From Bolinopsis microptera (taxonomy: Eukaryota; Ctenophora; Tentaculata; Lobata; Bolinopsidae), in contig NC_087077.1 in assembly GCF_026151205.1 (NCBI RefSeq), positions 4,214,001-4,278,000 of the forward strand: 64,000 bases of DNA, given 5' to 3'. Under the pieces are notes generated by a model. The model worked only from the letters and a program-made list of their open reading frames with translations. It had not been told where the DNA came from and did not search any database. This document shows, one piece after another, positions 1-64,000 of this stretch; within the stretch, counting starts at the first letter, position 1, and each line of letters starts with the position of its first letter. Both the position numbers and the translations under genes were made by a program.

Positions 1-169
1 AAATATGAGTTGCAAATAAAACTCAATGCAATGAACTTCATAAGTTATAACTCCAATTTGTTATAACTTCATAAGTTACAACTCTAATTAATTATAAGTT
101 GATTAACTTCATAGGTTACAACTCTAATTAATTATAAGTTAATGAACTTCATAAGTTACAACTCTAATG
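1..169. repeat. AT-rich minisatellite
   Basis: About three imperfect copies of a roughly 45-base unit built round ACTTCATAAGTTACAACTC. The array runs off the left edge, so its full length is unknown. The stretch from 170 to 518 that follows shows no gene or repeat I can support; it would hold the 3' untranslated region and flank of the receptor gene. Confidence 0.7.
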
Positions 170-518
170 CGCGATTCGCACGTTCTATCTGAAACTGATC
201 TCAGACAGTTTTTAAAATTATCATAACAGTTCTGTTATCATATGTTCAGGTTCTGACAGCATATAAGTATAACTTATACATTTCGTCAGTTGTAATTCGT
301 TAGTCATGAATATCGTTTACTCAATACTCTGTGACAAGGAAGAATGGATCACCACAAGTTTCCGAATGTGAGCACTATCGAGTATCGTAGCCAAAGAAAG
401 CGGAAACCACAAGTTTTTAAACCGTTACTAAAACTCCAACGATTATCACTGTTTTTTTTGATATTTTATATCGCTTGCTCAGTGTATCCGGAATCCAATC
501 TACAATAAAAAGCACGTC

Positions 519-1058
519 TCACACGGTTAGACCACAAGAATTAGAAATGGTAGCAGCCTCATCCTCCTCCAACTTATCATACGAAGAGCTCTGAGACTGA
601 TCCAGCTCGCGAGATGAATCTGAACACCGAGATTCTGGTCGAGATTCTACTGGGGTTGGACACTGTTCACTTGAGCACCGTTCACTTGAGCCCCGCAACA
701 CCACATCGTCCTTATCAAGCTCCAACATTACGATATTTTCTAGAGAGACATCATTTTCAGACGTAACCTCACGAACTTTAGGGGCAGTGACGTCATCATG
801 TGTGCTAGGTGGTGGTATTTCTTTAAACTCGGGGGATGATTCCCTAGAGTAACAGGTGGTAAGAGCAGTGGGCATGGTTATAGAGGAGGGGCCAGTAGAA
901 CACAGCACAGTGGCTCCTCTAGGGTTTATTGGATCAGCTAGTTGAGCGTTTGTGTGTTGGATGTCGTTTTTCTTCAGCTTCTTCCAGTTCTTCCTGTCCA
1001 TCTTCCTCAGCGTGGCCCCACCTTCTGTTGTGGTGAAAGCGAATGGATTGCCGTCAAT
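519..1058 (-). CDS. Receptor exon 32: cytoplasmic tail
   Basis: Starts in phase 0 after a CTTAG acceptor, reads IDGNPFAFTTTEGGATLRK and ends LTV-stop at 519. The 179-residue tail is hydrophilic, rich in Ser, Thr and acidic residues, and includes SRESSPEF and a late cluster SSRELDQSQSSSYDKLEEDE, plausible phosphorylation sites. The last residues GLTV look like a class I PDZ-binding ending (x-Thr-x-Val), which suggests a scaffold partner; this is inference. Confidence 0.85.
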   Translation of the reverse strand: MDGNPFAFTTTEGGATLRKMDRKNWKKLKKNDIQHTNAQLADPINPRGATVLCSTGPSSITMPTALTTCYSRESSPEFKEIPPPSTHDDVTAPKVREVTSENDVSLENIVMLELDKDDVVLRGSSERCSSEQCPTPVESRPESRCSDSSRELDQSQSSSYDKLEEDEAATISNSCGLTV

Positions 1059-4000
1059 CTAAGGGGAATGTTTATCGTTTGAATTAGAGTTTGGGGGGGG
1101 GGGGGGGGGGGGAGGGGGGTCGAGTTTGGTATCAGGAAAGTCCTAACTTATATTTTCTAATGCAAATTAAATAAAGAGGGAAGTAAAAATATTCTCCGTG
1201 ACTCACATGCGCCTTAACAATACTGATCTTCTGACGGGTGGCTTGCCGGATACTAAGTCGTTTCTTCTTCTTCTTCTTCTGGTGAGAGGAACTATTGGAG
1301 GCGGACTCATTGATAGACTTGCCATGAGCCACTCTCCAGAGAGCTAGTCTGATACTGGGGTTGTAGAGACAGTAGAACACAAACACTGCCACGCCCTGTT
1401 GTCATTTCAGTTAGAAGTCATCTTTACAGCAGTTATAAACTATGTGAGAGGTAGAGTAGAAATCATGTTGTCGCATGGAATCATTAAACTTTAAATGATA
1501 AAGTATGAAAGTTGTCTTTTTAAGTGTTAACACTGATGTTTTAAGTCTTGTTTGAGTCCGAGCACGTGTTAACAAGATCACAACCCTAAAATAAATAGGC
1601 TCCTGAAGCTATGTGTACCTGCAGAGTGTTCGTTAAAGCGAAGAAATATTCCAGGACTATGTGAGGATAAGAGATCTGGATAACTCCAAATATCCAAGTT
1701 AACCCTGCAGCGAGAATTATTTTACGTTTTTTATAATTTTTTTCGTTGCAGTTAAATGAATAATTGATTTGACTTTCTTTATTAAGATAGATTCGACACG
1801 CATACAATGTACATGGACTAACTATTCTCACTCACTCACATTTCATTAGGTGTATCTAAAAAGACTGACACATATGAAATACTCTTAAAAAATATATTTA
1901 AAATATTCATTTACCAAGAAGTGTCATGATGGATAATATTATCCGCAGTTCTACCAATCTTTGTCCAGGCTTCATTGTACCTCTGAGGGGAATATTTAAA
2001 ATATTACACATTAATTAAACAGCCGTTAACATTCTTAAGAAAACTTAGAGCAACAATCCTTCAAGACTTCAGGGCTGTCGTAAAGATAAATTGTTGTTCA
2101 ACGTAAAAATGGATCATGAACATACGATGATACTAAATGTTTTAGGCAGATTTAGGAAGCAGAGTTGTTGATTTTTACCAACTGTTGCTAATTGCTTAGA
2201 CTTCTTGTATGCATACTTTGAGATACAGCTTCGATAAATCTATAAAAGTTTCTTTTTTGAAATGAAGTTTGAAGTAGTTCGCAGCATCTTTCAACTTCAA
2301 AAGTATATTTTACTTGAATTTTGCAAGCCATATATTCTAGCGATGTATGATGTAAGGAGGTTGGCTAGGAAAAGCAAAGAACTACGGCGGTCTATTCTCT
2401 TCAACACTTCAATAATACAAGAAAGCGAGGAGAAGCGTGCTCAGAAATGTAACGTTAAATTTTTAACTTATCCTATTTGGATATTACGTTAAATTATTAT
2501 TAGCAATAAACTATTTACTAAGTTAACTCCATGTCAGGTTGACTTGACTTGGAATTTATCAGATAAAATAAAACTTTAATGTGGTACGTTAATTCGGTAG
2601 GTAATTCCATTTTAACGGCAGCAGCTCGAGAAATTCCAGCTTTACTAATACATAGTTATTACCAATAATATCGAAATAGATATTAACGCTTTTAGTTCAA
2701 GAATCAAATAAAAGTAGTAAAATGACCAATTGATAAATCAGTAACTCCAGGTTCCAATCATATTCATAAATAGATAAAATGTTACTAATATATATATACA
2801 GCTTTACAAACTGTAACCTAGCAACAGCTTTATAATTCAGTTGGTCGGGATGTGATGATCAAAGAAATAAAAATATTAATATCAGATTTTGGGCTATAAA
2901 TCGACACAATAAAAACAGCTTTAAATCGAAAGATCTGACAATCATCCCAGAGCTCTGGGCACACTGTACCCATGTTCAGTGACGTAACACTAACGAAGGG
3001 CCCCGCTGACCAGGTGGTGAGAGGAGGCACCAAAAGGGGGGGGGGGGGGGGGGGGGGGGGGCCAACAGAGGGGCGATTTTTCGGCGGGGGGCGCCAACGT
3101 TACGCCACTGCTCATTTTATGATAAGCATTGTGGCGGGGGACCCCTCATTGTGACCCGCCCGTTCGCCGCTACCATAAGGGGCTACCATAATCACATGAT
3201 TATTATTACAATTATATTAGATAACGTAATCTGGTGGATAAAATATTAGATAACGGTTCAGCAGACCCAGATTAACATACCCCGAGATGGAAGTGCTGGT
3301 GATTGAGGTATGACGTGGTGTTATACCACAGCTGCGATTATACGGGCTAGATATCCACACTTATAGAGGCGTTATAGAGGCGACTATATCACGTATAAAA
3401 TGCGGCACTGCGGAACCGCACGTGCCGCATAAGAGTGCCGCAAGTGCCGCAGTGTCACAGTTACGTTACAAGGTTGTCTGGCTGGACATCGACACTTATA
3501 AATGCGACTTCTGAGTACAAGACAAGAACAGTGAACACAAGGACAAAGTAGTAAGGTAATTAACAATCAGAATCAGTGATAGTAATTCAAACTACAAACT
3601 TTGTTCTGGAGTGTTTGTTTCTCATGACGGTGAAGAGGACTCTGAAGAAGACGATGCAGTTGAAGAGGAGCATTATCAGGAGGGGACTGAAGAAGGTTCC
3701 GTACATCCAGTCACGTGACAGCCAGCACCTGGGTAGTAGTGGTGTAAATATAGTAGTAGTAACTAGTAGTGTTGTAGTGGTGTTGTCGCTGCCTTGTTGG
3801 CAAACTCTTATCTCGAAATTAAGTTGCTAAAACAATTCAGTCTGAAAGCCCACCAGTTCGTAGAATACTTTATCTTTATTTTGTGAATAAGAAGGAAGAA
3901 TAATAAGAACAAACAAGCTTCAGTGTCCCGACTTACACATTCAGATTTGTGTGTATCTGATAGACGTTTTCCTTTAGAGATAACAGTGCTATCACTGCTA

Positions 4001-7000
4001 CAGCGGGCAATCCTGAAAATTAAATATAATAGTAACCAGATTAGTCAATTTGATCTTCAGACACCAGGTACAAGGGTTAAAATAGGTGTCCTTCAGAAAT
4101 ACCAAATCGTCATTCGAAGCTAAATCATTCATCAAGATCACCAATATTTTTTCAACAACATCCCATAATTTAAACAAATCTGGAAGTGGTCCAAGCAGCT
4201 AACATATCCATATAATGAGTAATGAGTTGTGACTTGTGAGCCTCACTTACCCCAAGCGATGATAGAAGCTCCGATGAGGAAGGTATTGTTGGAGGCGCTG
4301 GTGAAGACAAGAACAACCGCCCTGTACAGGCCCACTGCCTCTACACTCATCCAGAAGAATGCAGTCAGGAAGAAATAGTGGGTCATACCTGCCATCACCT
4401 GAGCGGGAACGTAGGTAGGATAAATAATATCTCTCAACACATTATTTAACAACCTGTGTACCAAATCCATTCATGTTAACCCACTCACCAAACACTGACT
4501 ACAATCCTGTAGTGTTCAGTAGGGAGCATTACGGCATCACTACACTCTTACCTTGCAATAGGTGCCCGGGTAAGTTGTACTGCCGTTTATCATGAAGAAG
4601 AGTAGTGCCAGGAACAAGGCCAGAGCAAAGTTGATGTGTATCTTTGTAGACAAACACTCTCTTACGCACCTGCATAAACAACCATCGGTTAGTGAGGAGT
4701 GTACACACGTACACACGTACACGCGTACACACACACGTACACACACGTACACACGTACACATGTTACACGTACACACGCACACTGTTTCAGGCTATTAAA
4801 CAATTGGCAATGTTGTCATACAGTTATTGAAGTACACCTAGAATATAAGAATTTCCTTTATCTTTAGAAACCCAGCTATTGCGGTATCGTGTGGTTTAAT
4901 TAAATAAAGGACGCCTGTTGAATGTTGATACGTCAAGTTGAACGCCTGTTGATAAATGAAGATGAACGCCTAGTGCTGATAAGTGAAGATGAACGCCTAG
5001 TGCTGATAAGTGAAGATGAACGCCTAGTGCTGATAAGTGAAGATGAACGCCTAGTGCTGATAAGTGAAGATGAACGCCTAGTGCTGATAAGTGAAGATGA
5101 ACGCCTAGTGCTGATAAGTCAAGATGAACGGGAAGGATTATTACCTGACAATGTAGAGGAGGAGGACGGTAGCAAAAAGACAGACTATAGAGATAGAAGC
5201 ACCAATCTGAGAGATGATAGACAGGATGTAGTCGTCTTGAGCTGGTAACTGAAATAGTGGTTATCAACTAGCTTCACCTTATCAGTATTCACATTTATTA
5301 GCAGATATCTACATTTAGAATGGAAGTGAGATAAGGAGTATGATAAGGATCAAGATATGGTGATAAGTAGGGGGGGGGGGGCCGGGCAGGGGGGCCGGGG
5401 GGGCTAAGTACCAGTATAGCAGAGAAACTAGTGAGATGTTGTGTTTTACAGATTATACTCTTATCATCACTGTACACCATAACCACTCCCTCCGAACTCC
5501 AACTCTGATCTGAAATTAAAATTGAAGCTGAAAAATCAGTCAATATTTGCGCCTGTGATCATTTTATGATTAATATGAGCTACACTCGATGTCACTGGTC
5601 AGTTCTACTCCTCTATAAGTGTAGTGGAGTGATTCAACATTGGGAGACCTGCAGTCACGATCGAGAGGAAACATGTCTAAAAACAGGAAGTTAACAAACT
5701 AATACGAACCAACAGTGTTCCAGTAAACACATACAGGTTTCCCTCGTCCAGTACCACTCAGTGTCAGACTGAACTCAACTTCCTCCGCCAGTTCAGAGTC
5801 TTTTTTAACCGTATTCACGCTCAAAGATAGTATGGGGATGTTGAAGTCATCTCCAGACAACCCCTAAGAAAAGTTGTATTCAGAAAACCTGGTGTGGAAA
5901 TTAGACAAATTGGAAGCGTACCATAATGTAAATTGTCATATTTAGCGAATAGTTTATCAATATTTATTCAAGGGAAGGATCTGACAAATATGACGATTTA
6001 ACTGTTTGAAGAAGATTTTCCATCTCTCATATTATTTATTATTTATTTTACTCACTATTATTCATTAAAACACGATTTTAAACCTGGTCGTTGGCTGGGA
6101 ACATAGATTTGTCCTTGTAGATGACTGCCAATACGTAAGAGTCTGGAGTGACTAGTTTGTTGGGGATGTTCACACTTATAGCTCCTAGCAGCTCCTCCGA
6201 CTGAACCTGGCAGATTTAAACTAATTGCAACGCTACACATGTATTACATTTGTTGAGGAAGTGATGTCGATATATTTTAATGTTGCCATGGGTGGCAAGT
6301 CCCCTTTCGTCGCAGTCCGATAGTTTTACTGCATCTAAATATATGAGACTCAACTGTGTTCATTTACTTGCTCTAGACTCACATACGGTATGTGTTGAAG
6401 TTAAATATCATACAAAGTGGAATTTAATAAACAATAAAATACCTTTTTTCTTGTAATCGATTGACATCGCTGAGTCGGTACCAGCACTGCTTGCAATGAA
6501 AATGCCTGAATCTGTTTCGGAGGGCAATTTTACCTGGAAAGAACAATTTGAGGATTTTTTGCTTACTTGCACAATTAGCCAAGACTTACTTTCGTCTAGT
6601 CTCCAGATCTCGTAGACACAAAGTTAACAAACCTAAATTACAATGAAGACTGAAGCGGAGATACTTACAACAGCAAGTTTGAGATCAGGTGATGCGTAGT
6701 TGACTAGCGTTGAGTCAGACCCCGTTAGGTTCTGACAGTAAGTTTCCACATCAGTAACTATTTGTTGTGCAGCGAGTGCAGTGCCCTCCGGAGCCAGCTG
6801 TTCAGTGGACAGATTTAGAATTTGTAGATTAGGAATTAGAGGACTATAGATGCAGCAGTATAGTTTATACGTTTACAATTTTAAATCGAATGCACCAAGA
6901 AGTTTCCCATTTCACTGATCCGCAAAAGAGGTATCACTAATTAACTAAACGTGTTCCTATAATTCATGATAATAGGAAGATAAAATAGGTTTAAACTCAC

Positions 7001-10000
7001 TTGACCACGATCCAGTGATTGAATGTTTCCAAGTGCTCCTGCGAGATTAACGGCTACCTGAGAAGATGAAAATTCTAATTACTAATAAGAACCCTTCAAT
7101 TGCTTTAAAAAACCAACGATCACTGCAGTACAGGAAGCAGCCTAGTACTAATCAGCCGAACCATAGTTTTTAGGGTTTAGCACTAAAGCAGAACTCACGT
7201 CGACACTGAAGGAAATATCAGGGTTTACCCCAGAGGAGACTATCTGACTGATTGCTTGTGAGGCCATGCCGATAGTCTCTGTTGTCATGGTACCCGCTGT
7301 AACCTCTGTTAGTTTCTTACTCACTTCCACTGCTTGGTCCACGTTCGTTATCTCCGTCTGGGGGAGGATAAGTCTTAACTTTGGGAGGAACAATGATAAT
7401 AACTTATATAAAATATGTTGTAATTATATCTTTACACCTCACCATTTGTCGATACCTCTATAAGAGTAAGAGTAGGAACAATAAGTCATTGAGGTAGGTG
7501 TTATGTCAGTGCAGTCTGCATTTCAAGCTTTTAGTTACAATCAGATGGCTAATTAATGTATTGCAAAGATTCGCATTTTAAAACTAGCGTACTAAGTCTA
7601 TCTTCCTTCAAAGGAATTTTATATCTTCAAAGGTTTTTTGGGTGATCCTTAAAAGGCAATCCCCAATCAGGCACCTAGAAGGTATTTCTGTAGGGGACGA
7701 TCACCCCTACAGAAATATATCATCAGGATATAATAACACTAATGTTCTTGTAGTTACTGAATACTTGAATAGGCATTTTATTGCTTCTGGGAATTACTCA
7801 TGTAATTATCACTTACACATAGGGGTGTAACACCCCCGGGTGTTCCAATAATAATTCCCTATTTCTATAAATCAAAACATCATATCACTGTATTATGTGC
7901 AATTTCGTTTGCCGACACAAATTAAAACATGCTGGTTTTACAATAGCGTTTGATAAAACTGAAACTAACATCAAGTAGTCGCTGTAGGTCCCCGCTAGTA
8001 GACTTTGTGTAGGGACACAGTGTATAGTCAGCCTCCTCCTCCCAACCTCCCACACCACACTTCCTGCTCCGCACTTCTGTCAGGTTCCTGATACAGCAGG
8101 TAGTCTTGTTATAGAGTAGTTTCCATTTTTAATTGATACAGACAAAATAAAACTCAACTTTTGCATCTCTAACCACTGCATCTAAATGGAAAACCCGATA
8201 ACATATATGACTCAGTACTCACGGGTGGTTAAGATTACAAGGTAAAGTGGTGATTGTGTCCTCCATGGCATAGGGCCAGGTGAAGTTACCTCTACCCTGC
8301 TCCTCGTCGTTTAGATAGTCACAGTATCCTGAGGAGCGAGTCATGCGACTAGTAACTTAGTAATGCGGCCAGTGATCTTTAATAAAGCTAAATATCTCTC
8401 TAGTGAAGTGCAGGGGGGGATGCAACGTCAATTAATGTCAATTGATGTCAATTAATGTCAATTAATGTCAATTAATGTCAATTAATGTCAATGTCAGTTT
8501 TGCAAAATTTTGGAATACTGACATTAATTGACACAATATTTTTCGACCAGAGATTATGTAGTTCTACCATATTTTTAGCACTTTAGAACGTTTATATCAT
8601 CAATTTATTCACTACTTTCACATATGGAAATGTGAAATGTGAAAAAAATTCAGATCATTAAACAATAAAACTAAAATAATATGGTTTTCCGAAATTAAAT
8701 TTTCTTAAATGGGCGTGGCCATCCAAGGGCGTGGTTCTCAACATCATCAGAACTTAAAACCCACATTAAACGAAATGCCATCATGACATTTATATTTGAA
8801 TAACGAATCTTAAACAGCTAACATTACTCCTTCGTACTAAAAAAGCCGATTCTAGATATTTTACCTGTATATGAAACCAATAAAATATGGGCGTGGCCGG
8901 TGGGGACCGAAGATGGAAGAGTTGGAAGCTGAAATTTTTTTTGGTGGTCTTTGAACCTAAGGATCAACAGATAAGAACATACTCATAATTATTCAAGGAC
9001 ATTTTGTTTTTTTGAACCGGTCTAACTTACATAGACGTGAATATCTAGAATATTTATCAAATAATGATAATCTCAAATTTCAAGACATATTAATGTCAAT
9101 TAATGTCAATTAATGTCAATTAATGTCAATTAATGTCAATTAATGTCAATTAATGTCAATTAATGTCAATTAATGTCAATGTCAGTTTGGGGTTTTTATG
9201 GAATACTGACATTAATTGACGTTGCATCCCCCCCGAAGTGCAGGACAAAGAGCGTACTCTCATTTGTAATTTGTCACAAATAGCGGCTAAAAGATTAACA
9301 GTCCTGTTGCAAGCTGATCACATGACGATCACACAGTAATATGATCCTGAGCTGGTACCTGAGGGTCTGACAGGAGAGAGCTGGAAGGAAGAGCCGAGTA
9401 GAAGGTCCTGGAATGTTGTGCCCTGTGCCCGGTACAGAGTGTACCACATCTCACCTTGTGTCAGGTTACTTCCTGGCAGGATAGAATAGTTTTAGGGGAG
9501 GGGAGCGGGAGGTGGGGGGGGGGGGGGGTAACAAGTCTCTGTTTAAGTAATAATAATTTAAAATGAGGATCGAGAATAGTCTGATAAATTACAGATCAAT
9601 ATATAAATTATAAGTCATGTTTAATGACCATAGCTGATAAGTTACTAGTACTAGTAGTATAGCTGATAAGTTACTAGTACTAGTAGTATAGCTGATAAGT
9701 TACTAGTACTAGTAGTATAGCTGATAAGTTACTAGTACTAGTAGTATTGATAGCTTACCGTCCTCCTGGTTAGAAAATGTGAGTTTTCCCAAGAAGGAAG
9801 TGGGGGCTATGTTAGTCACAGTGAAGTGTGTGCTGAAGTTGCTGTTCTGTGTAAAATGTTGCACCTGGAGAGACGGGGTAGTAGTATGTGGCACAACAAA
9901 TGAGAGGGTTCTTGTAGGAAAATATTTTACCATGAAGTTATAAAATATTCTACCAATGTTAAAAAGATTTAACTGAAAGTTTAACACTCATTCATTGTTT

Positions 10001-13000
10001 AATTACAAAAAAAATGTATTCTTGAACTAGGACTCTCGTTGATGTTATAAAATAGCGTTAAGTTCATAGGTAGGAGAAGAGTGGGAATAATTGGGATACA
10101 AATGATGAAAACATGAAATGTAGAAAGAGTTTACTAACCATGTCTTGAACTATCTTATGACTGATAGGACCTCCACTGAAGAATTGTTGGTAGTAGTGTT
10201 GCTCTGGGGGAATTAAACCTTTAGAGAACGTGCACATTTCATTCTTATTACGTATACAACGGAAATGAAAACTTTCAATTTCGTTGAAATAGACATTTGG
10301 ATCTATTAATGTTAAGGTAATTACAAGAAATTTCTGAATAGTGATGACAACGTGTTAATGCAGGTAAATGTTAAAGATTAAAATATTAAACAATTATAAA
10401 TATTAAAGATTAAAATATTAAACAATTATAAATATTAAAATACTAAACAATTATAACGAATTGGTTTTATAGTATCCTCACCAGCTTGTGCTACGTATAT
10501 CTTATTAAGATGGGAGGTGAGGAGACAGAGGGAGGTCGGGTCCGGACAGATAGCAACTGACACGTGATAGGCCGCGTAGGGGACCAGACCTTTAACTGTC
10601 AGGGCTCTCAGACTCGTCTTTATCTCTGGGGAGTAACCAGGGGTAACCAGGGGTAACGTGGTGATAAAATATTTAAAATATTGTCTATCAAGATCGATGT
10701 AGAACTTGAAACATTTGATTGAACCACGTTAGAAGTTAATATCAAAGATGTCACAGTGAGAGAGGGTTAAAAGAGAGACAGGAGTGTCACAGTGAGAGAG
10801 GGTTAAAAGAGAGACAGGTTTGTCACAGTGAGAGAGGGTTAAAAAAGAGACAGGTTTGTTACAGTGAGAGAGGGTTAAAAGAGAGACAGGTTTGTCACAG
10901 TGAGAGAGGGTTAAAAAGAGACAGGTTTGTTACAGTGAGAGAGGGTTAAAAGAGAGACAGGAGTGTCACAGTGAGACAGGGTTAAAAGAGGGACAGGAGT
11001 GTCACAGTGAGAGAGGGTTAAAAGAGAGACAGGAGTGTCACAGTGAGACAGGGTTAAAAGAGAGACAGGAGTGTCACAGTGAGAGAGGGTTAAAAGAGAG
11101 ACAGGAGTGTCACAGTGAGAGAGGGTTAAAAGAGAGACAGTAGTGTCACAGTGAGACAGGGTTAAAAGAGGGACAGGAGTGTCACAGTGAGAGAGGGTTA
11201 AAAAGAGACAGGTTTGTTACAGTGAGAGAGGGTTAAAAGAGAGACAGGAGTGTCACAGTGAGAGAGGGTTAAAAGAGAGACAGGTTTGTCACAGTGAGAG
11301 AGGGTTAAAAAAGAGACAGGTTTGTTACAGTGAGACAGGGTTAAAAGAGGGACAGGAGTGTCACAGTGAGAGAGGGTTAAAAAAGAGACAGGTTTGTTAC
11401 AGTGAGAGAGGGTTAAAAGAGAGACAGGAGTGTCACAGTGAGAGAGGGTTAAAAAGAGACAGGTTTGTTACAGTGAGAGAGGGTTAAAAGAGAGACAGGA
11501 GTGTCACAGTGAGAGAGGGTTAAAAGAGAGACAGGAGTTTACCAACCTATAAAAGGAGTGTTCTTCCCGTCAACCTTGAATTCTGCTCCAGAGTCGGGTA
11601 ACTGCTTGGAGTAAGAGGTCCTCTTTAATTTATCAGACAGCTTCTTTATCTGATAAATTGGAATATTTCACAACTTTGCCCAGTCATATTTATAGAACTA
11701 TGGTTAACATTACAGCCTGTTACACACAATAACCAGTACAATGATCACTCTCACTAGGTACTCCGTGAGTGTCTGTGTTTGAGCGCCAATAACAGGCTAG
11801 CTAGCCAATAACAAGTATATATAGGATACAAGTGTCATGTCAACACAGTGACAAGCAGAATACACATCACTGCCCTCCGCAAGCATCCCACCCTTAATAC
11901 TCACAGTAAGCTTGTAGAGGAAGGAAGACTCGCTCTTGGTTACCCCTGGTTACCGTACCCCTGGTTAGTAGTTACCTACTACTTACCCCTGGTTACCCCT
12001 AGTTACCCACTACCCTCAATACTCACAGTAAGCTTGTAGAGGAAGGAAGACTCGCTCTTGGTTACCCCTGGTTACCGTACCCCTGATTAGTAGTTAACCA
12101 CTCTTACCCCTGGTTACCCCTAGTTACCCACTACCTTCAATACTCACAGTTAGCTTGTAGAGGAATGAAGACTCGCTCCTGGTTACCCCTGGTTACCGTA
12201 CCCCTGGTTAGTAGTTACCCACTCTTACCCCTGGTTACCCCTAGTCACCAACTACCCTTAGTACTCACAGTTAGCTTGTAGAGGAAGGAAGACTCGCTCT
12301 TGGTTACCCCTGGTTACCGTACCCCTGGTTAGTAGTTATTCACCGTACCCCTGGTTACCCCTAGTCACCAACTACCCTCAGTACTCACAGTTAGCTTGTA
12401 GAGGAAGGAAGACTCGCTCGGATCCGCGGACACGTCCCAGCTCACCGCTACCTCAAACTCCGGCAATATCTCAATATTTATTGTAACGTCGACATCAGGA
12501 GCGGCTGAAAGGATTCGCTTTTTAGGATTCACTCAAAGACTTTTGATATACAGAAGTAAGAAAGCATGGCGACAAAAACGGGTAGTTACTTTGAACTTTT
12601 GAAGATAATGCCGCGCGAAACAATGATAAACTTATAAAAGTGCTTTTAGTTGCGTTTAGAGGCAGCTTTTAAGTGTGCTTCAGTGCTACAATATCAGCTA
12701 AAAACTCCAGAATTTACTTGGGGATCTTTTTTGTCTTAGCATAGCGCCGCCTGTTATATGTCATAGGTAAGAGAAGCAGTACAATTGTCTTTTGAGACAG
12801 CCATTGACTACTGATTAGACTATTTTAACTATTTGTCATACCAGAAAGTGCACGCACGTATTTTAACAGTTATAAATTTATGAGAACAAGAATGTTAATA
12901 GAAAAGTAAAATATTAAATCATTGACTCCCACAAAGTGTGATATGATTATATCATTTCCTCACGATTGCTGGATGTAAGAGCCGTCACGACGCTGTATTC

Positions 13001-16000
13001 CCCGATACCGAGCAGGCTGTAGGAGGCTATCTTCACCGTGTACCATGTGTTGGGGTAGAGTCCGGAGAAGGTGTAGTTTAGGGAGGTGTTGTTCAGGGTC
13101 TTGTGACGCTGTGTGGAGCCGTCCCCAGTCGCAAATATTACCGACTGTGGGGGTATTCCGGTTTAAATCAATCCCATATTACGGTGAATTGAAAAAGTTC
13201 TTGATCTCGAAATAATAAATGAGTAGCCAGACTGTACAGTGTACAACATGTCAAATAATCTGTCAGTATAACAGCTGTAAACCCTGTACCGGGTAGCAAG
13301 TGGAACCCACCCTGTAATGCAGGACATCATCCTCACCAGAGCTCCAACTCACTGTTATAGTACTGTTAGTGGTACCCAATACCTGCAGATCTCCCACTGG
13401 ATCCGGCACTGAGGCGAGGAGGGGTTAGCAGGCATTAGTTATCTAATAACCTGGCAGGAAAGGGAAAAATAGATTAACAAGGAAAGGGCTGAACAGCTTC
13501 AATTGTCATATTGATACTTTTTATACATATGTCATTTTCCGTCAGAAAATATGAGAGGAAATGGGGTTGAAACTTATGACACGGTCCCCAATATCTAATG
13601 ACTGTAGTACTGTAGTAGGAGTCCTAAGTCCTTAATGAATACCTGGATAATAACCCGATCTCTTTGCGAGGGCTTCTTGAACAAGGTACAAAAGAAGGAA
13701 CTTGAAGATTGGAATCACCATACGATTGACGAGGCTACATAGAAAAATAATAATAGAGTATTTCAAGATTGTAACTTTTCAACAGTATTTATAATAAATT
13801 TAAAATTAAAGTTTGGTATTCAGCTCGAACGCAAAACTCAGAAATCATCAAAACTAGTTCGGACGCTGAAACGTAAGACTAAGAATGAAAACAATTTTAT
13901 CACGGCTTTGAAGTCTGGAAACTGCTGGATGTGACAACTGTAGCCAGGTAGGTTTAGTATACAAATACCTTTTCCGACATGCAGCAGAATATGTTTACTA
14001 TTAGTTACTCTTTGACAGGACAACAGGACAATAATAGCTGTTGTTAACAGGAAGGAGCTAGCCTGATTTCCTATAAACGAGTCCGGAGAAATATACAGAT
14101 GTCAAAAAACTTATCTTTGGCACCTAACCAATATATACCAGGCATGCGTTGGTATGCCGTTTCACATTTTTGCAGCACGGAAACAAGTATCTGCGAACGT
14201 AAATCTGTGCTTCAAAAAACTGGAAATTCGTTTGTATCATTCACAGGATTTACACAACACTAATTTCATGATCTGCTGCCTCAAGCCTCCAAAAGTTTGA
14301 AACTGAACATGTAAGTAACGAAGTTGCAAATAGGAGAATCTATAGATAATAAGATAACAGTTGGGACGGTCAATGTTGCCGTCAATGTTTCCGTAATTGC
14401 TAAGTTGATAACAATGACTAGTGGCTCATGACAATAATGACCCTTTGTTCCCTAGAATAACAATGTTCTGTTTCAAAAGATAGTTTCTAATAATACTGTT
14501 TATCTTACACAGGCACAGTACACAGGCACTTTCTCCACACCGCATTGGAAAGTGCTGACTGTGAATGGCTGTGTTACCACACGCAAATAAGACAAAACAA
14601 ATGCGATGTCCATGACAGATCACCTGACTAGATCAGTATCAACAGGTTTTGTTCTTGTCATATCCATTTATCAGAAATCAACAAGTCGTAAGTTATTACG
14701 AGTTTGGGAACTGAAACGTACGTGGACACTACAACGCGACGAAATTCAAAATATTTTAAATTTCTGATTGCAATTATTAAGCATTATTCCGACGTTTTCG
14801 GACGTGCAGCGGTATGTTTTCATGATTTGTAGTGCTTCAGTAGTGTAACAAGATACTTAAAACAGGATAATTCTGCTAACAAAAGTTCTGAGTCATCAAA
14901 ATAATAACTTCAAATAAAGCTCTAATTTCACGGAAGGCCTCATCAAAACGCTGGTGCAAGTTTTAAATGATTTCAGGGTGAGTACCAGTGGCTACACTTT
15001 CACAACAGACCCCACCAAACGCCTGGCGCAAGTCTAATTGGTTCCCCTGTAGGTCTATAGGTCCACTGTCAGTGTGATCCAGTGACGTAACGTACATTTC
15101 CAGAGGGGTGCACCAAAAACCTTTTCTTTTTTTGAAGGACCAAACTAGTAGGGGGGGGGGGCAAAACATTTTAGCGGAGGGGGGAGGGGGAAGGGGGCAC
15201 ATGGTAACGTAATGCCAAGTAAAGCTGCTGTGACGTAAGTAAAGTGTGAAAACTGAAACCTAATCAGACAAAGTTTTCTTCTAATTTGAAAATATTAAAC
15301 AGCACTTAATCATGAATATTAATGATTACAAAATAAACGACAAAGCTCTTTTTGAACAAGATGCAGCCACCAAACGTATAATATGCGCAGACTCTGGAAT
15401 AACTTAACAAATAGCCGGCACCTCCTACCTGCGTTTATATGAGTATATAGTAGCGTAGACTGCTATTCTAACCTATCATCACCTACTGCTTCTAACAATA
15501 GTGTTCAGGGCAGTTGCAGGTAAACACCGTCTAAATACTGAAGCTGGAAACTACATCACTTAACTATCACTTATCTCTAATATTACCATTACTTACCAGC
15601 CATGGTCCTAATAGTTGCAGGGTTAGACCAGGTCTCAGTTCCACATCTGGATTGTGTTGAGACCCTCACATGGTACAAAGTATCTTCCGACAGGTCTCTG
15701 AAGTAAACAAGGTTAATAACCGTAACCCTTCAAAACGAAGCTCGGAGGAATGCGAGTTTAACACCTATTCCTAATTTCTCTGATTTACTAAAATTGTAAT
15801 AACACATACACCGTAGAATTAAGCACGGTTCGTTGATTTCAAAGTGCATTTCACTATTTCACGGCAGTATCCAAGAAGCCCGACCCAGTCCACGGACTGG
15901 TACACGAACTGGGTAGGGTTTCTTGGATACTGCCCATTTCATAAATATCTACGAAGAACTAACTTGATAATGATGTGCTCCTTGACGGTAGTATAAACTA

Positions 16001-19000
16001 TCTGTTGCGCGGGGAGTCTGTTAGAAGGAGATATCTTGACATTGTACCACTGGAACTGTCTGCTGACGGGGGACCACCTGGCTCTGATACTCTGGGGGTT
16101 CTGTAGCTCTACTCGCAGTCCAGAAGGAGGCGGCAGATCTGATGACGGGCTTATATCAGTGGCAAGGTTAGTAAATTCAAAACTTATAACATTAATACGG
16201 GGACCATATCGTACATCAAACTAGTGTTGTCATTTTATTTGCTGCTAAAGAGTAAAGTTCCCTACAAAATTGAATTAATGTCCACGATTGTGTCACGTTT
16301 CCTATACATATTTGATAATCAGAGGTTTCAACTCACAGATCGGACTGTGCTCGTCGTTATAAACGCTGTCAGTTCTGGATATTTGAGCAGCTATCTCATT
16401 CCAGGATAGAAGAAGGGACCTTGTGCAGGCAGCACACCGTTGAGAGCACGACTCCTCCAACACTTCCGACTGGTTCAATACTCTGTGACCATGTTCAATG
16501 AGAAACAATTATTACTTAGGCGAATCATTCGGAGTTGCAAAACTTGAACAAATCAGCATTTCATGAGCAGGAACTCAGAGGAAGGAATAGTAAAACATTA
16601 AAAATAGACCTTGAGTAGAGCTGAACGTAAGAAGCTCGTCCTGCAAACACATAACTGTCTGAACTGTTGCCGATAGTTAACGAGGTTATGTCTTCAAGCA
16701 ACTCCCCTGCTGCTAGGTTAGAACCTGAAACAACTTTAGATTAGGGAATTTGGTAATTTGCCTGCAGTGCTGATTGACGCACGGTTGACGCACGTCTAAA
16801 GCTGTTACCTGAGGTTGACTCGGATCACTTTAGTATATTCTTTATCAAATCAAATCGTTCGGTAGAGCACAACTTTTTAAAGAACAAGAAGACAGACGAA
16901 GACCCAGATGAAAGACAATTTATCTAGGAAAGGCTTGTGAAAAATGAGAATCATTTGAAAACCATGTATTCGAGCTTTTCACCTAGAAGTGAAACAAATT
17001 CTTCATATTATAGAGCCAGGGACTGGCTACACCTGGTTGAAACGCTGCCATCCCATTACATAATACTCAATAAACATAATAGATTTGTAGTGTTGTTATT
17101 AGTTTAAAACTGTATATTAGGGACAGATGTTTGCCGATTTGTTTATCTCCGCCTTTTTGATTGCCAGGCAAAGACAAAAGAAAATCGCGATTATTTAGGC
17201 CAAAAATCGCGGCGCCGGGACAAGCCAAACTAGGCAAAATCGTGGCGAAAATCGCAGCAAAAGATAATGTATTTGCACAAATAGAATTATGAATTGGGGA
17301 TAGACTGGTTTGTAGGGTGACGACTTGCTAGTTGGTTTGTGTGTACGACTTAGAGGTGGCTACTTAGAGGTTGCGGCATGTTGCCAGCATTATGGCATCG
17401 TTGTATATGTTTTTCATTATCAGTATCACTATGTTCGTAGCAATATTTCCTTTACCCTCATGAGTTTTTGTCCATATTGTGTTCGCAAAGGTATGTTATA
17501 ACGTTATATTATAGATTAATTGTCTTAACTATTGATCAATATTATCATTGTTCCAAATCTCACTTAACAAATTTGTCAAGGAGAATGGGAAAAATCGCGA
17601 TTCCGCACGTGCCGCGCTTTCCTTTTGACCTTGTTGCCGGGCGTTGTTTTCACAAGCGGCAGATTTTCCAAGTGCAGTGTTAGGGGTGGGCACATTACCA
17701 ATCTTACCTTTCAACAACTCAAAAAGATTCAATTTCTCAAACATTTTTCAATCTTGCCCTATTTAACCGATGATATCATTATATTACAGAACAATGATGT
17801 AGTGTGTGATTACTGATAAGTAGTCAATTTAAACGTAGTGAATAAACTGTAACTGATAAGAGCAACTGATAAGAGTTATAAACAGCTATTTATCTTTATT
17901 ATCGATCATTATTTAAAAAACCGCCGGCATATGTTGATTTGAGCCGAAATAGCCTGCTGTATTAGAAAATCTATATTGACACATCTAGAGTATGGACTCT
18001 AGTGTGGTCTTGGTTGTATAAATTCTCGGGACCTGTATCCTCAATCAGACTGAAGACTGTCTAGATATTTTAAATCTTCTCATTTTGAATTATTGTAGGA
18101 GTTCTGACAAAAATCCGGATTATTTGTAAAGCCATCCATAAAGAAAGTTTGATCCTACAAGATTATAGAAATGCTCATTTGATCTTTTGTTATAATTATT
18201 ACTATAAGAAAAAATAATTATATTTCTATGCGTCTCTTAATAATTCACTAGAAGACCAGTAGATTCAGACAAGCTTTGATTTACCGCCTCTCGGTCGAAT
18301 CACGAGCTTGAAGTTTAAACCTCGGATGGAAACATGTCTTTATTGATGATACAGTAGGGAGCATCTACGTCAGGGACAAAAGAAAATCGCGATTGTTTTG
18401 GCCAAAGCTCGCGATACCGCGACAAGCCAAACAGACGACATATAAAATTTGTCGCAAAGAATGGGAAAAATCGCGATGCCACACATGCCGCGATTTCCTT
18501 TTGTCCCTGATCTACGTAAATAACAATCCATGTGATTCTCACGATCTCCTCTGTTTGTCAGATCAATGTAGGTTATAGAATGTTTCTACGCTATTGCTAG
18601 AGTATTGCATTATATCAATTATTGTTTAAAATTATATCTGAAGGGTTCGACAGATACCAATATTTATCACGCAGACAAGAAATCAATTTTGATGTTGGTG
18701 CAATTGTAATTGTATTTGGAATTTATGATTGACAGCACTTCAAAAAATCTGTTTGCGTTTTGTTTTCAGATGGTGAAATAATATTTCCCATTTCTTATCC
18801 TGGTAACTGTTAAATCCATGTCCTCATTCCTGACAACTCATTTGTCATTTAATCTACCGTCACACTTGATTACGCGGAAATACCGACTGTAATCCGGGCA
18901 ATCACGGCTATTATAAGCAGGTATCTTATAACTCCACCAACGGTAACTAGGACTTTTTGATTACCAACTTTTTTTTCTTACTTTTTTAGGCTCGACCTAG

Positions 19001-20542
19001 ACGGCTCACTAAAGGATAACATGAGGATGCTTTGCCTGCCTCTAGGGTATGGTTACCCTGAAGGAGGTAGCTGGAGTCATCTATGTGGAGATGATGGAGG
19101 TGAAGTGAGGGAGAAACTGTCGTTTCAAAGACGGAACACTTACCACTGAGTAGCAGGAGTCCGTTAACGTAGATTCTGTACTTGGTAACCTGGTAAACTG
19201 GTAACCTGGTAACCTGGTAACCTGGTAACCTGGTAACCTGGTAACCTGGTAACCTGGTAACCTGGTAACACTTACCACTGAGTTGCAGGAGTCCGTTAAC
19301 GTAGATCCTGTACTTGGTAACCTGGTAAACTGGTAACCTGGTAACCTGGTAAACTGGTAACCTGGTAACCTGGTAACCTGGTAACCTGGTAACCTGGTAA
19401 CCTGGTAACCTGGTAACCTGGTAACCTGGTAACCTGGTAACCTGGTAACCTGGTAACACTTACCACTGAGTTGCAGGAGTCCGTTAACGTAGATCCTGTA
19501 CTGTCCCCGGACACTTGTCCAGGTTACACAGATGTGGTACCAGTCAGTATTGGGTTGTACCAGGTCTATCATCTCACTCCTCCAGCCAGCCACATCTATA
19601 TACGCGTTAGCCTGCGTCAATATCAACCTGCACAGATAGGTTTCAGGTTAGCCTGCGTCAATATCGACCTGGACAGATAAGTTTCAGGTTAGCTTGCGTC
19701 AATATCAACCTGCACAGATAGGTTTCAGGTTAGCCTGCTTCAATATCAACATGCACACAGATAGGTTTCAGGTTAGCCTGCGTCAGTATCAATCGATTGC
19801 AAAGTAGAGTGTAGACACTGCAAGCGTTATATTGTGGTAGAGAAAGTTTAGCAGGTAACTTGGTAGCTCGTAACTGTGTAAGTAAGTAACCTGAACTGTC
19901 CCTGATCCCCCACAGTCATCACAGAAGAGTCCTGGTTCACATACACATTATAGTGAACCACCCAGCCACAGAGACTCAGCTCCGACAGGGTCCTGGTCTC
20001 TCCTAGTCCACTGTTAGACAGGGGTACTCTGTATTCCACCTGCCTCTTGATAGGGAACACTGCGTACACAAACTCGGAACCTGCTGTTACTCCTGGAAGG
20101 AGGGGTGTGAGTAACAACTTAGTTAGTGAGTTAGAAGCAAGGTAACAACTTAGAGCAGACTCAAGTTATCTTTATCGATTTAGTGCTAATTGTGCATTGA
20201 TTTGTAACAGCAACGTAACTAATTTTCGTCATTAACACCATTGAATAAATCCGTTGTTACAAATACGATGAATCCTTAAAAATTACCAATCGTGATTGCT
20301 ATAATTTTGCCAGATGATGCGGAAGAGGGGGAGGGGGGCACGACAGTAAATAACTTCGTGATCAAGGGGTTAATCAGTTATAATGAGCCATATCGAATAA
20401 AATATAGGATATATCAGTGTGGAGTGTTACATACTGTTTTTTGAAATACGGTTTCTACCAATAAGTTTTTACAAAAAGATTTTGAAAATAAAAGTTTCTT
20501 ACCGATAACAGAAAAGATTGCGATTAAACCACATAGCTTCAT
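519..20542 (-). CDS. Adhesion G-protein-coupled receptor (pentraxin-FN3-HRM-GAIN-7TM), 32 exons
   Basis: Cell-surface receptor of the adhesion GPCR class, assembled by hand from domain matches and GT-AG borders. Exons in transcript order: 20542-20503, 20092-19891, 19627-19464, 16724-16610, 16482-16337, 16138-15964, 15697-15597, 13408-13311, 13144-12964, 12504-12389, 11649-11547, 10625-10482, 10203-10139, 9864-9759, 9472-9359, 8328-8223, 8087-7970, 7357-7199, 7057-7001, 6797-6669, 6533-6414 (end unsure, 6443 possible), 6206-6084, 5863-5710, 5509-5412, 5248-5145, 4669-4552, 4398-4251, 3792-3596 (end unsure), 1982-1915, 1704-1619, 1395-1207, 1058-519. Phases agree at all joins except after 6533-6414/6443 and between 3596 and 1982, where a small exon or other donor may be missing. 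Length is about 1460 residues. The start is the ATG giving signal peptide MKLCGLIAIFSVIG. GPCRs of this class self-cleave at the GPS and are activated by a tethered agonist; ligand and G protein cannot be read from sequence. Confidence 0.9.
1093..1122. repeat. Poly-G run in receptor intron
   Basis: A nearly pure run of about 30 G, on the genomic plus strand, between the last two receptor exons. It reads as poly-C in the transcript. Similar G runs recur at 3038-3061, 5371-5402, 9514-9529, 15151-15161 and 31917-31952. Confidence 0.8.
1207..5248 (-). CDS. Receptor exons 25-31: seven-helix membrane domain
   Basis: Each helix is visible: TM1 YILSIISQIGASISIVCLFA (5248-5145); TM2 INFALALFLALLFFM (4669-4552); TM3 THYFFLTAFFWMSVEAVGLY and the start of TM4 FLIGASIIAWG (4398-4251); TM4 end, CWLSRDW loop and TM5 FFSPLLIMLLFNCIVFFRV (3792-3596); TM6 ELRIILSIMTLLGLTWIFG (1982-1915 plus 1704-1619); TM7 FFALTNTLQGVAVFVFYCLY (1704-1619 plus 1395-1207). 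The class motifs HYFFL.AFFWM, CWLS and GLTWIFG are intact. TM7 is followed by a run of six lysines. Confidence 0.93.
2977..3110. mobile_element. hAT-type MITE, CAGTGRCGTAAC family, copy 1
   Basis: Ends CAGTGACGTAAC and, inverted, GTTACGCCACTG. Flanks CCCATGTT (2969-2976) and CTCATTTT (3111-3118) look like a diverged 8-bp target duplication (6 of 8), as hAT elements make. The interior has a long G run. It lies in a receptor intron and has no coding capacity. Confidence 0.75.
4695..4775. repeat. ACAC/ACGT microsatellite
   Basis: Imperfect ACACACGTAC repeats in the receptor intron just upstream (in transcript sense) of the TM2 exon. Confidence 0.8.
4939..5131. repeat. 27-bp minisatellite in receptor intron
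   Basis: Six to seven copies of a 27-base unit that includes GAACGCCTAGTGCTGATAAG, ending about 14 bases from the donor of the TM1 exon (5145). Open frames on both strands are an effect of the unit length being a multiple of three. Confidence 0.85.
5412..7357 (-). CDS. Receptor exons 18-24: GAIN domain and GPS cleavage site
   Basis: About residues 698-978. The helical first half includes TEITNVDQAVEVSKKLTEV and LAPEGTALAAQQIVTDVE; the beta half includes SPDLKLAVVKLPSE and ELLGAISVNIP. The GPS begins KPVCVYWNTVD and ends IICKTQHLTSF, with the expected autoproteolysis point between Leu and Thr of HLT, near residue 971. Two of the four usual GPS cysteines are absent: the Gly-Cys position is Gly-Val and the second Cys of the Cys-x-Cys pair is Thr. 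The remaining Cys in CVYWN and IICK could still pair. The residues after the cut (TSFSAILLPAQDD) would be the tethered agonist. Confidence 0.85.
7970..8328 (-). CDS. Receptor exons 16-17: hormone-receptor motif (HRM) domain
   Basis: About residues 623-698. Exon 16 reads YCDYLNDEEQGRGNFTWPYA then TITTLPCNLNHP; exon 17 continues NLTEVRSRKCGVGGWEEEADYTLC. The order Cys, Gly-x-Phe-x-Trp-Pro, Pro-Cys, Arg-x-Cys, Gly-Trp-Glu, Cys is that of the HRM domain found just before GAIN in many adhesion GPCRs. The join uses the acceptor at 8087, because the acceptor-like site further upstream gives a stop codon. Confidence 0.8.
8414..9234. mobile_element. Inverted-repeat element with 9-bp target duplication in receptor intron
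   Basis: Both ends read GGGGGGATGCAACGTCAATT inward and are flanked by identical GAAGTGCAG (8405-8413 and 9235-9243). Each arm continues as an array of the 10-base unit TGTCAATTAA and closes with a GAATACTGACATTAATTGAC block. The core at 8520-9080 has no reading frame of note. A 9-bp duplication suits Mutator-like elements, but the termini alone do not fix the superfamily. Confidence 0.8.
9359..16138 (-). CDS. Receptor exons 6-15: fibronectin type III region
   Basis: Three clear FN3 modules. Module 1 (residues about 222-314, exons 6-7) starts LPPPSGLRVELQ, has RARWSPV and YHVRVSTQSRCG. Module 2 (315-407, exons 8-9) starts VPDPVGDLQVLG, with ITVSWSSGEDD and WYTVKIASYSLLGIGEYS. Module 3 (407-528, exons 10-12) starts PAPDVDVTINIEI, with VSWDVSADPSES and YAAYHVSVAICPDP. 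Exons 13-15 (528-623) end in WYTLYRAQGTTF and may be a fourth, diverged FN3; the evidence there is weak. Most modules begin and end in phase 1, the usual phase of shuffled extracellular modules. Such repeats act as spacers or protein-binding surfaces. Confidence 0.85.
9649..9745. repeat. 29-bp minisatellite beside receptor exon 14 donor
   Basis: About 3.5 copies of a 29-base unit containing GATAAGTTACTAGTACTAG, ending about 14 bases from the donor of exon 9864-9759. Confidence 0.85.
10749..11536. repeat. 35-36 bp minisatellite in receptor intron
   Basis: About 22 copies of a unit including GTCACAGTGAGAGAGGGTTA followed by AAAGAGAGACAGG, with two main variants at the junction (GAGTGTC or TTTGTTAC). 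It fills the intron between exons 11 and 12 and ends about 10 bases from the donor at 11547. Confidence 0.9.
11896..12389. repeat. Tandem ~120-bp repeat carrying copies of the exon 10 end and donor
   Basis: The last ~32 bases of exon 10 (minus strand, ending TACAAGCTAACT then GTGAGT) recur at about 11900-11935, 12021-12056, 12143-12179 and 12263-12298, each followed by GGTTACC-type spacers. The true exon copy ends at 12389. Each extra copy keeps an intact GTGAG donor but no acceptor, so these are pseudo exon ends inside the intron. Confidence 0.85.
15080..15217. mobile_element. hAT-type MITE, CAGTGRCGTAAC family, copy 2 (decayed)
   Basis: Left end CAGTGACGTAAC, then an interior with GCACCAAAAACC, a G run and GGTAACGTAATGCC at the right, matching the copies at 2977 and 31879. 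The right terminus is diverged and I see no target duplication, so the right border is approximate. Confidence 0.6.
15864..15934. repeat. Hairpin in receptor intron
   Basis: GGCAGTATCCAAGAA at the left pairs with TTCTTGGATACTGCC at the right, and CCCAGT with ACTGGG further in. About 70 bases, near-complete fold. It could be a very small MITE; no target duplication is clear. Confidence 0.75.
16337..20542 (-). CDS. Receptor exons 1-5: signal peptide and pentraxin/LamG-like domain
   Basis: Exon 1 encodes the signal peptide and splices in phase 1 to VTAGSEFVYAVFPIKR. The domain, about residues 14-222, has the pentraxin signature WYHICVTWTSVRGQYRIYVNG in two stretches (WYHICVTW, then RIYVNGLLQLSG), the strand SYVFAGRASYVQLYS, and an ending RVLNQSEVLEESC resembling the pentraxin C-terminal 'vLs..ei..l..C'. 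Exon 3 (19627-19464) joins exon 4 (16724-16610) in frame across 2.7 kb. Pentraxin and laminin-G folds bind glycans or proteins, usually with calcium; the calcium ligands were not checked residue by residue. The intron after exon 3 holds minisatellites and two hAT-type MITEs. Confidence 0.85.
17169..17633. mobile_element. hAT-type non-autonomous element, AGGGACAAAAG family, long copy
   Basis: Left end CAAAGACAAAAGAAAATCGC, right end (inverted) of the same type, flanked by TTGCCAGG (17161-17168) and TTGCCGGG (17634-17641), an 8-bp duplication with one change. Ends resemble the cleaner copy at 18371. The middle contains 17320-17490, homologous in inverse orientation to 57550-57720. Confidence 0.75.
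18371..18509. mobile_element. hAT-type MITE, CAGGGACAAAAG family, intact ends
   Basis: 139 bp. Left end CAGGGACAAAAGAAAATCGC; right end inverted, CTTTTGTCCCTG. Perfect 8-bp target duplication ATCTACGT at 18363-18370 and 18510-18517. Ends CAGGG and 8-bp duplication are typical of hAT. Non-coding; it lies in the receptor intron between exons 3 and 4. Confidence 0.9.
19141..19463. repeat. GGTAACCT minisatellite with two extra copies of the exon 3 end
   Basis: Runs of GGTAACCT alternate with two copies (about 19141-19188 and 19269-19316) of the last ~40 bases of exon 3 together with its donor (CACTTACCACTGAGT on the plus strand). The real exon end is at 19464. Long open frames here encode only repeated Leu-Pro-Gly-Tyr-Gln and are not genes. 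Confidence 0.88.
19627..19790. repeat. Tandem copies of the exon 3 acceptor border
   Basis: About four copies of a ~41-base unit (GCCTGCGTCAATATCAACCT then GCACAGATAGGTTTCAGGTTA) that spans the exon 3 acceptor. Each carries a possible minus-strand CAG acceptor, so alternative acceptors could in principle extend exon 3 upstream. Confidence 0.8.
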
Positions 20543-21740
20543 GTCAAACGACCGATCCAATACTAGTCGTTGGTGTAAGTTCGGAAGATAACCAAGGTCG
20601 GTACCACAAGTATCAGGATTCCAGTGAGAGCCAACACAATCTACCTAACTGCTCCATCTATCAGAGGAAGTGAGAAATTAATAAAGTAGAAGGCGTCGAG
20701 CATTTAACGGTATTTTAACAGAATCTGTATTGTTCAAGACATTTTCTGAATAAGCTCAGTGATGATAATGTTCTACTGAAGGTAAATATATGTATCACCT
20801 CTCAAAACTTTCTTGAAAGAATCATCAAATGAGACTCAATAACACCATCAGACTTCAGAGTCTGTTCGAGAAGAATTTACAAATATGTGGCAATATAAAA
20901 AGTACCTCCTGTACCTAGTAACTACGTTAGTGAACATTTAGAGAATGTTATTTTGGATATAACTTAATCGTTAGAACGAGGTAATGGCCCATTAAATTCA
21001 CATTAAGCAATTAGTATTTATATTGCATAGCCTCTATGGAATCCTGTAAGCAAGAAGAAGCCTACAATAGCTATCGCAACATCAGGGACGTCAGAGCACT
21101 GCAAATTGCAATCTATACAGGGTTAACTCCTGCAGTGTGGGTTAATAATGGAGGGGGTATGCCAAATTGCAAACAATCCGCTAATCGACCAGGGCTGCAC
21201 CCTAGTATTCCTATTGAGCTATTGGAATATTGGGAAATTGTTGTACGAATGGAAATTATATAAAGATATTAACAAACAACAAATATAGAAACAAGTCCAG
21301 CGTGGCGCATATTTAGCTATTTAGCTATTTAGCTATTTAGGCTTAGCATTGCAATAATTGTCCTCAACATGATAATGAAGTAATGAATTTTAAACAGGCA
21401 GAGTGTATTGAGCTTCACTTTATAGAGCTTCACGTTGCATTCAAGTAATGATCTTGCTCTGCAATAATTGATGAAGATGTGCAATGTGGAGTCGTGGACG
21501 GTGCTGAATAAGGCAGCATCTAGTTTGGGGCCTTAACTAGACTATTGCGGCTAATATTTGGTATATTTGAGCCCCTTAAAGCCTTAATAATGATATCCGC
21601 TGTAGAACTGTACAAGTTTTATATACAGAGAGAGTCCTGAAATGCTCTAAATTATACATGAGTATAAAATAATGATGAAAGTAAATGGCCCGGGGAACTG
21701 GCAGTATCACGAAAGAATCCATCGTTGTGCAACTTTTTCT
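20543..21740. other. Receptor 5' flank, no gene seen
   Basis: Upstream of the receptor start codon. I see no conserved reading frame. It would hold the promoter and any 5' non-coding exon, which I cannot place. A short ATTTAGCT triplication sits at about 21309-21340. Confidence 0.5.
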
Positions 21741-21859
21741 GTGTATACGGGTGTAAGGCTGTCAGAATGAAGGTGTTTTTATAAAAGCCACAAAATCTTT
21801 AAAAACAGCTGTTTTAAACCAGAAACTTCACAAACACCTAAAAACTAGGGAAAGTTTCC

Positions 21860-23481
21860 GGTTCTTTTGCGATAGTCAAAACGCGACAACTAGCGCTGGA
21901 TGGCGACAACTAGCGTTATCCAGCGCTAGTTGTCGCCATCCAGCGCTAGTTGTCGCTATCCAGCGCTGGATAACGCTGGCCAGCGCAAAATATATATGTT
22001 CGATAATTGTCGCTATCCAGCGCTAGTTGTCGCCATCCAGCGCTAGTTGTCGCCATCCAGCGCTAGTTGTCGCTATCCAGCGCTAGTTGTCGCTGGCTAT
22101 GCGACACTGTCGCACGCGATAGTTTGCGATGGCCAGCGCAACTGGCCATCGCAGAAAACAGTTCGATAACTAGCGCTGGATAGCGACAACTAGCGCTGGA
22201 TAGCGACAACTAGCGCTGGCCAGCGCTAAGCGATAGCCAGCGCTGGCCAGCGCTGGCCATCGATATCCAGCGCAAAATTTTTGCGCTATTACTCGTCAGC
22301 TAGCGCTAACCAGCGCTGGCCAGCGCTAGCCAGCGCTAACCAGCGCTAACCAGCGCTAACCAGCGCTAACCAGCGCTAGCCAGCGCTAACCAGCGCTAGC
22401 CAGCGCTAGCTGTCAGCTGACGAGTAATATCGCAACTATTCTGCGCTGGCCAGCGCTGGCTGACGAGTAATACTAATATCGAGCGTGCTAAATCACTCTA
22501 CAGTCGATCTTCGAGATTGTTCTAAAAGGGCCCCCGATGGTTGTGTCCAACTTCAATCGATGTATTTTCGGACGCTAATTCCGAATCAACCCCCATGGGC
22601 CCATGACATAGGGTTAAAATGCTCTCCTGACGAGATATTGGCGAAAAACTGTACATGTATCGATCACGTGATATGACCGTATAAGGAAGTTAGTCTAATT
22701 TCTCGTTATTGTTAGGGTTTCAGCATATGTTTTTGTTAAGGATTGGGTTAGGGTTAGGGTTGGGATCAGATTAGACTTAGAGGGTTGGGGTTTCGAAAAG
22801 TCGTTCAGAACCAGCTAGAGTCAGAGAATGGATTAAAAAAGGCACGTGACAGTCAAGTGTAAAGTGATTAATCATCATCCGAGTAATATCGCAAGTATAT
22901 GATTTTGATACATTGCGCTGGCTAGCGCTGGTTACCGCTGGCTAGCGCTGGATAGCGACAACTAGCGCTGGCTAGCGCTGGCCAGCGCTGGCTAGCGCTG
23001 GATAGCGACAACTAGCGCTGGCTAGCGCTGGCCAGCGCTAGCTGACGAGTAATAGCGCAAAAATTTTGCGCTGGATATCGATGGCCAGCGCTGGCCAGCG
23101 CTGGCTATCGCTTAGCGCTGGCCAGCGCTAGTTGTCGCTATCCAGCGCTAGTTGTCGCTATCCAGCGCTAGTTATCGAACTGTTTTCTGCGATGGCCAGT
23201 TGCGCTGGCCATCGCAAACTATCGCGTGCGACAGTGTCGCATAGCCAGCGACAACTAGCGCTGGATAGCGACAACTAGCGCTGGATGGCGACAACTAGCG
23301 CTGGATGGCGACAACTAGCGCTGGATAGCGACAATTATCGAACATATATATTTTGCGCTGGCCAGCGTTATCCAGCGCTGGATAGCGACAACTAGCGCTG
23401 GATGGCGACAACTAGCGCTGGATAGCGCTAGTTGTCGCCATCCAGCGCTAGTTGTCGCGTTTTGACTATCGCAAAAGAACC
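21860..23481. mobile_element. Foldback element made of GCGCTGG/TAGCGACAACTA repeats
   Basis: 1622 bp. Terminal inverted repeat GGTTCTTTTGCGATAGTC, with perfect 8-bp target duplication AAGTTTCC at 21852-21859 and 23482-23489. Each arm (about 21860-22480 and 22890-23481) is an array of short, themselves palindromic units such as CAGCGCTAGTTGTCGC and CAGCGCTGGC, and the two arms are near mirror images. The central ~400 bp (22480-22880) is unlike the arms and non-coding. No transposase; superfamily unknown. Confidence 0.88.
22743..22765 (+). repeat. Short TTAGGG-like stretch
   Basis: GGGTTAGGGTTAGGGTTGGG inside the centre of the foldback element. Matches the animal telomere repeat for two to three units only. 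Confidence 0.6.
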
Positions 23482-23734
23482 AAGTTTCCTTCCCGGGGTT
23501 TGGAATTGTTAAAATTTGCCAGTAAAAGGGAAAAAAATGGGCATGAAATATACCCCTTTTTAGACTACGGCTGTCAGAATGAAGTTTTGTATTTTGAGGG
23601 CTACATTACAAAAAAAAACTTTTTGGTTTATATTGGACTTGCAGGCAGTTAGGTAAATTATACACCAATACCATATCACCTCTTTTGTCAACTAAATCAC
23701 TATTCTTGGGGAATTATACAACATAGAAGGAAGA

Positions 23735-23930
23735 CTGCGGCTGTCAGAATGAAGTTTTCCTAAACAAAGTTGTCCCCATTTTTCCATCATGGCTCTAGGA
23801 ATCTTTTTAGACCCTCTATCGTTATTAACACATATCTGCAGCGTTATTCTACCCAAATCAAACATTCCTGGCATTTTGGTATAAGTCAATAATCGCAATT
23901 TAGAAAACCTTCATTCTGACAGCCGTATTG
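23735..23930. mobile_element. Small inverted-repeat element, GCGGCTGTCAGAATGAAG family
   Basis: About 195 bp with ends GCGGCTGTCAGAATGAAG and, inverted, CTTCATTCTGACAGCCG. Non-coding. Shares ends with 27172-27762 and the outer nest borders, so it is probably a MITE of that family. No sure target duplication. Confidence 0.65.
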
Positions 23931-24456
23931 AATAGTACACTTTTAAATTTTATATATTGGGCTGTGAGGTATTTCTAGGGCCTATGTTAGCTGTGTGTAT
24001 GAACTAATTGACAAGTATGACCTTTTACACACCACAACTTTTTTCCAATGCTGGCCCCCAATTACTGCACTAGGCCCCCAGTTATATTTATTGCATGTTA
24101 TTGTCAACTTCAACTTGAAGAACAATCCATGGTTACAAGCTCTCTCTCTCTCTCATAACTGCTTGAAATCTCATTAAACTATATAAAAAAATAAGTATAA
24201 AGAATAAGGAAAAGGAACGGGAATGAAGCCAATACCAGAAGTGAAACCCCACCAAAGAATAATTGATCCTTAGGTAGACCTGGTGAAATAAAGTAACTGA
24301 ACTGTAAGTATAAGAAAAGACGGAAGGAATAAAGGAAAGAGGAAATTGAATGTTATGTGAACATCATCAGCAGATGACTTGGCACACCGGTTTCGGGGGT
24401 TTAATACCTGTACCGGTTTAATGTGCCAAGACCCCCTAGCAATCACTCGTCAGTGA

Positions 24457-26577
24457 TCACCTGTCCACGTTAAATGTGATGTCAAGGATGTCGCTGACAT
24501 TAAGTATACTGTATTTGTACAGAATACTAGGTCGGTCTTTCAGAAGCTTTCTGAATTTACTCTTCAGGAGTCTGTCATTATAACATCTTGAAAGAAGTGT
24601 CCTATAAAGGGTGTTGGTAGAACACAGAAAAGAATCAAGGTCAGAGATAATGGAAGAGTAACAAAGGACCTGACCATAAAAAACATTATAACCAACAGAA
24701 GAGGAAATATTACTGTTAGGAAAGGTGTACATGACCACAGGAAAGTTGAAGTCATCAAGTTTGTTGTAAAGCTTGGTGGCGAAGTGTCCGGAGTTATTCA
24801 TCGAGATGTTGATGTCGAGATAGTTTACGGACTTATTGTCGTCACCACTCCTCTCCATAAGCAGGTCAGGTGGATAAATGGACCTGATTAGGTTAGAGAA
24901 ATACAAATAGTTCATGGTGTTGAGGTCGTCGACATATCTTCAGTTTCTTGAGAGGAGCTTAGCGAGACCGAACTTCTTTTCTTTGATTAGGCGTGTCATG
25001 TAGTTGAATTCACACTTCCCTAGCGAAAGATCAGCGAACTGGCTACTAGAATTCCCTCCCATGGGAATGCCTTTCGTTTGCCTTAAAATCTGATCCCCAA
25101 AACAAACAAAAGTGTTAAACAGAATAAATGTAATAGCTGTTTTGAGTTTATCAGCAGAAAAACATAAGTATCCGTTATATTCCTTTTTAGAGAAAAAATT
25201 GTTGTTCTTATACAGAGAAACACAAATAAATTTATTCGTATTACTAAAGAGGAGATCTATTAGCTCGAAAAGCAGTGACTGTACAACCTGAAGGTCTAGA
25301 TTGGTATACAGAGTGGTAAAGTCGTATACCTGCATATTAAAAATCTCTAGTCTAGGCAGCCTTTCTAGGAACTGTTTAGAGCTGTTAATGCTCCAGTCGC
25401 AGTTAATTCCAGTATTGTTGTAGATAGAGTTGCAGTATTTGGAAAAGTATTCTTTTAAAACTTTTAAAGCTTTGTTGACTACAACTGATATCTGCTTAGT
25501 GGTACATTTACTGGCCCCAGCTGTAAATCTAGACTTATAAGGATTCTTGTGAAGTTTAGGAATCCAAAAGATTCTCGGTAGACAAAGGTTGTCCTCAGAA
25601 ACACGAATATTAAAGTTATCTTTAATGAAGTTCACATGTTCCTGAATAATATCATCCTCTACAGAGTTAACCGGATGATAAGTAGAATTTCCACGACACT
25701 CTAGAGAAGTGAGATCGTAGCCAAGTTCGTTGAGAAGGGTTAAAAAATAAAACTTCTTGCAGACAAAAACATAATTATTTGAAGCTTTATCTACGGAGCA
25801 AATAATAAAAGAAGAAGAAAGACTGTCGAGATAAGATTTAACATCATCCCTTTGTAGAATGGAAATGTAGGGAGTGAAGTTATTAGGGGAGGAGGAGAGG
25901 AAGTTAAGGCGATTGGTGAAGATCCGGGAGACCTCATCTTTCCAATCCTGGAATTCCAAACATGAAAGTCCATGTTTCCTAGCCATACGGGTGGCAAAGT
26001 TGGCTGAACACTCGTTGAGGCTCTCCAAGATTTGCTCAGGAGGAACAGACACAGGTTCCCTAAATTTGGTACCGTAACTCATGATGCCTCTTAAATCCTC
26101 GTGCTCAATGAAAGCAAGGTCACCGGTGATGATGTGGCCTCGAGGCTGATAGCAATAAGGGTTACTGGAACAGGGGCAATCACCTTCCAAGATGGAGGAA
26201 ATAGTAGTATTATCAAGTGATTTAAGGAATCTATTATAATTAAAAAGCTTACGCCCGACAGGAATATCGTACTTATAGTAAACTTTTAAGGGAAGGAAAG
26301 GCGTAAGGTTTGGAGGGAGAAGAGTCAAGATCCTAGAATCACGAATGACTGATTCTATTCGGAGTTTATCAAATATTTTAGAACAATAGTGAAAAGTGAT
26401 AAACTCGCTATTAACAGAGGTGATATTTGGAGAAGAAGTGCTGTCTTGGTCAGCAAAAGATTTTATAACAAGGAAAATGGCTCCAGATTTGCAGAGGGAA
26501 TGAGAGCTAAGTTGCTTGAGCTCGCCTTTTTGAAGGCTGCTTATATCTTTATAAAAATTATATTTGCTTTCAGACAT
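24457..26577 (-). pseudogene. Penelope-type reverse transcriptase with one in-frame stop
   Basis: About 700 codons in one frame from the ATG at 26577 to the stop at 24457, broken once by TGA at 24940-24942. Motifs in order: LPRIFWIPKLHKNPYKSR, motif A region VYDFTTLYTNLDL, RQTKGIPMGGNSSSQFADL, then catalytic YVDDLN right after the stop, then PDLLMERS and YLDINISMN. The stop falls at a position where relatives often have an aromatic residue before RYVDD, so TGG to TGA is a likely single change. Acts in target-primed reverse transcription when intact. Confidence 0.88.
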
Positions 26578-26615
26578 TTTTCTTTTTAAACTTTCATATT
26601 TATTGTCAATCTCTC

Positions 26616-27022
26616 TTAAAGTGAGAGTCCTTTTGTATATTCTATCTTCATGGCTTTTGTTTTTCTTTTTCTGCCATGTCCTCTTTTATATCTTTTTATT
26701 TTACTTTTAAAATAAATATCGTTAAAGTTGCTTTTAGAAATATTACTAGAACCTTTTATGTTGTCATTGAGACCTAGAGGGTGAGCAGTGCTCAGGAAAT
26801 TAATCCAAAGAAGTTCCCTGTCAGCTAAGGCCAGACGAGGGTCTTCAGTAGAGGAAGGGTCAATAAAATCAATAATTTGAATGGAGGCGTCATGAAAATT
26901 ATGACCGGGAGTATTAAAGTGGTCATGGACAAAGGAGGATTTGCCGGCTTTAACCGAAGCACGGTGTCCATTCATGCGTTTATTAAGGCGCTGTTCTGTG
27001 AGCCCAACATATTGAAGTTCAA
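26616..27022 (-). pseudogene. GIY-YIG endonuclease fragment of the Penelope-like element
   Basis: Reads LQYVGLTEQRLNKRMNGHRA, then FVHDHFNTPGHNF and ADRELLWINFLSTAHPLGLND, ending in a Lys/Arg-rich stretch before a stop. This matches the YVG, Arg, His and Glu region of PLE GIY-YIG nucleases, which nick the target for priming. The first part of the domain is missing: an in-frame stop lies just upstream, at the inverted end repeat. The next domain is in another frame, so the link to the reverse transcriptase is shifted. Confidence 0.75.
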
Positions 27023-27171
27023 GCAGTTATGAGAGAGAGCTTGTAACCATGGATTGTTCTGTTAGTGTTCAGTTAGTGTAGTTGCAATTCTTCCCAGCTT
27101 TGTTTGGATATTTTACTGTTTGAAAAGTTGTGCAATGTGTCATAAATATACTGACTATCTACGGGAGTACG

Positions 27172-27762
27172 TCTGTCAGAATGATGCGGCTGTCTCAGAA
27201 TGAAGTTTTTATCAAAGATCAAAATACTTTGTTAGAAACTTGATTTTGGGCATATTAAACAGGTTTGGATATACTAAAAACACAAATAAACACATTCTTT
27301 TATGTATCGGTTGTTTCTGATGTTTTTGATCAACTTTTTTTGAATGCAGAATATCATCATTCTGACAGCTGCAGCCGCCATACCATCATTCTGACAGCCG
27401 TTTGAATTTTCTGTTTTAATTTGTTAACACATGTTTATTGAGGGTTTTTTAGGGTATGAATGCATTCTTTTAGAGTTGTTTGATATACCAGTACCAGGTC
27501 TTATAGGGATAACTTTAACAACAAGATCACAAAACTGCCTCATATCATATTTATGCAATGTCAAAATTTGAAAGTGTATTTCCAAATATTTCAGTAATAA
27601 ATCATTTTTAGCCTTTCTTTCAGTGATGGAAGTGTTTATTTGTGTTTTTAGTATATGCAAACCTGTTTAATATGCCCAAAATAAAGTTTCTAACAACGTA
27701 ATTTGATTTTTGATAAAAACTTCATTCTGACAGCCGCATCATTCTGACAGCCTTACAGTTAC
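27172..27762. mobile_element. Inverted-repeat element, GGCTGTCAGAATGATGC family
   Basis: Arms of about 120 bp: 27172-27297 and 27638-27762 are inverted copies sharing GGCATATTAAACAGGTTTG and ACTAAAAACACAAATAAACAC-like segments. The middle contains two more CATTCTGACAGC sites near 27357-27400. No coding frame. Confidence 0.75.
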
Positions 27763-28768
27763 ACCCGTAGACTATAGTTCCTTTACTTTTGCGTTAACAC
27801 ATTTGCAGCTATCCAACTCCAAGAGTTAAGATGCAGAACGATTATAACAGACACTTTACTTTTTAACTTTTCTGACTGTTGAAGCCGCGAGGGGCGTGTC
27901 ACAACTGGTGCCACTGTGCCAGAGGGCCTGAACTCGCGCGTACTAACGCCAACATCAAAGATCTGTTTAAACGATCGGATGTTTTGACGCGAACAGCCAG
28001 ATATAAATACAAAATTAGTGATTAATCTGAAGCATCGCTTTTTAAAAGTTTATAACCGTTTCTGAAACAACAATGACACTTCACAGCCGACATTTAAGTA
28101 AGCTCGTAGAGATATTTATCTGTCTTTCACCGTACCAGGAATAAGAAAAACTAAATTTGAATATATATTTCAGAATAGAGTAAATAATGGCAAAATAGAA
28201 GAAATACCGGCTTGATAGTTAAGAGACGTACTCAGAAACACTAATACCAACCCTTCTCAGATGGATAAATATGAGTCATTCCGTTTAGCCGTTTAGTGGC
28301 GAAAAATGACTCCATCCGGAAACTATGACGGGTAATTGCGAGAAAATAAGTCATTTAATGATGAAATTGGTAAATTACTCAACATTTGAACTCGGTTAGT
28401 GAATGTGACCATTGTTCGTAAATATCCATTAATTTTAAACTGTTTCGATCAAGTCGAGGTTAAAACATCGTAGGAGTGGTCATGATGGAGAGAAACTTGC
28501 AGAGCTACTTCATAAGCATCAATCAAAATAATTAAAACAATAAAATTGATTATATATACATGTATAAAGATTGAATATAATAATAGGATCAGGGGCTAAA
28601 GGAACAATCGGGGGATCTTCAACTTCGTCTTGAACATAATACTTGGTATATTTGAGATGTAGCCTTACTGGACAAAAGACTAGCTCTGCAACAAACTATT
28701 ATTTTATAGAGGAAGAATATCATGACTAATAACAAGTTATTATTTACACTATTCTTTAGTTCCAATTT

Positions 28769-29272
28769 TACCAAAACCCATAATCATGGGTAGAGTGGAC
28801 CGCTGCCAGTGTCTCTCTTTCCCAAACAAAAGGAAATGATATTAATTTGATTGACCGTTCTCAAATGCAAAATGATACCGAGAATGAAATCGGTCGCTCG
28901 CTTTTCCCATTCATTCACGGCTTACGAATTGTAATAATTTTCGATTGATTACATGTCAATCAGATGCTGTAAAAATCTCTTTGGGTTGCGTTCGGGTCGA
29001 TACCTAGTATTTCGGGGTAAGGGTGGTAGTTATCACTTATTGCATTAGCTGAAGTTTATTGAATCTTTATTGCCGAGTACAGCTGCCTTTGGGTAGTTCT
29101 TCTTAATCTATTACAATTGTAAATGAATGGGAAAAGCGAGCGACCGATTTCATTCTCGGTATCATTTTGCATTTGAGAACGGTCAATCAAATTAATATCA
29201 TTTCCTTTTGTTTGGGAAAGAGAGACACTGGCAGCGGTCCACTCTACCCATGATTATGGGTTTTGGTAAAAT
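28769..29272. mobile_element. Foldback element, ACCAAAACCCAT ends
   Basis: Left arm 28769-28920 and right arm 29121-29272 are near-perfect inverted copies, including GGGTAGAGTGGACCGCTGCC and its complement, with a ~200-bp loop. A single arm of the same family lies at 59650-59822. No coding content. Confidence 0.85.
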
Positions 29273-29338
29273 ATCATTTCTTTTTGATTATAATGTCAGG
29301 GTACTTTATAAAGTCGAAATATAAACTGATATCTTCAT

Positions 29339-30560
29339 TATAATAAGGAGGAAGTTTCAACGATTTCGAAATTTTTCCTTTAAAAACATTTCCTTGTGTT
29401 TAGGTAAGCATATCGGTCCATCACTGACTGAATATACCACTTAATACTCATTCAAGTTGACATTAAATTCATATATAATGACATTAAACTGTCGTGGCAA
29501 AGCAGAATTTGTTGGAAATCACGAATGAGCAAAATTCTCACCTTTCGCACGTGCAAACTTTGAGCGGACGTTGCATGCGCATCCAATATTGAATCGCCGT
29601 AAATTTTTGTATGTAATTGTTTTATATATAGCTTGATAAGCATGCAAAGTTTCAAAGTATTTCAAGAAGAACTGTAATAACAACGGCACTCTAAAGTTGA
29701 CAGAAAATGACGAAAACAGCAATTTTCAGTGATTTTAGCAATTTTCTATCAATTTGGGCGTGTCCCCACGTGTGCAACTTTTCGATTTTCAACTTTAAAA
29801 CTAGCCTAATGCACAATTTATACCTATAGGAAGCAGAACTGAGCTCCACAACCCAAGGCATGGCCCAACACCAAAGAATACTAAATCGCAAAATTGACGT
29901 TTTTATAAAATAATTCTTCAAAAAAGCACAAACTTCAATGACAAATATCTTTATGAAGGAGCAAGCTAGAAAAACTTTCCGGTAGATTTTCAGAATGCTT
30001 GAACAATTATCTAAGATGAAAATTTCCTCAGATTTTGAATAAAATTACTCCTTAATGGGTTAAAATTAATTTTAAAAGTTATTACTTTGTCAAAAATCAA
30101 GTTTTAAAAACGGTTAACTTGATGACGTCATCAAGGGGTGTTTATGACGTCAAATAAATTTTTTATACAATGTAAACTAAAGTGTAAACAATTATTTGCA
30201 AGACCTGTGGTCGGAAATGGCTGTATCTTTTATACTTTTGAATCTATGGACACTTAAATACAGGCTACAATTGACTGGCAAAGCGTCTATCCCTGAATAT
30301 ATATATCTGTATATCTGTATGTATATGTGTTTTTTTGCAGTCAATTTGGTCAACGTCTAGACGCCCTGAAAAATTTCAGATCTCTAACTCAATTTTAACA
30401 TGGTTTTTAGGGCACCTGAATATGGCGATTTTGGGTTTTTTACCGAATTTCGTATAACAGTGCTGGCGAGTATTTTATGCAAATTTCTTAAAAATCTGAA
30501 CATAACTATTTTTTATTCCTGTCATCTTTGACATCAAATTAGAATGTTTTGAACTAAAAA
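29339..30560. repeat. Dispersed repeat, copy A
   Basis: Shares long collinear stretches with 59880-63210 (copy B), for example CATTTCCTTGTGTTTAGGTA, the block around TTGGGCGTGTCC and CACGTGTGCAAC, ACTTGATGACGTCATCAAGG, and GCGTCTATCCCTGAAT. No open frame is conserved between the two. Type of element unknown. Confidence 0.8.
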
Positions 30561-30604
30561 TAAATCTGCTGAACGACTTCCGATGAGTCTTAATGCCTGG
30601 AAAA

Positions 30605-30765
30605 CTCCTGCCGGAGGCGGCGGCCTTCGGCCGCCGCCTCCGGCCGGAGTGCACGCTTCGCGTGCACAAAAGAGGCTTGTAACGTGTACCAAAGGGGGTA
30701 TAATAGTAAAAGGGGTATAATAGTAAAGGGGGTATAATAGTAAAGGGGGTATAATAGTAAATGGG
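30605..30765. repeat. GC-rich hairpin followed by 17-bp repeats
   Basis: GGAGGCGGCGGCC at 30615-30630 is mirrored by GGCCGCCGCCTCC, with GTGCACGCTTCGCGTGCAC as a second small stem at 30649-30667. Then five copies of a unit GGGGGTATAATAGTAAA. The GC content is far above the surroundings. Confidence 0.8.
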
Positions 30766-31189
30766 GAACATAGTATACCCACAATAAATGCAACGGTCGT
30801 GCTTGCCAGCACTGTGATACCAAGTACCTAGTCATTGGTCCCGAACAACCTAAAACACGCTTAAAGGCATACAGATTTCACAATTTCATGTTACAGTCCC
30901 ACAGGAGAACAGTAATATAATAACCGCGGGAGAAGGTTTAATTTAAAGTTGGAGAGGGCTCCTCTCTTGTACTTGTAGAGGCCCTCTCCAAATAGTTTAA
31001 TTTAGAGTTTAGAGAAACTGAACGTAGACTGGTAACTATTTTCCGGTCTTAATTAAGTATGCCATAATATGTATAATAATGTCAAATATGGCAGCTCAGT
31101 TTAAGCTTTGTTGATTGTAGATAATGACAATCATTACCAATTAGTATGAATTTTTTCAACAAAAAGAAGCCCAGAAATTCATCACAACC

Positions 31190-31400
31190 ATGGTAGTAAG
31201 ACTGGTAACCATGCATGGTGGTAAGACTGGCAACCATGGTAGTAAGACTGGCAACCATGGTAGTAAGACTGGTAACCATGGTAGTAAGACTGGTAACCAT
31301 GGTAGTAAGACTGGTATGGTAACCATGCATGGTGGTAAGACTGGCAACCATGGTAGTAAGACTGGTAACCATGGTAACTATGGTAGTAAGAATGGTAGCA
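31190..31400. repeat. 21-bp minisatellite
   Basis: About ten copies of a unit including AACCATGGTAGTAAGACTGG, with one internal larger duplication (CATGCATGGTGGTAAGACTGG at 31211 and 31325). Frames through it are artefacts of the 21-base period. Confidence 0.88.
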
Positions 31401-31878
31401 GTCAAGTAACTGAGCTGATAACAAAAAATTCACATATCAGCTATAACAAGAAACATTAACTATATTAAAAACAACTGGATACAGTGAGTCAATAAGTTAT
31501 CCGTTTCATATGAAAATCTCCAGATAAAAGGTGATTTAATCAGTGATCTGATTGCAGCTGCTTGGCAAGACACTATTTAAATATTATTGTAGTCGCACTG
31601 TAGCAGTCTAAAAGTTATGAAAATACAAGTAACAGTGGCTATTGTTAATTGAAATCAGATGACACGCGTAGATGAAGCGTGTAGAATTTGTAACGAGATG
31701 TACTTGATGTTTGCTAATGGGAGCTGAGTATATAATTGTCGGTGTATGCCTCCTACCAGGTAGCAAACAGGTACGAACAGGTCAATAAATACTGAATATT
31801 CACCGCTCAATTGATGGCTCCAGCCTCCAGTCGATTATAATTCCTAGTATATGGCGATATGTTGGTGGTGCTGCCGCA

Positions 31879-32165
31879 CAGTGGCATAACGAAGGGCCCC
31901 GCCGACCCCGCTGTGCGGGGGGGGGGGGGGCCATCTTAGGGGGGGGGGGGGGACTAAATCGTCGTTTGAATGTGGGACAATTTTGAAAAACTTAACTACG
32001 GTACTACTACTAGCAAAACTGCGCGTTTTGCTCTACAAACACACTTTTTCTGAGATTTGTCCAATTTTATGGAGGGGCACCAAAAGGGGGGAGGGCGCCA
32101 ACAGAGGGGCACTTTTTCAGCGGGGGGGGGGGGTGGCTGGGGCAACTGGCAACGTTACGCCACTG
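31879..32165. mobile_element. hAT-type MITE, CAGTGGCRTAAC family, copy 3
   Basis: 287 bp. Ends CAGTGGCATAACG and, inverted, CGTTACGCCACTG. Flanks CTGCCGCA (31871-31878) and CTACTGCA (32166-32173) agree at 6 of 8 positions. The interior shares GAAGGGCCCCGC with copy 1 and has several G runs. Confidence 0.8.
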
Positions 32166-32173
32166 CTACTGCA

Positions 32174-35100
32174 CGGTTTCAAAATTCATGGTCTCTCAAC
32201 TCTTCGATTCATTACACATTACACAATATGTATACCTCGCACACGATCGTGTTCTAGGTTTACAACCTACCAGGACGCGCGCCGAGTTGGACTCGTCGAC
32301 GGAACAAATATTTCACGAGTATCACCCGTTAAACGATCGTGCAGGCTGCAGCCCTAAATACTAGACTATATTTAGAGGACAGTACGCGGGATAGAGTCCT
32401 GAGTGGATCAAATAAAATTAATATATCATGTATTATGCTTTATTATACGCATAACATTAAATATGCTCCACAGTGTTACTTGGAGAATATGACTAAATCT
32501 ACTAATATTGGTAGGACAATCAACAATAGCATTAAAAGCTGCCTGCACTATAAATATAGAGAAAGAATTGCCGACAAAATGTTGCAACTATATCCTGGAG
32601 TAAAGGTAATTATTAATATCTGAGAATAGTCGCAGCTCTATTCTGTCTTTAAATTAAAAGCACGTACTAGTCTTTCCAATCATCTTCAATGAAAACTGAA
32701 ACCAAAATCACCAGCATGAGTCAGTATACAGCTGATAATGACTTAATGATGATTACCCAATAGCAAATGTTTCAGCAAGTCAGGAAAATATAATTAATTA
32801 TTTAATTAATCGTACGTGGTCAACATTTGCCCCAGTACGTTACAGAGCCCGCCTCGTGCAAGTGCGTGGCAACTTCTTGAAGAAGTAGCCACACACTTGC
32901 ACGTGAACTGAGCTCTTTCCACGTGCTGACCGCCGCGCAGTGTCGAGCTGCACGTGTGACTTCAGACTTTTACTGTTTTTGACTATTGAGACAGATCAGA
33001 CATATCACAGTGTGAATACAATGTTAATTGATGTGCGAAATATTTCCGGAGATTCACAGTATCTCGCTATTGTGAAGAGGAACAAACCATTTTATTTTTA
33101 CCTATTGTATCATATAATATCAACACGAACAATCACATTGAGACAAAGCTTTGCGAGACTAGACACAAAACATTCGTATTGCAAGCATCATGTTACAAAT
33201 TTTTCATTTAAAATCTAACCTAAGCGAGAAGAAAATCTATAATATGTCAAAGTAAGCAGCTATGATCTGTTCCTGCAGATAGAGGTTATGTATGAATAAG
33301 GCTCACCAGGTAATAGATTAAAGATTAGCAAATCATTTCATCAGTCTCTTCTCATAGGATCAACAGCCAGGTCGACAAATTATAGGCATAATCATCAAAT
33401 ATACTCGAATAATTACTCCTCACTTTACAAATAAATGGGCGCGTCGGATAAACGAAATTTAAATCAGATCCAGAGTTAAGATTCGATACTATATTGTAAT
33501 TTCAAAAATAGAGAAAAAATAGACAATAATTCACAGCACTTACTAATTTACAAATCCGTGAGACCGTGAAACCAGACCAACATCCAACATGGAGTGTAGT
33601 CGAGAATAACGTTAGTCAAAACTTCAAGAGCTTAAAAAGGTGAGTGATCTGAAGGGAGGGGGCCGGTAAATATCATGTAGGAATATGTATCCTGTGTGGC
33701 TTACTTAATCCAAGTCCAACCTCGTGTAAAACACAGCAGTCAACGTTACTAGCACAATTACATAACCACCGCCAATCAGACTGTAGACACAATTTAACAT
33801 TGTTTATACATCTCTACTAGCTCCCAGCATTATCATGTTCTATATTCCAGTACATTAAAGGTGCAAGGGAACTAAAACACTAATCTTGAAACCCCCCTCC
33901 CCCCTCCACCCAACTCGAACAATCAACCAAACCACTAACGGCCATATCAACATCAACCAACAGAGATACAGAATTCAGATCAATTTGACCGGTTCTAGGT
34001 TTGCCATCTGGTACCGGCCAGTCTTTGAAGTGAGATACCACTGGCTTTCAGGCTTTGACGTGTTAAAAGGGAGTTTTATAATCATTTCATGGAACATCGA
34101 CAAAAGCTGATGTTAGATATCACGTCAGGTGCAAAATGGTTCAGTGATTCAGCCACTGAAATCAATTGCAATTAAGTCACACGTTGAATATGTTGGATAT
34201 AGTTTATAGCGCTTCATCCTATATAAAATATGACGGTTGGAGGAGGGTTAAAGAAACATGGTGATTTTTGTTTAGAGGCTTTATCATGTATCATTAATCA
34301 TTATCAGTCCAACTTGCAAAGGAAGGAGTTATGAGTGATAACATTGTATTTGTATAACACAAATCTCTGGAAATTTTCAGAGTTTCTCTGGATAATTTAC
34401 TTAAGTACTGGATATTTTCAGAGTTTCCCGTTTGCGGCTGACTGACGACAAGATAGTCAACACTAGTATTTCGCATTAAAAACAACATCTTTCTTGCAAA
34501 TGAGATTTTTCCTGTGTTTTCTTGTAAGTCTTCTTAGAATAGTTTTTTCAATCTTCACTGCATGAAATATATATCAGTTGATAATCAGCCTGTTCTCTGA
34601 TATTTTGGTGTGCTTAAAGAACTGGTACAGGCTTATAAGCTTACATACAACAATGTTGGTACCTAGTATCACCAATGAGCGACAAATAAGCGTAATGTGT
34701 CTACAGCTGGACCCCTAGTCGTCCAGCCAGAGGGGACTGAAGTCTGAACTTAGCTAGATGCTGTGCCTCTCAGGAGCTCATCATAATTTCCAATAAAGTT
34801 CACATAAAATTAAGAAAATACCATCAAGTGAAGACTAAAGAAATAATAAAACACCGCAGGAACAAATAGCAAAACAAAGTTTCAGCCAGACACTATTGCC
34901 CAACCCCCCCCCCCCCCCCCCCCCCTTCCATCGTTGCACGGCTCTAATGGAGTGAAAGAAATGGGTATTGGGTAAGACACATAACTCATGGTTACCGTTC
35001 TGTTAGAAAATAATTCTGTTTCTTAATAAGTTAATACTCTAAAACCTGACCTAAACTTTGTGACTGAATTTGCCGGAAAAGATGCACGAGTCATGGAAAC

Positions 35101-37413
35101 ACTGTAATAGATCTTCGTGACATTTAAAACTGATATAACCATAACTATAAATAAACCCTCTCTGGTGCAATGTCATAAATGGTTTAATTCTCTCCAATTA
35201 TCCATTAAGAGGGTGACATTTGCAGGACCGTTGTTCTAACTCAGCTGCAGAGAGATGTAGGCTCCCCTATACAGGCTACAAACCAAGCACAAGAAGGTCT
35301 ACTAATAATAATATGTAAGTATAATTACCAACTAACAAAAGCTAACAACTACAAAACATAGTGGGAGACAAAGCCGAGGAATGCCTAATTACAGTGATCA
35401 ATCGCTCTTAAAAAGTAAGTGCTTTGAGAGGTTCACATACCAATAATGCACTTATTGAGGGAAACGTGACTTGCGTCCTGCGCTGTCCTTTGCAGGAGAT
35501 TAAAACCATCCTAAACAAAGGGAAACAGTGTTCATACTGACAATGAATAGGAACATTTATAGATCATGCTCGCAACTACTAATTAATTGTTAATAAGGTA
35601 CTTAAGCAGCTCACAAAGTCGTTTACAACAGCACGCTGCCCTGTCTAGACAGAAACAAAATAATTTGACCTCAGGTGGGATTGAAGTCCTCTTTTATCAA
35701 CCTCCGAAGACCAGGAGACAAAGACCGCTGCTTCGTAAATTTCCAGGCGAGACCCTCCAGAAAATGCCACAATAGTACGACTACACTACAATATAGCTGC
35801 GAAATTGACAACCACTAAGACCTGGACCCTTAGACCAGTGACCGAGCGAGCTTAAACTATACGTTCAACACTTCAAAATCTCGTTATTTCCTGGGCTAAT
35901 ATTAACCCCATCGCAGAAGGATGACCTGGTACATTAGGGCACTGTCCTTTTCCTGCACAATAGTAGTCTTATTAGAACAGGTATACTATATTATTAACCT
36001 GATAATACTGTTACCAGGCTGCTCTTAATACTGATAACACACCACGTGGTATAACACGTGCCCACGTACTCTTAACGAGGGTGTTATTATAATAATACTA
36101 TCATTATCCCTGGCTCCAGCAATCCAGACAACACATACTACCTTAGCCCTTCTTCATATCCCCGATCAGCCCTCTTTAGAGGTGCACATTAATTAGAGGA
36201 TACAGGATAATGAATCAGATGATGACAATGAGCCCCTCAACGCTAATCGGCGCTAACAGTCCAGCAAGATAGGTAGGTACAGTCCAGGGGGAAGACCGCG
36301 GGCGCCTCCCCAGCAATATCATCCTTAATATTTCGTAATGACAGGGAACCAAATAGGACGGCCCTTAATAAGGACGGGTAATCAAGTAATCAGGTAGACC
36401 AGTGTCATAATACCAACGATAACAACGGTTCCGAACTTAAAAACAAGCAGTTCTAAGACACTATCAAATAGTGTGGCAATCCAAATTAATGTCTTTAGTT
36501 AACATAAACCACCAGCTGTAAAAGCTAAATTCAGTTTTAAAAGTTAGTTATAAGACTTCTAGTTACACAACCCGGCGCGGGAGACTGGCCTCTCTAAGAC
36601 ATAGAGTCTATAATGGATAACCGTAAAGTTGATAAAAGTTATAAGATATATAGTGTAACCACTAACTAGTGCAATAAGACATAAAGTCTATAACCGTATT
36701 ATTATAAGTGAGACTAGGGATCACTTCAGGAGCATTGTAAGTATGCACACAGACCACCACAGAACAGCACAGATCGGATAATCGCTAATTATAGGGAAAC
36801 CTTCTCCTCAATTAGGAAACTTGGAATTAAGCCAAGTATTGAGCACACGTGTAGTCGTAAGTTAGTAGCAGTAACGACATCTCCTAATCAGGCATGGCTA
36901 AAACTGACGTATTGTCGTTAAGTTATTAATTAAAGGAATATGTTTCCTATACAAAAGGACATAGGTTATAAGTTATAACGAGACAGCTGAAAATTGTAAT
37001 TTGTAATTGTTATTGTTACTGAATACTATAGCCGTCTGTTGTGTATTCGGCATAAATAATGATCTATTTATATAAATCGTTTATAGCGAATAAAATAAAA
37101 TTCCAAATACTAAATAGTTTGACAGCATTACAAACCAAAGACCATGGTAAATGAATATTATTTTATTACAATATAACACTTATTCTATACTCTTGAATAA
37201 AACATCTGGCATCTGTTCCGTAAATGCTAATTTATCGACTTTCAAATAAGACGTGCATGATAAAAATACGTGATTTGCGGCTGATTGACTTATCACATTC
37301 GTGCATTCAGCTCATGTGAAGTAAAATTAAGACATATTAAGCACATTTGAAGTATAAATATGACGACGGGACATGCTCAAGTGGCGGTATTGTAGCAGTG
37401 TTCTACTCTCTAC
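32174..37413. other. Long stretch without a recognised gene
   Basis: Only short unsupported frames. I see a poly-C run at about 34905-34926, and near 32850-32935 paired CACGTG-type sites (GTGCAAGTG / CACTTGCAC inverted). No domain, no tRNA, no clear transposon end. Confidence 0.5.
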
Positions 37414-37934
37414 CACGTGACAACGGGGGACTCTGTCACGTGACAACGGGGGACTCTGTCACGTGACAACGGGGGACTCTGTCACGTGACAACGGGGGTC
37501 TCTGTCACGTGACAACGGGGGACTCTGTCACGTGACAACGGGGGACTCTGTCACGTGACAACGGGGGACTCTGTCACGTGACAACGGGGGACTCTGTCAC
37601 GTGACAACGGGGGACTCTGTCACGTGACAACGGGGGACTCTGTCACGTGACAACGGGGGACTCTGTCACGTGACAACGGGGGACTCTGTCACGTGACAAC
37701 GGGGGACTCTGTCACGTGACAACGGGGGACTCTGTCACGTGACAACGGGGGACTCTGTCACGTGACAACGGGGGACTCTGTCACGTGACAACGGGGGACT
37801 CTGTCACGTGACAACGGGGGACTCTGTCACGTGACAACGGGGGACTCTGTCACGTGACAACGGGGGACTCTGTCACGTGACAACAGGGGACTCTGGCACG
37901 TGACAACGGGGGACTCTGTCACGTGACAACGGGG
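37414..37934. repeat. 23-bp satellite with CACGTG in every unit
   Basis: About 22 head-to-tail copies of a 23-base unit: CACGTGACAACGGGGGACT then CTGT. Nearly all copies are identical, with single changes at a few (GGTCT, AACAGGGG, GGCACGTG), so the array is young or kept uniform. Confidence 0.93.
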
Positions 37935-38017
37935 AGAGAACATTGGACACTGAAGCTATGAGACATTATAATAGCACATGTTATGACAGGTGTCCTGGGA
38001 CGAAAAGATAATTTTCC

Positions 38018-38213
38018 TTGGTCGCATCTACGGAGGGACGTTGCATAGACGTTGCATAGACGTTGCATAGACTGACCGTGCAGGGAGTGTGCATAGAGTG
38101 TTCATTGTGCAGGGACGTTGCATAGACGTTGCATAGACGGTTCTTTTGTTGTTGCACGGACGTTGCATAGACGTTGCATAGACTGTCCGGAGCTAAACGA
38201 CCAACTTCCCCTG
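38018..38213. mobile_element. Partial foldback copy (right arm only)
   Basis: The same sequence as the right end of the neighbouring palindrome, 39062-39243: GACGTTGCATAGACGTTGC arrays, GTTCTTTTGTTGTTGCACGG, and GTCCGGAGCTAAACGACCAA. It abuts the full copy in head-to-head fashion, making an extra palindrome centred near 38211. Confidence 0.8.
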
Positions 38214-39250
38214 TTGGGCAACTTGGTCGTTTAGCTCCGGACAGTCTATGCAACGTCTATGCAACGTCCATGCAACAACAAAAGAACCGTCTATGCAACG
38301 TCTATGCAACGTCCCTGCACAATGAACACTCTATGCACACTCCCTGCACGGTCAGTCTATGCAACGTCTATGCAACGTCTATGCAACGTCTATGCAACGT
38401 CCCTGCACAGTACCATATGAACACCGGCTACTAGCCGGCTACTAGCCGGCTACTAGCCGGCTAGTAGCCACTTTTGTAATAACAGCTCCTCAACTTCACA
38501 TTACCAACCGGCTACTAACCGGCACTTGAAAAGTGGTCACTAGCCGGCTACTAACCGGCTACTAGCCGGCTAGTGACCACAAAGTGGCTACTAACCGGCT
38601 ACTAAGCGGTCACTAGCCGGCTATTAGCCGAGCTCTAAAGCAGACCTACTAGTAGCCGGTTCCAAACCGGCTACTAGCCGGCACTAATAGGTCTGCTTTA
38701 GAGCCGGCTAGTGACCGGTTAGTAGCCGGTTAGTAGCCACTTGGTGGTTACTAGCCGGTTAGTAGCCGGTTAGTAGCCGGCTAGTGACCGCTTTTCAAGT
38801 GCCGGCTAGTAGCCGGTTTAGAACCGGCTACTAATAGGTCTGCTTTAGAGCTCGGCTAATAGCCGGCTAGTGACCGCTTAGTAGCCGGTTAGTAGCCACT
38901 TTGTGGTCACTAGCCGGCTAGTAGCCGGTTAGTAGCCGGCTAGTGACCACTTTTCAAGTGCCGGTTAGTAGCCGGTTGTTAATGTGAAGTTGAGGAGCTG
39001 TTATTACAAAAGTGGCTACTAGCCGGCTAGTAGCCGGCTAGTAGCCGGTGTTCATATGGTACTGTGCAGGGACGTTGCATAGACGTTGCATAGACGTTGC
39101 ATAGACTGACCGTGCAGGGAGTGTGCATAGAGTGTTCATTGTGCAGGGACGTTGCATAGACGTTGCATAGACGGTTCTTTTGTTGTTGCACGGACGTTGC
39201 ATAGACGTTGCATAGACTGTCCGGAGCTAAACGACCAACTTCCCCGCTGT
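38214..39250. mobile_element. 1-kb near-perfect palindrome (foldback element) of GACGTTGCATA and TAGCCGGC repeats
   Basis: Left arm from TTGGTCGTTTAGCTCCGGAC, right arm ending GTCCGGAGCTAAACGACCAA. Outer arms carry CTATGCAACGT arrays; inner arms carry CTACTAGCCGGCTAGTAGCC-type units, each palindromic itself; then AACAGCTCCTCAACTTCACA mirrored at 38985. The flanks share CTGTT (38208-38212 region and 39245-39249), a possible 5-bp target duplication, not certain. No coding frame. Confidence 0.85.
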
Positions 39251-41644
39251 TGTGATACTCTCTAAACGGCGGAACTACTGCACACCATTCAATTGTAACA
39301 TATTTAGGACGGTATTATTAGCATTGCAATGCTCTTATATGGCGAAACCCTGACTATAATTAGGATTTTATGAACATTTTCTGATTCATTCAACTGATGT
39401 GCCGGGGTATTTTTTTTATTGAAATCTTTCAAATCGATCAATTACATACAAATTTACACAATGAATGAACAACATTAAATTTTCTCAAAAGTATAAGACT
39501 CCGATAAAATCAGATTTTCTAGGACAAAATGTATGTAATCAAAGGACCTGAGGGTCACCAAAACACAGATGTTGAGAGCAAAGAAATAAACACCTTTTAT
39601 TTCGAGCTTTTTCCAGAAACTGGCATGTCTTCCGACTTCATGGGGATACCAGATGTGACACTTATACCTCTAAATATGAGCAGCCAGGACAAAATCACCA
39701 ATATAGAAATAAACACCTTTTACTTGACGTCTGTGGGTCGCAAAACCTTTTGATTATTAATGGACGTACCATCGATGACTCCACTGGAAAATACATGGTA
39801 AATGATGGTTTGAAAGAGCTCAGACCATCGCGAATCGAGATATTTTAATTCTTCAGTAAAAAATTGAAAATCGTTAGTATTTTTGGTAAAATAAGTTCCC
39901 AGGTGGTTCTAAATTTGTGTTTATTGTCACCAATCATATAACGAAGTAAAGTTGCAAACAGTTCGCGTGCACCAGAAACTTGAACAGTAGAATAAAACAG
40001 TAAAATAAAACCGGCGCATTAAGCTAATACTTTCACCGCTTGTGTTAATATAAACAAAATTTAAATATACTATCATGTACATCAGATCAGGATTTACAAA
40101 ACCCGTTGGCTTGGTTACGGATAAGGATATGGCTAAAACTCAACCTCTCAAAGATGGCCCACAAGTAACAGCTAAGTTATTTTAGTCTAGGTGAAATTCG
40201 TAAATTTCCGAAAAAATTTTGTCGATGCAATTCTAATTTTTCGTATTTTGTCATTTATGCCCAAATAGCCCAAATACTTATGGCAAAGTTTCGAGTGATA
40301 TTATTTTATTTATATAATATGAACTTTACCTAAAACTGTCTTTCCTTGCCTAGCTTATTGTTATTCATAGATAGACCCTATGATAATAATAATGAACAAT
40401 GATCAATTCAACCAGATTCTCAGTACAACGGAATCTGGGAAATAAACGTAAACAAGAATAATATTTACAAAATATTATAAAATATAAACATTTAAATTTC
40501 TTTATCAAGCCTTAAACTTTTAAACTCTCTGCGACACATCATTCAGCAGTTATTGGCTAGAGATCTGGTTCTTGGTGGGAAGGTGAACTATATTTCTGTA
40601 ATTGACACGTGACAGCGATTTTGGGTTTTTACAGGTCAATGCTGGATAATGACATTAAGCAAGACATTTATCACAAATAATTGAATAAACTGGCGTTGTA
40701 CGCTCCAGTCTCTACAGATTAATGTCCACAATTAATGTGCGATAACAATTTAAATACCCATCAATAGTAATATTTTTGTCCTCAAACTGTTCATTTTATG
40801 CCAGGTTCTGGAAAAGCTTAAAATCTACACAATATCTATTATACGTCATGTACAGTGTAAAGATGACTAACGGAGGAAGGTCCCATAATACGGAGAGGAT
40901 CGGCGACCTGCTCACTCTCAACCTGTGTTTAGCTCAGATAAATAGTTATTTAAATATTAAAGCTCGTTTTGAGGCCATTCTGCTATGCATAATTAAATAT
41001 GAACCACATGAAATGAGGTGAAGTTGGATCACGGTGGAGCATTACCTGGGAACCCCAGCATTACCCCAGCATTACCCCAGCATTACCTGGGGACCCCAGG
41101 CTCATAGTGTTTATAGTGCGGCGGAATTAGAGGCTGAGCGCCGCCCAGTAAGGTGGAGCACAATGCCATGATCAGTGTGCGGAGGTTTGTATTATTACAA
41201 AATATGCGCATAATGATTATGAGGTAAGCTGAGACTTTGAGTTTTATTCCAATAATCTCAAATCTGTTAGGAGAAGATCCTGGTGGAGAACAATAAAGTT
41301 TACAAAATACCTTCTGTCTAAACTATAACAAATGGTCGTTTAAGCTATTAAGTGTGAAAGCTTTTCAAGCGCATCAAATATGGAGAAAAAGGCGTGAGAC
41401 TATTAATTTGAGTCCGTTTTAATTCGGACGGAATCTCTTTAGTGGTATCCAATGGTCCCTTTAAGGGGAAATGCACTATTAGCGAATCATAAAGGCTTTA
41501 ACCGAATACATAGTTAAGGAAGGGATAGCATAGGAAAATGGATCGAGGTATTGAGGCAACAATTACAGTGAGAGCTTTTCCGGTTTATTGTAATATGGAA
41601 ACCAGGTCAAGGTTGCACTGTAACGACAATATACTAATATAATA
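39251..41644. other. Stretch without a recognised gene
   Basis: A 74-codon frame at 39529-39753 contains two copies of GAAATAAACACCTTTTA but matches nothing I know. Near 41050-41160 there is a CATTACCCCAG triplication, and GGGGACCCCAGGCT at 41084 begins an ~80-base segment shared with 57746-57840. Nothing else is supported. Confidence 0.45.
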
Positions 41645-41649
41645 CTGTG

Positions 41650-42495
41650 CATTAAATGTGTGATGACGTAACACTCGTGTTTGATGACGTAACACTTAAT
41701 GTGTGATGACGTAACACTTAATGTGTGATGACGTAACACTTAATGTGTGATGACGTAACACTTAATGTTTGATGACGTAACACTTAATGTGTGATGACGT
41801 AACACTTAATGTGTGATGACGTAACACTTAATGTGTGATGACGTAACACTTAATGTGTGATGACGTAACACTTAATGTGTGATGACGTAACACTTAATGT
41901 GTGATGACGTAACACTTAATGTGTGATGACGTAACACTTAATGTGTGATGACGTAACACTTAATGTGTGATGACGTAACACTTAATGTGTGATGACGTAA
42001 CACTCGTGTTTGGTGACGTAACACTTAATGTGTGATGACGTAACACTCGTGTTTGGTGACGTAACACTTAATGTGTGATGACGTAACACTTAATGTGTGA
42101 TGACGTAACACTCGTGTTTGATGACGTAACACTTAATGTGTGATGACGTAACACTTAATGTGTGATGACGTAACACTTAATGTGTGATGACGTAACACTT
42201 AATGTGTGATGACGTAACACTTAATGTGTGATGACGTAACACTTAATGTGTGATGACGTAACACTTAATGTGTGATGACGTAACACTTAATGTGTGATGA
42301 CGTAACACTTAATGTGTGATGACGTAACACTTAATGTGTGATGACGTAACACTTAATGTGTGATGACGTAACACTCGTGTTTGGTGACGTAACACTTAAT
42401 GTGTGATGACGTAACACTTAATGTGTGATGACGTAACACTTAATGTGTGATGACGTAACACTTAATGTGTGATGACGTAACACTCGTGTTTGATT
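41650..42495. repeat. 22-bp satellite with TGACGTAA in every unit
   Basis: About 38 copies of the 22-base unit GATGACGTAACACTTAATGT plus GT, with interspersed variants (CGTGTTTG). Each unit holds TGACGTAA, a CREB/ATF-like half palindrome. The array ends in TTATGACGTCAAGC. Confidence 0.93.
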
Positions 42496-42499
42496 ATGA

Positions 42500-45400
42500 C
42501 GTCAAGCTGAATTTAGAATAAAGAATTTGAGTACAGACGTGCTGTTAAAGGATGTGCACTACATAATGTGCATTACATAAAAATACTAAAAATAGATATC
42601 AACGTAACAGGCCTCAAGAAGCAAACCTCCTTCGGTAAAAGAACCTCTACAGCTCTACGAACTTAGAGTGGAGCTAGCATTCCAATCCCGAACCCAGCGA
42701 AAAGGTTTCCTACACCAGTAACCACAACAACAAACTCAAAACTGTAAACATACGAAACAGTTATAAGTACTTAGTACACATAAGACCTTCATATTACACA
42801 TATACTGTATGATTGTTGTGATTTACCAAGATATGCATTATGCATGATGCGCAAAGTGTGCAGACCTTCATACTTTATACTGTATGACAACATATGATTA
42901 CATTCAGATTAATGTGGTTGCGTTGCTCTATAATCGAATCTAAGAATATTAAAATATTTGCAGTTTTCTAGAAGACTTAAAGACATCTTTATCATTGCAA
43001 GAACTAACGATTCTGCTTTTAATTCCCAATACGTGAGGAACGTTATGAGGAAGCGTTTACTGGAAATGACACAGTAAAATAACAATAGATCACTGATTTC
43101 CCCAGTTTGATATACTATACTTATTCCGTGTTGTCCGTAAATGTCTATCTGTAAGTTAGGTAAGATCCCTCACAGTAGTAACCCTGGTTTGTAAGACTAA
43201 TTAGATCACGTATCTTATCTTTACTTTATTCATTTCTGATAGCAGCGTTATTTAGTAGCGTCAATGCTAACTTTACATGTTAACTGTTATGTCTCTGTAC
43301 AACTACAGTAAAGAACGGGCAATTAGGGAAACTTATTAGTCTTATTTTCGACCAAAATCATTTATTTTCCATCAGTTCTTTGCGTAGGGATACCTACTCA
43401 CCATTGCCAAATTTCAAGTAAGGTTCATGGCAAAATGTCTTTAGAGTCTGCGAATATTTCATCACATTAGAAGACCTCGGCCTTTTTTATGCAATTGACG
43501 CAGATCTAGATTGTAAGTGTCGACTGGGGATACATATCTGTTAACATCTGTTTCATGTGATGACTTCAGGTCTTAACTCCACGTTTTACAATATCAAATA
43601 CTTGGTTTTCACAGAACTGTAAATTGAATTTGTATTTTACAATCACGATCATGTTGCTGTTGGTCTGTTGCTGGATAGTTCTAATTTTAAAACAAGAACG
43701 CTGGAAATAAATTACCGCGTTGACAGAGCAGCTGAACAACCTGGACACCTGGACATGAGAAACAGTTATTATACCTGAACTAAAATATGAGGAACAATTA
43801 TTATACCTACTGTTGACTAGACTACCCGGCAGAGAAGTTTAGAGAAACAGGAACAATTACGAGGCTGGGGAATACTCACATACAGGACGCTGCTATTTTA
43901 TATGACTGCATCCATTAATGTTTATGTGTCAGTTGATGAAGTGCAGTGGAGGTTACCTTGAAAACATGATAACATATGAAGCCAGCACCTCCAAATGTCA
44001 GCACTCACTAAATACTGAGCAGGGAAAATAGTTTGGTCCGTAAAATATGTGCCCAGTAGTCACTTGAAGCGTGGCTGTAAATAACATATATCTGAACTGT
44101 TAGCAGACACATTGTAATCAAGATATACACCTAAACAGCAGGACATTACAAGCAATACAACTGAGCAGCACCCTGATCATCACCCTTGGGTCAGGAGTCC
44201 TACAGCACAGTCCCACATTCCTCAGTCAGGAAACTGGCAATTCCTCGGTTCGTTGGTATGAACCGCGTTTTAACACTGTTAGTGAAGGAGGCGGTGGTTA
44301 TTCAGGGCACCTCGGTTAACAGGAACCTTACAGGGCTTCTAGTCTGATTAAACTCTTCTAATTTAAGTACAGTTAATACGTACCGCTTTGAAGTGTTCGT
44401 GTACTTATTACAGAAGTTTGTAGGCGCTGTCCACAAACAATAAATATGTGACCCATTACTTTGATAACACCTTGACTTTAGCATTAATTTTGAGGAAGAT
44501 GTAGGAAATTCCTAAAGATTGTCGACATTTGATGTTTTTACTTTTTCTCAGACATTTTCAACGTGAAAAACATTAAATTTCTTGGTAAAAATAGATATTT
44601 TGAAATCATATTATATTGAAAATGGGGATTAAAATAAATTGACAATGTCGAGTGTCGACACATCAAACATGTCATTTTCCGGTTGATGTTGCAACATTTT
44701 AGGGACGCACGACTGTCAAAGTGTCTAACTTCATGTAACTTAAGAAATACACTTCGCTACAACTAATGAACATGCTGCACTAATTTTGTTCACCTCACAA
44801 ATCAGTTTTCTCCGCGTTCGAAACGGCTTTTAAAAACAACATTCTAAACTATGCAACCGCGAGAAAATGGTGCGAGAAATGTCAAGGTATGATCATTGCC
44901 TTGTCAAGTAGGTGCCACCTGCAGAGTACCGCCGTAGAATACACCCTTTATATAGTGGCAAAATCTCCCAATCTTTACCACTGTACCAGGATTTTGTGGA
45001 GTATGTGATCTAACTATCAATGACGAGCACACGAGGGTGACAAATTGGTCCTTGAAGTTGAAACAGCTGTTTCGGGAATTTAGCTGGAAGGAGATAAGTA
45101 TCATCTGGGATATAGATATTGATAATTACATGAACGAGATAGGAATCTGGGATATAGTTACAGATAATTACTTTCACGGGTTACAGAGCAAACTCATACC
45201 ATGACTTTGATAGACAATAAGGTTATTAGCGGTCGAATAAGATAAATCTTATAAGTGATAAGACTAAATCACTAATCTTTAAACTACCATGTTTACGGCG
45301 ATCTGATTGGCGCATTCAGATTGTGGAAAAACCTGGTTACCGACAAAGAAGAATAAGATGATGACATCATTTAATCAACATGTGATACCGCAACCAGGGA

Positions 45401-47460
45401 CAAAATCTTTTTGAAATTGAGTCCGGTGACGGACTGTTGTACAGCTGATCAGAGCACGTATCAGTAGGTTACAAACCTAGTACATGTATGCACAATATAC
45501 AATGTATTATCATTAGATAATTATTTTTATCAGGTTGCAGTAGTTATAGTAGTAGTAGTATTATCATTAGATAATTATTTAAATAACAGAGGAGAACTAA
45601 TAAACCAGTCTATTGACTTTCACTTTACTAAATAAATCCGAACACGCATGCGGGAATATGCCAACATACTTCAGCAAAAGCTCTGTAACATTGCTCGGTA
45701 TAATTGCGTGATCACTCGTTCAGGGTCGTTTAAGCTTCACTAAGACGTACCTACTAACTGCAATAATAAGGAGAACAGCATCACTGAGACTTTGTGACCA
45801 GTGGACATTCTAATAGCAGATTTCCTAATAGGAGCTAGTTGTTGATCATGAAGGAGGATGTGCGAGAAAAGAAGAGGGACTATAAATTGAAATATGTACC
45901 AACATGTACACGAGTGGCAGATAAGGAAAGGAGGAAGCAAGTTCGACACTGGACAGTGTTACACATCTGGGTTACTGGGTAGCATTATCAGATAATATTC
46001 CCATCTTGTCTGCCTGTCATAATGAGAAGGAGAAGGAGAAGGAAAGGATGGGAGATCAAAAGTGTAACATCGAACATGTCACGGAGTTCACTAACAAGTG
46101 TTCCTGTTAAGTTCCTGATTTACCCGGCGAGATCAGTAGCTACAATTATAATACTGTAATGACGGTGTTTAGGAACATTGTTCTCAAACAGACACATGTT
46201 GACTGTTGAGGTTATCACATTGTTCCAACAACATACTTGTTGCAATAATAGTATAATATTAATAGTATAATGATTAACACATACCGCCCTTCTTGAAATA
46301 GAAATCTTTTAAACTAAAAGTGGTTTATGATCTGCGTATCAATAATCATCGGGTATCAATTACAGCTGATTTCTCAAGAAAATAAACTTCCTCTTCATTA
46401 AATACGTGTACATTTTATAAATATACTCAAATGTGAGCTTCAACTAAGACTTAGAATACAACTACTACTACAAAGTAAAAAGTAGTACTACTACTTCATA
46501 AGTACGACTAATAGCATGTCTTGAGAAAAGTTTGGTGTGCAGACAACATACAATTTTGTGTCGACAGGAATCATAGGATTGTATAAACTTGTTCATAAAA
46601 AATGTGGTTGTGCCGTCAGAATTGCTTTTGTGCAAGCACCAAGGTTACCAGGTTAAGGTTTTTCTAAACATGACTAACGTAATGTAAGAATTGCATTCAA
46701 ACAAAATTCAATACCATTACCCTTTTAGAACAAAACCGCCACAATATTCTTATTGTAATGAAAAAATTGCGGAGAATTTTTACATTCCAAAAAAAAGATT
46801 TCCCAGTTTTAAACTTTCCCAACGCAGAACGTTCGAGCTGAAACTTCTGGTTGAACACAGAATTTAAAAAAGTGTTTTATAAAAACTAAAGCATCTTAGC
46901 TATAATATGGTAATAACAGATTAGTCTCTCTCTTTACGGTCAACGGTTTACAGACTAGTCACTAATGATCATGTTAACATCTGGAGACAGTATAGCAAGT
47001 TGTGATGAATCAGTAATACCTTCTATTCCATAACCCGTACTCCTTCTATCTCATCGTAATATGCACCCGGAGAGGAGGACTTTCTTACATAGAACTGTAA
47101 AATTTACAAAAAACGGCGTTTAAAACTAGATAGAAATGTTAAAAGCAAATTAGAATTGGAACAGAAACTAGCTCTCTCTCTCTGGTGCAGACTAACGATC
47201 TGGTTTCAAAATCTTTTGACATTCACGGAGGAGTATGACTTGACACTCGTAATATCGCATAAGCATCTTATAGCAGTATAACATATGTATTATGTAATAT
47301 GTATATGATATTGCCATAAATATTTAACATAATATGCGCATGTCATTCTCATATCAGAAGATAAATTGTTATGAGCCAAAATGATCGATTCAACCCATCT
47401 TTCGAAGGTATAATCAATAATGAGCAAATGAGAAACATATGCAAAATATGAAATCACCAT
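42500..47460. other. Long stretch without a recognised gene
   Basis: AT-rich single-copy-looking DNA with short frames only (none above about 70 codons with a recognisable domain). A short direct repeat, TATTATCATTAGATAATTAT, occurs at about 45507 and 45559. No RNA gene or element end is evident. Confidence 0.5.
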
Positions 47461-47465
47461 CAAAC

Positions 47466-47630
47466 AAGGACAAAAGGAAATCGCGGCACGTGCGGAATCG
47501 CGATTTTTCCCATTCTCAAATCGCGATTTTTGACGTTTGCTGCGACAAATTGTGATTTTCTCAGATCCTCGCGACAAATCAAGATTATTTCAGTTCTCCG
47601 CGACCAATTACGCATTTTCCTTCAAATCTG
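47466..47630. mobile_element. hAT-type MITE fragment, GGGACAAAAG family
   Basis: Starts GGACAAAAGGAAATCGCGGC and includes GGAATCGCGATTTTTCCCAT, as in 17575-17625 and 18455-18505. The right part degenerates into repeated CGCGACAAATC units and I cannot place its other end. Confidence 0.65.
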
Positions 47631-47887
47631 AGCGCCAAGTATATGGAACCAATCGCATCCACAGCCTTCCGAATGTATGTACTGACTTCAGAAGCTCATA
47701 ATGATCAGGGTAGCATGAAAAGTGTATTTACATGTAATGAACAAGAGTAGTTTCCAGAAAAATTTTCGGTTCGAGTAATTCTCGATAGAACCTCTGATGA
47801 CAGAGCTAAAACTTGACCACTAGACATAAATTTGACCACTTATAAAGATGAGGAGCTGACTTAAGAAACCAAAATTTACCTAAAATA

Positions 47888-47935
47888 GGGTACCGAACGG
47901 ACAAAAACGGACAAAAACGGACAAAAATTGTAACT
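47888..47935. repeat. GGGTACCGAACGGACAAA border repeat, left copy
   Basis: GGGTACCGAACGGACAAAAA followed by two more ACGGACAAAA units. The same motif recurs at 53129 and 53681, next to inverted TTTTTGTCCGTTTTTGTCCG segments, on the other side of the purine satellite. Confidence 0.8.
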
Positions 47936-48285
47936 TTTGATTTAAATTTCCTTCACAATTTGTAACAGGCTATCTGCAGAAATGGGTAGCCCGGTTAATG
48001 ACCATGATCCTTTCTCAAACTTTTAATCCTCAATTAGGCACAAAGAATAGTCTACACATTTTTTAATAACAGAAAAAGCTAAAAAGGGATGAAAATCAAT
48101 TCATTTATGAAAAATATCATGTAACAACTTTTCCATATTACTGGAGACTCAGAGAGTAAAACTTTGTTAAACACAAAGATTCTTGAGCACATTTTGAGTC
48201 AGACTCAAATGCGTTTAAAAACATTTTAGTATATAACAATAAATTATGTAAACAATAATACCAACAATAATTATAAATTGAACAA

Positions 48286-49951
48286 ATTATTGAGAGATGA
48301 AAGAGAGGAAGAGCCAAGAGGAGGAGGGGGACTGAGGAGGGGACTGAGGAGGGAGACTGAGGATGGGGACTGAGGAGGGGACTGAGGAGGAAGAGGAGGG
48401 GGCTGAGGAGGAGTAAGACTGAGGAGGAGAACGGAGGAGGAGAACAGAGAAGGAGGAATGAATAGGAGGAGGAGGAGAAGAAGGACTCAAGAGGAGGAGG
48501 TTTGAGGAGGAGAAGGAGGTCAGATGAGGAGGAGGAGGATAAGGAGGAGGACTGGGGAGGACTAAGGAGGAGGAGGAGGAGGACTGAGGAGAACTGAGGA
48601 GAACTGAGGAGAAGGAAGAGGAAGACTGAAGAGGACTGATATGAGGAGGAGGAGGACTGAGGAGAAGGGGGAGGAAGAGGAGAAGGAGGTCAGATGAGGA
48701 GGAGGAGGATGAGGAGGAGGACTGGGGGAGGACTGAGGAGGAGGAGGAGGAGGACTGAGGAGAACTGAGGAGAACTGAGGAGAAGGAAGAGGAAGACTGA
48801 AGAGGACTGATATGAGGAGGAGGAGGACTGAGGAGAAGGGGGAGGAAGAGGAGGAGGAGGAGAAGGACTGAGAAGGAGGAGGACTGAGGAGAAGGAGGAG
48901 GAGGAGGAGGAGTAAGAGGAGGTTGGCAGGGGGAGGACTGAGGAGGAGGAAGAGGAGGAGGAGGAGTAAGAGGAGGTTGACTGGGGGGAGGACTGAGGAG
49001 GAGGAAGAGGGGAAGGACTGAGAAGGAGAAGGAGGAGGACCCAGGAGGAGGACCCAGGAGGAGGAGGACCCAGGAGGAGGACCCAGGAGGAGAACCCTGG
49101 AAAAGGCCCCACGAGGAAGAGGAGGAGGACTGAGGAGGAGGACTGAGGAGAACTGAGAAGGAGGACGAGGACTGAGGAGTAGTAGGAGGAAGAGGACTGA
49201 GGAGGATCAGAAGGACCCAGGAGGAGGACCCAGGAGGAGGAGGAGGAGGAGGAGGAGGACTGAGGAGGAGGACTGAGGAGAACTGAGAAGAAGGAGGAGA
49301 ACTGAGAAGAAGGAGGAGAAGGACTGAATAGGAGGAGGAGGAGGGGGACTGGGGGAGGACTGAGGAGGAGGAGGAGGAGGGGGACTGGGCGATGACTGAG
49401 GAGGAGGAGAACTGAGGAGAAGGAGGACTATGAAGAAGGATGAGGTGGAGGACCCAGGAGGAGGAGGACCCAGGAGGAGGAGGACCCAGGAGGAGGACCC
49501 AGGAAAAGGCCCCATGAGGAGTAGGAGGACTGGGGAGGAGGATGACCGATGAGGACTGATGAAGACAAGGAGGAGGAGGAGGGCTGAGGACTGAGGACTG
49601 AGGACTGAGGAGGAGGACTGATGAAGAGAAGGAGGTGTATGAGGAGGATGAAAAGGACTAATGAGAAGGAGGATGAGGAAAAGGAGGACTGAGGAGGAGA
49701 ACTTGTGAAGAGGACTGATGAGGAAGAGGAGGAGGACTGATGAGGATCAGGAGGACCCAGGAGGATGAGGAAGAGGAGGAGGACTGAGGAGGAGGATGAC
49801 TGAGGAGGAGGAGGACTGAGAAGGAGGAGGACTGAGGAGAACTGAAGAGAAGGAGGAGAAGTACTGAATAGGAGGAGGGGGACTGGAGGAGGACTGAGGA
49901 GGACTGAGGAGGAGGAGGACTGATGAGGAGGAGGACTGATGAGGAGGAGGA
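48286..49951. repeat. Polypurine (GGA/GAGGA) satellite, left part
   Basis: About 1.7 kb almost wholly A and G on the plus strand, made of GAGGAGGAGGACTGAGGAG-type units, with CCCAGGAGGAGGA variants and a higher-order block near 48508 repeated near 48681. Frames on the minus strand encode Ser/Pro/Leu runs and are not genes. Confidence 0.92.
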
Positions 49952-50132
49952 TTAAGGGGGCATACACCAAATCTGTCGAGACCAAATGACCTCACAGGCA
50001 GTTCAGTGACCTTCTAGCGCACCGTTTCCACGCCAAAAAAAATTATTTTGAGAATACCCATTTTTGTAATCGAGCATTTCCTGGTTAAGAGTGCAATTTT
50101 CGGAAAAAATTATTTTGTGGTTGAGACGCTAT

Positions 50133-51520
50133 GATTGTAGGACTGAATCCCTACCGGACGGAATCACTACCACCCAAATATCACTACTGGTAGTGATTCA
50201 GTCCGGTAGTGATTCAGTCCTGAAATATACCTCAATCCCTACCAGTTGATCTTAGTTCACTAGTCTAATATCATGACGTGATCTGAGCCGGGGCTCTCAT
50301 GGAGTGCTTGCTATGGGGCCTGTCAGACATGTGATCCACAGACTTACGTACGCAACGAGGAGCCCTAACGAGAACTGGTTCGGATCAAGTCATCCATAAT
50401 GACCTGCTATACGACAATACAGTGATGTGAACCTTCACATGCTCGGTATCTCAATCAGCTAGCGGGAATAATATATAAACCCGCAACGCCTGTGTTTATC
50501 TTATACCACTATGTCTTCCTCATCCATCGAGTTTATTCCTGGCAGAAAGAAAGGCAGCCGCAACGTCCTCTACGATGGTCACCTCTACCACCTTAACAGA
50601 AAGAGGGAAGACAAGACCTACTGGAAGTGCAACAAGTGCAAGTCCCGCCTGATCCTTGTCCAGGACACCTTCTGTTCTGCTGCCCCTCATGATCACGAAT
50701 CTCAACCAGCAGAAATTGCAGCCCACCTCTCCAAGTCTAAAATGAAGACCCTCGCAGCTACTACTGAGAACTCAACTAAGCAGATTGTTGCAGACTCTGT
50801 CGCTGGACTATCCTTCGAAGCCTCGTCCCGGCTCAACTGTGATCCCAAGTCATTGGCACGACTAGTCAGACGAGCCAGACAGAAAGCCTACTCCCATCCT
50901 GTCAACCCCATCTCCTTAGAAGACCTGGTGATTCCTCTTAACTACCTGACCTCTCCCGGTGGTGACACTATGTTGCTTCTATCTGGAAGTTCTTAGAGTG
51001 CATCAAGAGGGAGCAGGCTTTGACAGACGTGAAGATCACCAACATCCTCACCAGAAAACCCTTCAAGAGAGCAGCAAAGTGGGAGAAGTTTGACCTGGAG
51101 ATGCAACGTATGGTTGATGATTATGATAACTTTGGGGATGTTACCGAGTTTCTGAAAGCTGTTGGATCTAAGATTTTGGGTTAATGCTTTAATGTTTACT
51201 TATTATTGTGTGATTTAAATTACTGTATCAGTATATTATCTATTATTCTTTGACCAAATTTCTGCTTAGTCAATTATCACGAAAAATGTAATAATAATTA
51301 ACAAAAAATAAAATAATTAACTAATGAAATACGAATAATTATGCCTTTATTGCAAAGTTCAGTAGGGATCACATCAAAGTGGTTAGGTCTAGATATTAGC
51401 GGTAGTGATTCAGTCCGGTAGTGATTCAGTCCTGAAATATACCTCAATCCCTACCAATAGTGATTGGTAGTGATTCAGTCCGTTAGGGATTCAGTCATGT
51501 AGTGATTCGGTCCGTTCACC
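50133..51520 (+). mobile_element. Mutator-like (MULE) deletion derivative inside the foldback element
   Basis: 1388 bp flanked by a perfect 9-bp target duplication AGACGCTAT (50124-50132 and 51521-51529), the MULE size. The ends consist of repeated GGACTGAATCCCTAC / GGTAGTGATTCAGTCC units, and the block TCCTGAAATATACCTCAATC is repeated near both ends (about 50219 and 51431). It carries a FLYWCH protein remnant. Confidence 0.9.
50511..51184 (+). pseudogene. FLYWCH-type MULE protein, transposase core deleted
   Basis: From ATG at 50511: MSSSSIEFIPGRKKGSRNVL then a FLYWCH zinc-finger region (about residues 14-62) with YHLNRKREDKTYWKCNKCKS and final His-x-His (PHDHES), the C2H2-type ligands. The frame continues to a stop at 50996. 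In the next frame, from about 50983, IWKFLECIKREQALTDVKI to AVGSKILG and a stop at 51184 matches the C-terminal end of such MULE proteins. So the several-hundred-residue DDE transposase between LTSPGGDTMLLLS and IWKFLE is gone, with a frame change at the junction. The FLYWCH part alone could still bind DNA if expressed. Confidence 0.8.
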
Positions 51521-52566
51521 AGACGCTATAAGTTAATCATTTCTTGCGGTATCGGGTTGAAATTTTGCTCGCCGTTTATTCACATCTATGTCAAGGTGTG
51601 TGTAAAATCTTGATATCGTATCTAAAAAGGCTGGTGTGTTATGAATTTTTAAAGTCAAAAAGCTAAAATTTTCCTTTTCAGGCTTATTTTAACAAAAAGT
51701 CAGTCAGGGAAGATCAGATTATTTGATGCTTGACATCAAATTGTTCTCTGAATTCTGGCGCAGTTTTTGATGCCCTCAAAAATGTTTTTACTCATTCACC
51801 TTCTGATCTATTGGACCTCAAAGCCAAACAACAAATTTAGGCACATTTTTCGTTTTTAATATTTACTGATTTTTCTAAAATTTTGATAGGAATGTGCTAG
51901 TGACTTTTTGAAGAGTGCAAAATAACCGCAACTAGCACATTTATATATGAGTTATGAACAACAAAACACCCTAAAATGCTTCCCTTTTAAGTTATGGGAG
52001 AAAATGTGATTTTTTGGCTTTGCAGATAAAAAATCAGTAAATATTAAAAACGAAAAATGTGCCTAAATTTGTTGTTTGGCTTTGAGGTCCAATAGATCAG
52101 AAGGTGAATGAGTAAAAACATTTTTGAGGGCATCAAAAACTGCGCCAGAATTCAGAGAACAATTTGATGTCAAGCATCAAATAATCCGATCTTCCCTGAC
52201 TGACTTTTTGTTAAAATAAGCCTGAAAAGGACAATTTTAGCTTTTTGACTTTAAAAATTCATAACACACCAGCCTTTTTAGATACGATATCAAGATTTTA
52301 CACACACCTTGACATAGATGTGAATAAACGGCGAGCAAAATTTCAACCCGATACCGCAAGAAATGATTAACTTATAGCGTCTCAACCACAAAATAATTTT
52401 TTCCGAAAATTGCACTCTTAACCAGGAAATGCTCGATTACAAAAATGGGTATTCTCAAAATAATTTTTTTTGGCGTGGAAACGGTGCGCTAGAAGGTCAC
52501 TGAACTGCCTATGAGGTCATTTGGTCTGGACGGCACAAACCACTGTTTTGGTGTATGCCCCCTTAA

Positions 52567-53590
52567 GGAGAAGGAGGAGGAGAAGGACTGAGGAGGAAGA
52601 GGAGGAGGATGAAGAGGATTGAGGAGGAGGACTGAGGAGGACTGAGGAGGATGGCTGAGGAGGATGACTGAGGAGGATGACTGAGGAGGAGGTTGAGAAG
52701 GACTGAGGAGGAGAAGGAGAAGGAGGAGGACCCAGGAGGAGGAGGACCCAGGAGGAGGAGGACTAAGGAGGAGGACCCAGTAGGAGGAGGAGGAGGAGGA
52801 ATGAAGAGAAGGATGACCTAGGAGGACTGAGGAGGAAGATGAGAAGGACTGAGGAGGAGAAGAAGAAGGAGGAGGACCCAGGAGGAGGAGGACGCAGGAG
52901 GAGGACCCAGTAGGAGGAGGAGGAGGAGGAATGAGGAGAAGGATGACCTAGGAGGAAGAGGAGGATTGAGGAGGAGGAGGAAGAGGAAGAGGAGGAAGAG
53001 GAGGAGGAAGAGAAGGAGGAGGAAGAGGAAGAGGAGGAGGAGGAGGAGGGAGCATCTAATTGTTATTTTCATTTTTGTCATTTTTTGTCCGTTTTTGTCC
53101 GCTCAATTTTTGTCTGTTTTGAAAATATAGGGTACCGAACGGACAAAGGAGGAGGACTGAGGAGAACTGAGCAGAAGTACTGAATAGGAGGAGGAAGGGG
53201 ACCTGGGGGAGGAATGAGGAGGAGGAGCCAGGAGGACTAAGGAGAAGAATGAGGAGGAGGACTGAGGAGGAGGAGGAGGAGGACTGAGGAGGAGGAGGAG
53301 GACTGAGGAGGAGGATAAAGAGGAGGACTGAGGAGGAGGACTGAGGAGGATGGCTGAGGAGGATGACTGAGGAGGAGGACTGAGGAGGGGAGGAGGAGGA
53401 GGACTGAGGAGGAGGAGGATGAGAAGGACTGAGGAGGAGAAGGAGGAGGACCCAGGAGGAGGAGGACCCAGGAGGAGGACTCAGTAGGAGGAGGAGGAGG
53501 AGGAGGAATGAAGAGAAGGAGGACCTAGGAGGAGGAGGACTGAGGAGGAGGAGGAAGAGGAAGAGGAGGAGGAGGAAGAGGAGGAGGAGG
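52567..53590. repeat. Polypurine satellite, right part
   Basis: Continues the GAGGAGGA array after the insertion, up to about 53052 and again 53149-53592. Each part ends in a segment GTCATTTTTTGTCCGTTTTT, GTCCGCT, TTTTGAAAATATAGGGTACC, GAACGGACAAA (53075-53148 and 53617-53700). Confidence 0.9.
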
Positions 53591-53888
53591 AAGCATCTAA
53601 ATGTTATTTCCATTTGTGTCATTTTTTGTAATTTTTTGTCCGTTTTTGTCCGCTCTATTTTTGTCCGTTTTGAAAATATAGGGTACCGAACGGACAAAAA
53701 CGGATTAACCTAAGTGGAGCAGTAATACTTAAAAAAACAGCCTTATCAACCACCAGGGCTACATTATGGAGATAAGATAATTATATTTTCACCGTAATAT
53801 ACTATTAAGGCCAACGTATGGGTACTGACTTTTGGCCCACCCTGTATATTAAAATATGATGAAATTTAGAAAAACTCGTTAAAATCCG

Positions 53889-54365
53889 ATGGTTTACCAA
53901 AGATTCTCCAATTATTACCAATAAGATAGGGCTAACTTGAGGCTACTTCTGATTAAAGTTCTGATTAATCAACGAAAAATCAAATCAAAAGTTCCAACTT
54001 TTGAGCACAACAATGCCGGGCGTTACAATTCGTTCTATGCCAGATGATTCTCTGATGGTTTATCAAGGATTCTCCAATTATTACCAATAAGATAGGACTA
54101 ACTTGAGGCTACTTCTAATTAAAGCTCTGATTAATCAACGAAAAATCAGATCAAAAGTTCCAACTTTTGAGCACAACAATGCCGGGCGTTACAATTCGTT
54201 CTATGCCAGATGATTCTCTGATGGTTTATCAAGGACTCTCCAATTATTACCAATAAGATAGGACTAACTTGAGGCTACTTCTAATTAAAGCTCTGATTAA
54301 TCAACGAAAAATCAGATCAAAAGTTCCCACTTTTGAGCACAGCAATGCCGAGCGTTATAATTCGT
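53889..54365. repeat. ~176-bp tandem repeat, 2.8 copies
   Basis: Units start near 53889, 54052 and 54226 and share GATGGTTTATCAAGGATTCT, ACTTGAGGCTACTTCTAATT and CAATGCCGGGCGTTACAATT. A few point differences only. No coding frame; lies ~340 bp upstream of the PLAT-like gene. Confidence 0.9.
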
Positions 54366-54705
54366 TCGTATATAAATATTATATACGATGATAGTGATTC
54401 AGATTTCACTACGTTTATTTTGGTCCATTTCATTTTTAGATACATAAAATTTTTTGATGCCATGATCTGAGTTGGATAATATGTATACTCCTTGATAGCT
54501 TGACTTAGTCCTAGTCTATAATTTGGTGCAGTAAATCGATAATAGTCATTTTATTTAGAATCATGTTGTCGTTTGGATCAACATTATCTTTTCCATGAAC
54601 GCGGATTAAATTTTGAATCGTTTTAACAAGACTCGCACTTTGTAGCTCAAATTAATACTTTTAACGAAAATAATAAGTACTGAACACTTTCTTAGCCTTT
54701 AAACG

Positions 54706-56881
54706 ATGAAGCGTTCTGTTGGGTTGGTTATGTGTGCAGCTCTTGTTGTGGTGATATCATCGACATCAGCCAATGAGGTAGGTCTAATTTATTAAATTCC
54801 AAAAACAACATTTACAACCGACCACACGTGGATAATATTGTCACTCCTTATTTCTCAGTGTGAAGATTTAGAGACAGAAATAGAAGTTTTAGAAGGCCTG
54901 CTTTACACTTCAATGAGATATAACCTGGAGGTAGAGCTCGCTAAAGAAACTTTATCCCAACAAATAGAAAGCTTGAAGAAGTAAGAAATCTTATAAGATG
55001 GACTTGGCAAAACATTTTGTGAGGATAATTTACAATTTCAGAATTCAGAATAAGCATTTTTGAGTTGCACGGTGATCTTGAATATCAACCAAAAGATCAT
55101 TCTTTTTTATAAAATGAATTTTAACAGGGAAATCTCTAGCATTCAGAAAGACTTGAAAATTAATGAGGATTGTTGCAAGAAAGATGATAAAACGGCCGAA
55201 GGTAGGAGTGGCCAAGCTTTTAAATTTTCGACCGCTTATTAATAAACGCTATCTCAAAGGTCCAAGAGAGAGAGGTGATAAATATGTGTCCTGTAATGTA
55301 AGTTCAAAATTAAACCTGAAAATACCGTTATATATCGTTACCCACCAGACACACTTATCTAATCTTCCACCAATTTACTTGGTGTCGTAAGAAAGTTCTG
55401 CCAGGGTCTTTTCTGATCTCAAATTATTCAGGAAAAAATGTAGTGTACACTATCATACAACAAACCAGTACTGGTACTCATCACGGAGGAACTACAAGCG
55501 GCGCCTATCTTTTTACCATGATAGGAACTGAGGGTGAAACCAGCCGACACGACTGCTTGGCAGACCGTTCTGAAGGATCTCAAAGTCAGTGCTCCTTTAA
55601 AGATGATATAAATATCGGGAAACTCAAGACAGTGAAGATCGAGAACACAAGCGACGACACCTGGATTTTTGTTAGCATGGCTGTGGAGGTAGATGGAGTT
55701 GTAGCGGGAAGATGGCACGGTAGCATGACGGTCGGTGATTACCTTACAAAGACGATCAGCTTGAATACGAACATAGGTATGAATACTTACATTTTTTGTG
55801 AAGAACTAAAATCTACTGTGTTTTAAGGAGATTTTGCCGTTATGTACGTTCAATACTAAACCTGAAAATACCGTTATATATCGTTACCCAACAGACACAC
55901 TTATCTTAATCTAATTTTCCACCATTTTACTTGGTGTCGTAAGAAAGTTCTGCCAGGGTCCTTTCTGATCTCAAATTATTCAGGAAAAAATGTAGTGTAC
56001 ACTATCATTCAACAAACCAGTACTGGTACTCATCACGGAGGAACTACAAGCGGCGCCTATCTTTTTACCCTGATAGGAACTGAGGGTGAAACCTTCCCAC
56101 ACGACTGCTTGGCAGACCGTTCTGAAGGATCTCAAAGTCAGTGCTCCTTCGAAGATGATATAAATATCGGGCAACTCAAAGCAGTGAAGATCAAGAACAC
56201 AAGCAGCGACACGTGGATTTTTGTTAACATGGCTGTGGAGGTAGATGGAATTGTAGCGGGAAGATGGCACGGTAGCATGACGGTCGGTGATTACCTTACA
56301 AAGACGATCAGCTTGAATACAAACATAGGTATGAATACTTACATTTTTTTTAGGATGAATTCAAATTTACTGTGTTTTAAGGTGATTTTGCCGTTATGTA
56401 CGTTCAATACTAAACCTGAAAATACCGTTATTTATCGTTACCCACCAGACACACTTATCTGATTTTCCACCAATTTACTTGGTGTCGTAAGAAAGTTCTG
56501 CCGGGGTCCTTTCTGATCTCAAATTATTCAGGAAAAAATGTAGTGTACACTATCATACAACAAACCAGTACTGGTACTCATCACGGAGGAACTACAAGCG
56601 GCGCCTATCTTTTTACCCTGATAGGAACTGAGGGTGAAACCTTCCCACACGACTGCTCGGCAGACCGTTCTGAAGGATCTCAAAGTCAGTGCTCCTTCGA
56701 AGATGATATAAATATCGGGCAACTCAAGGCAGTGAAGATCAAGAACACAAGCGGCGACACGTGGATTTTTGTTAACATGGCTGTGGAGGTAGATGGAGTT
56801 GTAGCGAGAAGATGGCACGGTAGCATGACGGTCGGTGATTACCTTACAAAGACGATCAGTTTTTTAACGGATGATATTTAA
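54706..56881 (+). CDS. Secreted coiled-coil protein with three PLAT-like repeats
   Basis: Six exons, all with GT-AG borders and agreeing phases: 54706-54777, 54859-54980, 55128-55201, 55432-55776, 55984-56328, 56532-56881; 435 residues. Exon 1 is a signal peptide (MKRSVGLVMCAALVVVISS). Exons 2-3 encode a heptad-rich coiled coil (ETEIEVLEGLLY, QQIESLKKEISSIQKDLKI) ending in EDCCKK. Exons 4-6 each encode a ~115-residue repeat starting GKNVVYTIIQQTSTGTHHGG, with YLFTLIGTEGET, two Cys and DTWIFVNMAVEVDG. The order of strands looks like a PLAT/LH2 beta-sandwich, but similarity is modest. PLAT domains bind lipids or proteins. The coiled coil and CC suggest a disulfide-linked oligomer. Function unknown. 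The repeat exons are phase 1-1 and nearly identical, so they arose by recent exon duplication. Confidence 0.88.
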
Positions 56882-56884
56882 AAA

Positions 56885-56890
56885 ATAAAA
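56885..56890 (+). terminator. Polyadenylation signal of the PLAT-like gene
   Basis: AATAAA four bases after the stop codon; close, but the only canonical signal directly downstream. Confidence 0.5.
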
Positions 56891-57439
56891 TACAATGCCT
56901 AGCCTTACTGTTTTACAATTAATGTCTGATATTTCTCATACACAAATAATGATATATTATGTAGATGCCAACTCAGTTTTATATATATTTTAATTATAAT
57001 CCTTTTCAATCAAGCTTATGGTAGCATAATAACTAAAATTGCCAAAATTTTAACACAAGATTCGTTGTTTCATTGTACACGTTTTTCAAATGATTGAAAT
57101 TCGCATGAATACAGATAATATGATATTATATAAAAACTAGAAAACCCGTGGTCACAGGGAGGAAGCTAATAGTATTCTTTGGTAGTCATTTTTTATCGGA
57201 TCAAAAAACTATGCGAGTATACAGCCCATTAAAATGTAGCTCTCACTCATCACTGAACACAACGTAATTACCACAAAACCGATCAAAATGTCGTAACAAC
57301 AAATATTGCACGTGCACGTGCGTGTAACAATCCTCGTCAACATGGTTACTATGCAGCTTCCTACTTCTCATCAAATTTGCACGTGGGCGGCCTCGTGCAG
57401 ACAACAAAAATAATTCTCTGAATTATTATATAACATACC

Positions 57440-57545
57440 TTTGCGTTGTCATACGTTGTATGACCCGCCGCGCACGAAGTGCGCGGCTCCCCCTGTATCG
57501 TCAGGACGATAAAGGGGACCATAGTGAAACGACCGTGGGGGTCGC
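57440..57545. repeat. GC-rich hairpin segment
   Basis: CCGCGCACGAAGTGCGCGG forms a perfect small stem, followed by CCCCTGTATCGTCAGGACGA and TAAAGGGG, a second stem. Surrounded by AT-rich DNA. Resembles the GC hairpin at 30605 in style, not in sequence. Confidence 0.7.
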
Positions 57546-57549
57546 AACG

Positions 57550-57720
57550 TGATACAACCTTTGCGAACACAATATGGACAAAAACTCATGAGGGACATGG
57601 TAAATGAAATATTTCTACGAACATAGTGGTAGTGAAAAACTTATACAAAGAATGCCACAATGCTGACAACATGACGCCACCTCTAAGTCGCCCACAAAAA
57701 GCCACCAAACTGCAAAATTT
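57550..57720. repeat. Inverse copy of 17320-17490
   Basis: The complement of this segment matches the interior of the hAT-type element at 17169: TTTGCGAACACAATATGGAC, AAAAACTCATGAGGG, GCCACCTCTAAGTCG. It shows that this interior is repeated elsewhere and belongs to a family. Confidence 0.75.
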
Positions 57721-57923
57721 TGCCACTATTCGATAGAATTATTACCTGGGGACCCCAGGCTATTATACTTATGTTCATAATCATAGAGATTAGGCGAAAT
57801 GACAGGCTGAGTGCCGCCCAGTACCTAATAGAATTGAAGATGTTAAGTGATTTTAACCTCATTCTGTCCGATAACCATAATGACAATATGCCATTAGCCA
57901 TAGGACTAATTGTTAACCAGATT

Positions 57924-57972
57924 CTGGTTATAGGCATGTGGTTCTGGTTAAACCAGAACCACATGCCTATAA
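57924..57972. repeat. Perfect 22-bp-arm hairpin
   Basis: TTATAGGCATGTGGTTCTGG, TT, then the exact complement AACCAGAACCACATGCCTAT, AA. No loop beyond a few bases. Confidence 0.85.
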
Positions 57973-58011
57973 AGAACAATTTGTTCACTTGAAGAACCGT
58001 GGAAATTTCTA

Positions 58012-58739
58012 CGAATTTGTCCGTCCAAGTTAAAGTCCGTTGATATCTTTTCCAAAATTATTCCACTGCAAACTCATGTTAAGCCTAAGGATATGACAAC
58101 TTTTTAATTTCAGTCAATTGTAATTTCAGTACCTTCAGATTCGGACTAAAAAATATCATTGGATCAATGAAAAACGAGTTATTGTACAATTTAAATATTC
58201 TAAGTATCACATTATGGTATGATCAGTTTCTTGATCTCCGGCTTCCTTGTTTACTTCTACGGAGTTAATATCTACCTCCACATATTGTAAAAGTTTACAC
58301 TGAAATGCAGGACCGAGGTGGTCTAATAAAAAATGGTTATCAAAAAGCGGGTATTACTGATGCTTTAAGCATGAAATATCTACAATGCACGATAACCCAT
58401 TTGAGGAAGATGACCTGTGATATGATCTTATGATCATAAAATCTAGTCTTATTTCGTATCTGTTGTTTTTAACTTTCATAATTATAGACACTGATCTACA
58501 GATATTTCGACATTTTTTACTGCTTAGTGCTTAACGAAGCCTTCCTTGGTCATTGTATAACTATAAATATAACAAATTAATTTACAAATTATCTGCTAAA
58601 ATTTCAAAAACGCAAAAGAAAAGATGAACAAATTTGGATTTTTGATGCATGATGGTTTGAATACCTTCGAGTGTTCATTTTAATCTCCGTTCATAATTGT
58701 GTCTGTTCATTTAATGTCCGGTCAAATAAGGTTCGATAA
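58012..58739 (-). mobile_element. pogo-like DNA transposon, end-truncated copy
   Basis: The right end GTCAAATAAGGTTCGATAAGG followed by TA matches the terminus of the element at 60624, in opposite orientation. The interior matches too: CTGAAATGCAGGACCGAGGT and ACTGATGCTTTAAGCATGAA. The other terminus is lost near 58012 (GTCCGTCCAAGTTAAAGTCC). Decayed coding sequence only. Confidence 0.7.
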
Positions 58740-58814
58740 GGTATTACAAAGTTTACAGAGAAATACACGTATAATAGTGTGGAAGTATGGCAGAATAATA
58801 AGTGTATTTCTCCA

Positions 58815-58979
58815 GGGGGTCCTTTCCGAAATGAAACTTAAGTTCTTACTTAGTTTAAGTAATCGCCAAGTAAAATCATGTTTGTCCTTACCGAAACACT
58901 ACTTAAGTAAACGGATTTTAGCAAAAAAGGGAAAACTAAGCAATATTTACTACTAAGTTTCATTTCGGAAAGGACCCCC
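58815..58979. mobile_element. 165-bp MITE-like inverted repeat
   Basis: Ends GGGGGTCCTTTCCGAAATGA and, inverted, TCATTTCGGAAAGGACCCCC, with a second inner pairing ACTTAAGT. No clear target duplication. Non-coding. Confidence 0.8.
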
Positions 58980-59649
58980 AGAAGATAGCCACGAACTGGA
59001 ACGACTAACCACTACTGCCTACAAACTGCCACCTGTAGCAAAGGTAGCTGGTAGCTAACATTGTTCACATAATCATAATTACTACCATTTACGTAGCCTC
59101 ATTGTGGGGTGGAGGGGCTCAGAGTGTGGTGGTGGCTGCAGGTGGTGGTCTTGGTAATACCTTGCTTTGGTGGTGGCATGGAGTTATACTAAGTCTAACC
59201 GCACAATTTTGTTTTGAGCGTCAAATCAATAATGAATTTACCATGATAGCCATGTTTATGGAAAAAGAGAATGATCGAAAATGCTAAATTTGAGCAGTTT
59301 TTTGATAAAGTTACAGGGAATTTGAAGTCCAGCTTTCATCACAATAGGACTCCAAAGTTGAAAGAAATCGTAAAAATAGTCATTTATAGTAATTCAGGCG
59401 ATTTGCGTTCAATTCGTGCGTGGCCGTATGTGTGCAACTTTGATATTTATAATCTTTAAACTAGATTATGGCACAATAATAGACGTTAAACTGAGCTTCA
59501 CAGCCTAAAGGAAACTTTGATTGCGATTATTTTATTGAAGCTAAGAATAATTTCCGGTAGATTTTCGGAATTCTAAAACGAATCTTACTTTTAAATTTCC
59601 TCAAACTGAATTTAAATTACTCCTTAATATAATAGTTTATAATTTGACC

Positions 59650-59822
59650 AAAACGGCTTACGAATTGTTATAAAGCTTATTGAATGGGAAAAGCGAACGA
59701 CCGATTTCATTCTCGATATCAATTTGCATTTGCGGACGGTTCAAATTAATATCATTTCCTTTTGTTTGCAAAAGAGAGACACTGGCAGCGGTCCACTCTA
59801 CCCATGATTGTGGGTTTTGGTC
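59650..59822. mobile_element. Single arm of the ACCAAAACCCAT foldback family
   Basis: Matches the right arm at 29121-29272 (GGAAAAGCGA, CGACCGATTTCATTCTCG, GTCCACTCTACCCATGATT). It sits inside a further inverted repeat, ACTCCTTAATATAATAGTTT (from about 59617) and its complement (to about 59852). Confidence 0.75.
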
Positions 59823-59918
59823 AGATTATAAACTATTATATTAAGGAGTAATTTACAAAGTCGAAATGTAAACTTATAACTTCATTTATATTAATATTAA
59901 TAAGGAGGTAATTTCAAC

Positions 59919-60366
59919 CTAAGATGAGAAGTACGAATGAGTCGGACTTTTCAATTTACTCGTATCGTACGTACTAATTTTCAATTCTACTGAAAAGTTA
60001 TCCTTCTAGAAATCGATGGAAGAGTTCTAAATCGCATGGTACGGACTAATATTGAGCGTATCAAAAACTTGTGTTTCTATATTCCAATCGTTGATTAGCT
60101 TAAAGTTTAACTTTAAGAGAAACAAGCTCTTTAAATAAGTAAATTGTCTAGTAATTTTGAAGAATTTTTGTTTTACTTTTAAATGCTTGCCTGACCTAAG
60201 AATTGTGTGTTTAATTTGTTCGCGAACAGTATACCTATTTTTTCTAACATCGGTAAACAATTACATTTTACAACGGCCCCGATGATAATAATTCAAAATC
60301 AACTTTTCAAAGTTGCGTACAAGTACGAACTTTTCCCCCTAAACGAGTCCGTACTTCTCATCTTAG
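59919..60366. mobile_element. hAT-type non-autonomous element inserted in dispersed repeat B
   Basis: 448 bp, ends CTAAGATGAGAAGTAC and, inverted, GTACTTCTCATCTTAG, with perfect 8-bp target duplication ATTTCAAC (59911-59918 and 60367-60374). The empty site is seen in copy A near 29355 (GTTTCAACGATTTCG). Non-coding. Confidence 0.88.
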
Positions 60367-60623
60367 ATTTCAACAATTTCGAAATTTTACCTTTGAAAAC
60401 ATTTCCTTGTGTTTAGGTAGGCATATATGTCGATAACTGACTGAACATGGCACTTTTTACGCATTCAAGTTGGCATTACATTGATACATAATGCCATTTC
60501 AAATATCGTGGGAAAGCAGAATTTATTCGAAATCACTAATGCGAAAAATTCTCACCTTTCGCACGTGCTTTGAGCGGACGTTGCGTGCGCATACAATATT
60601 GAATCACCGTAAATTTGTGCATA

Positions 60624-61535
60624 CCTTATCGGACCTTATTTGGACGGACATTACATGACCGGACAAAATTATGAACGGACATTAATATGAACGCTCGAAG
60701 GCATTCAAAACCATCAAAAATCCGATTTTTTTTTCAATTGTTTTGACGTTTTTTTAATTTCAGCAAATGATTTTTTAATCCATTTTTTATACAGTAAGTA
60801 AGAAAAGCAGTCATTAAGCAGTAAAAATGTTAAAATATGTGTACACGATCAGTTTTTAATATCACATATCATCCTCATCAAATGGGTTTTCGTGCATGAA
60901 ATAGTCCATGCTTAAAGCATCAGTGATTTCTAGCTTTATGGAAACCTTTTTTTATCAAACTACCCCGGTCCTGCATTTCACTTTCAGTGTTAACTTTTAC
61001 AAGCCATTCGGCGTGAAGTGGTTTTATCTTAGACAACTTAAGGTTAACCTTAACATCACGTGGAGCTTTCCTAGCACTGTTTCATTACCGCCCCTGAGTA
61101 ATATGAGCTATAACAACGTCGGACAATGTCCTTGGCAACACGATTTACCGTAAATGTAATACTAATATCTAGAGGCTGGAAAAAGTTTGTCATGTTGGCG
61201 GGGCCGACTAGTTCATGAACTATGTTGTTGAGTGCCATAATTTCGTTGACTTTTTCCGCCAAGTGACCCTTGAAAAAATCATATACTAGTAGAGTTTTCT
61301 GTGCCTCCGGCAGACCAAGGAGAACCTTTCCGTCATTAACTTACGGCACAATAAAGTTCTCAAAGCTGTCATATTCTGGACAAAAAGTTCGAAATGGAAA
61401 AATTTTTGAAAAAATTTCAACGGACTTTAACTTGGACGGACATTAATTGAACGGACTTTATATGAACGGACATTAAGATGAACGCTAGGGCCTCCAGCGT
61501 TCAAGTAATGTCCGTCCAAATAAGGTCCGATAAGG
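60624..61535 (-). mobile_element. pogo-like DNA transposon, internally decayed
   Basis: 912 bp between TA dinucleotides (60622-60623 and 61536-61537), with a 31-bp perfect terminal inverted repeat beginning CCTTATCGGACCTTATTTGG. Minus-strand remnant: HELVGPANMTNFFQPLDISI then NRVAKDIV (61225-61110 area) resembles the pogo/Tigger DDE segment 'NcTd.fQPLDvsvN...K'. Further on, a relic like 'GIT.AL' and a Pro-Phe-acidic tail. TA duplication agrees with the Tc1/mariner/pogo group. Subterminal GAACGGACATTA repeats are present. No intact transposase. Confidence 0.8.
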
Positions 61536-63675
61536 TAGTATTATTTCATATATAGTTTGATAAGCATGCAAAGTTTCAGAAGATTTCAAAAAGAACTTGG
61601 ATCACAACTGGACTCCAAAGTTGATAAAAATCGTGAAAATAACAATTTTCAGTGATTTTAGCAATTTTAAATCAATTTGGGCGTGTCCCACGTGTGCAAC
61701 TTTTCGATTTTCAACTTTAAAACCAGCCTATAACACAATTCAGATCTTTAGAAAGAAAAATTGAGCTCCACAACCCAAGGGATAGCCCAACACCAGAGAA
61801 TACTAATTGACAACTTTTGTGTTTTTATAAAATTATTCTTTAAAAAAGCACTAACTTCAATAGCAAATATCTTTATGAAGGAGCAATGTAGGAACATTTT
61901 CCGGTAGATTTTCAGAATGCTTGAACAATTATCTAAAATGAAAATGCCTCCGATTTTAATAAAATTACTATTTAATGGAGTAAAATTGATTTTAAAAGTT
62001 ATTACTTTGTCAAAAATCAAGTTTTAAAAATGGTTAACTTGATGACGTCATCAAGGGGTGTTGACGACGTCAAATTATTTTATTATATAATATAAACTAA
62101 AGCATAAACGATTTTCTTTAAAACCTGTGGTTCGAGATGATTGAATCTACGGACACTTAAATGTAGGCTACAATTGACTGCCAAAGCGTCTATATGAGCA
62201 TGTTGGATTATTTTCCAAGATATTTTATATGGGGTTTGTTTATCTTTCAACTCCCATATTTACTATATTGTTAGTCAGCCACAACTGTCAGTAAAACAAC
62301 GCGTTGACTTCAAATGTCGGTAAAATAAACCTTTACAGTCATCCTCAATAAATGTAATAGATTTGTAGTGTTGTAATTAGTTTTGCGCAAATTGTGAATA
62401 TAAGTGGCGAGGTCATGCTTGCCAGCATTGTGATTATAGACTTGAAAAGTTTTAACTTTATCAAAAATCAAGTTTTTAAAACGGTAAAATTGATGACAAT
62501 TTATTTCATTTCAAACTACAGTCCAAATGATCATCGGACACTTGAACAGTGCAGGACTTGAACAGGACTACACTCTAGAGGCAAAGCGTCTATCCCTGAA
62601 TGCACTCAGTGAAAACTTAGTCTGTTCGTTCGTCCGTTTGCAATTTCCAGATCTCGTTTAAAGAAAGGGTAACATTTATAGGATTGACTTTTTTAGTGCC
62701 GACAAAACACTGACGAAGCAAACAACCTTAGGTTTTTTATATCTGCCAACGGTAAATAATATAAGTGGTTCAATTGGTAGTTTAATTGAGGTGATGCTTC
62801 TTTTGCACCGTTTTAACTGCGATAGTGAAATCCTGGGTCAGACTAGAATATAAATACGTCACGACAATCTGTCGAAAAACTTGAGTTTCGGTTAACCACC
62901 TCCTGGAAATATTTTTACCATCAATTTGGCCAAGTTCTAGAAGCCCTTAAAAATTTTAGATATCCAAATTTGGGTCAGATATCTATTATTACTATGGTTT
63001 ATTCTAATATTTAAACATTATGCACATATGGCGACTTTAGGTTTTTTAACAGAATTTCGTATATTAGTGCTGACGCATGATTCAGCGCAAATTTCTAAAA
63101 AATCTTGACATGGCTATTTTTATTCCTGTCAACTTTAACATTGAACTCAAATATTTTGAACTAAAAATATATATCTGTGGGACGACTTCTGGGCATTATT
63201 GATGGAATGAAAACTGAGTAAAGCGGATATAAATGTCGACAGTCGTGCTTGCCAGCACTGTGATTTAAACTTTAGAGCATGCTATTAACAATAGATGTGG
63301 ATTCTGGTGGAGAGGTGTGGCATATCTATTTGACACGGGGGAGGGACTTTGGAGCTTGCTTAGTCTACTGCAGTCGAACAAAAAATATGCCAGAATCCAC
63401 ATCTATTTTTAATCAATTCATTCTATTTCATTACCTTAAAATAGTGCTTTAAGAATAAGTTAAACGAAATAGTATATCTAAAATCTAAAACGCCGAATCA
63501 TTTTAAAACAAAACCTGCACATTATAGTTTCTCGGAAAACATGTTCGGATCCCTTAGCAATACGATGATCAGATGATGGAGGATTGAATTTAGATGAATT
63601 AGAACGGTCATTAATGTACCAAAATAATGCAAACACAACTAAACTATTACAGGTTTACAGGTTTACAGGTTATTT

Positions 63676-64000
63676 TTTTAAATAAGTTGTAAAATAAATA
63701 GTAAAATAATAAAATAGCTGTCAACAATCAAAATTGCACGTGTTTCAATATCTATTCCATTTATTATTAATTACGTTATGAATTAAAATTGTCTACTCTT
63801 TTGTTAAAACCTCTGCAGTCTGAAATGTACTTTGTGAATTCAGAAGAAGTCATAAACCAGCCGCAGCCTTTCATCTTATTTTTAAATAAGTTGTAAAATA
63901 AATAGTAAAATAATAAAATAGCTGTCAACAATCAAAATTGCACGTGTTTCAATATCTATTCCATTTATTATTAATTACGTTATGAACTAAAATTGTCTAC
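63676..64000. repeat. Direct duplication of ~123 bp
   Basis: 63676-63798 and 63880-64000 are almost identical (AAATAAGTTGTAAAATAAAT ... TTACGTTATGAA), separated by about 80 bases. The second copy runs off the window. Preceded by a GTTTACAG triplication at 63650. Confidence 0.88.

Follow-up and report, generated by a model that had tools for sequence, protein, structure and literature searches.

How did a purine-rich array come to hold two further repeats, one inside the other, and in which order did the three arrive? The question arises from a 64-kb stretch of DNA (C6:4214001-4278000, hereafter the window), in which a three-level nest of purine array, TTAA foldback and MULE derivative had been predicted. 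We found that the nest is borne out and that all of its inner borders are exact to a single base. The genome searched comprises 264.65 Mb in 232 contigs, and matches fell on the chromosome-sized contigs C1-C13, twelve of which measure 16-26 Mb. The searches gave a family for every layer.

The original prediction held that a GAGGA satellite came first. Its place as the oldest layer stands, but it is no plain satellite: judged from sequence comparison, it forms the central part of a dispersed element that runs from 47882 to ~53704 and is bounded by conserved modules on both sides. On the plus strand, this element begins with a 5′ module (47882-48313) that recurs genome-wide and from which the tip with GGGGATCATGTT is missing. 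The purine array lies to the left of the foldback at 48286-49951 (85% purine, with 3-, 13- and 16-bp periodicities) and to its right at 52567-53058 (87% purine), followed by an internal copy of the 3′ module (53059-53147), a second array (53148-53591, 87% purine) and the terminal 3′ module (53592-53704), all on the plus strand. The terminal module, with a hairpin z of -5.2, is common to locus L051 up to 53700 and lacks the tip AACATGATCCC, so that neither tip is present in the window copy. Just right of the nest, at 53888-54367, lies a 166-bp unit repeated 2.9 times (96%), and the window also contains two very uniform minisatellites at 37414-37934 (23 bp x 22.7, 98%) and 41655-42484 (22 bp x 38, 94%).

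The searches with the two modules gave 654 first-look candidates for the 5′ module and 917 for the 3′ module, with 40 scored in each case. Several genome copies place the left border of the 5′ module at 47882, and the module runs into a purine array in the five copies read. Ten 3′-module loci were fetched, and inspection or the purine profile shows an array immediately beside the module in all but L038, for which the profile was taken on the other strand. Full 5′ tips are found in L051-L054 and L062-L067, and L051 holds both modules, 3.8 kb apart, with the tips GGGGTCATGTTATTTT... and ...AACATGATCCCC. In other copies, the tips form terminal inverted repeats, TCATGTT(AT)TTTTTTGTCCG and CGGACAAAAAACATGA. 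Exact 3′ tips occur 345 times in the genome and exact 5′ tips 67 times, with a control count of 0 for both; the 5′ end may vary or be lost, or other modules may take its place, any of which could account for this inequality. Other observations speak against a simple history: the arrays of L047-L049 have different left neighbours, and a right-hand neighbour is common to L034, L039 and L040, and likewise to L042 and L053. Many copies also carry long, variable G/C homopolymer runs at their tips, for example at L051:4687-4770. The left border gains from a near-copy of 47675-47881 at C6:6446447, which is 99% identical and ends at the 47881/47882 border; as an empty site this locus was rejected, since no match to the right flank in the window is found on its other side, and thus it supports the border alone. 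Helitron and HINE-like elements have a 3′ hairpin, a CTRR-type end and no inverted tips, and a Helitron-like identity for the bottom layer was likewise rejected: the hairpin is present, yet the element has inverted repeats for tips and ends in ACATGATCCC.

Since its modules recur genome-wide, the bottom layer is probably mobile too, and we regard the purine-core element as probably transposable. An account at odds with this would have a local satellite grow in place by slippage, with the modules as chance flanking remnants. Array lengths do vary, internal duplications are visible (a 171-bp repeat within the array at 48507-48922), the 3′ module occurs twice in the window, and the seven end pairs of the element gave no consistent target duplication, a convincing one (7 bp) being found in a single pair. 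However, slippage cannot spread units to other chromosomes, and the array adjoins the 3′ module in the fetched loci and joins the 5′ module in the copies read, with exact tips that recur hundreds of times at the 3′ end and dozens at the 5′ end; growth in place is unlikely. A mobile purine-core element is therefore the preferred reading. A more specific form of it, that this is an undescribed mobile family with a homopurine minisatellite body of some kb, of which whole module-array-module units transpose and whose arrays serve as landing sites, has in our judgement an even chance of being right. The first step in the history of the locus would then have been the arrival of a putatively mobile, module-ended element with a purine minisatellite core at 47882-53704, which presumably lost its tips.

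TTAA is rare in such arrays. None occurs in the three array pieces of the window (1,666, 492 and 444 bp; 2,602 bp in total), and the masked arrays of 13 other loci hold 4 in 27,940 bp, a count in which the overlapping loci L037 and L051 are partly counted twice; one of these four, in L041, lies clearly within an array. TTAA is found at 49952-49955 and again at 52563-52566, on either side of the foldback as predicted. Because TTAA is almost absent from purine arrays, these two copies are not a matter of chance, and they are read as a target duplication.

The foldback, with the MULE derivative included, occupies 49956-52562. Its left arm is in two parts on the plus strand, an outer one at 49956-50132 and an inner one at 51521-51874, and its right arm, on the minus strand at 52029-52562, is uninterrupted. 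The inverted arms match at 99% over 354 nt (51521-51874 with 52029-52382) and at 99% over 158 nt (49975-50132 with 52374-52531). At the centre (51875-52028), ~141 bp of one half are absent compared with most fetched copies. A genome search with one arm gave 529 first-look candidates, and each of the 40 scored matched over the whole arm at 98-100%. The terminal pattern has 344 exact matches in the genome (the positions among the matches listed are those of the first 100), and the reversed pattern, as a control, has 0. Sixteen loci were fetched, of which 13 have both ends and two a single end, the locus of the window itself being truncated. TTAA stands on either side in all 13 two-ended copies, where the query itself held one TTAA and left the other side free, and all 13 have GG...CC (purine-purine) ends. 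Eleven of them are 1,350-1,366 bp long with a self-complementarity of 93.7-97.1%; the shorter copies L005 and L014 reach 88.3% and 82.4%. Since the ends differ in the same way in the 13 copies and in the window, their 12-bp difference is a trait of the family and not damage at this locus. The predicted foldback identity is thus upheld by the inverted arms and by family members across the genome, and the family is a ~1,350-bp, near-palindromic one with a TTAA target. In the second step, a near-palindromic nonautonomous foldback entered a rare TTAA of the purine core and duplicated it, as the two flanking copies show.

Two other regions of the window have inverted arms. One, at 21860-23481, is foldback-like, with arms of 549 nt that are 97% complementary and 524 nt apart, and consists mostly of 10- and 20-bp tandem repeats. 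In the other, at 38037-39245, 11-bp tandem repeats form a palindromic cluster, within which several inverted arms are nested (251 nt, 99%; 188 nt, 96%; 175 nt, 98%).

A coding relative of the foldback was found in L068, a 5.5-kb element with the same termini (a single mismatch in one of them), a flanking TTAA at each end and inverted repeats of 696 bp that are 99% alike. Its reading frames are in pieces; one of them carries the transposase domain PF20700 (E 2.2e-15), and THAP, a hallmark of Kolobok that is expected in the transposase together with DDE and H2CH motifs, was not found in the four L068 frames scanned. An end of L068 matches the left arm in the window at 95% over 181 bp, and its arm matches the right arm at 84% over 529 bp, an identity that makes a direct link of parent and offspring doubtful. 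Three further places, on C1, C9 and C11, match parts of the L068 interior at 97-99%, and matches elsewhere reach no more than 93%; the region C1:15638220-15644017, which holds such matches, has both foldback termini and TTAA. A 251-aa frame of L068 (4011-4763) was considered for a DnaQ-like fold and rejected, the Pfam match to PF16473 (3′-5′ exoribonuclease) being below the cut-off at E 0.043; the same frame had no match among PDB sequences. The foldback transposase was probably supplied in trans by elements of this kind, with long inverted repeats, PF20700 and the same termini.

Kolobok elements have a TTAA target and purine-purine (RR) termini, according to the passages of PMC6004289 that describe them. 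The foldback fits in both respects and THAP is undetected in L068, so we call the second layer only Kolobok-like. PF20700 is also matched by THAP proteins of the same genome, namely the long frames of L055, L056 and L058, which carry THAP and PF20700 together. As direct partners of the foldback, the THAP loci were rejected: L055 and L058 have no foldback terminus, and L056 and L059 begin with TTAAAGGTGCACACC. L057, a long THAP frame that was repetitive by eye, was excluded. L056 and L059, both with THAP and PF20700, are 99% identical over 3.57 kb, with the similarity starting at TTAAAGGTGCACACC, and on this resemblance would form a separate, recently active family of Kolobok type.

The target of piggyBac is TTAA too, and the genome has 26 matches to PF13843, which could make the foldback a piggyBac derivative and not Kolobok-like. 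However, the one piggyBac locus compared, L060 (3.5 kb; one of the 26), has no foldback terminus within 3 mismatches, and the coding element that does have foldback termini carries PF20700; we therefore consider a piggyBac origin very unlikely and retain the Kolobok-like assignment.

The third layer is a 1,388-bp deletion derivative of a MULE on the plus strand at 50133-51520. It was predicted to sit in one foldback arm with a 9-bp duplication, and the exact 9-mer AGACGCTAT is indeed found at 50124-50132 and at 51521-51529, the latter being the first nine bases of the inner arm. In the whole window this 9-mer occurs twice on the plus strand, as these two copies, and once as the reverse complement at 52374. 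Once the MULE and one 9-mer are removed, no difference is left between the two foldback arms around the joint. Since the right arm is uninterrupted and has the AGACGCTAT site once, at 52374-52382, it provides an empty site for the MULE within the window.

The identity of the MULE was likewise confirmed, because its relatives carry the MULE transposase domain PF10551 between the same two ends. The 1,388-bp element, used as a query, gave 65 first-look candidates, of which 40 were scored, and 16 loci including that of the window were fetched, 14 with both ends and two with one end only. Perfect duplications flank 8 of the 14 two-ended copies, again including the window (9 bp in seven copies, 8 bp in one); the other six have no target duplication, and one of them, L025, has a poor right-end match. 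In relatives, extra sequence follows the initial 845 bp and precedes the final 539-545 bp, and at six places this sequence contains PF10551, which the window copy lacks through deletion. The relative L018 is 1,834 bp long; the window copy has 456 bp fewer than L018 around the transposase domain and, at the joint, the four filler bases TCTA (50978-50981, plus strand). What remains of the transposase frame (50511-50993, plus strand) has a FLYWCH zinc finger (PF04500, E 7.7e-10, 39.2 bits vs a cut-off of 23.6). On these shared ends and domains, the window MULE is assigned to a ~1.83-kb family with FLYWCH and MULE transposase. The plus-strand frames of seven relatives do not exceed 283 aa, and longer open frames occur elsewhere in the family, such as one of 474 aa at C1:13854931. 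The inverted repeat near the ends of the window MULE is 32 nt long (94%), where >100 bp is typical, though not universal, for MULEs. In the third step, this nonautonomous MULE inserted into the left arm of the foldback, where it duplicated 9 bp, with transposase that FLYWCH/MULE relatives presumably supplied in trans. Its internal deletion with filler bases resembles end-joining or interrupted gap repair, either of which may have produced it.

The target duplications had also been expected to date the order of events; they give the rank of the events and not absolute dates. It is the nesting that fixes the order of the three layers, and divergence does not contradict it. Measured against consensus sequences, the foldback arm in the window has 1 difference in 538 sites (16 copies), the MULE 5 in 690 (16 copies) and the 5′ module 14 in 364 (five copies), all in samples of best matches to the window copy, which lean young. 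Among the 38 other scored 5′ modules, 29 are 84-91% identical (range 76-94%). Taken alone, divergence would make the foldback younger than the MULE; both are very young by this measure, so only nesting separates them. That high-copy repeats were wrongly joined by the assembler and the nest is absent in the animal is extremely unlikely, since, high-copy as all layers are (529, 65, 654 and 917 first-look candidates for the foldback arm, the MULE, the 5′ module and the 3′ module) and apt to confuse an assembler, each inner border is a family end with the duplication expected of that family, which a wrong join does not produce.

Taken together, these results make it very probable that the locus arose by a chain of insertions, presumably of the cut-and-paste type, in which a purine-core element was followed by a Kolobok-like foldback and then by a nonautonomous MULE. 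The nesting is an ordinary transposon process, and its members are new while the superfamilies are already known; in the literature covered, outside which most subscription journals lie, no description of the foldback, MULE or purine-core families was found. The locus ranks three repeat families in time without an outgroup and includes its own empty-site control. An abundant near-palindromic 1.35-kb family is now tied to a relative with a transposase domain, and the purine "satellite" arrays of this genome may be transposon cargo, which makes the purine-core element the part most worth following.

Each layer can be set beside known systems, as far as the cited passages describe them. Like the Kolobok T2-MITE of Xenopus (PMC6004289), the foldback has a TTAA target, purine-purine termini and many nonautonomous copies; in contrast to the T2-MITE as presented there, its termini are GGGGGCATACMCC and not AGGRR, its copies are near-complete palindromes, and THAP is undetected in its coding relative. 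The MULE shares with Muta1 of Aedes, in the account of PMC5225508, target duplications of 8 or 9 bp, short subterminal repeats (here 16-bp units), relatives with a MULE transposase domain, and internal-deletion derivatives; its inverted ends are shorter than those of Muta1 (32 nt, 94%, vs >100 bp), and short ends are also reported for two of the 14 Aedes families in that account. Finally, the nest resembles Tetris of Drosophila virilis, as outlined in PMC4079207, in its long inverted arms and in the tie between mobile elements and tandem arrays; unlike in Tetris, the foldback arms here are not themselves tandem repeats, and the array is a separate, older element.
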